Part shown: piece by piece, positions 1-36,280 of the stretch
Layout: each line of letters starts with the position of its first letter
How positions within the stretch are numbered: the stretch's first letter is position 1
NCBI GenBank assembly: GCA_903896535.1
Contig: CAITYE010000074.1
Location: 1-36,280, forward strand
Length of the DNA: 36,280 nucleotides
Source: an uncultured Paracraurococcus sp.
GTDB taxonomy: Bacteria; Pseudomonadota; Alphaproteobacteria; Acetobacterales; Acetobacteraceae
Direction of reading: 5' to 3'
Position numbers and translations under genes: made by a program
The notes under the pieces: generated by a model
What the model was told of the DNA's origin: nothing
The model's database searches: none
Seen by the model: only the letters and a program-made list of their open reading frames with translations

Positions 1-798
1 CAGCATGACGAGACGATCCTGCCCGCCATGCTGCGGGCGGTCGAAAACGGAGCCGACCTTGCCATCGGCAGCCGCCATGTCGATGGCGGCACAGCGAATG
101 GCGGATTCAGCGCCGCGCGCGGCTCCCTCAGCGGCGCCGGCGCCTGGCTCGCGCAGCGGCTGCTGCCGGTCCCGCTAAGCGACCCGATGAGCGGTTTTTT
201 CCTGATGCGGCGTACCCGGGTGGAGGAGGTGGCGCCACGGCTGACCGGCAGCGGCTTCAAGATCCTACTGGATATCGTGATCTCGATCGGCCGTCCGCTG
301 CGGGTGGTCGAACTGCCGTATCGTTTCCGGTCACGCACGGCAGGCGATTCGAAGCTGGATATTGCCGAACTGACCGCTTTCCTCGGCCTGCTGTTCGACA
401 AGGCGATGCACGGCCTGGTGCCACTCCGCTTTCTCGCCTTCGCCGGCGTCGGTGCCATCGGACTGGGCATCCATATGGCAACCTTGGTCGCCTTGCTCGA
501 CGGGTTCGGCGTCAATTTCCAGGTGGCACAAGGACTGGCGACCCTGATCGCGATGACCGCCAATTTCTGGTTCAACAACCGCTTGACCTTTCGCGCCGAG
601 CGCCGCCGCGGTCAGGCACTCTGGCGTGGACTGCTGCTGTTCTACCTGGTCTGCGGCATCGGGGTTGCGGCCAATCTCGGCATCGCCCAGCTCCTGGTCC
701 AGGAGAGTGGCTGGCAACTGAGCCTGGCGGGAGCCGCTGGGGCCGTACTCACGCTGGTCTGGAACTACGCCGTCTCAGCAACCCTCGTCTGGCGATAG
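1..798 (+). CDS. DPM1-type glycosyltransferase fused to a GtrA membrane domain (5' end outside window)
   Basis: The frame is open from base 1, so the ATG at 28 in the ORF track is internal and the true start lies upstream of the window. The first visible residues, QHDETILP then GADLAIGSRHVDGG, are the end of a family 2 glycosyltransferase domain of the dolichol/polyprenyl-phosphate mannose synthase type (compare the family motif DxDLQHP...GSRY). The region SDPMSGFFLMRR is also typical. The last ~120 residues are a GtrA-like domain: four hydrophobic segments and the signature NFWFNNRLTFR. Such fusions attach a sugar to a polyprenyl phosphate and are thought to help move it across the inner membrane for envelope glycosylation. 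The gene converges on the SDR gene with a 10-bp gap. The family call is firm; the sugar is unknown. Confidence 0.85.
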   Translation, partial: QHDETILPAMLRAVENGADLAIGSRHVDGGTANGGFSAARGSLSGAGAWLAQRLLPVPLSDPMSGFFLMRRTRVEEVAPRLTGSGFKILLDIVISIGRPLRVVELPYRFRSRTAGDSKLDIAELTAFLGLLFDKAMHGLVPLRFLAFAGVGAIGLGIHMATLVALLDGFGVNFQVAQGLATLIAMTANFWFNNRLTFRAERRRGQALWRGLLLFYLVCGIGVAANLGIAQLLVQESGWQLSLAGAAGAVLTLVWNYAVSATLVWR

Positions 799-808
799 GG
801 TTCGACCT

Positions 809-1546
809 TCAACGGCCGCCCGCCACCGGGATAATCGCGGCGCTGACATAGCGGGCGGCATCCGACAGCAGCCAGATCACCGCCTCGGCAACCTCCTCCG
901 CCGTGCCGCCCCGGCCAAGCGGCACGCCACCGACCATCTGCGCCACCCGGTCCGGCATGCCGGCCGCGGCGTGCAATTCGGTCTCGATAAGCCCGGGGCT
1001 GATCGCATTCACCCGAATGCCAAGCGGCCCAGCCTCTTTGGCCAGGCCGATGGTTAGGCTGTCCATCCCGCCCTTGCTGGCCGCGTAGTGGATCCACTCG
1101 CCCGCCCCACCCAGTGTCGAGGCACGGGAGGAGACGTTGACGATCGCTCCCCCTCTGCCCATCCGCTTCAATGCTTCCCGGCAGCAGGCGGCCGCGCCGA
1201 TCAGGTTCACGCGCAGAACCCGGTCCCAGATCGCATCGGTGCTGTCCGCGAGTGTGGCCTTCGGCCCGGTGATGCCGGCATTATTGACGAGACCGTCCAA
1301 TCGCCCGAAGCGATCATCCACCGCCGCGAAGCTGGCGGCGATACCGGCGGGATCACCGACATCGGCGCGCACGGCCAATACCTCTCCGCCATGCGCCCGT
1401 GCCGCCGCCTCAGTCGTCTTCGCGCGCTCGGCATTGCCGGCATAGGTAAAGACCACATCCCAGCCGGCCTTCGCCGCCAAAGCCACAGAGGCCGCGCCGA
1501 TACCGCGCCCGCCACCCGTGATCAGCACCACCTTACGCGCCGCCAT
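809..1546 (-). CDS. SDR family NAD(P)-dependent oxidoreductase (FabG-like)
   Basis: This is a 245-aa short-chain dehydrogenase. It has the Rossmann motif TGGGRGIG at residues 10-17, NNAG after strand 4, a catalytic Ser in the NVSSRAS stretch, the YAASK catalytic Tyr/Lys pair, and the SPGLIETEL loop. The ORF track extends to 2080, but that region overlaps the divergent binding-protein gene. The ATG at 1546 directly precedes the canonical N-terminus MAARKVVLITGG and has a GGGGAGGG ribosome site just upstream, so I chose it. It is divergent from the Bug/Fe-ADH pair, with 61 bp between starts. It may oxidise a hydroxy-acid taken up by that system. The substrate cannot be read from sequence. Confidence 0.9.
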   Translation of the reverse strand: MAARKVVLITGGGRGIGAASVALAAKAGWDVVFTYAGNAERAKTTEAAARAHGGEVLAVRADVGDPAGIAASFAAVDDRFGRLDGLVNNAGITGPKATLADSTDAIWDRVLRVNLIGAAACCREALKRMGRGGAIVNVSSRASTLGGAGEWIHYAASKGGMDSLTIGLAKEAGPLGIRVNAISPGLIETELHAAAGMPDRVAQMVGGVPLGRGGTAEEVAEAVIWLLSDAARYVSAAIIPVAGGR

Positions 1547-1569
1547 GGCCCTCCCCCTTCGCGTCATTT

Positions 1570-1586
1570 GCCGCCACCATAGCGGC
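1570..1586. promoter_or_regulatory. Candidate operator in the divergent SDR/Bug promoter region
   Basis: The 61-bp gap between the divergent starts holds the inverted repeat GCCGC-7-GCGGC. Its position suits a regulator shared by both transcripts. Short GC palindromes are common in this genome, so the call is weak. Confidence 0.25.
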
Positions 1587-1607
1587 GTCAAAGCAAGGGA
1601 GGGAGCA

Positions 1608-2600
1608 ATGGTCCGGACGACGGTCGGGCGGCTGTGGCCTGGTACAGGCCCAGGGCGCCGTGGTCTCCTTGCCTTGCTTGCCCTACCGGCGCTCGCCCGG
1701 GCCCAGGGCCGAGCGGTCAAGCTGGTGCTTGGCTTTCCCCCGGGCGGCTCAGCGGATTTCATCGGTCGCGCGATGTCTGAGCCATTCGGCCGTGGCCTCG
1801 GCGCCACGCTCATCATCGATAATCGCCCGGGCGCTGGCTCCAACATCGCCACGGAATACGTCGCCCGCGCTGCGCCGGATGGTGAGACATTGCTCCTCGG
1901 CGGCAATTTCAGCCATTGCGTGAATCCGGTGATGTACCGGAAGGTCAGCTTCGAGCCGATCGCTGACTTCACGCCGATCGGCCATGTCTGCGACCTGCCA
2001 ACCATTATCGCCGTCAGTGCGGCCAGCGGCATCACCTCGCTTACCGACCTGCTGGCCCGCATGCGCGCCAATCCCGGCAAATGGAACTACGGCACGCCTG
2101 GGATCGGCACGCCAAGCCATCTCGCTGGCGCGATGTTCGCCAAGGTCACCGGTCTGGACTGGACGCATGTGCCCTTCCGAGGCGGCGCTCCCTCGCTCAC
2201 CGCCCTGCTCGCGGGCGATATCGAGGTGATTATCGCGACCCCGCCGGTGGTGCTGCCGCAGGTGCGCGACGGACGACTGCGGGCGCTTGCCCTCACGACC
2301 CGCGCCGCCTCGCCGGTGATCCCTGGGGTCCCAGGCGCGGGAGAGGCCGGCTTGCCTGGGCTCGACATTGCCGGCTGGTATGGGCTCTGGGCACCGGCCC
2401 GACTGCCCGCACCGCTCCGCGACCGAACCTTCGTGGCGCTCAACGCAGCCTTGGCCGACCCAGTGGTGCAGGCACGCTTCGCGGGCGATGGCCTCCGGGC
2501 GCTGCCTTCGGCCAGCACCGCCGCCTTCGAGGATTTCATCGCCCAGCAGAGGCCTTTCTGGGCTGCCGTGGTCCAGGCCGCCGGTGCCACTGCCGATTAG
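1608..2600 (+). CDS. Bug/TctC family tripartite tricarboxylate transporter substrate-binding protein
   Basis: A 330-aa periplasmic binding protein. It has a signal peptide with twin arginines (GRRGLLALLALPALARAQ), then the Bug hallmarks: LVLGFPPGGSADFIGR at the mature N-terminus, NRPGAGSNIATEYVARAAPDG, the NYGTPGIGTPSHLAG loop and the VPFRGGAPSLTALLAGDIE segment. The family captures carboxylates or related small molecules, and many members are orphans. No TctA/TctB membrane partner is visible here. I chose the ATG at 1608 (MVRTTVG) because AAGGGAGGGAGCA precedes it; the longer ORF start at 1518 would run into the divergent gene. The Fe-ADH follows 38 bp downstream, probably co-transcribed. 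Confidence 0.92.
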   Translation: MVRTTVGRLWPGTGPGRRGLLALLALPALARAQGRAVKLVLGFPPGGSADFIGRAMSEPFGRGLGATLIIDNRPGAGSNIATEYVARAAPDGETLLLGGNFSHCVNPVMYRKVSFEPIADFTPIGHVCDLPTIIAVSAASGITSLTDLLARMRANPGKWNYGTPGIGTPSHLAGAMFAKVTGLDWTHVPFRGGAPSLTALLAGDIEVIIATPPVVLPQVRDGRLRALALTTRAASPVIPGVPGAGEAGLPGLDIAGWYGLWAPARLPAPLRDRTFVALNAALADPVVQARFAGDGLRALPSASTAAFEDFIAQQRPFWAAVVQAAGATAD

Positions 2601-2638
2601 AACCGGCTTCCCAGGACGCAAACAGGAAAGGCAGCCAC

Positions 2639-3784
2639 ATGGCCCCGACAGTGCACCAATGGCCAGCACAGCAGCGCGTGCATCACTCCTCCGTCGCGGC
2701 GGCATTGCCGGAAGAACTTGCCGATTGCCGAAAAGTGCTGCTGGCGACCACCCGTTCGCTGGCTGGCAGCGGCATCGCCGCGGCGGTGCGCGCGGCCATC
2801 GGCAGCCGGCTTGTCGCTGAGACGGCAGCCATGCGGGCGCACTCGCCAGTTGAGGACGTTCTGGCTTTGGCCGGGCTGCTCCGCACCAGTAGAGCGGAGC
2901 GCGTGGTCACGCTCGGCGGCGGCAGCGTGATCGATGGCGCCAAGGTGGCCTGTTTCGCCGTTTGGCAGGGTATTGCCGACCGGCCCACCCTGCTCGCCCG
3001 CACCAGTGGGCGCGGCGCACAGCGGGAAGGTTGGCAGCGGGAAGAGCCAACACCTCGGCTCATCGCTGTGCCCACCACACTTTCAGCCGCCGAATTCGCG
3101 CCGCACGCCGGGGTGACCGACCTGCAGGAGGGACGCAAATACCGCTTCCTCGATTCCATGCAGGTGCCCCGCGCGGTCATCCTCGATCCAGCCGCGACGC
3201 TGGATACGCCAGCCGAGTTGCTGCTTTCTTCGGGCATCCGCGCCTTCGATCACGCCGCCGAGCGCTGGTGCGCGACGGAGCGGACTGCCTTCTCCGATGC
3301 CGTCTCTCGCCAAGCCATGGAGATGCTGGCCACGGCGCTGCCGCGGGTCCGGCAAACACCTGCGGACCTGCAGGCCCGGGCCATGGCGCAGGAGGCGATG
3401 TGGTTATCCGTGATGGGTGGCTGGTCGGGGGTGGCAGTCGGCGCGAGCCACGGCATCGGCTACCTTCTGGGCGGTGGCCGCGGCGTGCCGCACGGCATTA
3501 CCTCCTGCCTCGGGCTACCAGCGGTGATGCGCTGGAACGAGCCGGTAAACGCGCCGCGCCAGCAGGATATTGCGCGCCTGCTGGGGGGGGCGACCGGCGC
3601 CGCGGGGTTGCGCAGCTTTATTCGTGGCCTCGGGCTGCCAACCACGCTGGCCGAGGTGGGTATCAGCCTGGACGAGATTCCAGCTCTGGCAGCGAAATGG
3701 GATGGCGGGCCGCCGATTGCGACCAATCCGCGACCTGTCCGTTCAGTCGCCGATGTGGCCGAAATCATGGCACTCATGGTCTAG
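2639..3784 (+). CDS. Iron-containing alcohol dehydrogenase, maleylacetate reductase-like
   Basis: A 381-aa protein with the NAD-binding loop GGGSVIDGAK (residues 93-102), the PTTLSAAEF segment characteristic of maleylacetate reductases, and metal-ligand regions FDHAAE, GASHGIGY and VPHGITS that carry the expected histidines. Maleylacetate reductases convert maleylacetate to 3-oxoadipate in (chloro)aromatic degradation. Other close Fe-ADH relatives reduce different substrates, so the specific activity is inferred. The start at 2639 follows AGGAAAGGCAGCCAC; the track start at 2081 is a read-through of another frame. Oddly, its TAG stop lies in the CTAG end of a 106-bp repeat, so the C-terminus may have been reset by that insertion. 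Confidence 0.85.
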   Translation: MAPTVHQWPAQQRVHHSSVAAALPEELADCRKVLLATTRSLAGSGIAAAVRAAIGSRLVAETAAMRAHSPVEDVLALAGLLRTSRAERVVTLGGGSVIDGAKVACFAVWQGIADRPTLLARTSGRGAQREGWQREEPTPRLIAVPTTLSAAEFAPHAGVTDLQEGRKYRFLDSMQVPRAVILDPAATLDTPAELLLSSGIRAFDHAAERWCATERTAFSDAVSRQAMEMLATALPRVRQTPADLQARAMAQEAMWLSVMGGWSGVAVGASHGIGYLLGGGRGVPHGITSCLGLPAVMRWNEPVNAPRQQDIARLLGGATGAAGLRSFIRGLGLPTTLAEVGISLDEIPALAAKWDGGPPIATNPRPVRSVADVAEIMALMV

Positions 3785-3886
3785 AGCGCGATGCGTTGAG
3801 GCGGAATCGCCGAAGGCGCTGAATCGCGCGATCCAACAAATGTTAGAGCGGGCTGCGTGAACGCATGTGAACGCAGCATGCTCTAG
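3781..3886 (-). repeat. 106-bp CTAG-bounded MITE-like element, copy 1
   Basis: This is one of seven copies in the window. In the reference orientation the element starts CTAG-AGCATGCTGCGTT and ends AACGCATCCCGCT-CTAG, and its ends form imperfect terminal inverted repeats (12 of 15 matching). Inside are an imperfect hairpin around repeated TGCGTTCAC and a CGCC-TTC-GGCG hairpin. No internal gene is evident. This copy is inverted, is bounded by CTAG on both sides, and overlaps the TAG stop of the Fe-ADH gene. Confidence 0.9.
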
Positions 3887-4098
3887 CGGAACTGGGAGCC
3901 AGGGCGGGGCGCGTCACGCGGTTCGCAAGGCAGGGGTCGGAGAGAGTTGGGTAGTGGCATCGGCTGACCTTGGGCTTTCGCACTGCCCCGGGCCCGCCCC
4001 CTGGCCTTGCCTGGCCGGGCAGCCCTTGCGCCGCCGCAAGGCCAGCCGGCAACGGGGGCGGCGCGCGCCGAAGCGATCAGCGCGCCGGCCGCGACCTC
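3887..4098. other. Intergenic stretch with a small hairpin and no gene
   Basis: About 210 bp between repeat copy 1 and the second repeat family. ORFs in the track here run through repeats on both strands and have no convincing ribosome site or recognisable protein. The one clear structure is CCTTGCG-CCGC-CGCAAGG at 4024-4041, a 7-bp perfect stem that could help end transcription from either side. Confidence 0.5.
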
Positions 4099-4250
4099 AT
4101 ACCAGCGGTCAAATCTTTTGCCTGCTGGTATTGGCTTTTCTGGCCCTCAATCGCCGGGCGGAAACCTCCGGTTTCCTGGGCTGCGCGGCACTGGCCGCGG
4201 CGCCCGTTCGGGCGCTCGGCACAAGTCAAAGCCTCGTGCCGTTGGTATCA
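4099..4250. repeat. Second repeat family (R2), copy a, ending on the yqaA-like stop codon
   Basis: Bases 4113-4250 align well with 17144-17272, sharing GGTATTGGCTTTT, CTGGCCCTCAA, GGGCGGAAACC, GGTTTCCTGGGCTGCGCGGC and GTCAAAGCCTC. The block contains a GGAAACC-TCC-GGTTTCC hairpin. It ends in CCGTTGGTATCA, whose TCA is the complement of the stop codon of the minus-strand gene. An inverted partner, ATACCAGCGG, sits at 4099-4108. It may act as a 3'-end or terminator element for the minus-strand gene. Confidence 0.7.
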
Positions 4251-4826
4251 GATCAGTTTCAGCGCGAGGAAGCCGAGGACGATGGCCGCTGCGGCGGCGC
4301 TGGTAACAAGCGTCAAGCGGCGTTCGATGAAGTCGCGGATCGGGTCACCGAACCGGCGCAGCAAACCGGCCAGCAAAAAGAAGCGGGCGCCACGGGTCAC
4401 CACGCTGGCGGCGAGGAAGGTCCAGAAATCGAAATGCGCGGCGCCGGAGGCGATGGTCACGATCTTGTAGGGGATGGGGGTCAGGCCCTTAATCAGGATC
4501 ACCGCCGCTCCCCAACGCTCGTACCAACCCTGGAAGCGGGCCAGGGCATCCGTATAGCCATAGGTACGCAGGACCGGCGCGGCGAGCAGATCGAAGAGAT
4601 AAAAGCCGATCGCATAGCCAAGGATACCGCCCAGGACCGAAGTAATGGTGCAGATCAGCGCGTAGTGCCAAGCCCGGCTGGGCCGCGCCAGGCACATCGG
4701 GATCAGCATCGCATCCGGCGGAATCGGAAAGAACGAGCTTTCAGTGAAACTCACCGCGCCGAGATAGACTGGCGCACGCCGATTCGCCGCGAGGGCGAGC
4801 ACACGGTCATAGAGGTTACGGAGCAC
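4248..4826 (-). CDS. YqaA family (VTT-domain) inner membrane protein
   Basis: A 192-aa multi-pass protein of the YqaA branch of the SNARE-associated/VTT (DedA-like) group. Landmarks are SFTESSFFPIPPDAMLIPM near the N-terminus, the glycine-rich GGILGYAIGFYLFD helix, LIKGLTPIPYKIVTIASG, the basic ASVVTRGARFF segment, and a C-terminal hydrophobic helix. DedA relatives are linked to lipid-carrier recycling and membrane homeostasis; YqaA itself is uncharacterised. The ORF track starts at 4928, but family members start close to LRNLYDRVL. A GTG at 4826 with GGGAG about 8 nt upstream fits, so I use it; an earlier start remains possible. Confidence 0.85.
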   Translation of the reverse strand: MLRNLYDRVLALAANRRAPVYLGAVSFTESSFFPIPPDAMLIPMCLARPSRAWHYALICTITSVLGGILGYAIGFYLFDLLAAPVLRTYGYTDALARFQGWYERWGAAVILIKGLTPIPYKIVTIASGAAHFDFWTFLAASVVTRGARFFLLAGLLRRFGDPIRDFIERRLTLVTSAAAAAIVLGFLALKLI

Positions 4827-5003
4827 GCGGCTCTCCCGGACAGGCTGAACGGGAGTGGCATGTGACAGGGGACGAGGCAAGGGTCGGCCGCCCTGACCCG
4901 GCTTGGCAACACCGCGCAAGAAATCCATCGGCCCGATTCCGCCCGCCGGGTTCTTGCTCTAGAAGATGGCTGAAGAAGGCGGTTGTTCTTGGGGGATTTG
5001 CGA

Positions 5004-5468
5004 ATGCGATCTTTGGCGCGAAGCATGTTGGTGCTGACGATGCTCGGCCTGCCGCTGACCACGGCGATCGATGCCGGGGCTCAGCAGCGGCCAACGGCGC
5101 CGCACGCCTGGATCTGGGGCGCCTGGATCGGTGGTATATTCCCCCCCGGCGATGTCGAGGGGGCAGATTGCTTCGGAAACGCGACGGTGATCTTCACCCG
5201 CGACGTGGTCATGCGCGTCGCCCAGATCGATGCGGCTTATCGCCAGCGCCTGTTGGAGACGGTGGCGGAGCAGCCGAAAGGGCTCGATTTCCGGTTCAGC
5301 CCGGCACCGCCGATCATGACCGCTCTCGGTCCCCGCATGGCGCCCGACGCCGCCTTCGGCTGCGCGAACCCCGATATGCTGCGGGTTGAGCGGAACGGCC
5401 CGGATGAAATCGTCTTTCCGAATTGCACCGAGTTCCCCTCGCCGCTCCGTCGCTGCCGGACGAAGTAG
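5004..5468 (+). CDS. Secreted hypothetical protein
   Basis: A 154-aa protein with a signal peptide (MRSLARSMLVLTMLGLPLTTAIDAGAQ) predicted to be cut after AGAQ. The mature part is rich in Trp/Gly at the start (WIWGAWIGGIFPP), has ADCFGNATVIFTRDVVMR, and ends with a Cys-containing tail (PNCTEF, RRCRTK). I count four cysteines in the mature part, which would allow disulfides in the periplasm. I do not recognise a named domain. The ATG at 5004 gives a clean signal peptide and has GGGGG 8-12 nt upstream; the track's TTG at 4983 would add seven residues. Only 4 bp separate it from the racemase-like gene, so they are probably co-transcribed. Confidence 0.75.
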   Translation: MRSLARSMLVLTMLGLPLTTAIDAGAQQRPTAPHAWIWGAWIGGIFPPGDVEGADCFGNATVIFTRDVVMRVAQIDAAYRQRLLETVAEQPKGLDFRFSPAPPIMTALGPRMAPDAAFGCANPDMLRVERNGPDEIVFPNCTEFPSPLRRCRTK

Positions 5469-5472
5469 CGCT

Positions 5473-6132
5473 ATGCGCATCGCCCTCATCCACGCGCTGC
5501 GGCATTCCCCGCCGCCAATTGAGGCCGCCTTCGCCGCCGCTTGGCCGGAGGCAACCTTGATGAACCTACTGGACGACAGCCTCTCCGCCGATCTCGCCCG
5601 CGATGGCGCCCTGACGCCGGCCATGACCGAACGGTTCCGCCGGCTCGGCGCCTATGCGCGGGGCACCGGGGCGGATGGCATCCTTTTCACCTGTTCTGCC
5701 TTCGGCCCCTGCATCGACGCGGTGGCCGGCGATAGCGGTGGTATGCCGGTGCTGAAACCGAACGAGGCGATGATCGAGGACGCGGTCGCTGCGGCGATAG
5801 CCCGTGCCGCCGGGCGCCGGCCGCGCATCGGCCTGATCGCCAGCTTCGCGCCGACGCTCGTCTCCATGCCCCCGGAGTTTCCGGCAAGCGTCGACGTGGT
5901 ACCGATACTGGCCGATGGCGCGCTTGCTGCCCTCGATGCCGGGGATGGGCCGACCCATGACCGGCTGACGGCCGAGGCGGCGCGCCGCCTCCCGCCGGTC
6001 GATATCATCGCCCTGGCGCAATTTAGCCTGGCCCGCGCCGCACCGGCGGTCGGCGCGGCGACCGGTCTGCCAGTCTTCACGACGCCGGACAGCGCGGTGG
6101 CGCGGCTGAAACGCCTGCTGATCAGCGGGTAA
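5473..6132 (+). CDS. Aspartate/glutamate racemase family protein lacking the second catalytic Cys
   Basis: A 219-aa protein of the Asp/Glu/hydantoin racemase superfamily. It begins MRIALIHALRHSPPPIE, carries the first catalytic-type cysteine in FTCSAFGPC (Cys74), and has the PRIGLIASFAPTL segment starting the second lobe. Classical racemases have a second Cys near the C-terminus; here that region reads ALAQFSLARA, with Gln/Phe instead. A one-cysteine active site suggests a decarboxylase-, isomerase- or lyase-like reaction rather than two-base racemisation; this is inferred. The start at 5473 follows the upstream stop by 4 bp; the longer track ORF overlaps the previous gene. Confidence 0.8.
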   Translation: MRIALIHALRHSPPPIEAAFAAAWPEATLMNLLDDSLSADLARDGALTPAMTERFRRLGAYARGTGADGILFTCSAFGPCIDAVAGDSGGMPVLKPNEAMIEDAVAAAIARAAGRRPRIGLIASFAPTLVSMPPEFPASVDVVPILADGALAALDAGDGPTHDRLTAEAARRLPPVDIIALAQFSLARAAPAVGAATGLPVFTTPDSAVARLKRLLISG

Positions 6133-6158
6133 ACGACAGGTCCCGCTCCTGGCCAGTA

Positions 6159-6275
6159 GGCCTTCACCACGTGCGCGCAATCACCGCGCGCACGCAACTA
6201 CCTCAGACGCGCAACTCCCGCGCGCGCAACCATTGCGCGCGCAACCACTGCGCGCGCAATAGCAATCTGAAGGCC
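6159..6275. repeat. GC-rich degenerate 15-bp tandem repeat flanked by an 8-bp inverted repeat
   Basis: Between 6171 and about 6262 a unit close to GCGCGCGCAACCAYT recurs about six times. The three units from about 6230 are nearly perfect and earlier ones are degraded. The array is framed by GGCCTTCA (6159-6166) and TGAAGGCC (6268-6275), with further GGCC on both outer sides. The alternating purine-pyrimidine GCGCGCGC tracts could adopt unusual structure. The ORF reading through it (repeating ARNHC) has no support as a gene. Confidence 0.75.
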
Positions 6276-6385
6276 ATGGCCAACGCCCGGGCTTACCGGC
6301 GCGGCAAGGACGAGGCAGTAGTTGGCCATCGCGCCGCGCTCGCAACCTTATGGACAGCCCTTGCGGTGGGGCGCAGAGGGTGCCG

Positions 6386-7201
6386 ATGCGTCGCCCACCC
6401 CCCGCCCCCCACCCCTCGGCACCCCGCTCGGCTCAGTCAGGGCGGCAGGCCAGGCCGGCAATGGCACGGGAAGCCGGGCTCTGGCTGCATGGGCTGCATC
6501 CGGTCGCGGCAGCCTTGGCCAACCCCGCGCGCCGCCTGCGGCGGCTGCTGTTGAGCCCTGAGGCGGAAGCCACGCTCGCCGCCCGGCTGCCGCAGCCCTG
6601 GCGCATCGCCGCGGAACGGGTTGAGCGCGGCCGCTTCGGCACCTTCCTGCCAGAGGACGCCGTCCATCAAGGTGCCGCATTGCTGGTGGAGCCCTTGGCG
6701 GTGCTTTCCCTCGAACGGGTGCTCGCACACGATAACGGGCCAATCCTGGTCCTCGATCAGGTCACCGATCCGCGCAATGTCGGCGCCATCCTGCGTTCAG
6801 CGGCGGCGTTCGGCGCCGCGGCAATTCTGATGCAGGATCGGCACGCCCCGCCTGAGACAGGGACACTGGCCCGCGCCGCCTCGGGCGCGCTGGAACTCGT
6901 TCCCGTGCTGCGCGTCGTGAACATCGCGCGCGGGATCGATGAGTTGAAAGCCGCAGGGTGCTGGGTGATCGGCCTTGATGGCGCGGCGCCCGTCACCTTG
7001 GCCCAAGCGGCATCCGGGCTGTCAGGCCGGCGCCCAGCCTTGGTGCTGGGCGCCGAGGGGGACGGCATGCGCCGCCTGACGCGCGAACACTGCGACGAAT
7101 TGGCCCGCCTGCCGATCGCACCCGCCATGGAAAGCCTGAACGTATCCGCAGCGGCCGCGGTCGCCCTCTACGAGCTGGTCAGGCACCAGCCGCCCGATTA
7201 G
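6386..7201 (+). CDS. rlmB: 23S rRNA (guanosine-2'-O-)-methyltransferase RlmB, TrmH/SpoU family
   Basis: A 271-aa SPOUT methyltransferase. An N-terminal substrate-binding domain begins GLWLHGLHPV (about residue 31). The SpoU domain has motif 1 DQVTDPRNVGAILRSAAAFG (about 124-143), motif 2 LVLGAEGDGMRRL and motif 3 ESLNVSAAAAVALYE. RlmB methylates G2251 (E. coli numbering) in the ribosomal P-loop with S-adenosylmethionine; TrmH-like relatives act on tRNA. I prefer the ATG at 6386 (GAGGGTGCCG upstream) over 6350; a still later start at MAREAGLW is possible. The TAG stop is contributed by the left end of repeat copy 2. Confidence 0.85.
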   Translation: MRRPPPAPHPSAPRSAQSGRQARPAMAREAGLWLHGLHPVAAALANPARRLRRLLLSPEAEATLAARLPQPWRIAAERVERGRFGTFLPEDAVHQGAALLVEPLAVLSLERVLAHDNGPILVLDQVTDPRNVGAILRSAAAFGAAAILMQDRHAPPETGTLARAASGALELVPVLRVVNIARGIDELKAAGCWVIGLDGAAPVTLAQAASGLSGRRPALVLGAEGDGMRRLTREHCDELARLPIAPAMESLNVSAAAAVALYELVRHQPPD

Positions 7202-7303
7202 AGCATGCTGCGTTCACATGCGTTCACGCAGCCCGCTCTAGCATGTGTTGGATCGCGCGATTCAGCGCCTTCGGCGATGCCGCCTCAACGCATCCCGCTC
7301 TAG
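7198..7303 (+). repeat. 106-bp CTAG-bounded MITE-like element, copy 2
   Basis: Reference orientation. It starts TTAG-AGCATGCTGCGTTCAC and ends AACGCATCCCGCT-CTAG, exactly 106 bp. The TAG of the left boundary is the rlmB stop codon. A separate palindrome and a pseudogene tail follow directly. Confidence 0.9.
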
Positions 7304-7313
7304 AGCAGGAGAT

Positions 7314-7339
7314 CCGTTCAGACGATTCCGTCTGAACGG
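7314..7339. repeat. Perfect 11-bp palindrome (possible second short element)
   Basis: CCGTTCAGACG-ATTC-CGTCTGAACGG is a perfect 11-bp stem with a 4-nt loop. The surrounding 52 bp begin CTAGAGCA at 7300, like the 106-bp element, and end GCGCTAA at 7351, so it may be a second, shorter element sharing the same boundary type. It could also terminate rlmB transcription. Confidence 0.6.
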
Positions 7340-7351
7340 ACGTCGCGCTAA

Positions 7352-7546
7352 GCGCCACACCCTGTCGATCCGGGCACCGACAGCATCCAACGGTTGCACC
7401 CGGAGACGGGGACCGACGTCGAATATCCCCTCCCGCGCAGCACCAATATTCGCCGGATCTGGGTGGACAACAGCACCAATCCGGTGACCTTCTGGGCGGG
7501 CAGCAACCATGGCGCCTCCATCGTGCGGGTGGAGCCTTTGGACTGA
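7352..7546 (+). pseudogene. C-terminal remnant of a virginiamycin B lyase (Vgb)-like protein
   Basis: The frame ending at TGA 7544-7546 reads GTDSIQRLHPETG, then VEYPLPRSTNIRRIWVDNST, then TFWAGSNHGASIVRVEPLD. This is the last blade of the Vgb/streptogramin-lyase-like beta-propeller family. Only about 64 residues remain. There is no start, and a TAA at 7349 blocks the frame upstream. The rest of the propeller is absent, and the remnant abuts a palindrome and repeat copy 2, so deletion or insertion at the repeat is likely. Its final codons lie just before the ribosome site of the hydratase gene. It is absent from the ORF track because it has no start codon. Confidence 0.75.
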
Positions 7547-7559
7547 GGAGGACAGAGGT

Positions 7560-8324
7560 ATGAACCCAGCGGTCGAAATGATCCTGAGCGCCCGGCGAGA
7601 GCGGCGGGTGCTGGCGCCGCTTGGCGCGCTAGCGCCGGTGGATGTGACGGCGGGCTATGCGCTGCAACGAGAGGTGGCGACGGCGCTGGGCGCGGTGCCG
7701 CCGGCCGGCTTCAAGATCGGCGCCACCGCCCAGACGATGCAGCGATACCTCGGCCTGGAAGGCCCCGCGGCCGGCTTCGTGCCGGCCACTTCGCTGCACC
7801 CCAACGGCGCGACGCTGCGGTTTGCCGATTTCCAGGCCCCGGGCGTCGAATGCGAAATCGGCGTCCGGCTAGGTCGGGATCTGCCAGCCGGACCGACCAG
7901 CCGCGCGACGGCCGCAGACGCCGTGGCCGAAGTCTTTCCGGCGATCGAGATTGTCGAGCGCCGCTATGGCGACCTCGCCGTCCTCGGCACGCCGACCCTG
8001 ATCGCCGACCAGGTCTTCCACGCCGCCGGGGTGCTCGGCGCGCCGGTTGCGGGATGGCAGGGGCTCGACCTGGGCGCGGCACATGGCGTCTTCACCGTGG
8101 CGGGCCAGGTGGTGGGCGAAGGCGATGGCCGGGACCTGCTGGGGCATCCGTTCGAAGCCTTGGCATGGCTTGCCGCCTCGGGCGCGGCCGCCGCGTTCGG
8201 CGGCCTCAGGGCCGGGCAGGTGGTCTGGCTCGGCTCGGTCACGCCGCCGATCTGGCTGGACGGCCCCTGTGCGGTCGACGCCCGCTTCGACCTGCTTGGC
8301 GCCGCCCAGCTCACCTTTGTCTGA
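7560..8324 (+). CDS. 2-keto-4-pentenoate hydratase-like protein (FAH superfamily)
   Basis: A 254-aa protein of the MhpD-type hydratase/decarboxylase group. Landmarks are GYALQREVATALG, AGFKIGATAQTMQRYLGL, a metal-binding region VECEIGVRLGRDLP (paired acidic residues), PAIEIVERRY, and a C-terminal GQVVWLGSVTPPIWL. Family members add water to 2-hydroxypenta-2,4-dienoates or decarboxylate oxalocrotonate in meta-cleavage pathways. No ring-cleavage dioxygenase is nearby, so its substrate is open. The ATG at 7560 has AGGAGGACAGAGGT just upstream; the track start at 7509 would extend into the Vgb remnant. Confidence 0.85.
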   Translation: MNPAVEMILSARRERRVLAPLGALAPVDVTAGYALQREVATALGAVPPAGFKIGATAQTMQRYLGLEGPAAGFVPATSLHPNGATLRFADFQAPGVECEIGVRLGRDLPAGPTSRATAADAVAEVFPAIEIVERRYGDLAVLGTPTLIADQVFHAAGVLGAPVAGWQGLDLGAAHGVFTVAGQVVGEGDGRDLLGHPFEALAWLAASGAAAAFGGLRAGQVVWLGSVTPPIWLDGPCAVDARFDLLGAAQLTFV

Positions 8325-8421
8325 GCGGGAAAGCCACGGTTAACCTTGGTATGACATCACCGCAGAGCCGCGACCCGCGGGAGGTTTGGTTCGCCAAAAC
8401 GGCGTTGGATCCGGAGATCCC

Positions 8422-8649
8422 ATGCAACACGCCGGTTGGACGACCTTAACGGATGAACAGCAATTAGCCCTGGCGCGCGAAGCCCTGCGCCACGCCGCTG
8501 CCACCTTGGCGGAGCATGCCGAGGTGCTGGCCGGTGAGATGGAACATGGCGCCTTGCACGACCAAGGCGGGCCGGACGCGCTGCGGCTTTTCGCTGCCGT
8601 GGTCCGGGCCACAGATGCCGAGAGCTTCGGCCGGGTAGGCCATGCCTAA
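8422..8649 (+). CDS. Small conserved-looking hypothetical protein
   Basis: A 75-aa mostly helical protein (TDEQQLALAREALRHAAATL, then EHAEVLAGEMEHGAL) with no membrane segment or signal. The ATG at 8422 has GGAG about 7 nt upstream. Strong third-position GC bias supports coding. I do not recognise a domain. It is 97 bp after the hydratase gene and is followed by repeats, so it may be the last gene of that transcript. Confidence 0.6.
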   Translation: MQHAGWTTLTDEQQLALAREALRHAAATLAEHAEVLAGEMEHGALHDQGGPDALRLFAAVVRATDAESFGRVGHA

Positions 8650-8750
8650 TGCCGCCTGATGGTCCTGCGGCCCGCAACGTGAAAGCGGGGACGCGGACCC
8701 AGGTCGCGCCATGCGTTCGGGCACGTTCCCCTCCTGGATCAGCCGCCGTC

Positions 8751-8856
8751 CTAGAGCATGCTGCGTTCGCATTGGCTTACGCACCTTGCTCGAACCTTTG
8801 TTTGGTCGCGGGATTCAGCGCCTTCGGCGATTCCGCCTCAACGCATCCCGCTCTAG
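8751..8856 (+). repeat. 106-bp CTAG-bounded MITE-like element, copy 3 (first of a tandem pair)
   Basis: Reference orientation, CTAG on both ends. Its left half is the most diverged copy (TTCGCATTGGCTTACGCACC). Its right CTAG (8853-8856) is also the left boundary of copy 4. The remainder of the 8650-9055 intergenic interval (8650-8750 and 8959-9055) shows no gene or clear structure. Confidence 0.88.
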
Positions 8857-8958
8857 AGCATGCTGCGTTCACTTGCGTTCACGCACCCTGCTCTAGCGTT
8901 TGTTGGGTCGCGGGATTCAGCGCCTTCGGCGATTCCGCCTCAACGCATCCCGCTCTAA
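8853..8958 (+). repeat. 106-bp CTAG-bounded MITE-like element, copy 4 (second of a tandem pair)
   Basis: Reference orientation. It shares the CTAG at 8853-8856 with copy 3 and ends CTAA at 8955-8958. It is closer to the consensus than copy 3 in the left half, while the right halves of the two are almost identical. Confidence 0.88.
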
Positions 8959-9055
8959 TGCCTCTCTCTTGGCCCGCTGCTGCCGAGACTAGCCCAATCC
9001 TGAAGCCGCCATGGTCGAGAGAACGATCACCATCGCCCCTCGGCTGCGCTCGGGT

Positions 9056-10594
9056 TCAAGCGGCGATCTCGCCGACCACGCGGGCCCGGACACGCAGCGA
9101 TCCGCCAGGAAGATAGGCCAGCGGCAGGTCTTCGATATCCACCAGGGCAAGCGTGGCGGCATCGGCGCCAGCCTCCACCGCCCGGGCGCGGGCGATGGCC
9201 TCGGCTTCCGCCATTGCCTCCACACGCGACAGGCCCTGGAAGACCTGGTCGGCCTCACCGCTCACCTGGGCGATGGCAGCGCCGACCGCATTGGCCACAG
9301 CGGCATGGGCGGGGCGCAGCACCTCAGAGATACCGGGCAGCCGCTCTGGCACCAGGAAGGCGCCGCCGCCCACCGCGAGCAGCGGGACCGGAGCGGCATC
9401 GGTCTTCATACGATCGATACTTTCGGCCAGCATCCGGGCGGCCTCCGCCAACACTGCACCGGCACGTTCGGCCGTGATATCCGCCACGCGGGCGGCATCG
9501 CCCAGGCGAAGAAGGCCAGCAGCGACGGCGATATCGCTGGTCGTCAAATCGGGCCCGCCGAAAATGCGGGACCGTTCGGGCAACCGAAAACCGACGCTGT
9601 CAGGGCCGATGGTGACACCACCCGGGCCCTCCCGCACCAGGGAGCCACCACCGAGGCCGAAGGAGAAGAGATCGGGCATCCGGAACAGGGTGCGGACCCC
9701 ACCGATCCGCACCACAGCATTCGCCTCTCGTGGGAAGCCGTGCCGCAGCGCGCCGATATCGGCGGTGGTGCCCCCAACATCGACCACCAACGCCTCCTTG
9801 ATGCCAGTCAGGAAGGCGGCGCCGCGCATCGAATTGGTCGGGCCGGAGGCGAAGGAGAGTACGGGAAAGCGGGCCGCGAGCTCGGCCCGGATGACAGTGC
9901 CATCGTTCTGCGTGACAAATAGCGGCGCCGCCACGCCGGCTTCTTGCAGCGCGGTCTCGAAGGCGCGGACGGTGCTGCGGGCCAGGGCGGCGAGGCAGGC
10001 GTTCAGCAGCGCGACATTCTCGCGCTCCAGCAGCCCGATGCGGCCGAGATCGCGCGAGAGCGTCAGCGCCACGCCCGGCATTTCCTGGCGCAGGATCTCC
10101 GCCGCGCGGCTCTCCATTGCGGGGTCAAGGGGCGAGAAGACACTGCTGATCGCGACCGCTTCCAGGCCGGCGGCCCGCATCGCCCGGCCGGCAGCGGCCA
10201 CAGCACGTTCATCGAGCGGCATGATCGGCCGGCCGTCATAGTCATGGCCGCCCTCAACCTGGTGAACCTGCCCGCGGACCAGGGCGGCGAGGTCGGCGGG
10301 CCAGTCGCAGAACGGGGGCAGTGAGGCGGCCGCCGGCAGACCGATGCGCAGCGCACCGATGGGGGCGAGACCCCGCCGTTGGACCACGGCGTTCACGAAA
10401 TGCGTCGTGCCGATCATCACGGCCTGGACGCCTTGCGGACCGATGGCCGGGGCAACCCCAGCCAGCGCGGCCTTGACGCCCGACATCACATCCGCGGTGG
10501 TCGGCGTCTTCAGCGCATGCAGGACGCGATCATCTTCCAGCAGCACGGCATCCGTATTAGTGCCGCCAACATCGATCCCGATCCGCCGCTTCAT
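9056..10594 (-). CDS. Hydantoinase/oxoprolinase family protein (short HyuA-like)
   Basis: A 512-aa member of the ASKHA-fold hydantoinase A/oxoprolinase family. It has the N-terminal phosphate loop RIGIDVGGTNTDAVLLED, GTTHFVNAVVQRRG, the FASGPTNSMRGAAFL region, and a second nucleotide loop VVDVGGTTADIGAL. Classical HyuA subunits are nearer 680-700 aa and pair with HyuB; no HyuB is present. Short HyuA-like proteins commonly pair with DUF917 proteins, as here, where the ATG overlaps the DUF917 stop by 4 bp. The expected chemistry is ATP-dependent opening of a cyclic amide or imide; the substrate is not known. It is the last gene of the minus-strand operon. Confidence 0.88.
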   Translation of the reverse strand: MKRRIGIDVGGTNTDAVLLEDDRVLHALKTPTTADVMSGVKAALAGVAPAIGPQGVQAVMIGTTHFVNAVVQRRGLAPIGALRIGLPAAASLPPFCDWPADLAALVRGQVHQVEGGHDYDGRPIMPLDERAVAAAGRAMRAAGLEAVAISSVFSPLDPAMESRAAEILRQEMPGVALTLSRDLGRIGLLERENVALLNACLAALARSTVRAFETALQEAGVAAPLFVTQNDGTVIRAELAARFPVLSFASGPTNSMRGAAFLTGIKEALVVDVGGTTADIGALRHGFPREANAVVRIGGVRTLFRMPDLFSFGLGGGSLVREGPGGVTIGPDSVGFRLPERSRIFGGPDLTTSDIAVAAGLLRLGDAARVADITAERAGAVLAEAARMLAESIDRMKTDAAPVPLLAVGGGAFLVPERLPGISEVLRPAHAAVANAVGAAIAQVSGEADQVFQGLSRVEAMAEAEAIARARAVEAGADAATLALVDIEDLPLAYLPGGSLRVRARVVGEIAA

Positions 10595-11664
10595 GGGAAC
10601 ACGCTGACGAAATCGAGATCGTAGCCGAAGGCCCGGGGGCCCACGAATTCGAGCCCACGCGGGCTGAGGAACACGTCTGGGGCGCGCAGAGCGATGACCG
10701 TCACGCGCTGCCCATAGCGCAGCGTCTCGGTACCGATCGCCTCTCCGCTGACGCTATCGAGCACGCAGATCAGATCCGGGGTCATGACGCGGGCGACGCC
10801 ATCTTGCCAGCCGACCGCCCATTCGTTCTGGAATGCCAATTCGAAGCCTTCGCTGCGATTTTCATCGAGCCCTTCCAGTTTCGCAGTGCCACGCAGGAAG
10901 CCTTCGGTGGTCCGACGGGCGATATCGATGACCTTGCCGCGAAACAGCAATCGGCCGTCCTCGTTCGCCAGGATGGCAGCGATGGGATCTCGATGCTCGC
11001 GCTGCGCCAGGCGGATGGCTTGGCCCAGCTTGATGGCCTGGGTGGTGGTGTGGGGTATGCCCCAGCGCTTCACCTCGGCACCGCTGCGCGGCGCCTTGCA
11101 GGTGGCGGCAATGGAGCCGAGTTCGACGCACATCTTGCGCGACAGGCGCTCCATCCATTTCCAGCTGGGCACCTTGGCGACGATGCCTTCGATGCCACGA
11201 GGGTCGACCATGGAGAGCGGCCAGGGTTGCAAATCGGCGACCGCGAAGCTGGTCATCTGTGCTTCCGGATAGGCGCGGCCCATGGCATCCGCATCCACCA
11301 CCGGCTTGCCCAGATGCGCCGCCGCCATCATCGGCTGGATGCCGTTATTGCCGCCGATCTCAACCGACATGATGGCGCGGAACTCGCGGCCCAGATACTC
11401 CTCCATTAAGGTCACGGCGCGGGCGATGTTGCGGCTATCGGTCAGCCGTTCCTGGCCCACCAGCGGCGCCCCCATGTTCGAGACGACCGCGACGAGATCG
11501 TCATCGGCCAGCGCTTCCGGCTGCATCAGGTCCACGCGATGCCCGGCCGCATAAAGCTGGCGCATGTTCAGCAGGCCGAGATAAGGCGATCCGCCGCCGC
11601 CGGTGCCGAGCACCCAGGCGCCAACGGCAAGCGCCTCAATATCGTCGAGGGTGAGGGTCCGCAT
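10591..11664 (-). CDS. DUF917 family protein
   Basis: A 357-aa DUF917 protein. It opens MRTLTLDDIEALAVGAWVLGTGGGGSP, the family's glycine-rich N-terminus, then has VVSNMGAPLVGQERL, SVEIGGNNGIQPMMAA, and VVDADAMGRAYPEAQM. The C-terminal part ends SPRGLEFVGPRAFGYDLDF. As I recall, Pfam now describes this family as S-methyl thiohydantoin desulfurase domains, which would fit a hydantoin-type ring substrate together with the adjacent HyuA-like protein. I chose the ATG at 11664; the 523-aa track ORF runs through the AroM gene in another frame. It sits 2 bp from the AroM stop and overlaps HyuA by 4 bp. Confidence 0.88.
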   Translation of the reverse strand: MRTLTLDDIEALAVGAWVLGTGGGGSPYLGLLNMRQLYAAGHRVDLMQPEALADDDLVAVVSNMGAPLVGQERLTDSRNIARAVTLMEEYLGREFRAIMSVEIGGNNGIQPMMAAAHLGKPVVDADAMGRAYPEAQMTSFAVADLQPWPLSMVDPRGIEGIVAKVPSWKWMERLSRKMCVELGSIAATCKAPRSGAEVKRWGIPHTTTQAIKLGQAIRLAQREHRDPIAAILANEDGRLLFRGKVIDIARRTTEGFLRGTAKLEGLDENRSEGFELAFQNEWAVGWQDGVARVMTPDLICVLDSVSGEAIGTETLRYGQRVTVIALRAPDVFLSPRGLEFVGPRAFGYDLDFVSVFP

Positions 11665-11666
11665 GG

Positions 11667-12308
11667 TCACTCCGGAAGCAGGGCCGCGGTGGCGCGGGCG
11701 GCAACGCTGATCGCCAGCAGCACGGGACAGCCGAGCGCCGCGAAGGCCGCCTTGTCGCTGCGCCGATAGGAGATGCAGTCGAGTAGAATCAGGTCGGGCC
11801 GGAAGGGCGCGAGGGCGGCGACCGCCGGCGCGGGGTCGGTGAAGGGGCGGTGGGCGATCGCCGCAACCTCCAGCCCCGGGCGCTCTCGGGCAGCGCGGAG
11901 GGTCGGGATCTGCTCGGCGAGCGGTACGACCAGGCCCAGCCGGCCGGCGGGCAGCAGCGCTTCGGCCAGCGCGTTCAGCACCGCCGAGGGTTGCACGAGA
12001 TCGGCCCGCTCCGGCAGCTCCTTGAAAGCGCCGGTGCAGGCCAGCAGGACGGGGCCGGGCGTGGCCGCCAGGCGGGCACGCAAGCGCTGCGTGACCATGG
12101 TCTTCGAGACGGTGATGCCTTCGCCCGAAGGCAGCACAGTGAAGAGCGTATCGGCGCCGCACCGCGGTCCGAAAGCCTCCAATTCAGCCCGCGAGAGGCC
12201 ATCAAGGGCCCCGTGCAGATCGACCGCAAGCCCTGGCGCTGCTGCGGCGATTTCCGCGAGCAAATCCGGCCGTGGCGCCTGGCCAATGATGAAGACAGTG
12301 AGGTTCAT
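11667..12308 (-). CDS. AroM family protein
   Basis: A 213-aa protein beginning [16 protein letters not shown], the typical AroM opening, with [22 protein letters not shown], a central LLACTGAF segment and a later [11 protein letters not shown]. The family has two cysteines placed like those of Asp/Glu racemases (ACTG and DCIS). E. coli AroM has no established biochemical role. Membership of a transporter-HyuA-DUF917 operon suggests handling of a small carboxylated or cyclic substrate, perhaps as a racemase or isomerase; this is inferred. The start at 12308 overlaps the ATPase stop by 4 bp. Confidence 0.87.
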
Positions 12309-13348
12309 GCGGCAAGCGGGACCGGATCGGTCGGCCGCCAAGTCACTCCGATGATGGCGCCTGGCGCCAAAAGGGCCGCCTCGGCGTCGCGCGGGGCGCG
12401 GCAGAGCAGGGGAACCCCACCGGGCAGGGCGAGCTTCAGCAGGACGGAATCACCCAGGAAATTGGCAACCTCGACCGTCGCATCCACCAGGCCCGCGCCC
12501 GCGGCGACCGGTCGGACTGCTTCCGGCCGCAGGGCGATGGCGGCGGCCCCCGCCGGCGGCGGCGCGGCAAGCGGGCTGCTCCAGCCCGCCGCCAGCCGCA
12601 GCGCGGCGCCTTCCGCCACGCCTTCGAGGATATTGGTGTCGCCGATGAAATCAGCGACGAAGCGGCTGGTGGGCCGGTCATAGATGTCGCGGGGCGTGCC
12701 GAGTTGCGCCACGCGACCGCCGCGCATTACGGCGATGCGGTCGGACATGGTCAGCGCCTCTTCCTGGTCATGCGTGACATAGACAAGGGTAAGGCCGAGG
12801 CGTGCGTGCAGGGCCTTGAGCTCGAACTGCATGGCCTGGCGGAGCTTCTTGTCCAGCGCACCCAGGGGTTCGTCGCATAACAGGACACGCGGATTGATGA
12901 CGATGGCCCGGGCCAGCGCGACCCGCTGCTGCTGACCGCCCGAGAGCTGCGCGGGTCGGCGTTCCTCCAGCCCGGTGAGGCGGACAAGGTCGAGCGCCTC
13001 CTGCACGCGCCGCGTCATCTCGGCCCGGCCGGTGCCGCGCATCTTCAGGCCGAAGCCGATATTCTCGGCAACCGTGCGGTGCGGAAACAGCGCGTAGCTC
13101 TGGAACACCATCCCCATGTCGCGCCGTTCGGGCGGCAAGGCGGTGATGTCCTGTCCACCAACGCGAATGCTACCGGCATCCGGTTGCTCGAAGCCGGCGA
13201 GCATGCGGAGTGTGGTCGTCTTGCCGCAGCCGGAGGGGCCGAGCAGCGAGAAGAACTCCCCCGAGCCGATCGTCAGATCGATGCCATCGACCGCGCGCGT
13301 GCCGCCGGGAAACACCTTCACCAGAGCCTGTAGCGCAACCTCGGCCAC
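12305..13348 (-). CDS. ABC transporter ATP-binding protein, spermidine/putrescine (PotA/FbpC) type
   Basis: A 347-aa importer ATPase. It has Walker [10 protein letters not shown] (residues 37-45), Q-loop [14 protein letters not shown], signature [14 protein letters not shown], Walker [13 protein letters not shown], and H-loop [11 protein letters not shown]-terminal TOBE-type domain (about residues 240-347) is usual for PotA/UgpC/FbpC-type ATPases. It energises the two permeases upstream in the operon. It starts 3 bp after the binding-protein stop and overlaps AroM by 4 bp, so translation is probably coupled. Confidence 0.95.
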
Positions 13349-13351
13349 CGG

Positions 13352-14395
13352 CTAGTTCCGGAAGATCCGGTTGACCCGATCGTCGATCCGGTCCTTCTGG
13401 CCGTTGTACCATTGCCAGGGCATCTGGATCAGCGTCGCCACCTGTTCTGGCGTGGTGAGGAGCTTGCCGCGATACTTTTCGCCCAGTTGCATGTCCCGCC
13501 GGACCGGGCTGTACCAGACCTCCTCCGCCATCATCTTCTGGACCTGTGGGGAGAGCATGTAGTTGATCCACTCATGCGCCAGCGCGGACATCTGCGTGCC
13601 CTTGGTCACCGACAGCACTTGTTCGAGCGAGACGACGCCCTCGCTCGGCGCGCAGAACTCGACGGGCACCTTGTCCTGGTTGCGATAGACGGCGGTATCA
13701 TGCAGCACCGTGAGAGAGAGTTCGCCGGAAAGCATGGCGTTCTCGGTACCGCCGGTGAAGTCGAACAGGCGCACCGGCCGCATCCGCTCCATCGCCTTGA
13801 ACGAGGCATCGAGGTCCTTGTAGCCGCTGCCGTAGAGGCGACCAGCCATCATGAACAGCGCCTGGCCCAGTGAGTTTGCGGGGATCACATAGGCGCCGCG
13901 TTGGCCGGCAAAGCGCGGGTCCCAAAAATCCTTCCAGCTCACCGGCGGAGTTGCCACCTTGTCGCGCCGCCAGGCGAGGCCGATAGCGCTGGTGAAGATC
14001 ACAATGCCGATGATGTCGTCGGAGGTCGCGTAGGGATAGATTGCCGCAGCGTTCGGAACCTTCGTCAGGTCGGGCCGCTTCTCGACCAGGCCCTGCTCGA
14101 ACACCGCCCATTGCTCGTTGGTGTTGGAGTGGAAGACGTCATAGACCGGCTTGCCGCGAGGCGATGCCATCAGCTTCGGCACGAAGGGGAAGGCGGTATC
14201 GACCTCGACCCGGCAACTATTCGCCTTCTCGAAGCCGGGGATGATGTCCTGGCGCATGATCTCGCCCCAGCGGCCGCCCCAGCCGGTGATGCGCAGCGTA
14301 TTGGCGGATTGCGCCCCGGTCAGCGCCGGGACGGCGAGCGTACCGGCGGTCGCGGCCAGCAGCGTGCGGCGGTTCAGCATGCGCGGGGTTCCCAT
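13352..14395 (-). CDS. ABC transporter extracellular solute-binding protein (PotD/SBP_bac type)
   Basis: A 347-aa periplasmic binding protein. It has a Tat-like signal (NRRTLLAATAGTLAVPALTGAQ), then LRITGWGGRWGEIMRQDIIPGFE, YDVFHSNTNEQW, and WKDFWDPRFAGQRGAY, which are typical of the spermidine/putrescine-iron-thiamine binding cluster. The ATG at 14395 overlaps the upstream permease stop by one base (TGATG); an internal start at MLNRRT would give a shorter signal. The ligand is unknown; the downstream enzymes suggest a cyclic amide or a carboxylated N-heterocycle rather than a polyamine. Confidence 0.93.
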   Translation of the reverse strand: MGTPRMLNRRTLLAATAGTLAVPALTGAQSANTLRITGWGGRWGEIMRQDIIPGFEKANSCRVEVDTAFPFVPKLMASPRGKPVYDVFHSNTNEQWAVFEQGLVEKRPDLTKVPNAAAIYPYATSDDIIGIVIFTSAIGLAWRRDKVATPPVSWKDFWDPRFAGQRGAYVIPANSLGQALFMMAGRLYGSGYKDLDASFKAMERMRPVRLFDFTGGTENAMLSGELSLTVLHDTAVYRNQDKVPVEFCAPSEGVVSLEQVLSVTKGTQMSALAHEWINYMLSPQVQKMMAEEVWYSPVRRDMQLGEKYRGKLLTTPEQVATLIQMPWQWYNGQKDRIDDRVNRIFRN

Positions 14396-15174
14396 CAGAG
14401 CCTCGTGTATTCCTGCAAGCCTATCATCCGTTCAATCCCGATGACCAGGATGACGGCGAGCAGGATTGATACGCAACTTGCAGCCGCGATCGTGCCGTCG
14501 AAATCGAAGCGGAGATAGTTGAACATTGCGATCGGCAGCGTCTCCTGCCCAGGCGAGACCAGAAACAGACTCACGGGAAACTGGTCGAAGCTGACGATGA
14601 ACGCGAAGAGCATGCCCGCCATCACCCCTGGGCGGATCAGCGGCAAGGTGACCTCGCGGAAGGCGCGGGCCGGCGTCGCACCCAGATTGCGTGCCGCTTC
14701 CTCAAGCGCCCGGTCGGATTGCGCCAGCATCGCCAGTACGGTCCGCAACACGTAGGGCGTCGCGACAACCAGATGGCCAGCGAGCAAGATGCCGAGATTG
14801 CGGCCGAGGCCTGCAACCATCGCAAGTTGGAAGAGCGCGAAGCCCGTGAGGATGCTCGGTAAGACGATCGGCGAGAGGAAAAGCTGAACCAGGACGGCGC
14901 GGCCCGGGAAGCGGCCCCGGGACAGGGCGATGGCCGCGAGCGTGCCGATAAGGCCAGCAATCACCACTGTGGCGAGGCCGAGACCGAGCGAGAGCCAGAA
15001 GGCCGCCATGAAGTCCCGGCTGGCGAAGAACTTGCCGAACCACCGCAGCGATATCCCTGACGGAGGAAAGGCTATGAAGGGCTCCGGGTTCAGCGCGAAA
15101 CAGATCACGATCAGCACCGGGGTGAGCAGGAAGGCCAGGATCAGCCCGCAGGCGGCAAGGAAAGCAGGCCGCAT
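14395..15174 (-). CDS. ABC transporter permease (PotC type)
   Basis: A 259-aa inner membrane permease with about six hydrophobic helices and the binding-protein-dependent EAA-like loop EAARNLGATPARAFREVTLPLIRPGV, which docks to the ATPase. Its first helix is LAACGLILAFLLTPVLIVICF. It forms the heterodimeric channel with the adjacent PotB-type permease. It overlaps both neighbours by one base, consistent with coupled translation. Confidence 0.93.
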   Translation of the reverse strand: MRPAFLAACGLILAFLLTPVLIVICFALNPEPFIAFPPSGISLRWFGKFFASRDFMAAFWLSLGLGLATVVIAGLIGTLAAIALSRGRFPGRAVLVQLFLSPIVLPSILTGFALFQLAMVAGLGRNLGILLAGHLVVATPYVLRTVLAMLAQSDRALEEAARNLGATPARAFREVTLPLIRPGVMAGMLFAFIVSFDQFPVSLFLVSPGQETLPIAMFNYLRFDFDGTIAAASCVSILLAVILVIGIERMIGLQEYTRL

Positions 15175-16049
15175 CAGACCGCGCCTTCAGCAACGCGGCG
15201 CATCGCCCGGCCATAGGCCCAGACAAGGACGAGGGCGACGATCAGGAGCACGACACCAAGCGCGCCTGCGAAGCCGAGATTGAAGCTGGAGGAGACCTGC
15301 TGGAAGATCAGCATGGGCAGCGTCAGAATTTCGTAACCCCCGATGACGATCGGCGTGACATAGGCACTGATTGCCAGCGCGAAGACCAGCAGCGCGCCGG
15401 CCAAAATCCCAGGGGCGGATAAGGGCAGGGTGACTTCGAGGAAGGCGCGGATGCGGCTCGCGCCCATCCCGCGCGCGGCTTCCTCCAGCTTCGGGTCGAT
15501 GCGGGCGATAACGCCGGTCAGCGTCAGGATCATAAAGGGCACATAGATGTGGCAGAGCGCGACGACGACCGCCGCCTCGCTACCAAGGATGGCCAGGGGC
15601 TCGGCAATGATGCCGAGCTTCATCAGGGTGCCGTTGATGACCCCGGTATTGGAGAACATGCCGAGCCAGGCGTAGGTGCGGACAACAAGGCCCATGACCA
15701 TCGGTGCGATGACCGCCATCAGCAGCAGAGTGCGAGTCAGTGGACGCCGGGCGCGGGCAATCAGGAAGGCGAGCGGGTAGCCCAGCAGCAGCGACAGCAC
15801 GGTGGTGAGCAGCCCGAGGCGCAGGGTCTGCCAGAGCACTTCGGCGTAGAAGACATCCCCGGCGATGCGTTCATAATGCTGCAGCGTGAAGCCGGCATTG
15901 GACTGCACCAGGGGATTTGCCGTCAGCAGGCTCATCATGGCCATGACGCCGAAGGGGATGGCGAAGAACAGCAGAAACAGCAGGCCGGCAGGGGCCAGCA
16001 TCAGTGCGGCGGTAAGGCCGCTGGTCGTCCCTGGCTCAGATTGCGGCAT
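15174..16049 (-). CDS. ABC transporter permease (PotB type), first gene of the importer/AroM/DUF917/HyuA operon
   Basis: A 291-aa permease. The first helix is ALMLAPAGLLFLLFFAIPFGVM, followed by a periplasmic loop and five more helices; the coupling loop reads EEAARGMGASRIRAFLEVTLPL. I chose the ATG at 16049 (MPQSEPG) because the upstream extension in the track has no hydrophobic or conserved look. Its ribosome site is weak, so the start is uncertain. The promoter should lie between here and the tRNA gene. Confidence 0.9.
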   Translation of the reverse strand: MPQSEPGTTSGLTAALMLAPAGLLFLLFFAIPFGVMAMMSLLTANPLVQSNAGFTLQHYERIAGDVFYAEVLWQTLRLGLLTTVLSLLLGYPLAFLIARARRPLTRTLLLMAVIAPMVMGLVVRTYAWLGMFSNTGVINGTLMKLGIIAEPLAILGSEAAVVVALCHIYVPFMILTLTGVIARIDPKLEEAARGMGASRIRAFLEVTLPLSAPGILAGALLVFALAISAYVTPIVIGGYEILTLPMLIFQQVSSSFNLGFAGALGVVLLIVALVLVWAYGRAMRRVAEGAV

Positions 16050-16522
16050 GCCCGGCCCATTGCTTTCGAGAATGCTACCCGGGCTTGCCGTGTACCGCCA
16101 AGCCAGTCTTGCCGGAGGCTGGCCGCGGGTAGCCCAGGTGATGCGCAAGTCCGACGCCTGTGATCACGCCGCGCTCACCAGCTTTCGGCAGCGGGCGTGC
16201 AAGGTCTTGCCGCCGCCAGCCGCCAAAGGCGTTCGCCCGGTGCATCGCCCTTGGGGTCGAGCCTGACGTCGAGGGCTTTGGTTTCCATCGCCGTCAGAGG
16301 AGCGCCAGTTGCAGCGCACCGGCATTGATGCGGCGACAGCATCGAATCGGCCGAGCCGGTGGGGGTTATCAAGGCGCATCTGGAGCGGTGCGGCCGGCCT
16401 GTCGCATCCGTTGCCCCCCTCCAAGCGCCCCGCGACGCCAAGGCAAGCGTCTGCGAGCATGGCGCCCCGCCACCCGCGGCTTGGGTCAAAACCCTGCCTC
16501 TGCTAGACTGCAACGGCTCAGG
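16050..16522. other. Intergenic region upstream of the importer operon; no gene seen
   Basis: 473 bp between the first permease gene and tRNA-Thr. Track ORFs on both strands here (for example 16160-16543 + and 16175-16513 -) mirror each other, lack good ribosome sites and match no family I know. The operon promoter is expected near 16050-16150, but I cannot place -35/-10 boxes with confidence. Confidence 0.5.
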
Positions 16523-16594
<72 letters not shown>

Positions 16595-16693
16595 GAGCTT
16601 ATGGCCAAGCTCCCAAAGCCTGGCCGTCGTCGCCGATTCGGCGGACCGCTCCGGTTAAGCCTATGGCGCCAGAGCCTCAGGGTGGGCCTGCGA

Positions 16694-16774
16694 CTCATAA
16701 TTTTCATGTTTATGAGCCAGTTTTGCGTGGTTTTTGGGATTAAAATAAATTTTTGTTCTTTGCTTAAAAACTGG
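16694..16774. promoter_or_regulatory. AT-rich island with two inverted repeats upstream of the 77-aa gene
   Basis: Bases from about 16690 to 16785 are strikingly AT-rich for this window. They contain CTCATAA-9-TTATGAG (16694-16716) and CCAGTTTT...AAAACTGG (16717-16724 and 16767-16774), with a poly-T/A core between. Position suggests a promoter/operator region for the small gene at 16808. An attachment-site scar beside the tRNA is an alternative, but I found no duplicated tRNA 3' end. Confidence 0.45.
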
Positions 16775-16807
16775 TAAACGATCCCTGCGATATCACGCAG
16801 GCACACT

Positions 16808-17041
16808 ATGGTCATCGATGGGGCAGTCGAAGAAATCGTTACCGCCGATCCAGGGGATACCCTGGCGGCTGCGGCCCGACGCGCGGTGTCTTTTGCCCGG
16901 CGCCGCGGCAAACCGGTGGCCTTCCGTTTCGCCGAAGATTGGCTGACGGTGAGGGGGGAGCAGACCCCTGAAGCCGTGGTCGCAGCCTTCACGCGCCTGA
17001 TCCTCGCCCGCGTACGACCGCGGCCTTATACCCCCGGCTAG
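16808..17041 (+). CDS. Small hypothetical protein
   Basis: A 77-aa soluble protein (MVIDGAVEEIV, AAARRAVSFARRRGKPVAFRF, TPEAVVAAFTRLI). Its alternating strand/helix pattern with a basic middle resembles many small uncharacterised proteins; I do not recognise a domain. The ribosome site is only a weak AGG. An AT-rich island lies just upstream, as expected of a promoter. Its TAG stop is the end of repeat copy 5, so the C-terminal residues VRPRPYTPG may have been trimmed or reset by the repeat. Confidence 0.6.
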   Translation: MVIDGAVEEIVTADPGDTLAAAARRAVSFARRRGKPVAFRFAEDWLTVRGEQTPEAVVAAFTRLILARVRPRPYTPG

Positions 17042-17143
17042 AGCGCGATGCGTTGAGGCGGAATCGCCGAAGGCGCTGAATCCCGCGACCCAACAAAAGC
17101 TAGAGCAGGGTGCGTGAACGCGGGTGAACGCAGCATGCTCCAG
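17038..17143 (-). repeat. 106-bp CTAG-bounded MITE-like element, copy 5
   Basis: Inverted orientation. CTAG at 17038-17041 provides the stop codon of the 77-aa gene; the other boundary has decayed to CCAG (17140-17143). Repeat family R2 copy b begins directly after it. Confidence 0.9.
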
Positions 17144-17272
17144 ATCCTTTACCCGTTGGTATTGGCTTTTCCTGGCCCTCAAGCGTCGGGCGGAAACCTT
17201 CGGTTTCCTGGGCTGCGCGGCGCTGGCCGCGGGGCGCCCGGCACGGGTCAAAGCCTCATGCCATTGGGATCA
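17144..17272. repeat. Second repeat family (R2), copy b, ending on the LLM gene stop codon
   Basis: It aligns with 4113-4250, with small gaps (for example CGCCCGTTCGGGCGCTC in copy a against CGCCC here). It keeps the GGAAACC-TTC-GGTTTCC hairpin and ends CCATTGGGATCA, whose TCA is the complement of the LLM stop codon. The matching context at two unrelated genes suggests a 3'-end function or a preferred insertion point. Confidence 0.7.
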
Positions 17273-18607
17273 CTCCGCTGCGGCAGCCTTGGGGAAGAAC
17301 CGGTTCTCCGGCCGCGGCAGGCCGAGGTGCTCGCGCAGCGTGGTGCCCTCGTAGTCGGAGCGGAACAGCCCGCGCCGCTGCAACTCCGGGACCACCAGAT
17401 CGACGAACTCATGCAACCCCTGCGGCAGGTAGGGGAACATCACGTTGAAGCCGTCGCAGGCCGCCTCGCCCAGCCAGCGCTCCATCTCATCAGCGATCTG
17501 CCCCGGCGTGCCGACCATCGCCAAGCCGCCGTAGCCGCCCAGCCGCTGCGCCAGTTGCCGAACATTGAGATGCTCCCGTCGCGCCAGAGAGATGGCGCGA
17601 TCGCGCCCCGATTTGCTCTGCTCGGTCTCAGGGATATCGGGCAATCGCGCCTCCGGGTCGAAGCGAGATGCGTCGACACCGAGCGCAATCGAGAGCGAGG
17701 CGATCGCACTTTCGTAGTGCACCAGGCTGTCGAGCTTTGCCCGCTTGGCCAGCGCCGCCTCCTGCGTCTCGCCCACCACAACGAAGCAGCCGGGCAGAAT
17801 TTTCAGATGATCGGGGTTGCGGCCGATGGCGCGCATGCGGCCCTTCACATCGGCGTAGTAGCGCTTGCCGTCCTCGATCGTGGCAGGGGCGGCGAAGACC
17901 GCCTCGGCCGTCTCGGCGGCGATCTGCCGTCCAGCCTCCGATGCCCCGGCCTGCACGATCACCGGCCAGCCCTGCACGGGGCGGGCGATGTTCACCGGCC
18001 CCTTCACCGACAGCTCCGACCCCTTGTGGTTGAGCACATGGATGCGGCTGGGGTCCCAGAAGATTCCGCTGGCGACATCGCGGATGAAGGCGTCATCGGC
18101 GAAACTGTCCCACAGGCCAGTCACCACCTCGTAGAACTCGCGCGCACGCAGGTAGCGTTCGCCATGCGCCATATGCGGATCCTCGCCGAAATTGGCGGCG
18201 GCGTCGGGGTTGGCCGTGGTCACCAGATTCCAGCCGGCCCGGCCGTTGGAGATGTGGTCGAGCGAGGCGAATTTCCGCGCGATGTGCCAGGGCTCATTAT
18301 AGGTGGTGCTGGCGGTGGCGATCAGTCCGATGCGTTCGGTCACCATGGCCAGGGCGGAGAGCAGCGTCAGCGGCTCGAAGCTGGTCACGGTATGGCTGCG
18401 GCGCAGCGCCTCAAAGGGCATGTTCAGCACGGCCATGTGGTCGGCCATGAAGAAGGCGTCGAACTTGCCTTCCTCTAGCTTGCGGATCAGCTGCACATAG
18501 GCGGGCAAGCTGAAATTCGCGTCCGGCCAGGCGCCCGGGTAGCGCCAGGCGCCGGTGTGGATGCTGATCGGGCGCATGAAGGCGCCAAGGTGCAACTGCC
18601 TCGCCAT
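17270..18607 (-). CDS. LLM class flavin-dependent monooxygenase (NtaA/SnaA/DszA group)
   Basis: A 445-aa luciferase-like monooxygenase of the long subgroup. It starts QLHLGAFMRPISIHTGAWRYP, has FDAFFMADHMAVLN, ERIGLIATASTTYNEPWHIAR, SNGRAGWNLVTT, WPVIVQAGASEAGR and GTPGQIADEMERW. These proteins use reduced FMN from a separate reductase to oxygenate substrates such as nitrilotriacetate, dibenzothiophene sulfone or pristinamycin. A flavin reductase gene lies about 10 kb away at 28632. It is a single gene on its strand; the next gene upstream on the same strand is CaiB, with repeats between. Confidence 0.93.
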   Translation of the reverse strand: MARQLHLGAFMRPISIHTGAWRYPGAWPDANFSLPAYVQLIRKLEEGKFDAFFMADHMAVLNMPFEALRRSHTVTSFEPLTLLSALAMVTERIGLIATASTTYNEPWHIARKFASLDHISNGRAGWNLVTTANPDAAANFGEDPHMAHGERYLRAREFYEVVTGLWDSFADDAFIRDVASGIFWDPSRIHVLNHKGSELSVKGPVNIARPVQGWPVIVQAGASEAGRQIAAETAEAVFAAPATIEDGKRYYADVKGRMRAIGRNPDHLKILPGCFVVVGETQEAALAKRAKLDSLVHYESAIASLSIALGVDASRFDPEARLPDIPETEQSKSGRDRAISLARREHLNVRQLAQRLGGYGGLAMVGTPGQIADEMERWLGEAACDGFNVMFPYLPQGLHEFVDLVVPELQRRGLFRSDYEGTTLREHLGLPRPENRFFPKAAAAE

Positions 18608-18714
18608 GCCGGAACTCCCCCAGGGGCCAGTGGCAGGCTACCCGGATGCGCCGTGCCGCGCCATCGGGGCGCGGGGCATCGCAAGGACACAGGGCATTGC
18701 CGTGTGCCGCGCGC

Positions 18715-18820
18715 CTAGAGCGCGATGCGTTCGGGCGGAATCGCCGAAGGCGCTGAATCGCGCGATCCAACACATGCTAGAGCGGGCTGCGTGAACGTAT
18801 GTGAACGCAGCATGCTCTAA
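18715..18820 (-). repeat. 106-bp CTAG-bounded MITE-like element, copy 6
   Basis: Inverted orientation, CTAG at 18715-18718 and CTAA at 18817-18820. It lies between the LLM start and the CaiB stop and does not touch a stop codon. The reading TTCGGGCGGAATC replaces the usual TTGAGGCGGAATC. Confidence 0.9.
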
Positions 18821-18876
18821 GGAAGCCGAAGGTTGCCGCCCGGCGACTGCGGGCCAGACAACGACCGCTGGGATCA
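18821..18876. repeat. Second repeat family (R2), partial copy c, ending on the CaiB stop codon
   Basis: The end CCGCTGGGATCA matches the R2 ends CCGTTGGTATCA and CCATTGGGATCA and again includes the complement of a stop codon (18874-18876). The inner part, GGAAGCCGAAGGTTGCCGCCC, matches the R2 hairpin arm but in inverted orientation relative to copies a and b. It is therefore a rearranged or partial copy. Confidence 0.5.
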
Positions 18877-20007
18877 GCGCCCCAGAATCTCCCGCGTATG
18901 CGCGCCGGCAGCCGGGGCCGGGCGGGCAGAACGCGGTCGCTGGCGGTCGAAGCTGATGGGCAAGCCAACCACGCGCACCCCGCTCTCCGGCAAGGTCTGG
19001 ACGATATCGACCGCGGCAAACTGCGCGCTCGCCGCCAGCTCACCGATATCGTTCACCGCCGCGCTGGGCACCCCGGCCGTCTCCAGCGCGTCCAGCCAGG
19101 CCGCGCGCGGGCGGGTCGCCAGGATTTCCGCGATCAGCGGCACCAGCACGGCGCGGTGCTTCACCCGATCGCGGCTGCGGGCGAAGCGCGGGTCATCGGC
19201 CCATTCGGGCCGGCCCAGCACCACGGCGCAGCGGGCCCAAAGCCGGTCATTGCCGGCGGCCAGGCAGAAGGGCCGATCGGCAGTCTCGAAGACCTGATAG
19301 GGCACAATGACCGCCGCGCCGGTGCCGTGCCGCTTCGGGACATCGCCGGTCGCCAGATGATTGTTCACCTGGCCCTCCACCCAATGCACCGCCGTCTCAA
19401 ACAACGAGGTATCGACCAGGCAGCCGCGCCCGGTGCGGTCGCGCTGGCGCAGCGCGGCCAGCGCGCCGATCACTGTGAACATCCCCGTCGCCTTGTCGTT
19501 GATCGAAGCGCCACAGAAGGTCGGCGGGTCGTCCGGCCGGCCGGTCACGCTCATCATCCCGCCATAGGCCTGCAGCAGCGGATCGAAGCCCGGGTTCAGC
19601 CGCATCGGCCCCTGATAGCCGAAGGCCCAGATCGAGCAGTAGACGAGCCGCGGATGCCGTTCCAGCATCGCCTCCGGCCCGATGCCGATCTCATCGACCA
19701 CGCCCGGGCGCAGGTTCTGGATCAGGATATCGGCGCCTTCGCACAGCGCGTGCAGGGCGGCGATATCTTCGGGCAGCTTTAGGTCGAGCGTAACGCTACG
19801 CTTGTTGCGGTTCTGCCCGTAGAAATAGAGGCTGGTCTCGCCATCCGGTCCGAAGGGCGGGCCCCAGGCGCGCGCATCATCGCCGCCATCGGGCTTTTCC
19901 ACCTTGATCACGTCGGCGCCCATATCGGCCAGCACGGCGCCGGCCAGCGGCCCAGCCAGGGCCTGGCCTACCTCGATTACGCGCACACCCTCAAGCGGCA
20001 GGTTCAT
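18874..20007 (-). CDS. CaiB/BaiF (class III) CoA-transferase
   Basis: A 377-aa protein with the class III opening LEGVRVIEVGQALAGPLAGAVLADMGADVIKVEKP, NRNKRSVTLDLK, DILIQNLRPGV, and the segment SINDKATGM, where the catalytic Asp of formyl-CoA transferases lies. It moves CoA between carboxylic acids, activating a catabolic intermediate. It is divergent from the amidohydrolase gene with 92 bp between starts. The mild C-terminal shortening (ending HTREILGR) is usual for this family. The carboxylate used is unknown. Confidence 0.93.
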   Translation of the reverse strand: MNLPLEGVRVIEVGQALAGPLAGAVLADMGADVIKVEKPDGGDDARAWGPPFGPDGETSLYFYGQNRNKRSVTLDLKLPEDIAALHALCEGADILIQNLRPGVVDEIGIGPEAMLERHPRLVYCSIWAFGYQGPMRLNPGFDPLLQAYGGMMSVTGRPDDPPTFCGASINDKATGMFTVIGALAALRQRDRTGRGCLVDTSLFETAVHWVEGQVNNHLATGDVPKRHGTGAAVIVPYQVFETADRPFCLAAGNDRLWARCAVVLGRPEWADDPRFARSRDRVKHRAVLVPLIAEILATRPRAAWLDALETAGVPSAAVNDIGELAASAQFAAVDIVQTLPESGVRVVGLPISFDRQRPRSARPAPAAGAHTREILGR

Positions 20008-20099
20008 CCCGCATCCTCCCTTTAATGGTCAGCATAGGGGTGGCTGGCGCGCCGTGGCGAGAGGCGTATCCTGCCGCCTAAACCGAGGGGGAGACACCG

Positions 20100-21137
20100 A
20101 TGAGCACCACCGCAGCGCATGCCCACTACATCCCCGTGCGGGACGATTGGCTGGCCCGCCGCCAGGAACCCGCCCTCGAGCCTGATCTGCCGATCATCGA
20201 CCCGCATCACCACCTCTGGGATCGCCCTCATTGGCGCTACCTGCTGGACGATCTCCTGGCTGATACCAAGCAGGGTCACAACATCATCGGCACAGTCTTC
20301 GTGCAGTGCCGCGCCATGCACCGGGCAAAGGGCCCGGAGGCCTTCAAACCGGTCGGTGAGACCGAGTTCGTGAACGGCATCGCTGCGATGAGCGCCTCCG
20401 GCGACTACGGCGAGACGGCCGTCTGCGCCGGCATCGTCGGCCATGTCGACCTGACCCTCGGCGCCGAGGCGCGGGCGGTGCTGGAGGCGCATATCCGCGC
20501 CGGCGGCGGCCGGTTCCGCGGCATCCGCCACATCACCACCTGGGACCCGGACCCGGTCATCATGAACCCGGCTTATCAGTGGCCGAAGGAGGTCTTCCAC
20601 TCGCCCGGCTTCCGGGCCGGCTTCGCCCAGCTTGCCCCGCTCGGCCTGTCCTTCGATGCTTGGCTGTACCACCACCAGATCCCCGATCTGACGGCGCTCG
20701 CCCGCGCCTTCCCGGAGACGACGATCGTGCTCGACCATGTCGGCGGGCCACTGGGCATTCGCGGCTATGCCGGCCGGGGCGAAGAAGTCTTCGCGACCTG
20801 GCGGGCGAACATGGCCGCCCTGGCCGCCTGCCCGAACGTCAATATCAAGGTCGGCGGCCTGGGTATGCGAATCAACGGCTTTGGCTTCGAGGCGCAGGCG
20901 GAGCCACCCTCCTCCGATCAGCTCGTTGCCGCGTGGAAGCCCTGGATGGAGACGACGATCGAGCTGTTCGGCGCCGGCCGCTGCATGTTCGAGAGCAACT
21001 TCCCCGTGGACAAGGGCAGCTATGGCTACGGCGTCTATTGGAACGCCTGCAAGAAGCTCAGCGCCGGGGCTTCGGCCGCCGATCGCACCGCGCTGTTCAG
21101 CGGCACGGCCGCGCGGGTCTATCAGTTGGATCTGTAA
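20100..21137 (+). CDS. Amidohydrolase family protein (Amidohydro_2 type)
   Basis: A 345-aa TIM-barrel hydrolase. It has the HxH metal motif in LPIIDPHHHLWDRPH near residue 37, later FRGIRHITTWDPDP, the barrel His in TTIVLDHVGGPLG, and the C-terminal Asp region MFESNFPVDKGSYGYGVYWNA. Relatives hydrolyse lactones (for example 2-pyrone-4,6-dicarboxylate) or decarboxylate aromatic acids. GAGGGGGAGACACCG precedes the ATG. It converges on the next gene at a strong shared hairpin. Confidence 0.9.
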   Translation: MSTTAAHAHYIPVRDDWLARRQEPALEPDLPIIDPHHHLWDRPHWRYLLDDLLADTKQGHNIIGTVFVQCRAMHRAKGPEAFKPVGETEFVNGIAAMSASGDYGETAVCAGIVGHVDLTLGAEARAVLEAHIRAGGGRFRGIRHITTWDPDPVIMNPAYQWPKEVFHSPGFRAGFAQLAPLGLSFDAWLYHHQIPDLTALARAFPETTIVLDHVGGPLGIRGYAGRGEEVFATWRANMAALAACPNVNIKVGGLGMRINGFGFEAQAEPPSSDQLVAAWKPWMETTIELFGAGRCMFESNFPVDKGSYGYGVYWNACKKLSAGASAADRTALFSGTAARVYQLDL

Positions 21138-21148
21138 GCGCAGGGGGG

Positions 21149-21175
21149 GGGGCGAGGCCACGCATGCCTCGCCCC
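21149..21175. terminator. Bidirectional terminator-like hairpin
   Basis: GGGGCGAGGC-CACGCAT-GCCTCGCCCC is a perfect 10-bp stem with a 7-nt loop, placed in the 45-bp gap between convergent genes, 11 bp past one stop and 7 bp past the other. There is no U-tract, which is common in GC-rich genomes. Confidence 0.7.
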
Positions 21176-21182
21176 GATGTGC

Positions 21183-21782
21183 TCAAGCCAGCGGCTTCAG
21201 CGGCACCGGCACGCCCGGCGGCAGCGGCACCTGCGCCACGTTCAGCGTCATCGCCACGGCGACATAATAGCCGCTGACCGCGATCAGATCGATGATGCCG
21301 TGCTCGCCGAAGCGGGCCTTGGTCGCGGCATAGGTGGCGTCGGAGACCTGCTTGGTCTGGTGCATCTCCGTACAAAATTGCCACACGATGCGCTGATCCT
21401 CGTCCATCCCCGCGGGCATGCGGCCTTCAGCGACCGCTTGGGCGATGGCGGGCGGCAGGCCGGCCTTCATGGCCAGCAGGTGATGCGCGTACCATTCGTA
21501 CTGCGCGCTCCACTCCCGCGCCGTCACCAGGATCGCCAGCTCGTTCAGCGCCGTGGGGATCGTGGAGTTAAAGCGCAGATATTCGCCAAGCAGCTGGAAG
21601 CGCTCGGCGACCACGGGGCTGCGGAGCATGGCCGGGAAAGGCCCACGCAGGCCACCGCGCGGGCCGCCGGTGATGCCGTCCGCCACCCGCTTCTGATCGG
21701 GCGTGTAGTGCTCGGGCGCCAATGGCGGCAGCCGGCCGCCCCCCTTGCCGCTATCCGCCGGTATTGCCGTATCGCTTGGCAT
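21183..21782 (-). CDS. Carboxymuconolactone decarboxylase (CMD) family protein without the Cys pair
   Basis: A 199-aa all-helical protein of the CMD/AhpD-like superfamily. The core reads PFPAMLRSPVVAERFQLLGEYLRF, then NELAILVTAREWSAQYEWYAHH, then HGIIDLIAVSGYYVAVAMTLN. AhpD-like members carry a CxxC pair in this helix; here the positions are WSAQYEW, so peroxidase/disulfide chemistry is unlikely and decarboxylase/lactone-type chemistry is more plausible. The ATG at 21782 has GGGAGGACAGG upstream and is preferred over the track start at 21830. Confidence 0.87.
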   Translation of the reverse strand: MPSDTAIPADSGKGGGRLPPLAPEHYTPDQKRVADGITGGPRGGLRGPFPAMLRSPVVAERFQLLGEYLRFNSTIPTALNELAILVTAREWSAQYEWYAHHLLAMKAGLPPAIAQAVAEGRMPAGMDEDQRIVWQFCTEMHQTKQVSDATYAATKARFGEHGIIDLIAVSGYYVAVAMTLNVAQVPLPPGVPVPLKPLA

Positions 21783-21910
21783 CCTGTCCTCCCTTGCTGC
21801 CGTCCTGTGCAGCCGATGATCGACCGCCATGGCGCCGCCGGCAATCTCCCCTTCGCAAGCGCCTGCCCGGGCTCTAGTTTACAACGCATAACGAGCGCGC
21901 GGAGTGCGGC

Positions 21911-22825
21911 TTGGCTTATGCGTTGCAGCAGCTGATCAACGGGGTCAGCCTCGGGATGATCTACGGGTTGATCGCCGTCGGCTACACCATGGTCTACGGC
22001 ATTATCGGTATGATCAACTTCGCCCATGGCGACATCTTCATGATCGGCGCCTTCGTCTCGCTGATCGCGCTGCTGCTGCTCTCGGCGGGCGGGCTGATGG
22101 AAGGCCCGGCGGCGATTCTGCTGGTGCTGGTCATCTCGGTTGCCATCACCGGCCTTTATGGCTGGGCGGTGGAACGCGTCGCCTACCGGCCACTGCGCGG
22201 CAGCTTCCGCCTGGCACCGCTGATCTCGGCGATCGGCATCTCGATCGTGCTGCAGAACTTCGTGCAGGTCGCCCAGGGCGCGCGGCCGAAGCCGTCTGAA
22301 GCCGTCATCTCCGGGGGGATCGAGCTGATGCGAGAGGGCGACTTCACCGTCCAACTGACTTATGTGCAGATCCTCATCATCGCGCTGACCCTGGCCGTGC
22401 TGGCGATCTTCACGGTGCTGGTCACCCGGACACGGCTCGGCCGCGCCATGCGGGCCTGCGAGCAGGACCGGCGGATGGCATCGCTCCTCGGGATCGATAC
22501 CGATCGCACCATCAGCCTGACCTTCGTCATCGGCGCCGCCCTGGCCTCGGTGGCAGGCACCATGTACCTCCTGCGCTATGGCGTGATCGATTTCTACATC
22601 GGCTTCCTCGCCGGCGTGAAAGCCTTCACCGCGGCGGTGCTGGGCGGCATCGGCTCGCTGCCCGGGGCGGTGCTCGGCGGCCTGCTGATCGGCCTGATCG
22701 AGACCTTCTGGTCAGCCTATTTCAGCGTCCAGTACAAGGATGTCGCGGCCTTCTCGATCCTGGTGATCACCCTGATCTTCCTGCCCACCGGCCTGCTCGG
22801 CCGGCAGGAGGTGGAGAAGGTATGA
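21911..22825 (+). CDS. livH: Branched-chain amino acid-type ABC transporter permease, LivH
   Basis: A 304-aa permease starting [41 protein letters not shown], the diagnostic LivH N-terminus, with eight or so membrane helices and the C-terminal [20 protein letters not shown] motif. It uses a TTG start (21911) with GGAG about 8 nt upstream; no ATG in frame would keep the conserved N-terminus. It is the first gene of livHMGFK. The upstream 128 bp contains TAGTTTACAACGCATAACG, a relatively AT-rich stretch that may hold the promoter. The true ligand may not be an amino acid. Confidence 0.93.
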
Positions 22826-24099
22826 TCGCCGCGCTGCGCGAAGCGGCGATTGCGGCCGCGGTCGCCTTCGGGCTCTTTGTCCTGCTGGTCGGGCTGAAGA
22901 CGGAGCCCGGATCGGCGGGCACCCTGATCCTGCGCGAGCGCTTCGGGGATGTCGCCCTGCTTTGCGGGCTGGTCTTCACGGGGCGGCTGCTGATGGCGCT
23001 GTGGCGGGCCCGCCGCGCCGCTGTGGAGCCGGGCGCGCCGACCCGCCTCGCCGCGCTGACCGGGCGGCTTGGTTCCTGGCTGGCACCGGCGCTGCTGGCG
23101 ACCGCGCTGCTGCTGCCCTGGCTGCCCGGCATCGGGCGGTCGGAGCTCGACCTCGGTATCCTCGTGCTGACCTATGTGATGCTCGGCTGGGGTCTCAACA
23201 TCGTCGTCGGCCTCGCCGGGCTGCTCGACCTCGGCTACGTCGCCTTCTACGCCGTCGGCGCCTATGCTTATGCGCTGCTGGCCCAGTATTTCGGGCTGTC
23301 GTTCTGGATCTGCCTGCCGCTGGCCGGCATCCTCGCGGCCTTCTGGGGCGTGCTGCTCGGCTTTCCCGTGCTGCGGCTGCGCGGCGATTATCTGGCGATC
23401 GTCACCCTGGCCTTCGGCGAGATCATCCGCGTCGTGCTGGTGAACTGGACCGAGCTGACGGGCGGCCCCAACGGCATCAGCGGCATCCCGCGCCCCAGCT
23501 TCTTCGGCCTGCCCTTCAGCATGGGGGGTGAGGAGGGCAGCTTCGCCGCCGTCTTCGGGCTGGAACCCTCGCCCAGCCATCGCGTGATCTTCCTCTACTA
23601 CCTCATCCTTTGCCTCGCCTTGCTGACCAACTGGGTGACCCTGCGGTTGCGCCGCCAGCCGCTCGGCCGCGCCTGGGAAGCAATGCGAGAGGACGAGATC
23701 GCATGCCGCGCGCTGGGCATCAACCTGACCGCGACCAAGCTTTCCGCCTTTGCGCTAGGCGCCATGTTCGGCGGCTTCGCCGGCGCCTTCTTTGCGACCC
23801 GGCAGGCCTTCATCAGCCCGGAAAGCTTCACCTTCATTGAAAGCGCCATCATCCTGGCGATCGTTGTCCTCGGCGGCCTCGGCAGCCAGCTCGGCGTCGC
23901 CATCGCCGCCATCGTCATGATCGGCGGCTTCGAGCTGTTCCGCGAGTTCGACGAATGGCGGATGCTGATCTTCGGCGGCGTCATGGTGGCGATCATGGTG
24001 CTGCGGCCGCGCGGCCTGGTCGGCACCCGCACCCCGACCATCGCGCTGGGAGAACGCCGGAAGATCAGCGCCGAGCTGGTGCAGGAGGGGCGGGGATGA
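22822..24099 (+). CDS. livM: Branched-chain amino acid-type ABC transporter permease, LivM
   Basis: A 425-aa permease overlapping livH by 4 bp. An N-terminal extension with two hydrophobic segments (about 1-60) precedes the conserved core: [63 protein letters not shown], and the late helix pair [19 protein letters not shown]. It ends with [20 protein letters not shown], a cytoplasmic tail. It pairs with LivH to form the channel. Confidence 0.94.
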
Positions 24100-24911
24100 G
24101 CCCGATCCTGGAACTACGCGGCGTCACCATGCGGTTCGGCGGGCTGACCGCGGTCAAGGACGTCTCCTTCGCCGCCGGCAAGGGCGAGATCACCGCCATC
24201 ATCGGCCCGAACGGCGCTGGCAAGACCACGCTGTTCAACTGCATCACCGGCTTCTACCGCCCGACCGAGGGCGAGGTGCTGCTGCACGGCGCGGCCGGGA
24301 CCACGCCCCTGCAGCGCCTGCCCGATCACCGCATCGCCCAGGCCGGCGTGGCCCGCACCTTTCAGAATATCCGCCTCTTTGCCGGCATGACCGCGCTGGA
24401 GAACCTGCTGATCGCGCAGCACAACCGGCTGATGGCGGCGACCGGCTTCGGCATCGGCGCCGTGCTTGGGCTCTCCCGCTATCCCGCGGCCGAACGGCAG
24501 GCAGTGGCGCAGGCCCGGCATTGGCTGGCGGCGACCGACCTGCTGGACCGGGCCGATGATCCCGCCGGGGCGCTGCCCTATGGCCAGCAGCGTCGGCTCG
24601 AAATCGCCCGCGCCATGTGCACGGACCCGCAGCTGCTCTGCCTGGACGAGCCGGCCGCCGGGCTTAATCCGCGCGAATCCGAAGCCCTGGCGGATCTGCT
24701 GCGGCGTATCCTGGCGGCCGGCACGGCGATCCTGCTGATCGAACACGACATGCATGTGGTGATGCGGATCAGCGACCGCGTCGTCGTCCTCGACCACGGC
24801 AGCATGATCGCCATTGGCACGCCGGCGGCTGTGCGGGCGGACCCGCGGGTGATCGCCGCCTATCTCGGCGAGGCGGATGACGAGGAAAGCGCGGCAGGGG
24901 CCGCGGCATGA
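24096..24911 (+). CDS. livG: Branched-chain amino acid-type ABC transporter ATPase, LivG
   Basis: A 271-aa ATPase: [14 protein letters not shown], Walker [11 protein letters not shown]-loop [17 protein letters not shown], signature-type [15 protein letters not shown], Walker [15 protein letters not shown]-loop [10 protein letters not shown]. The signature [13 protein letters not shown], with YGQ for SGG, is normal for LivG. The ATG at 24096 overlaps the livM stop (ATGA). An insert after [16 protein letters not shown] matches the usual LivG helical loop. Confidence 0.95.
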
Positions 24912-25633
24912 CCGCGCCGCTGCTCGAGATCGAAGGCCTCTCGGCGGGCTACGGCGCGGTACATGCTTTGAGCGATGTCTCGCTGACGGTCGGCCAAGGG
25001 GAGATCGTCACCCTGATCGGCGCCAACGGCGCCGGCAAATCAACCCTACTGATGTCGATCTGCGGCGATCCGCAGCCGCGCCAGGGCCGCATCCGCTTCG
25101 CGGGCGAGGATATCGCGGGGGAGGCGACGCACCGGATCATGCGCCGGGGCATCGCCCAGGCGCCGGAGGGGCGGCGCATTTTCCCGCGCATGACCGTCGC
25201 CGAGAATCTGATCATGGGCGCGGAAGCGCTGGGACAGCCAGCGACGGAGGCGCGCCTCGCGCAGATCTTTGCCCTCTTTCCGCGCCTCCAGGAAAGGCTG
25301 GCGCAGCGCGGCGGCACGCTTTCCGGCGGCGAACAGCAGATGCTGGCGATCGGCCGGGCGCTGATGTCGGCACCCCGCCTGCTATTGCTCGACGAGCCCT
25401 CGCTCGGCCTCGCCCCGCTGATCGTGAAGCAGATCTTCGACGCCATCCACCGCCTGAACGCCGAAACCGGGCTGAGTGTCCTGCTGGTGGAGCAGAACGC
25501 CTATCAGGCGCTGCGCCTCGCCCATCGTGGCTATGTGCTGGTCAATGGCCGGATCGCCATGGCCGGGACCGGGCGGGAGCTGCTGGCCCGGCCGGAAATC
25601 CGCGAGGCCTATCTGGGTGGCGGTCATGGCTGA
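24908..25633 (+). CDS. livF: Branched-chain amino acid-type ABC transporter ATPase, LivF
   Basis: A 241-aa ATPase with GYGAVHALSDVSL, Walker A GANGAGKST, APEGRRIFPRMTVAENL (the LivF hallmark), signature LSGGEQQMLAIGRALM, Walker B LLLLDEPSLGLAP and the LLVEQNAYQALRLAHRGYVL H-loop variant, in which Gln follows Glu as in other LivF proteins. It overlaps livG by 4 bp. Confidence 0.95.
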   Translation: MTAPLLEIEGLSAGYGAVHALSDVSLTVGQGEIVTLIGANGAGKSTLLMSICGDPQPRQGRIRFAGEDIAGEATHRIMRRGIAQAPEGRRIFPRMTVAENLIMGAEALGQPATEARLAQIFALFPRLQERLAQRGGTLSGGEQQMLAIGRALMSAPRLLLLDEPSLGLAPLIVKQIFDAIHRLNAETGLSVLLVEQNAYQALRLAHRGYVLVNGRIAMAGTGRELLARPEIREAYLGGGHG

Positions 25634-25668
25634 CAAGCCGACCGCCAATCCGGTAGCGTTGTGCCCAG

Positions 25669-25687
25669 GCCGGCGATCTTCGCCGGC
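25669..25687. promoter_or_regulatory. Intra-operon hairpin between livF and livK
   Basis: GCCGGCGA-TCT-TCGCCGGC is an 8-bp stem in the 78-bp livF-livK gap, 24 bp before the livK start. Hairpins at this place often protect or insulate the mRNA of the binding protein, which is needed in excess. That role is inferred. Confidence 0.5.
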
Positions 25688-25711
25688 GCCCTATACCGAG
25701 GAGAGACAGGG

Positions 25712-26830
25712 ATGCTGAATCGCAGAAGCGTGTTGCAGGCCGGAATCGCCCTGCCGATCGTGCTCACCCAGGCCGAGGCACTGGCCCAGGCCGGGGATAC
25801 CATCCGCGTCGCCTGCGCCGGGCCGATGACCAGCAGCAATGCCGCCGCCGGCGACCAGATGAAGATCGGCGCCATGCAGGCGATCGAGGATTTGAACGCC
25901 AAGGGCGGCGTGCTGGGCAAGAAGCTCGTCCTCGACGTGGCTGACGATGCCTGCGATCCCCGCCAGGCCGTCTCGGTCGCGAACCAGATCGCCGGGCGCA
26001 AGACGGTCTTCGTCGCCGGCCACTACTGCTCCGGCAGCTCGATCCCCGCCAGCAAGGTCTATGCGGAGGAAGGCGTGCTGCAGATGAGCCCCGCCTCCAC
26101 CAACCCGAAATTCACCGATGAGGGCAGCTGGAACACTTTCCGCGTCTGCGGCCGCGATGACCAGCAGGGCGCCATCGCCGGCGCCTATCTGGCCAAGCAG
26201 TTCAAGGGCCAGAAGATCGCCATCCTCCACGACAACTCGGCCTATGGCAAAGGCCTCGCCGACGAGACCAAGAAGGCGCTGAACAAGGCCGGCGTCACCG
26301 AGACGCTCTATTCCGCCTATACTGCGGGCGAGAAGGACTACAACGCCGTCGTCTCCCGTCTGAAGGGGGCCGGCATCCAGGTGATCTATCTCGGCGGCTA
26401 CTACACCGAAGCCGGGCTGATCCTGCGCCAGGCCAAGGAACAGGGAATGGCGGTAACCCTGGTCGGCGGCGATGCGCTGGTGACCAAGGATTTCTGGCAG
26501 ATCTCCGGCGCCGCCGGCGAGGGCACGCTGATGACCTTCAGCGCCGACCCGCGCAACCGGCCGCAGGCGAAGGAGCTCGTCGCCCGCTTCAAGGCGAAGA
26601 ACGTCGATCCCGAGGGCTATGTTCTCTACACCTATGCCGCCTTCCAGATCTGGGCGGCGGCGGCGACCAAAATCAAAAGCACCGACCCGAAGAAGGTCGC
26701 CGCCGAGCTCAAGGCGCATGGCCCCTGGCAGACCGTGCTCGGCCCGATCGGCTTCGACAAGAAGGGCGACGTCACCGTACCGGACTACGTCTTCTATGTC
26801 TGGAAGGCCGGCAACTACAGCCAGATCTAA
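25712..26830 (+). CDS. Branched-chain amino acid-type ABC transporter substrate-binding protein, LivK-like
   Basis: A 372-aa periplasmic protein of the Leu/Ile/Val-binding family. It has a signal with RRSVLQAGIALPIVLTQAEALAQA, then IRVACAGPMTSSNAAAGDQMKIGAMQAIEDLNAKGGVLGKKL, FVAGHYCSGSSIPASKVYAEEG, AILHDNSAYGKGLADETKKAL and EKDYNAVVSRLKGAGIQVIYLGGYYTEAG. GAGGAGAGACAGGG precedes the ATG at 25712. Here livK comes last rather than first. Ligand identity is open, since many such systems in catabolic islands carry aromatic acids or amides. Confidence 0.93.
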   Translation: MLNRRSVLQAGIALPIVLTQAEALAQAGDTIRVACAGPMTSSNAAAGDQMKIGAMQAIEDLNAKGGVLGKKLVLDVADDACDPRQAVSVANQIAGRKTVFVAGHYCSGSSIPASKVYAEEGVLQMSPASTNPKFTDEGSWNTFRVCGRDDQQGAIAGAYLAKQFKGQKIAILHDNSAYGKGLADETKKALNKAGVTETLYSAYTAGEKDYNAVVSRLKGAGIQVIYLGGYYTEAGLILRQAKEQGMAVTLVGGDALVTKDFWQISGAAGEGTLMTFSADPRNRPQAKELVARFKAKNVDPEGYVLYTYAAFQIWAAAATKIKSTDPKKVAAELKAHGPWQTVLGPIGFDKKGDVTVPDYVFYVWKAGNYSQI

Positions 26831-26884
26831 AAGGCTTGCGGCCGGCCGGCATTTCGCGCGAGACTCCGGGATCCGCAACCAACC

Positions 26885-26900
26885 GAAAGGAGGTGATCCA
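26885..26900 (+). promoter_or_regulatory. Near-complete anti-16S Shine-Dalgarno of the leader ORF
   Basis: GAAAGGAGGTGATCCAG (26885-26901) is complementary to the 3' end of alphaproteobacterial 16S rRNA (…CUGGAUCACCUCCUUUC) over 17 nt, far longer than any other ribosome site here. GGAGG is 7 nt from the GTG. GGATC at 26869-26873 can pair with GATCC at 26895-26899 and would put the site in a loop. Confidence 0.75.
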
Positions 26901-26978
26901 GTGTCTCATTGCTCTATGCCGCCTGCCCCGCCTGCAGCCTGGATCCTCGTTTCCGCCAGCGTGGAAACGGCGCTCTGA
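26901..26978 (+). CDS. 25-codon leader ORF upstream of the sulfatase gene
   Basis: GTG 26901 to TGA 26976-26978 encodes 25 residues beginning MSHCSMPPAPP, then AAWILVSASVETAL. It is too short for the track as a gene of its own, but its ribosome site is the best in the window. Its codons contain a CGTTTCC-8-GGAAACG hairpin (26948-26969), and a stronger hairpin follows before the sulfatase. The arrangement is that of a regulatory leader peptide (attenuator or translation sensor) rather than a functional product. It has one Cys and four Pro codons; which signal it reads, if any, is not visible. Confidence 0.6.
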   Translation: MSHCSMPPAPPAAWILVSASVETAL

Positions 26979-27011
26979 GCTTCGCCAAGGCCGGCAACGG
27001 CTGACGCAATG

Positions 27012-27043
27012 GGAAGGCCTCGGCGGCGACGCCGGGGCCTTCC
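27012..27043 (+). promoter_or_regulatory. 14-bp GNRA-loop hairpin in the sulfatase leader
   Basis: GGAAGGCCTCGGCG-GCGA-CGCCGGGGCCTTCC pairs over 14 bp (one T-G wobble) with a GCGA tetraloop. It ends 21 nt before the sulfatase ATG, just ahead of its ribosome site GGGGAGGAG. It lacks a U-tract. It could be an attenuator paired with the leader ORF, or a livK terminator. Confidence 0.65.
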
Positions 27044-27064
27044 GCAATTCCGGGGAGGAGCGGC

Positions 27065-28627
27065 ATGGCCATCCGCAACGTGCTTTTCGTCATGTGCGAC
27101 CAGCTGCGCTGGGACCATCTGGGCTGCGCCGGCCACCCCTGGCTGCGTACGCCCAATATCGATGCGCTGGCCCGGCGCGGCCTGCGCTTCCCCAACACCT
27201 TCGTGCAATCGGGCATCTGCGGCCCGTCCCGCATGTCCTTCTACACCGGCCGCTACGTCTCCTCGCACGGCGCCACGCATAACCGCGTGCCGCTTTCGGT
27301 GGGGGAGGTGACGCTGGGCTATCTGCTGCGGGAGGCCGGGCGCCGCCTCGTGCTCTGCGGCAAGACGCATGTGCTGCCCGATGCCCGCGGCATGCGCCGC
27401 CTCGCCCTCGATGGCCAGAACGACCTTGCCGCGCTGCTGCGGGAAGGCTGGTTCGAGCTGGTGGACCGGCATGATGGCCACCACGGCGACCCCGACAGCG
27501 CCTATGCCGATTGGCTGCGCGCGCAGGGCTACAACAGCCGCGACCCCTGGACCGATTGGGTGATCGCGGTGGATGGGCCGGACGGCCCGCGCTCAGGCTG
27601 GCAGATGCGCAACGCGCGGCTGCCGGCGCGCGTCAAGGAAGCGCATAGCGAGACCGCCTATACCACCGACCGCGCCATCGATTTCCTGCGCGCCCAGGGC
27701 GATGCACCCTGGGTGCTGCATCTCTCCTATGTGAAGCCGCATTGGCCCTATATCGCGCCGGCGCCCTACCACGCGATGTACACGCCCGAGCAATGCCTGC
27801 CCGTGCAGCGCCATCCGGAGGAGCGGAGCGCGGCCGCGCATCCCATGTTCCGCGCCTGGCAGGACGAGGAGGTCGCGGTGAACTTCCAGCGCGACGAGAC
27901 CATCGCCACCGTCCGGCCGACCTATCAGGGCCTGATCACCCAGGTGGACGACCATCTTGGCCGGGTTTGGGAGGAGATGGAGCGGCTCGGCCGCTGGCGC
28001 GACACGCTGGTGATCTTCACCGCCGATCACGGCGATTATCTCGGCGATCACTGGCTGGGCGAGAAGGAGCTGTTCCACGACTGCGTGCAGCGCGTGCCCT
28101 GCCTGCTTTACGACCCAACGGCGGCCGCGGATGCGACCCGCGGGACCACCGATCCGCGGCTGGTCGAGGCGATCGACTGCGTGCCGACCATCCTGGAGGC
28201 CCTGGGAGCCGATCCGGCGCGGCATGTGGTCGAAGGCCGCTCCCTGCTGCCGCTGGCGCGCGGCGAGGCCGTGGAGGATTGGCGCGAGGCCGCCTTCAGC
28301 GAGCTGGACTGGACCTTTCGCGGTGCCCGCCGCCGGCTTGGCCACCCCACCGGGCAGCACATGGCCTGGATGGTGCGGACCGCGCGCTGGAAATACGTCC
28401 ACTGGACCGGCGGCTACCGGCCACAGCTCTTTGACCTGCAGCAGGACCCGCAGGAGTTCCACGATCTCGGCGCCGACGGCACCCTGGTCGGGGTGCGCGA
28501 TGCCATGCGGCACCGGCTGCTCGGCTGGTTCACCCGCCTGAAATCACGCACCACCATCACGTGGGAGGAGGCGGAGCAGCGCACCGACAGCCACAAGAAG
28601 GCGGGCGTTTTTCTAGGGGAATGGTAG
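27065..28627 (+). CDS. Sulfatase family hydrolase, phosphonate monoester hydrolase/arylsulfatase-like
   Basis: A 520-aa alkaline-phosphatase-superfamily enzyme. The N-terminal metal site is NVLFVMCDQLRWDHLG. The formylglycine motif CGPSR (Cys52-Arg56) is the Cys-type CxPSR sequence modified by a formylglycine-generating enzyme. YVKPHWPYIAPAPYHAMY and the second metal site FTADHGDYLGDHWLGEKE resemble Rhizobium/Burkholderia PMH. There is no signal peptide, so a cytoplasmic location is likely, as for PMH. Substrates could be sulfate monoesters, phosphodiesters or phosphonate monoesters; the sequence does not decide. It is probably read from its own leader or from the liv operon. Confidence 0.88.
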   Translation: MAIRNVLFVMCDQLRWDHLGCAGHPWLRTPNIDALARRGLRFPNTFVQSGICGPSRMSFYTGRYVSSHGATHNRVPLSVGEVTLGYLLREAGRRLVLCGKTHVLPDARGMRRLALDGQNDLAALLREGWFELVDRHDGHHGDPDSAYADWLRAQGYNSRDPWTDWVIAVDGPDGPRSGWQMRNARLPARVKEAHSETAYTTDRAIDFLRAQGDAPWVLHLSYVKPHWPYIAPAPYHAMYTPEQCLPVQRHPEERSAAAHPMFRAWQDEEVAVNFQRDETIATVRPTYQGLITQVDDHLGRVWEEMERLGRWRDTLVIFTADHGDYLGDHWLGEKELFHDCVQRVPCLLYDPTAAADATRGTTDPRLVEAIDCVPTILEALGADPARHVVEGRSLLPLARGEAVEDWREAAFSELDWTFRGARRRLGHPTGQHMAWMVRTARWKYVHWTGGYRPQLFDLQQDPQEFHDLGADGTLVGVRDAMRHRLLGWFTRLKSRTTITWEEAEQRTDSHKKAGVFLGEW

Positions 28628-28631
28628 GGCC

Positions 28632-29132
28632 TCAGCCCCGCCGCTTGCCCACCGGGTGATAATCGCGGCCGTAATAGATCAGCCCATGCTCATCGTCATG
28701 GCCGTGGCGGATGCCCTGCACCTCCGCGAAGACAACGAGATGGGTGCCCTTCTCGATGATCTCGGTCACCTTGCAATCGAAGCTGGTCACCGCGCCGTCC
28801 AGCACCGGCGCGCCGGTCGCATGGGTGGTCCAGGTCCCAGCGTCGAAGCGCTCCTCCATGCTGCACTTGGTGACGCCGGCGAAGACCATGGCGGCGTCCT
28901 GCTGGCCGGCGGCGACCACGTTCACGCAGACCGTGCCATTGGCCCTCAGCGCGGCGGCGGCGGTGGCGTTGCGGTTCATGCAGACCAGCAACGTTGGCGG
29001 CTCGTCAGTTACGCTGCAAACGGCGCTGGCAGTGAAGCCGCCGCGCCCGGCCGAACCGCCGGTGGTGATGATGTTCACCGCAGCCCCGAGCCGGGCCATG
29101 GCATCGCGAAAATCCTGGCGGGAGACGGTCAT
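28632..29132 (-). CDS. Flavin reductase family protein (HpaC/RutF-like)
   Basis: A 166-aa FMN-binding split-barrel protein: FRDAMARLGAAVNIITT, GGFTASAVCSVTDEPPTLLVCMN, CVNVVAAGQQDAAMVF, and the end GLIYYGRDYHPVGK. It supplies reduced flavin to a two-component monooxygenase. No oxygenase is adjacent, but LLM (17270) and DszC-like (33574) oxygenases are in the window. The ATG at 29132 has AAGGA 8 nt upstream and is preferred over the TTG at 29150. It converges on the sulfatase gene with only 4 bp between stops. Confidence 0.9.
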   Translation of the reverse strand: MTVSRQDFRDAMARLGAAVNIITTGGSAGRGGFTASAVCSVTDEPPTLLVCMNRNATAAAALRANGTVCVNVVAAGQQDAAMVFAGVTKCSMEERFDAGTWTTHATGAPVLDGAVTSFDCKVTEIIEKGTHLVVFAEVQGIRHGHDDEHGLIYYGRDYHPVGKRRG

Positions 29133-29265
29133 CGAAGCATCCTTTTTCAAGCCGATTAAAGCACACCGGCGCGGCTTGGTAACCGGCCGGGCGGCGCATC
29201 AGGGGGGCATGGCGGCGGATGCGGCTTCGCGATAGCGTCCCCCACCCCAGCAGGAGGACCCCGCC

Positions 29266-29967
29266 ATGCCCGAGATCGAACTCGCCGCCGCCGACGGATC
29301 TGGCCGCTTCGGCGCCTATGTCGCGCTGCCGAAGACCACGCCGACCGGCGCAGTGATCATGATCCAGGAAATCTTCGGCGTGAACCGCAGCATGCGGGCA
29401 CTGGCGGACTGGGTGGCGGAGATGGGCTTCATCGCCCTCAGCCCCGATCTTTTCTGGCGGCAGGAAAAGGGCGTACAGCTCGACCCCGACGCCGGCCAGG
29501 CACAGTGGGACAAGGCCTTCGCGCTGATGCAGGGCATGAACCAGGACCAGGCGATCGAGGACATCCAGACCTGCATCGACCATGCCCGCAAGATGCCTGG
29601 CAGCAATGGCAAGGTTGCGACCATGGGCTTCTGCCTGGGAGGCCGGCTGGTTTTCATGGCGGCGTCGCGGACGGATGCGGAGGCGCATATCAGCTATTAC
29701 GGCGTCGGCCTCGAAGGCCTGCTTGGCGATGCCTCGCGGATCAAGGCGCCGACCCTGGTGCATATCGCCGCCCTCGACAAATACGTCCCCCCCGCGGCGC
29801 AGCAGCAGATCAGCGACGGGCTGAAGGGCAACCCGCATTGCGCCGTGCATATCTACCCCAATGCGGATCACGCCTTCGCCCGCATGGGCGGAAATGCCTG
29901 GGACGCGCGGGCGGCGGCCATCGCCAATGGCCGCTCGGCGGAACTGCTGGTGCGGGTTCTGGGCTGA
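29266..29967 (+). CDS. Dienelactone hydrolase family protein
   Basis: A 233-aa alpha/beta-hydrolase. MIQEIFGVN holds the family's Glu, MGFCLGGRL the nucleophile (Cys in G-x-C-x-G-G), LDKYVPP the catalytic Asp, and DHAFAR the His, so the Cys-Asp-His triad is complete. It opens dienelactones to maleylacetate in chlorocatechol routes; the maleylacetate-reductase-like gene at 2639 could act on such a product, although it is far away. AGGAGGACCCCGCC precedes the ATG. It converges with the cytochrome operon, 13 bp apart. Confidence 0.93.
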   Translation: MPEIELAAADGSGRFGAYVALPKTTPTGAVIMIQEIFGVNRSMRALADWVAEMGFIALSPDLFWRQEKGVQLDPDAGQAQWDKAFALMQGMNQDQAIEDIQTCIDHARKMPGSNGKVATMGFCLGGRLVFMAASRTDAEAHISYYGVGLEGLLGDASRIKAPTLVHIAALDKYVPPAAQQQISDGLKGNPHCAVHIYPNADHAFARMGGNAWDARAAAIANGRSAELLVRVLG

Positions 29968-29980
29968 AGCAGGACGCGCC

Positions 29981-31201
29981 TCAGCGGCCCGGGCGGGGGT
30001 AGTTCGCGACCATCCGCTCCGCGAGGTCGTGATAGGCGTCGAGAGCAACCTGCGCCGACGCAGCCTCCCCCGCCTCGGCCCGCAGCGCCACTGCCTCCAG
30101 CCCCGCTTCCAGCGCGGCGTAATCGAGCGGCAGGCGCTTGCGGCGGTCGGGCCGCGCCGCCAGCCGCGCCGCGTCGCCATCGGGGAAGGCCCGCCGCACC
30201 CGCCGCAGCTCCGCCTGCACGGTGCCGACGACGAAGCGGGTCGTCGGCACGTCCTGCCGGCGGAGCGTCTCGTCCAGCAGGCCGACATAGGTGGCGAGTT
30301 CGGCCATCTCCCCCCGGAAGGTCGCCGGTCCCGACGGTTCCTCGACACCGCCGATCGCCTCCAGATAGGCGAGCAGCGCGTCGCGGTCCGGCGCTGGCAG
30401 CGGCGCGTGGCCCTCGACGGCAGCGGCGAGATCGGCCCAGCGCCCGTCATGGCCGTAGGGGGCGCTTTCCGCGATGTTCAGCAGCGTCGGCGTGCGGAAG
30501 CGCCCGTCGCTGCCGACATCATGCGCCCGGCCATCGCTGAAGGCGGTGCCCGGGACATGGCAGCCGGCGCAGCGGGCGGCGAAGACCGGCTCGCCGGCGG
30601 CTTCGGCCGGGCTCTTCGGTCCGGTCAGCGCGCCGTCCCCGGCCAGCCGGGGATTGGGCAGGAACTCGAACTCGTTCATGTAGGCGACGAGGGCATCGAG
30701 GATCTCCGGCGTGGGCTCCGGCCCGGCGAATTCCACAACGATCACATGCCGGGCGAATTCGCGCAGCGAGGCGATGCGCCCGTCGCGACCATAGGGCGCG
30801 AGGAAACGGATGCCGCGCAGGCTTGGAATATCCACATGCGCGAAGACGCCGTCATCGGCCGCCCGGTTGAACAGCGGCCCGGCGGGATCAAGACCGCCCG
30901 GCCGGGCGGAATGGCCGGGGATGTGAAACTCCCGGTTGTTGTGGCCGTTCACATGGCAGGAATTGCAGGAGAGGCCGGCGCTGCGCGCGGGCTCCCCGAA
31001 CAGCAGGGGCGAGGAGAAGGCGGTATTGCCGAGCGCGACGAGATAGCTCTGCCGGCCGCCGGCGATCTCGCTGCGCAGGCGCTGTTCGGGGAAACGCTCG
31101 GCCGTCGGGTCGATGCGGCTGCCCGGCGGCAAATCCGCCGCCGCGGCGCAAAACAGCAGCGGCAGCAGGCGCGCTGCGCGCGTCAGAATTTCCAGGACCA
31201 T
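29981..31201 (-). CDS. Di-haem cytochrome c peroxidase-like protein (third gene of the Fur-box operon)
   Basis: A 406-aa exported c-type cytochrome with two haem sites, CNSCH (about residue 78) and CAGCH (about residue 210). The first is followed by the SLRGIRFLAPYGRDGR region and the second by FRTPTLLNIAESAPYGHDGR, both typical of MauG/CcpA relatives. A hydrophobic start (LLPLLFCAAAADLP) serves as signal. An extra C-terminal helical region of about 100 residues follows the haem domains. The ATG at 31201 overlaps the barrel gene by 19 bp; the track start at 31258 is deeper inside it. The likely role is redox chemistry in the periplasm. Confidence 0.85.
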   Translation of the reverse strand: MVLEILTRAARLLPLLFCAAAADLPPGSRIDPTAERFPEQRLRSEIAGGRQSYLVALGNTAFSSPLLFGEPARSAGLSCNSCHVNGHNNREFHIPGHSARPGGLDPAGPLFNRAADDGVFAHVDIPSLRGIRFLAPYGRDGRIASLREFARHVIVVEFAGPEPTPEILDALVAYMNEFEFLPNPRLAGDGALTGPKSPAEAAGEPVFAARCAGCHVPGTAFSDGRAHDVGSDGRFRTPTLLNIAESAPYGHDGRWADLAAAVEGHAPLPAPDRDALLAYLEAIGGVEEPSGPATFRGEMAELATYVGLLDETLRRQDVPTTRFVVGTVQAELRRVRRAFPDGDAARLAARPDRRKRLPLDYAALEAGLEAVALRAEAGEAASAQVALDAYHDLAERMVANYPRPGR

Positions 31202-32451
31202 GCCAGCAAGCCTCCGAAGCCTTGTTGGGTCGTGCCGCCCTCGCGCAGCGCCCGCCATCCCAGCGTGAGCGCGAGCGGCCGCAGGATGGGCAAGGGGGCA
31301 AGAAAATAGAGATCGTAGGTGACGCTCGCCGTCTGCTGGACGCGCGTCGCGCGCTGCGGCTCCTGCGCATTGAGGTTGCCGTTCTGCAGAAAGGCGTAGG
31401 AGAAGGTCCAGGGCGCACGGCGCAGGTCGAGGCCGGCGGTCAGCCAGTCCGAGACATTGCCGGCGAAGCCGCCGGCATTGCCGTATTGCCGGGCGTATTC
31501 GGCGAAGGGCGCGGCGGTGACACGCTGCGGCAGCGGCAGGGTCCAGAAGGCACCGGCGGTATAGGCCCGCTCGGTCGCGGGCACGCCCGCTTGCACCGCG
31601 TCAAGGCCGGGCAGCCGCTGCGAGTAGGACAGGGTGTAGCCCGCCTGCCCCCGCGGCATTGGGATGCCGAAGCCGGCGAGCGAGGCGACGGCGCCGCCGG
31701 CGAAAGCGGTATTGTCCGGCTGGCCGCTGAAGAGGCCGTTCCGCCAGCGGTAGCGCGTCGCCGGGGTCACCACCTCGCCGGTCGTCGGATCGATCGCGGT
31801 CGTCTGCTGCGCCCAGCGCGGCGTGAAGGCGGAATAGGAAAGCGGGCTACGATCGGCCCGGATGAATTCCACCTGAAGATTGTGCGTGCCGATGATACGG
31901 CCGAGGTTGCCGAGATCCGAAAGCCACAGCCGGGCGCCGACGCCGAGCTTCTCCGAGAGCTCGTATTCCCGCCCGAAATCCGTGCCGTAGAGGCCGGGAC
32001 CGCGGTCCCAGGCGCTGCCGAAGCGCGGATGGATCTTGCCGCCGAAGAGATCGAGCGAGCGGGTCGACCATTGCAGGTTCAGCTCATCGATCCAGGCCGC
32101 TTGGTCACGGAAGACGCTGCCCGTGCCGGCCGGTATTCGGTCCTGCGGCTGTTCCAGCCGGAACACGCCGTTCACGACGAAGCCGGCGGGGGCCAGCAGA
32201 TAGGCGGCGAGCAGGCTCTGGGTAAAGAGATTGCCCGTGGCGGCGGTCGAACCTTGGCGGCCGTTGTAATCGGCCTCGACCGTCGTCTGGACCTCACCGC
32301 CGAAGATCCAGTCATCGCCGCCGCCCCGCGTTGTCGTACCGCTGCGGTCGGCGACCCCGGGCCCGACATTGCGGAACTGCGCCCGGGCGGCCGGCGCCGT
32401 CGCCAACAGCCCCGCCAGCAGCGCCGCGACAAGCCGCCGCAGTCCAGGCAC
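31183..32451 (-). CDS. Outer-membrane beta-barrel protein (second gene of the Fur-box operon)
   Basis: A 422-aa protein with a clear signal peptide (LRRLVAALLAGLLATAPAARAQ), alternating polar/hydrophobic strands rich in Gly, Tyr and Trp, and a C-terminal phenylalanine in LLAWSWKF, the usual signal for outer-membrane assembly. Recognisable stretches include WIFGGEVQTTVEADYNG and LQWSTRSLDLFGGKIHPRFGSAWD, reminiscent of porin-like barrels. I see no TonB plug domain, so it is not a TonB-dependent receptor. It lies 3 bp from the upstream gene and overlaps the cytochrome gene by 19 bp. Confidence 0.8.
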   Translation of the reverse strand: MPGLRRLVAALLAGLLATAPAARAQFRNVGPGVADRSGTTTRGGGDDWIFGGEVQTTVEADYNGRQGSTAATGNLFTQSLLAAYLLAPAGFVVNGVFRLEQPQDRIPAGTGSVFRDQAAWIDELNLQWSTRSLDLFGGKIHPRFGSAWDRGPGLYGTDFGREYELSEKLGVGARLWLSDLGNLGRIIGTHNLQVEFIRADRSPLSYSAFTPRWAQQTTAIDPTTGEVVTPATRYRWRNGLFSGQPDNTAFAGGAVASLAGFGIPMPRGQAGYTLSYSQRLPGLDAVQAGVPATERAYTAGAFWTLPLPQRVTAAPFAEYARQYGNAGGFAGNVSDWLTAGLDLRRAPWTFSYAFLQNGNLNAQEPQRATRVQQTASVTYDLYFLAPLPILRPLALTLGWRALREGGTTQQGFGGLLAWSWKF

Positions 32452-32454
32452 GGC

Positions 32455-33258
32455 TCAGGCCGCGGCGCGGGCGGCGATCGCGCGGATGCGATCGTAGCGG
32501 GCGCGGACGGAGCTGATGGACTGCGCGGGCCGCGAGCCCGGCATGAGATCGGGGTAGACGGTCCTCTGCAGCTCCTCGATCACCGCCGCCGCCTCCGCCC
32601 AGGCCTCCGGGGCGGCGCCCTGGCGCTGCGCGGTCGCGACGCCGGCGGCATAGGTCAGGAAGCCCATGCTGTCGTGGTATTCGACGATGTTGACGATGCG
32701 GCCGCGCTCGATGCTCTCGCCGTAGTCGGAGGCGACGTCGTAGACCATCATCGCCACGTGCTCGAGCATGAAGCGCGGGCTGGCGCGGCGCTGCGGCGGC
32801 AAGGCCCGCTGCGCGGCGGCAAGCTTCGGCTGCAGCGCGTCCCAGGCGGCGGCGAAGGCGCCACCGGTGCCGCTGCCGCCGGCTTCGGCGAAGCGCTCCA
32901 TCGCCTCCAGCTCGCGCTCGAATTGCGGTGCGCCGCGCTGCGCCAGGCGCGGCTCCAGCCAGGTGTACAGCTCGCGGATGGGGTGGCCGAAATGCGGGGT
33001 CGCCAGCCGGGACTGGCCGGCCTCCAGCAAGCGACGGCCGATCAGCAGATGGCCCTCCAGCAGGCCCAGCCGCTCCAGATAGTCGAAATCGGGATCGCCG
33101 GACCGCCCGCCCTCGGCCGAGGCGCGGCAGATCGGCATGTCCGGTGGCGGTTCCGCCAGCCGCGCGGCCGCCTGGGCCGATCGCCGCCCCGTGGCGAGCA
33201 GCCCGGCCGGCAAGGCGATGCCGAGAAGGGACGAGAGGAGAAGGGCTCGTTTCTGCAT
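32455..33258 (-). CDS. Exported protein of unknown function (first gene of the Fur-box operon)
   Basis: A 267-aa protein with a signal (RALLLSSLLGIALPAGLLATGRRSAQA) and a mainly helical mature part: FDYLERLGLLEGHLLIGRRLLEAG, HFGHPIRELYTWLEPRL, RFMLEHVAMMVYDVASDYGE and IVNIVEYHDSMGFLTYAAG. The repeated His and Glu/Asp residues could bind metal; I do not recognise a named domain and it lacks the imelysin GxHxxE motif. I use the ATG at 33258; a TTG at 33276 in the track would fall inside the Fur-like palindrome. It is the first gene of the operon, and the promoter box ends 8 bp upstream. Confidence 0.75.
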   Translation of the reverse strand: MQKRALLLSSLLGIALPAGLLATGRRSAQAAARLAEPPPDMPICRASAEGGRSGDPDFDYLERLGLLEGHLLIGRRLLEAGQSRLATPHFGHPIRELYTWLEPRLAQRGAPQFERELEAMERFAEAGGSGTGGAFAAAWDALQPKLAAAQRALPPQRRASPRFMLEHVAMMVYDVASDYGESIERGRIVNIVEYHDSMGFLTYAAGVATAQRQGAAPEAWAEAAAVIEELQRTVYPDLMPGSRPAQSISSVRARYDRIRAIAARAAA

Positions 33259-33266
33259 GGCCCATC

Positions 33267-33291
33267 GCAATTGCAAGTTACTCGCATTTGC
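33267..33291. promoter_or_regulatory. Fur-family (Fur/Mur/Irr-like) operator palindrome
   Basis: GCAATTGCAAG-TTA-CTCGCATTTGC is a 25-bp palindrome matching its own reverse complement at about 21 of 25 positions. Its TGCAA/TTGC half-sites resemble alphaproteobacterial Fur/Mur boxes. It is AT-rich relative to its surroundings and sits immediately upstream of the exported-protein gene, where binding would block transcription or initiation. Confidence 0.65.
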
Positions 33292-33416
33292 ATGACAGAG
33301 GAGGTGGGTATCGACAAGACGGCAAGGTGGGAGGTGGATGAAACATCACCTTGCGGCCATGACCCGCACCCGCGGGCAGGCGCGGCCACGCCCAGCGCAT
33401 CGCCGGGATGCGCCTG
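33292..33416. other. Promoter-side intergenic stretch with an inverted repeat
   Basis: This stretch upstream of the Fur-like box contains GCAAGGTG...CACCTTGC (33322-33329 and 33347-33354), an 8-bp inverted repeat around GGTGGATGAAACATC. It may be a terminator for transcripts coming from 33574, or a second operator. No gene is seen. Confidence 0.4.
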
Positions 33417-33522
33417 CCAGGGCATGCTGCGTTCACATGCGTTCACGCAGTCTGCTGCAGCTTTTTCTGGGCCGCGCTTTCAGGCGGCTTCGGCGATGCC
33501 GCGTCAACGCATCGCGCTCTGA
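33417..33522 (+). repeat. 106-bp CTAG-bounded MITE-like element, copy 7 (diverged)
   Basis: Reference orientation. Both boundaries are decayed (CCAG at 33417-33420, CTGA at 33519-33522), and the middle has several substitutions (CTGCTGCAGCTTTTTCTGGGC), yet the length is still exactly 106 bp. It lies between the DszC-like gene and the Fur-box operon. Confidence 0.85.
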
Positions 33523-33540
33523 AGCCATCGATGCGCCAAG

Positions 33541-33564
33541 ACCCGCCGCGCCAAGGCGACGGGT
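33541..33564 (-). terminator. Terminator-like hairpin after the DszC-like gene
   Basis: Read on the minus strand, ACCCGTCGCC-TTGG-CGCGGCGGGT forms a stem of about nine pairs beginning 9 nt after the stop codon. There is no U-tract. Confidence 0.5.
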
Positions 33565-33573
33565 GGGCGCGCG

Positions 33574-34788
33574 TCAGACGAAGTTGGGCTTCTGCTCCAC
33601 GCCCAGCAGGTGCCGTCCCACCATCTCCAGGTGCCAGGGCGTCGCCTGCAGGTGCTGGCTGATGCAGAGCGCATCGCGGAAGCGCCGCTCGAACGGATTG
33701 GCTTCCAGCACCGCCGTGGTGCCGGCGCCGCGGTAGCAGGCGACCGAGACCTCCGTCACCTGCCGCATCACATGCGTGGTCGCCAGCCGCAGCGCCATGC
33801 GCGAGTCCATGACGAGCGAGCCGGTCGCCTCGGTCTCGGCGATCACGTCGCGGATCGTGCCATGCAGATAGGCGCGCATGGCCCGCAGCGTCGCGGTGTG
33901 CTCGGCGATCTCGCGCTGCACGGCGTCGTTCTCCGCCATCGGCTGGGCGCCGGCGCGGGCCTGCTTGCCCTGGGCCAGCGTCACGTAGCGGTTCAGCATC
34001 CCCTGCGCCGTGCCCAGCGCGGTGCTGGAAAAGCCGATCGCGTAACACAGGTGGGAGGTGATGGCGGTGATCGGGCGCAGGTCCTGGCGCAGCTCGAAGC
34101 GGTCGCGCATGCAGGCATGGCCAGCCGGCACGAAAAGATCGTGCAGCTCATAAGTGTCGCTGCCGGTCCCGCGCAGCCCCATCGAGCTCCAATCGCCGAG
34201 GACCCGCGCCGCTTCCTTCGGGAACAGCACCGTCACGTCATAGCCGCGCCCGTGTTCGTCCTTGGCCGGCGTGCCGTCGGCCTCGGCCACCGGCAGATGC
34301 GCGCCGAGCATCGTCGCGTGCCGGCTGCCGGAGGCGAAATCCCAGCGGCCTGATACGCGGTAGCCGCCGGGGGCCTTGATCGCGAAGGTCTTGCCATGCC
34401 GCGCACCCCAGGCCAGCGCCGAATAGCGATCGCCGAAAAGCTGCCCGGCCACGTCCGGCGCCAGATAGGTGGAGGCGGTCAGGGCGGAGACATTGCCCTG
34501 GTTTATGCACCAAGCGGTGCTGGGATCGCCGATCGCCAGCGCCTCGCAGATCTGAGAGAATTCGAGCAGAGAATGGTCGCCGCCGCCGATCCGCTTCGGC
34601 AGCAGCAAGCGGAACATGTCTCGGCCATGCAAGGCAGCCAGGACCTCCGGGCAGAGTTCCCGGGCCCGCTCATGCGCCTCGCTACTGGCATCCAGCAGCG
34701 GGATCAGGCTGCGGGCATAGCTGACGGGATCAGCCGGCGAGATGGCCGGACGCGCCGGCGCAATGGTCCCGAGTTCTGCAGCTGGCAT
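33574..34788 (-). CDS. Acyl-CoA dehydrogenase-fold flavin monooxygenase (DszC/HpaH-like)
   Basis: A 404-aa protein of the acyl-CoA dehydrogenase superfamily. It has the helical start AHERARELCPEVLAALHGRDMFRLLLPKRIGGG, the middle barrel GYRVSGRWDFASGSRHATM, and the C-terminal four-helix bundle with TEVSVACYRGAGTTAVLEANPFERRFRDALCISQHLQ. The last stretch, RRFRDALCISQHLQA, resembles DszC-type and pigment-biosynthesis monooxygenases more than true acyl-CoA dehydrogenases, which have a catalytic Glu there. It would need reduced flavin from a partner such as the 28632 gene. AAAGGGGGGACGCCG precedes the ATG. Confidence 0.87.
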   Translation of the reverse strand: MPAAELGTIAPARPAISPADPVSYARSLIPLLDASSEAHERARELCPEVLAALHGRDMFRLLLPKRIGGGDHSLLEFSQICEALAIGDPSTAWCINQGNVSALTASTYLAPDVAGQLFGDRYSALAWGARHGKTFAIKAPGGYRVSGRWDFASGSRHATMLGAHLPVAEADGTPAKDEHGRGYDVTVLFPKEAARVLGDWSSMGLRGTGSDTYELHDLFVPAGHACMRDRFELRQDLRPITAITSHLCYAIGFSSTALGTAQGMLNRYVTLAQGKQARAGAQPMAENDAVQREIAEHTATLRAMRAYLHGTIRDVIAETEATGSLVMDSRMALRLATTHVMRQVTEVSVACYRGAGTTAVLEANPFERRFRDALCISQHLQATPWHLEMVGRHLLGVEQKPNFV

Positions 34789-34804
34789 CGGCGTCCCCCC
34801 TTTG

Positions 34805-34819
34805 GTTTGGATAACAAAC
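34805..34819. promoter_or_regulatory. Candidate operator for the DszC-like gene
   Basis: GTTTG-GATAA-CAAAC is a perfect 5-5-5 inverted repeat placed 17-31 bp upstream of the ATG in an AT-rich patch. The shape fits a TetR-family site or similar. No regulator gene is present in the window. Confidence 0.4.
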
Positions 34820-34943
34820 TACCACGCGCCGGCCCCGAGGCAAGCCACGGACGGTCGCCCGACCAAATAGGCTGTTTCGGCAGGCTCGCAAGGGTCTGGG
34901 CGGCGGCGCCGGCCATCGCCCCAGCAGCCCCCTGGCGCCGAGG

Positions 34944-35501
34944 CTACCCGGCCGCGCCCGCGCCGCGAAGCCAATCCGCGCGTTGCAGCCGATAGAGCGC
35001 ATGCACGCTGAGCGGATGCCCGGCCGGCAGGCGCGGATGCGCGAAGTGGCCGGCCGGCGTCATGCCCAGCTTCTCCATCAGCCGCCAGGACGGCGCATTG
35101 GCCGGCACGGTGAAGGCGAGGATCGCCGCCAGCCCCAGCGGCCCGAAGCCGGCTGCCAGGGCCAGCTGCGCCGCTTCCGCAGCATAGCCCTGGCGCTGCG
35201 CGGCGGTGGCGATGCGCCAGCCGATCTCGACCGCGGGGGTAAAGGGCGCGTCCCAGGGGATCGGCTGCAGCCCGACCATGCCGATGCAGCCGGGCTGCGC
35301 GTACCGTTCCACGCACCAGAAACCCCAGCCCTCAGCGGCGATGCGCGCCTGTAGCCGATCAAGGAAGGCATCGCTCTCGGCGCGGTTGAGCGGTGCGGCG
35401 AAGTACCGCATCACGCCAGGGTCGGCGTTCAGCGCGGCGAAGGGCGCGCGATCCGCCTCGCGCCAGGGGCGCAGGCGCAGCCGGGGGCCGGTCAACTCCA
35501 T
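34944..35501 (-). CDS. GNAT family N-acetyltransferase (RimJ/RimL type)
   Basis: A 185-aa acetyltransferase: ELTGPRLRLRPWREADRAPFAALNADPGVMRYF at the start, IGMVGLQPIP, then EIGWRIATAAQRQGYAAEAAQLAL, where RQGYA is the acetyl-CoA pyrophosphate loop, and PANAPSWRLMEKLGM near the end. It probably acetylates an amino group of a protein or small molecule. The ATG at 35501 gives the canonical start; the track start at 35537 adds 12 unlikely residues. Confidence 0.9.
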   Translation of the reverse strand: MELTGPRLRLRPWREADRAPFAALNADPGVMRYFAAPLNRAESDAFLDRLQARIAAEGWGFWCVERYAQPGCIGMVGLQPIPWDAPFTPAVEIGWRIATAAQRQGYAAEAAQLALAAGFGPLGLAAILAFTVPANAPSWRLMEKLGMTPAGHFAHPRLPAGHPLSVHALYRLQRADWLRGAGAAG

Positions 35502-35597
35502 GCGTGGAGCCTTCCTGCCCCAGCCCGCCGGGCGCAACCCCTTCCGCCCGGCCCGGTGCTGGGCCTAGTCTGCGCCAACGTTTGGGAGGTCCCGCCC

Positions 35598-36280
35598 ATG
35601 AAGCTGAGCAGCCTGGAAGCGATGGCCGCGAGCGTGCCCGACGGCGCGCTGGTGGCGATTCCGCCGGACAACTCGCTGCCCTCCGTCGCCTTGGCCAAGG
35701 CGCTGATCCGCCGCGGTGCCCGTGGGCTACGGCTGCTCGGTGTGCCGGTCTCGGGCTTTGCGACCGATATCCTGATCGGCGCCGGCTGCGTGGCGGAAGT
35801 CCAGACCAGCGCCGTCTCGCTGGGCGAGGCTGGCTTCGCGCCGCGCTTCTCCGCCGCCGTGCGGACCGGCAGCATCGTGGTGCGCGACGCCACCTGCCCG
35901 GCCATCCACACCATGCTGCAGGCGGCGGAAAAGGGCGTGCCCTTCATGCCGCTCCGCGGGCTGATCGGCAGCGACATCCTGGCCAATCGGCCGGATTGGC
36001 GGGTGGTGGACAACCCCTTCGCCGAGGGTGGCGATCCCATCGTGCTGCTGCCGGCGCTGTCGCCGGATGTGGTGATCCTGCACGCCGCCATGGCCGACAG
36101 CGCCGGCAATATCTGGCTGGGCCGGCGGCGGGAATGCGCGACCATCGCGCACGCCTCGGCCCGCGCCCTGGTCACGGTGGAACGCGTCGTCGAGGGCAAT
36201 TTCCTGGAAGATGAGCGCCTCGCCGCCGGCGCCATCAACGCCACCTATATCGAAGCGGTGGCGCTTGCCGCGCGCGGCGC
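35598..36280 (+). CDS. Family I CoA-transferase subunit A (3' end outside window)
   Basis: This frame is not in the ORF track because it runs off the window without a stop. It starts MKLSSLEAMAASVPDGALVAIPP with GGGAGG 10 nt upstream, and continues VALAKALIRRGARGLRLLGVPVSGFATDILIGAGCV, RTGSIVVRDATCPAIHTMLQAAEKGVPFMPLRGLIGSDI, and VVILHAAMADSAGNIWLG. This is the alpha-subunit pattern of glutaconate/3-oxoacid CoA-transferases (VxIxxGG-type loops are modified here to VAIPP). At least 227 residues are visible. A beta subunit should follow outside the window. Confidence 0.88.
   Translation, partial: MKLSSLEAMAASVPDGALVAIPPDNSLPSVALAKALIRRGARGLRLLGVPVSGFATDILIGAGCVAEVQTSAVSLGEAGFAPRFSAAVRTGSIVVRDATCPAIHTMLQAAEKGVPFMPLRGLIGSDILANRPDWRVVDNPFAEGGDPIVLLPALSPDVVILHAAMADSAGNIWLGRRRECATIAHASARALVTVERVVEGNFLEDERLAAGAINATYIEAVALAARG

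Follow-up and report, generated by a model that had tools for sequence, protein, structure and literature searches.

The window analysed here, a 36,280-nucleotide stretch from an uncultured Paracraurococcus sp. (Acetobacteraceae), carries on its forward strand a compact element that combines a promoter-like sequence, an unusually long Shine-Dalgarno (SD) site, a mini-ORF and a terminator-like hairpin (Table 1). Directly upstream, at 21911-26830, lies a branched-chain-type amino-acid ABC transporter cluster (two permeases, two ATPases and a periplasmic binding protein); a periplasmic-binding-protein gene upstream of the RNA is common to many Acetobacteraceae loci and represents ordinary synteny. 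Downstream, a sulfatase gene (PF00884) begins with an ATG at 27065 on the same strand, 21 nt past the hairpin. A preliminary description of this DNA had taken the element for a translation-coupled leader of the sulfatase, perhaps responsive to a sulfur-related signal and of no known class.

Table 1. Features of the element, with positions in the window and the evidence for each.
Feature	Position	Strand	Basis
Promoter-like sequence: -35 TTGCGG (26836-26841), -10 GAGACT (26860-26865)	26836..26865	+	Similar arrangement in most of 118 loci
Match to Rfam RF01867 (CC2171), whole model 1-159	26877..27041	+	76.5 bits against a gathering threshold of 75; E 3.6e-14
Full-length SD site, 17 nt complementary to the 16S 3' end	26885..26901	+	16S match; exact 15-mer found nowhere else in the genome
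Mini-ORF opened by GTG and closed by TGA, 25 codons (VSHCSMPPAPPAAWILVSASVETAL)	26901..26978	+	Start spacing and frame-specific stop across 172 loci
P1, 5' strand, CATTGC, codons 3-4	26907..26912	+	Pairs with 27006-27011; 92% of cells paired
16S-tail mimic (anti-SD strand) within the ORF, CTGGATCCTCGTTT	26939..26952	+	RNAalifold helix, 118 loci; permutation test
In-ORF hairpin just 3' of the mimic strand (CGTTTCC...GGAAACG)	26948..26969	+	Minimum-energy fold
P1, 3' strand, GCAATG, immediately before the terminator-like hairpin	27006..27011	+	Pairing in 118 loci; distant relatives arranged alike
Terminator-like hairpin with 14 bp, a GCGA loop and a weak T-run (GCAATTCC)	27012..27043	+	Similar hairpin at the same place in relatives

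The class that the preliminary description could not name is Rfam RF01867, whose model is matched over 159 of 159 positions; the score passes the gathering threshold by a small margin, with the conserved 5' core and the long-range helix P1 intact. Both structural hallmarks of the family, the long-range CAUUGUC/GACAAUG helix and a terminal hairpin, are present. The source genome contains one RF01867 copy, the usual number, and two copies of the element were seen in each of two others (G211 and G605). At E values up to 0.001, 57 of 200 genomes from the order had an RF01867 match, as had 85 of 385 from the class. A simple pattern made of the full-length site, the start codon and TC occurred in 90 of 200 genomes from the family and in 79 of 385 from the class; its reversed control matched nowhere. 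A pattern scan of named genomes gave loci in Roseomonas, Bosea, Methylobacterium, Microvirga, Brevundimonas, Caulobacter, Phenylobacterium, Rhodopseudomonas and others, and most of 52 further class-wide loci, chosen as new to the sample, had a short ORF and a terminator-like hairpin. The 5' core was also seen on large plasmids or chromids of Azospirillum, Methylobacterium and Skermanella (H31-H37, H41-H50), and a phage search with the RNA returned one short, chance-like match only. In Mesorhizobium huakuii, RNA-seq has picked up an RF01867 RNA of about 215 nt (MH_s33; PMC5596092). The Rfam 15 paper added one covarying pair to the family. In the literature that we searched, we found no description of an ORF, of 16S complementarity or of a crossing helix in CC2171.

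No part of the element is better conserved than its complementarity to the whole 16S tail. GAAAGGAGGTGATCCAG, at 26885-26901 (+), is the exact complement over 17 nt of CTGGATCACCTCCTTTC, the alphaproteobacterial 16S 3' end (a sequence taken from plasmid-borne alphaproteobacterial copies, with 100% matches on many, the source assembly carrying no 16S gene of its own), and its last matched base is the G of the GTG start. The match and its spacing to a GTG opening a 25-codon ORF are as the preliminary description had them, with 7 nt separating GGAGG (26889-26893) from the GTG (26901). The 4.5-Mb genome contains GAAAGGAGGTGATCC a single time, no other place comes within one mismatch of it, and a reversed control of GAAAGGAGGTGATCC had zero matches in the same genome, which argues that the site is not a product of chance. 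For comparison, SD sites in Caulobacter are described at about a quarter of genes (PMC4117421). A looser pattern, applied to 115 genomes, identified 22 full-length sites with an NTG at the right distance; 20 of these were already among the elements described here and the other two are RF01867 matches. Since all 22 sites fall in such elements, the full-length site appears to be close to exclusive to this kind of element, at least in this sample of 115 genomes.

The ORF that follows this site is held in place across relatives. In all 172 loci compared, the start codon follows the first G of GGAGGTG at a distance of exactly 12 nt (GTG in 164, ATG in 8), a ratio that is biased because many loci were retrieved by a GTG-containing pattern; ATG starts also occur in loci retrieved by RF01867, and many appear with the looser class-wide pattern. 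The first stop in this frame falls at codon 19-26 in 167 of 172 loci, compared with 13 and 20 of 172 for the other two frames, and never before codon 14. All three stop codons are used (TGA in 95 loci, TAA in 44 and TAG in 33), the TGA of the window occupying 26976-26978. Entropy is about equal at codon positions 1, 2 and 3 among 118 non-redundant loci, suggesting that the reading frame is kept but the peptide is not. On this comparison the peptide sequence is barely conserved, unlike the start, frame and stop. In Caulobacter, a 2014 study by Schrader describes two earlier-predicted ncRNAs as translated (PMC4117421).

RNA structure is conserved as well. RNAalifold, run unguided on a sequence-only alignment of the 118 non-redundant loci, paired the ribosome site and start codon with CYGGAUC..UCGCC in codons 13-17, a strand that mimics the 16S tail; in the window, CTGGATC (26939-26945) pairs with GATCCAG (26895-26901). 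In this SD/mimic helix 88.8% of cells are paired, against at most 64.5% in slid versions, and 0 of 1000 permutations reached as high a value. Because the 16S match fixes the SD side, this support is mostly one-sided (C or U opposite a fixed G). The column outside the 16S constraint shows A-U, G-C, U-A and C-G pairs and is the sole fully compensated one. Some compensatory states belong to a shared clade. In a set of 51 more distant loci, masking of the SD was weakly above shuffles (17.0 vs 14.8). The mimic strand begins at ORF nucleotide 35-38 in most loci, and the stop typically lies 15-24 nt beyond its end. The GATCC/GGATC-type masking proposed earlier is thus conserved in kind, but its partner is the in-ORF CTGGATC rather than the upstream GGATC (26869-26873), a candidate that we rejected as lying at or before the inferred transcript start. 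In L003, L013, L017 and similar Roseomonas-type loci, a second, anti-SD-like copy of CGGGTCACC follows the stop codon and could possibly act as an additional mask of the ribosome site.

P1 connects codons 3-5 (CAUUGUC) with the GACAAUG arm just 5' of the terminator, and again 0 of 1000 permutations paired as well. Its variable column in the 118-locus alignment contains T-A (96), C-G (11), A-T (2) and G-C (1), and the columns of P1 and of the SD/mimic helix rank among the strongest covarying pairs outside the terminator. In the 51 more distant loci, where the arm sequences are unrelated (for example GTGAT/ATCAC, GTGAG/CTCAC, CATGAAT/ATTCATG and CATGGTT/GACCATG), P1 scored 13.06 on average compared with 11.35 +- 0.36 for 500 permutations (maximum 12.3). 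The two helices cross without sharing a base, their 5' strands one nucleotide apart, and must therefore form either a pseudoknot or two alternating folds. When pseudoknots are disallowed, nearest-neighbour folding makes P1 on average about 8 kcal/mol more favourable than the SD/mimic helix, whose mean probability is then 0.08, such that masking in the finished RNA would need a pseudoknot or co-transcriptional folding. Other pairings fared less well. An extension of P1 by CCGCGG/CCGCGG was dropped, with at most 57% of cells paired. A local start hairpin, CAGUG-UCU-CAUUG, would account for joint A-to-G and U-to-C changes in Roseomonas-type loci. Other lineages disrupt it (CATAG forms, L034) yet keep both long-range helices. 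The hairpin inside the ORF and the 14-bp GNRA hairpin behind it are both present as first described, although for the former we detected no clear or conserved covariation among the loci compared. Relatives thus keep the short ORF and covarying stems, the opposite of what the preliminary description had expected to see if it was wrong.

The element also appears to carry its own transcription signals. In most of the 118 non-redundant loci, a promoter-like TTG/-10 pair precedes the ribosome site by about 16-22 nt, and in the window it would place the transcript start at about 26871-26873. The window's promoter-like sequence is too weak for a strict consensus scan, and its hairpin, which in relatives often has more T, fails a strict terminator scan; given these weaknesses, read-through into the sulfatase is possible in the source genome. 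By a crude gene call over the 172 loci, the next downstream gene runs opposite to the RNA in 86 and parallel to it in 59. Neighbours are unconserved, with no constant same-strand downstream gene or pathway of the kind that marks a cis-acting leader, riboswitch or attenuator, and only 10 of 172 loci, all from Acetobacteraceae, have an orthologue of the window sulfatase downstream. Judged by this context, the element is a stand-alone small RNA and not a switch of the adjoining sulfatase.

We therefore favour, with a probability of roughly 0.6, a reading in which the element is a stand-alone, 30S-gated mini-mRNA of the RF01867 family, of the dual-function type, with its own promoter and hairpin end. 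The stand-alone and ORF parts of this reading merit higher confidence than the whole, and the 30S gate lower. Family membership, the fixed start and stop, both helices and the stand-alone context draw support from comparison among loci; translation, strand displacement by the 30S subunit, the pseudoknot, re-masking and a regulatory output of the RNA or peptide are predictions of the model. In the RNA, the ribosome site would be covered by the copy of the 16S tail in codons 13-17, and P1 would tie codons 3-5 to the pre-terminator arm, with the 5' end adopting a pseudoknot or switching between two folds. A free 30S subunit could dock on the unpaired 5' GAAAGG and displace the mimic strand base by base, upon which translation of about 20-26 codons would begin and the translating ribosome would open both helices. 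After its passage the mimic could mask the site again. Re-masking after each passage is conceivable since the stop, 15-24 nt past the mimic, lies roughly where a terminating ribosome would release that strand. Output might then come via RNA stability or exposure, ribosome binding, or the peptide. A broader version we hold to be speculative and well short of even odds: the element would be a class-wide alphaproteobacterial device that reads free 30S subunits, or accessible 16S tails, with the tail and its internal copy competing for one strand, translation resetting the fold and the peptide sequence irrelevant, in a family wider than RF01867 for which the full-length site is reserved almost exclusively.

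Among the other readings, one in which the peptide is the functional product and the RNA merely its small mRNA is unlikely but deserves some weight. The conserved frame, start and stop are what it predicts, and an N-terminal MSH(C/R/S) and a TW-type motif recur. Close pairs of loci differ at 274 third codon positions compared with 161 and 118 at the other two, a count that the identity filter biases, and the even entropy of the three positions in the 118 loci points the other way. Moreover, the recurring residues coincide with paired strands and change where pairing is kept (R replaces W in the mimic, and R or S replaces C at codon 4), and no mini-ORF peptide matched a Pfam or NCBIfam family above cut-off. 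Some distant members (L257, L258 and L209) have the full-length site and start followed by 55-56-codon ORFs with signal-peptide-like N-termini, which suits the peptide reading; in some lineages the 5' module may drive a small exported protein as well. Elsewhere in the class, SEP1 of Sinorhizobium meliloti, 23 aa long, has the top translation efficiency among unannotated sORFs there (PMC10117765) and is a candidate relative of the RF01867-type family.

If the RNA were a decoy that holds ribosomes by binding 16S tails, its translation being incidental, the prominence of the 16S complementarity and the apparent confinement of all 22 full-length sites to such short elements would be readily understood. 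A conserved in-frame stop and a masking strand would however be needless, and at one copy per genome, the usual number, the RNA could hardly titrate thousands of ribosomes without very high expression; we consider this reading improbable. Still less probable is an ordinary non-coding antisense sRNA with a fortuitous ORF and ribosome site, as Rfam files CC2171. Its cataloguing as an sRNA from Caulobacter and its own promoter-like and terminator-like sequences agree with this, but the frame-specific stop and exact start spacing do not, and strong conservation falls on the bases of a translation start, no further conserved unpaired seed being seen. Context leaves the least room, and very little of it, for the translation-coupled or attenuation leader of the sulfatase that was first proposed. 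The short distance to the same-strand gene, the weak T-run and a gene order kept in a few Acetobacteraceae speak for such a leader; against it, the orthologue is absent downstream of most loci and the RNA persists beside unrelated genes on either strand. The RNA is conserved in relatives, as the leader idea anticipated, but it does not travel with the sulfatase, and neither that role nor the sulfur signal is supported.

The mini-mRNA that we favour shares features with several known systems. RF01867 itself is matched as a whole, and the Rfam structure includes P1 and the terminator hairpin; the family is filed as non-coding, however, and its model contains neither the ORF nor the 16S complementarity nor the SD/mimic helix crossing P1. 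The dual-function sRNAs or structured small mRNAs RNAIII-hld, SgrS-sgrT, Pos19 and rnTrpL are short, independently transcribed, structured RNAs with a short ORF. The window element resembles this group, but differs in having an unconserved peptide, a ribosome site complementary to the 16S tail over its full length, and a mask that resembles that tail. hok-type mRNAs fold their 3' end back onto the beginning of the RNA and hide a ribosome site in local structure. The window element would likewise have a 3' fold-back and a structurally hidden ribosome site, yet a conserved hydrophobic segment of the kind expected of a type I toxin was sought in its variable peptides and none was found. Extended SD sites in Staphylococcus aureus, where 16S pairing beyond the canonical core helps define the start codon (PMC13009471), offer a further parallel, although those add only a few extra pairs whereas here a stretch of 17 nt that takes in the start codon's first base would pair, in an RNA predicted to mask itself.

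Altogether, the conserved parts of the element suggest a tiny messenger that hides the strongest possible ribosome site behind a copy of the 16S tail. What is new here is the mini-mRNA behaviour that we propose, the SD/mimic helix, its crossing with P1 and the weak conservation of the peptide. The combination is unusual: one full-length anti-16S site per genome, a mask that imitates the 16S tail, and an ORF kept in length and frame but not in sequence. Through it, a catalogued sRNA family would become a testable translation device, and it cautions that some Rfam families filed as non-coding may be mini-mRNAs. If the gate is real, it would provide a direct handle on how alphaproteobacteria, which use SD sites sparingly, might sense or buffer free 30S subunits.
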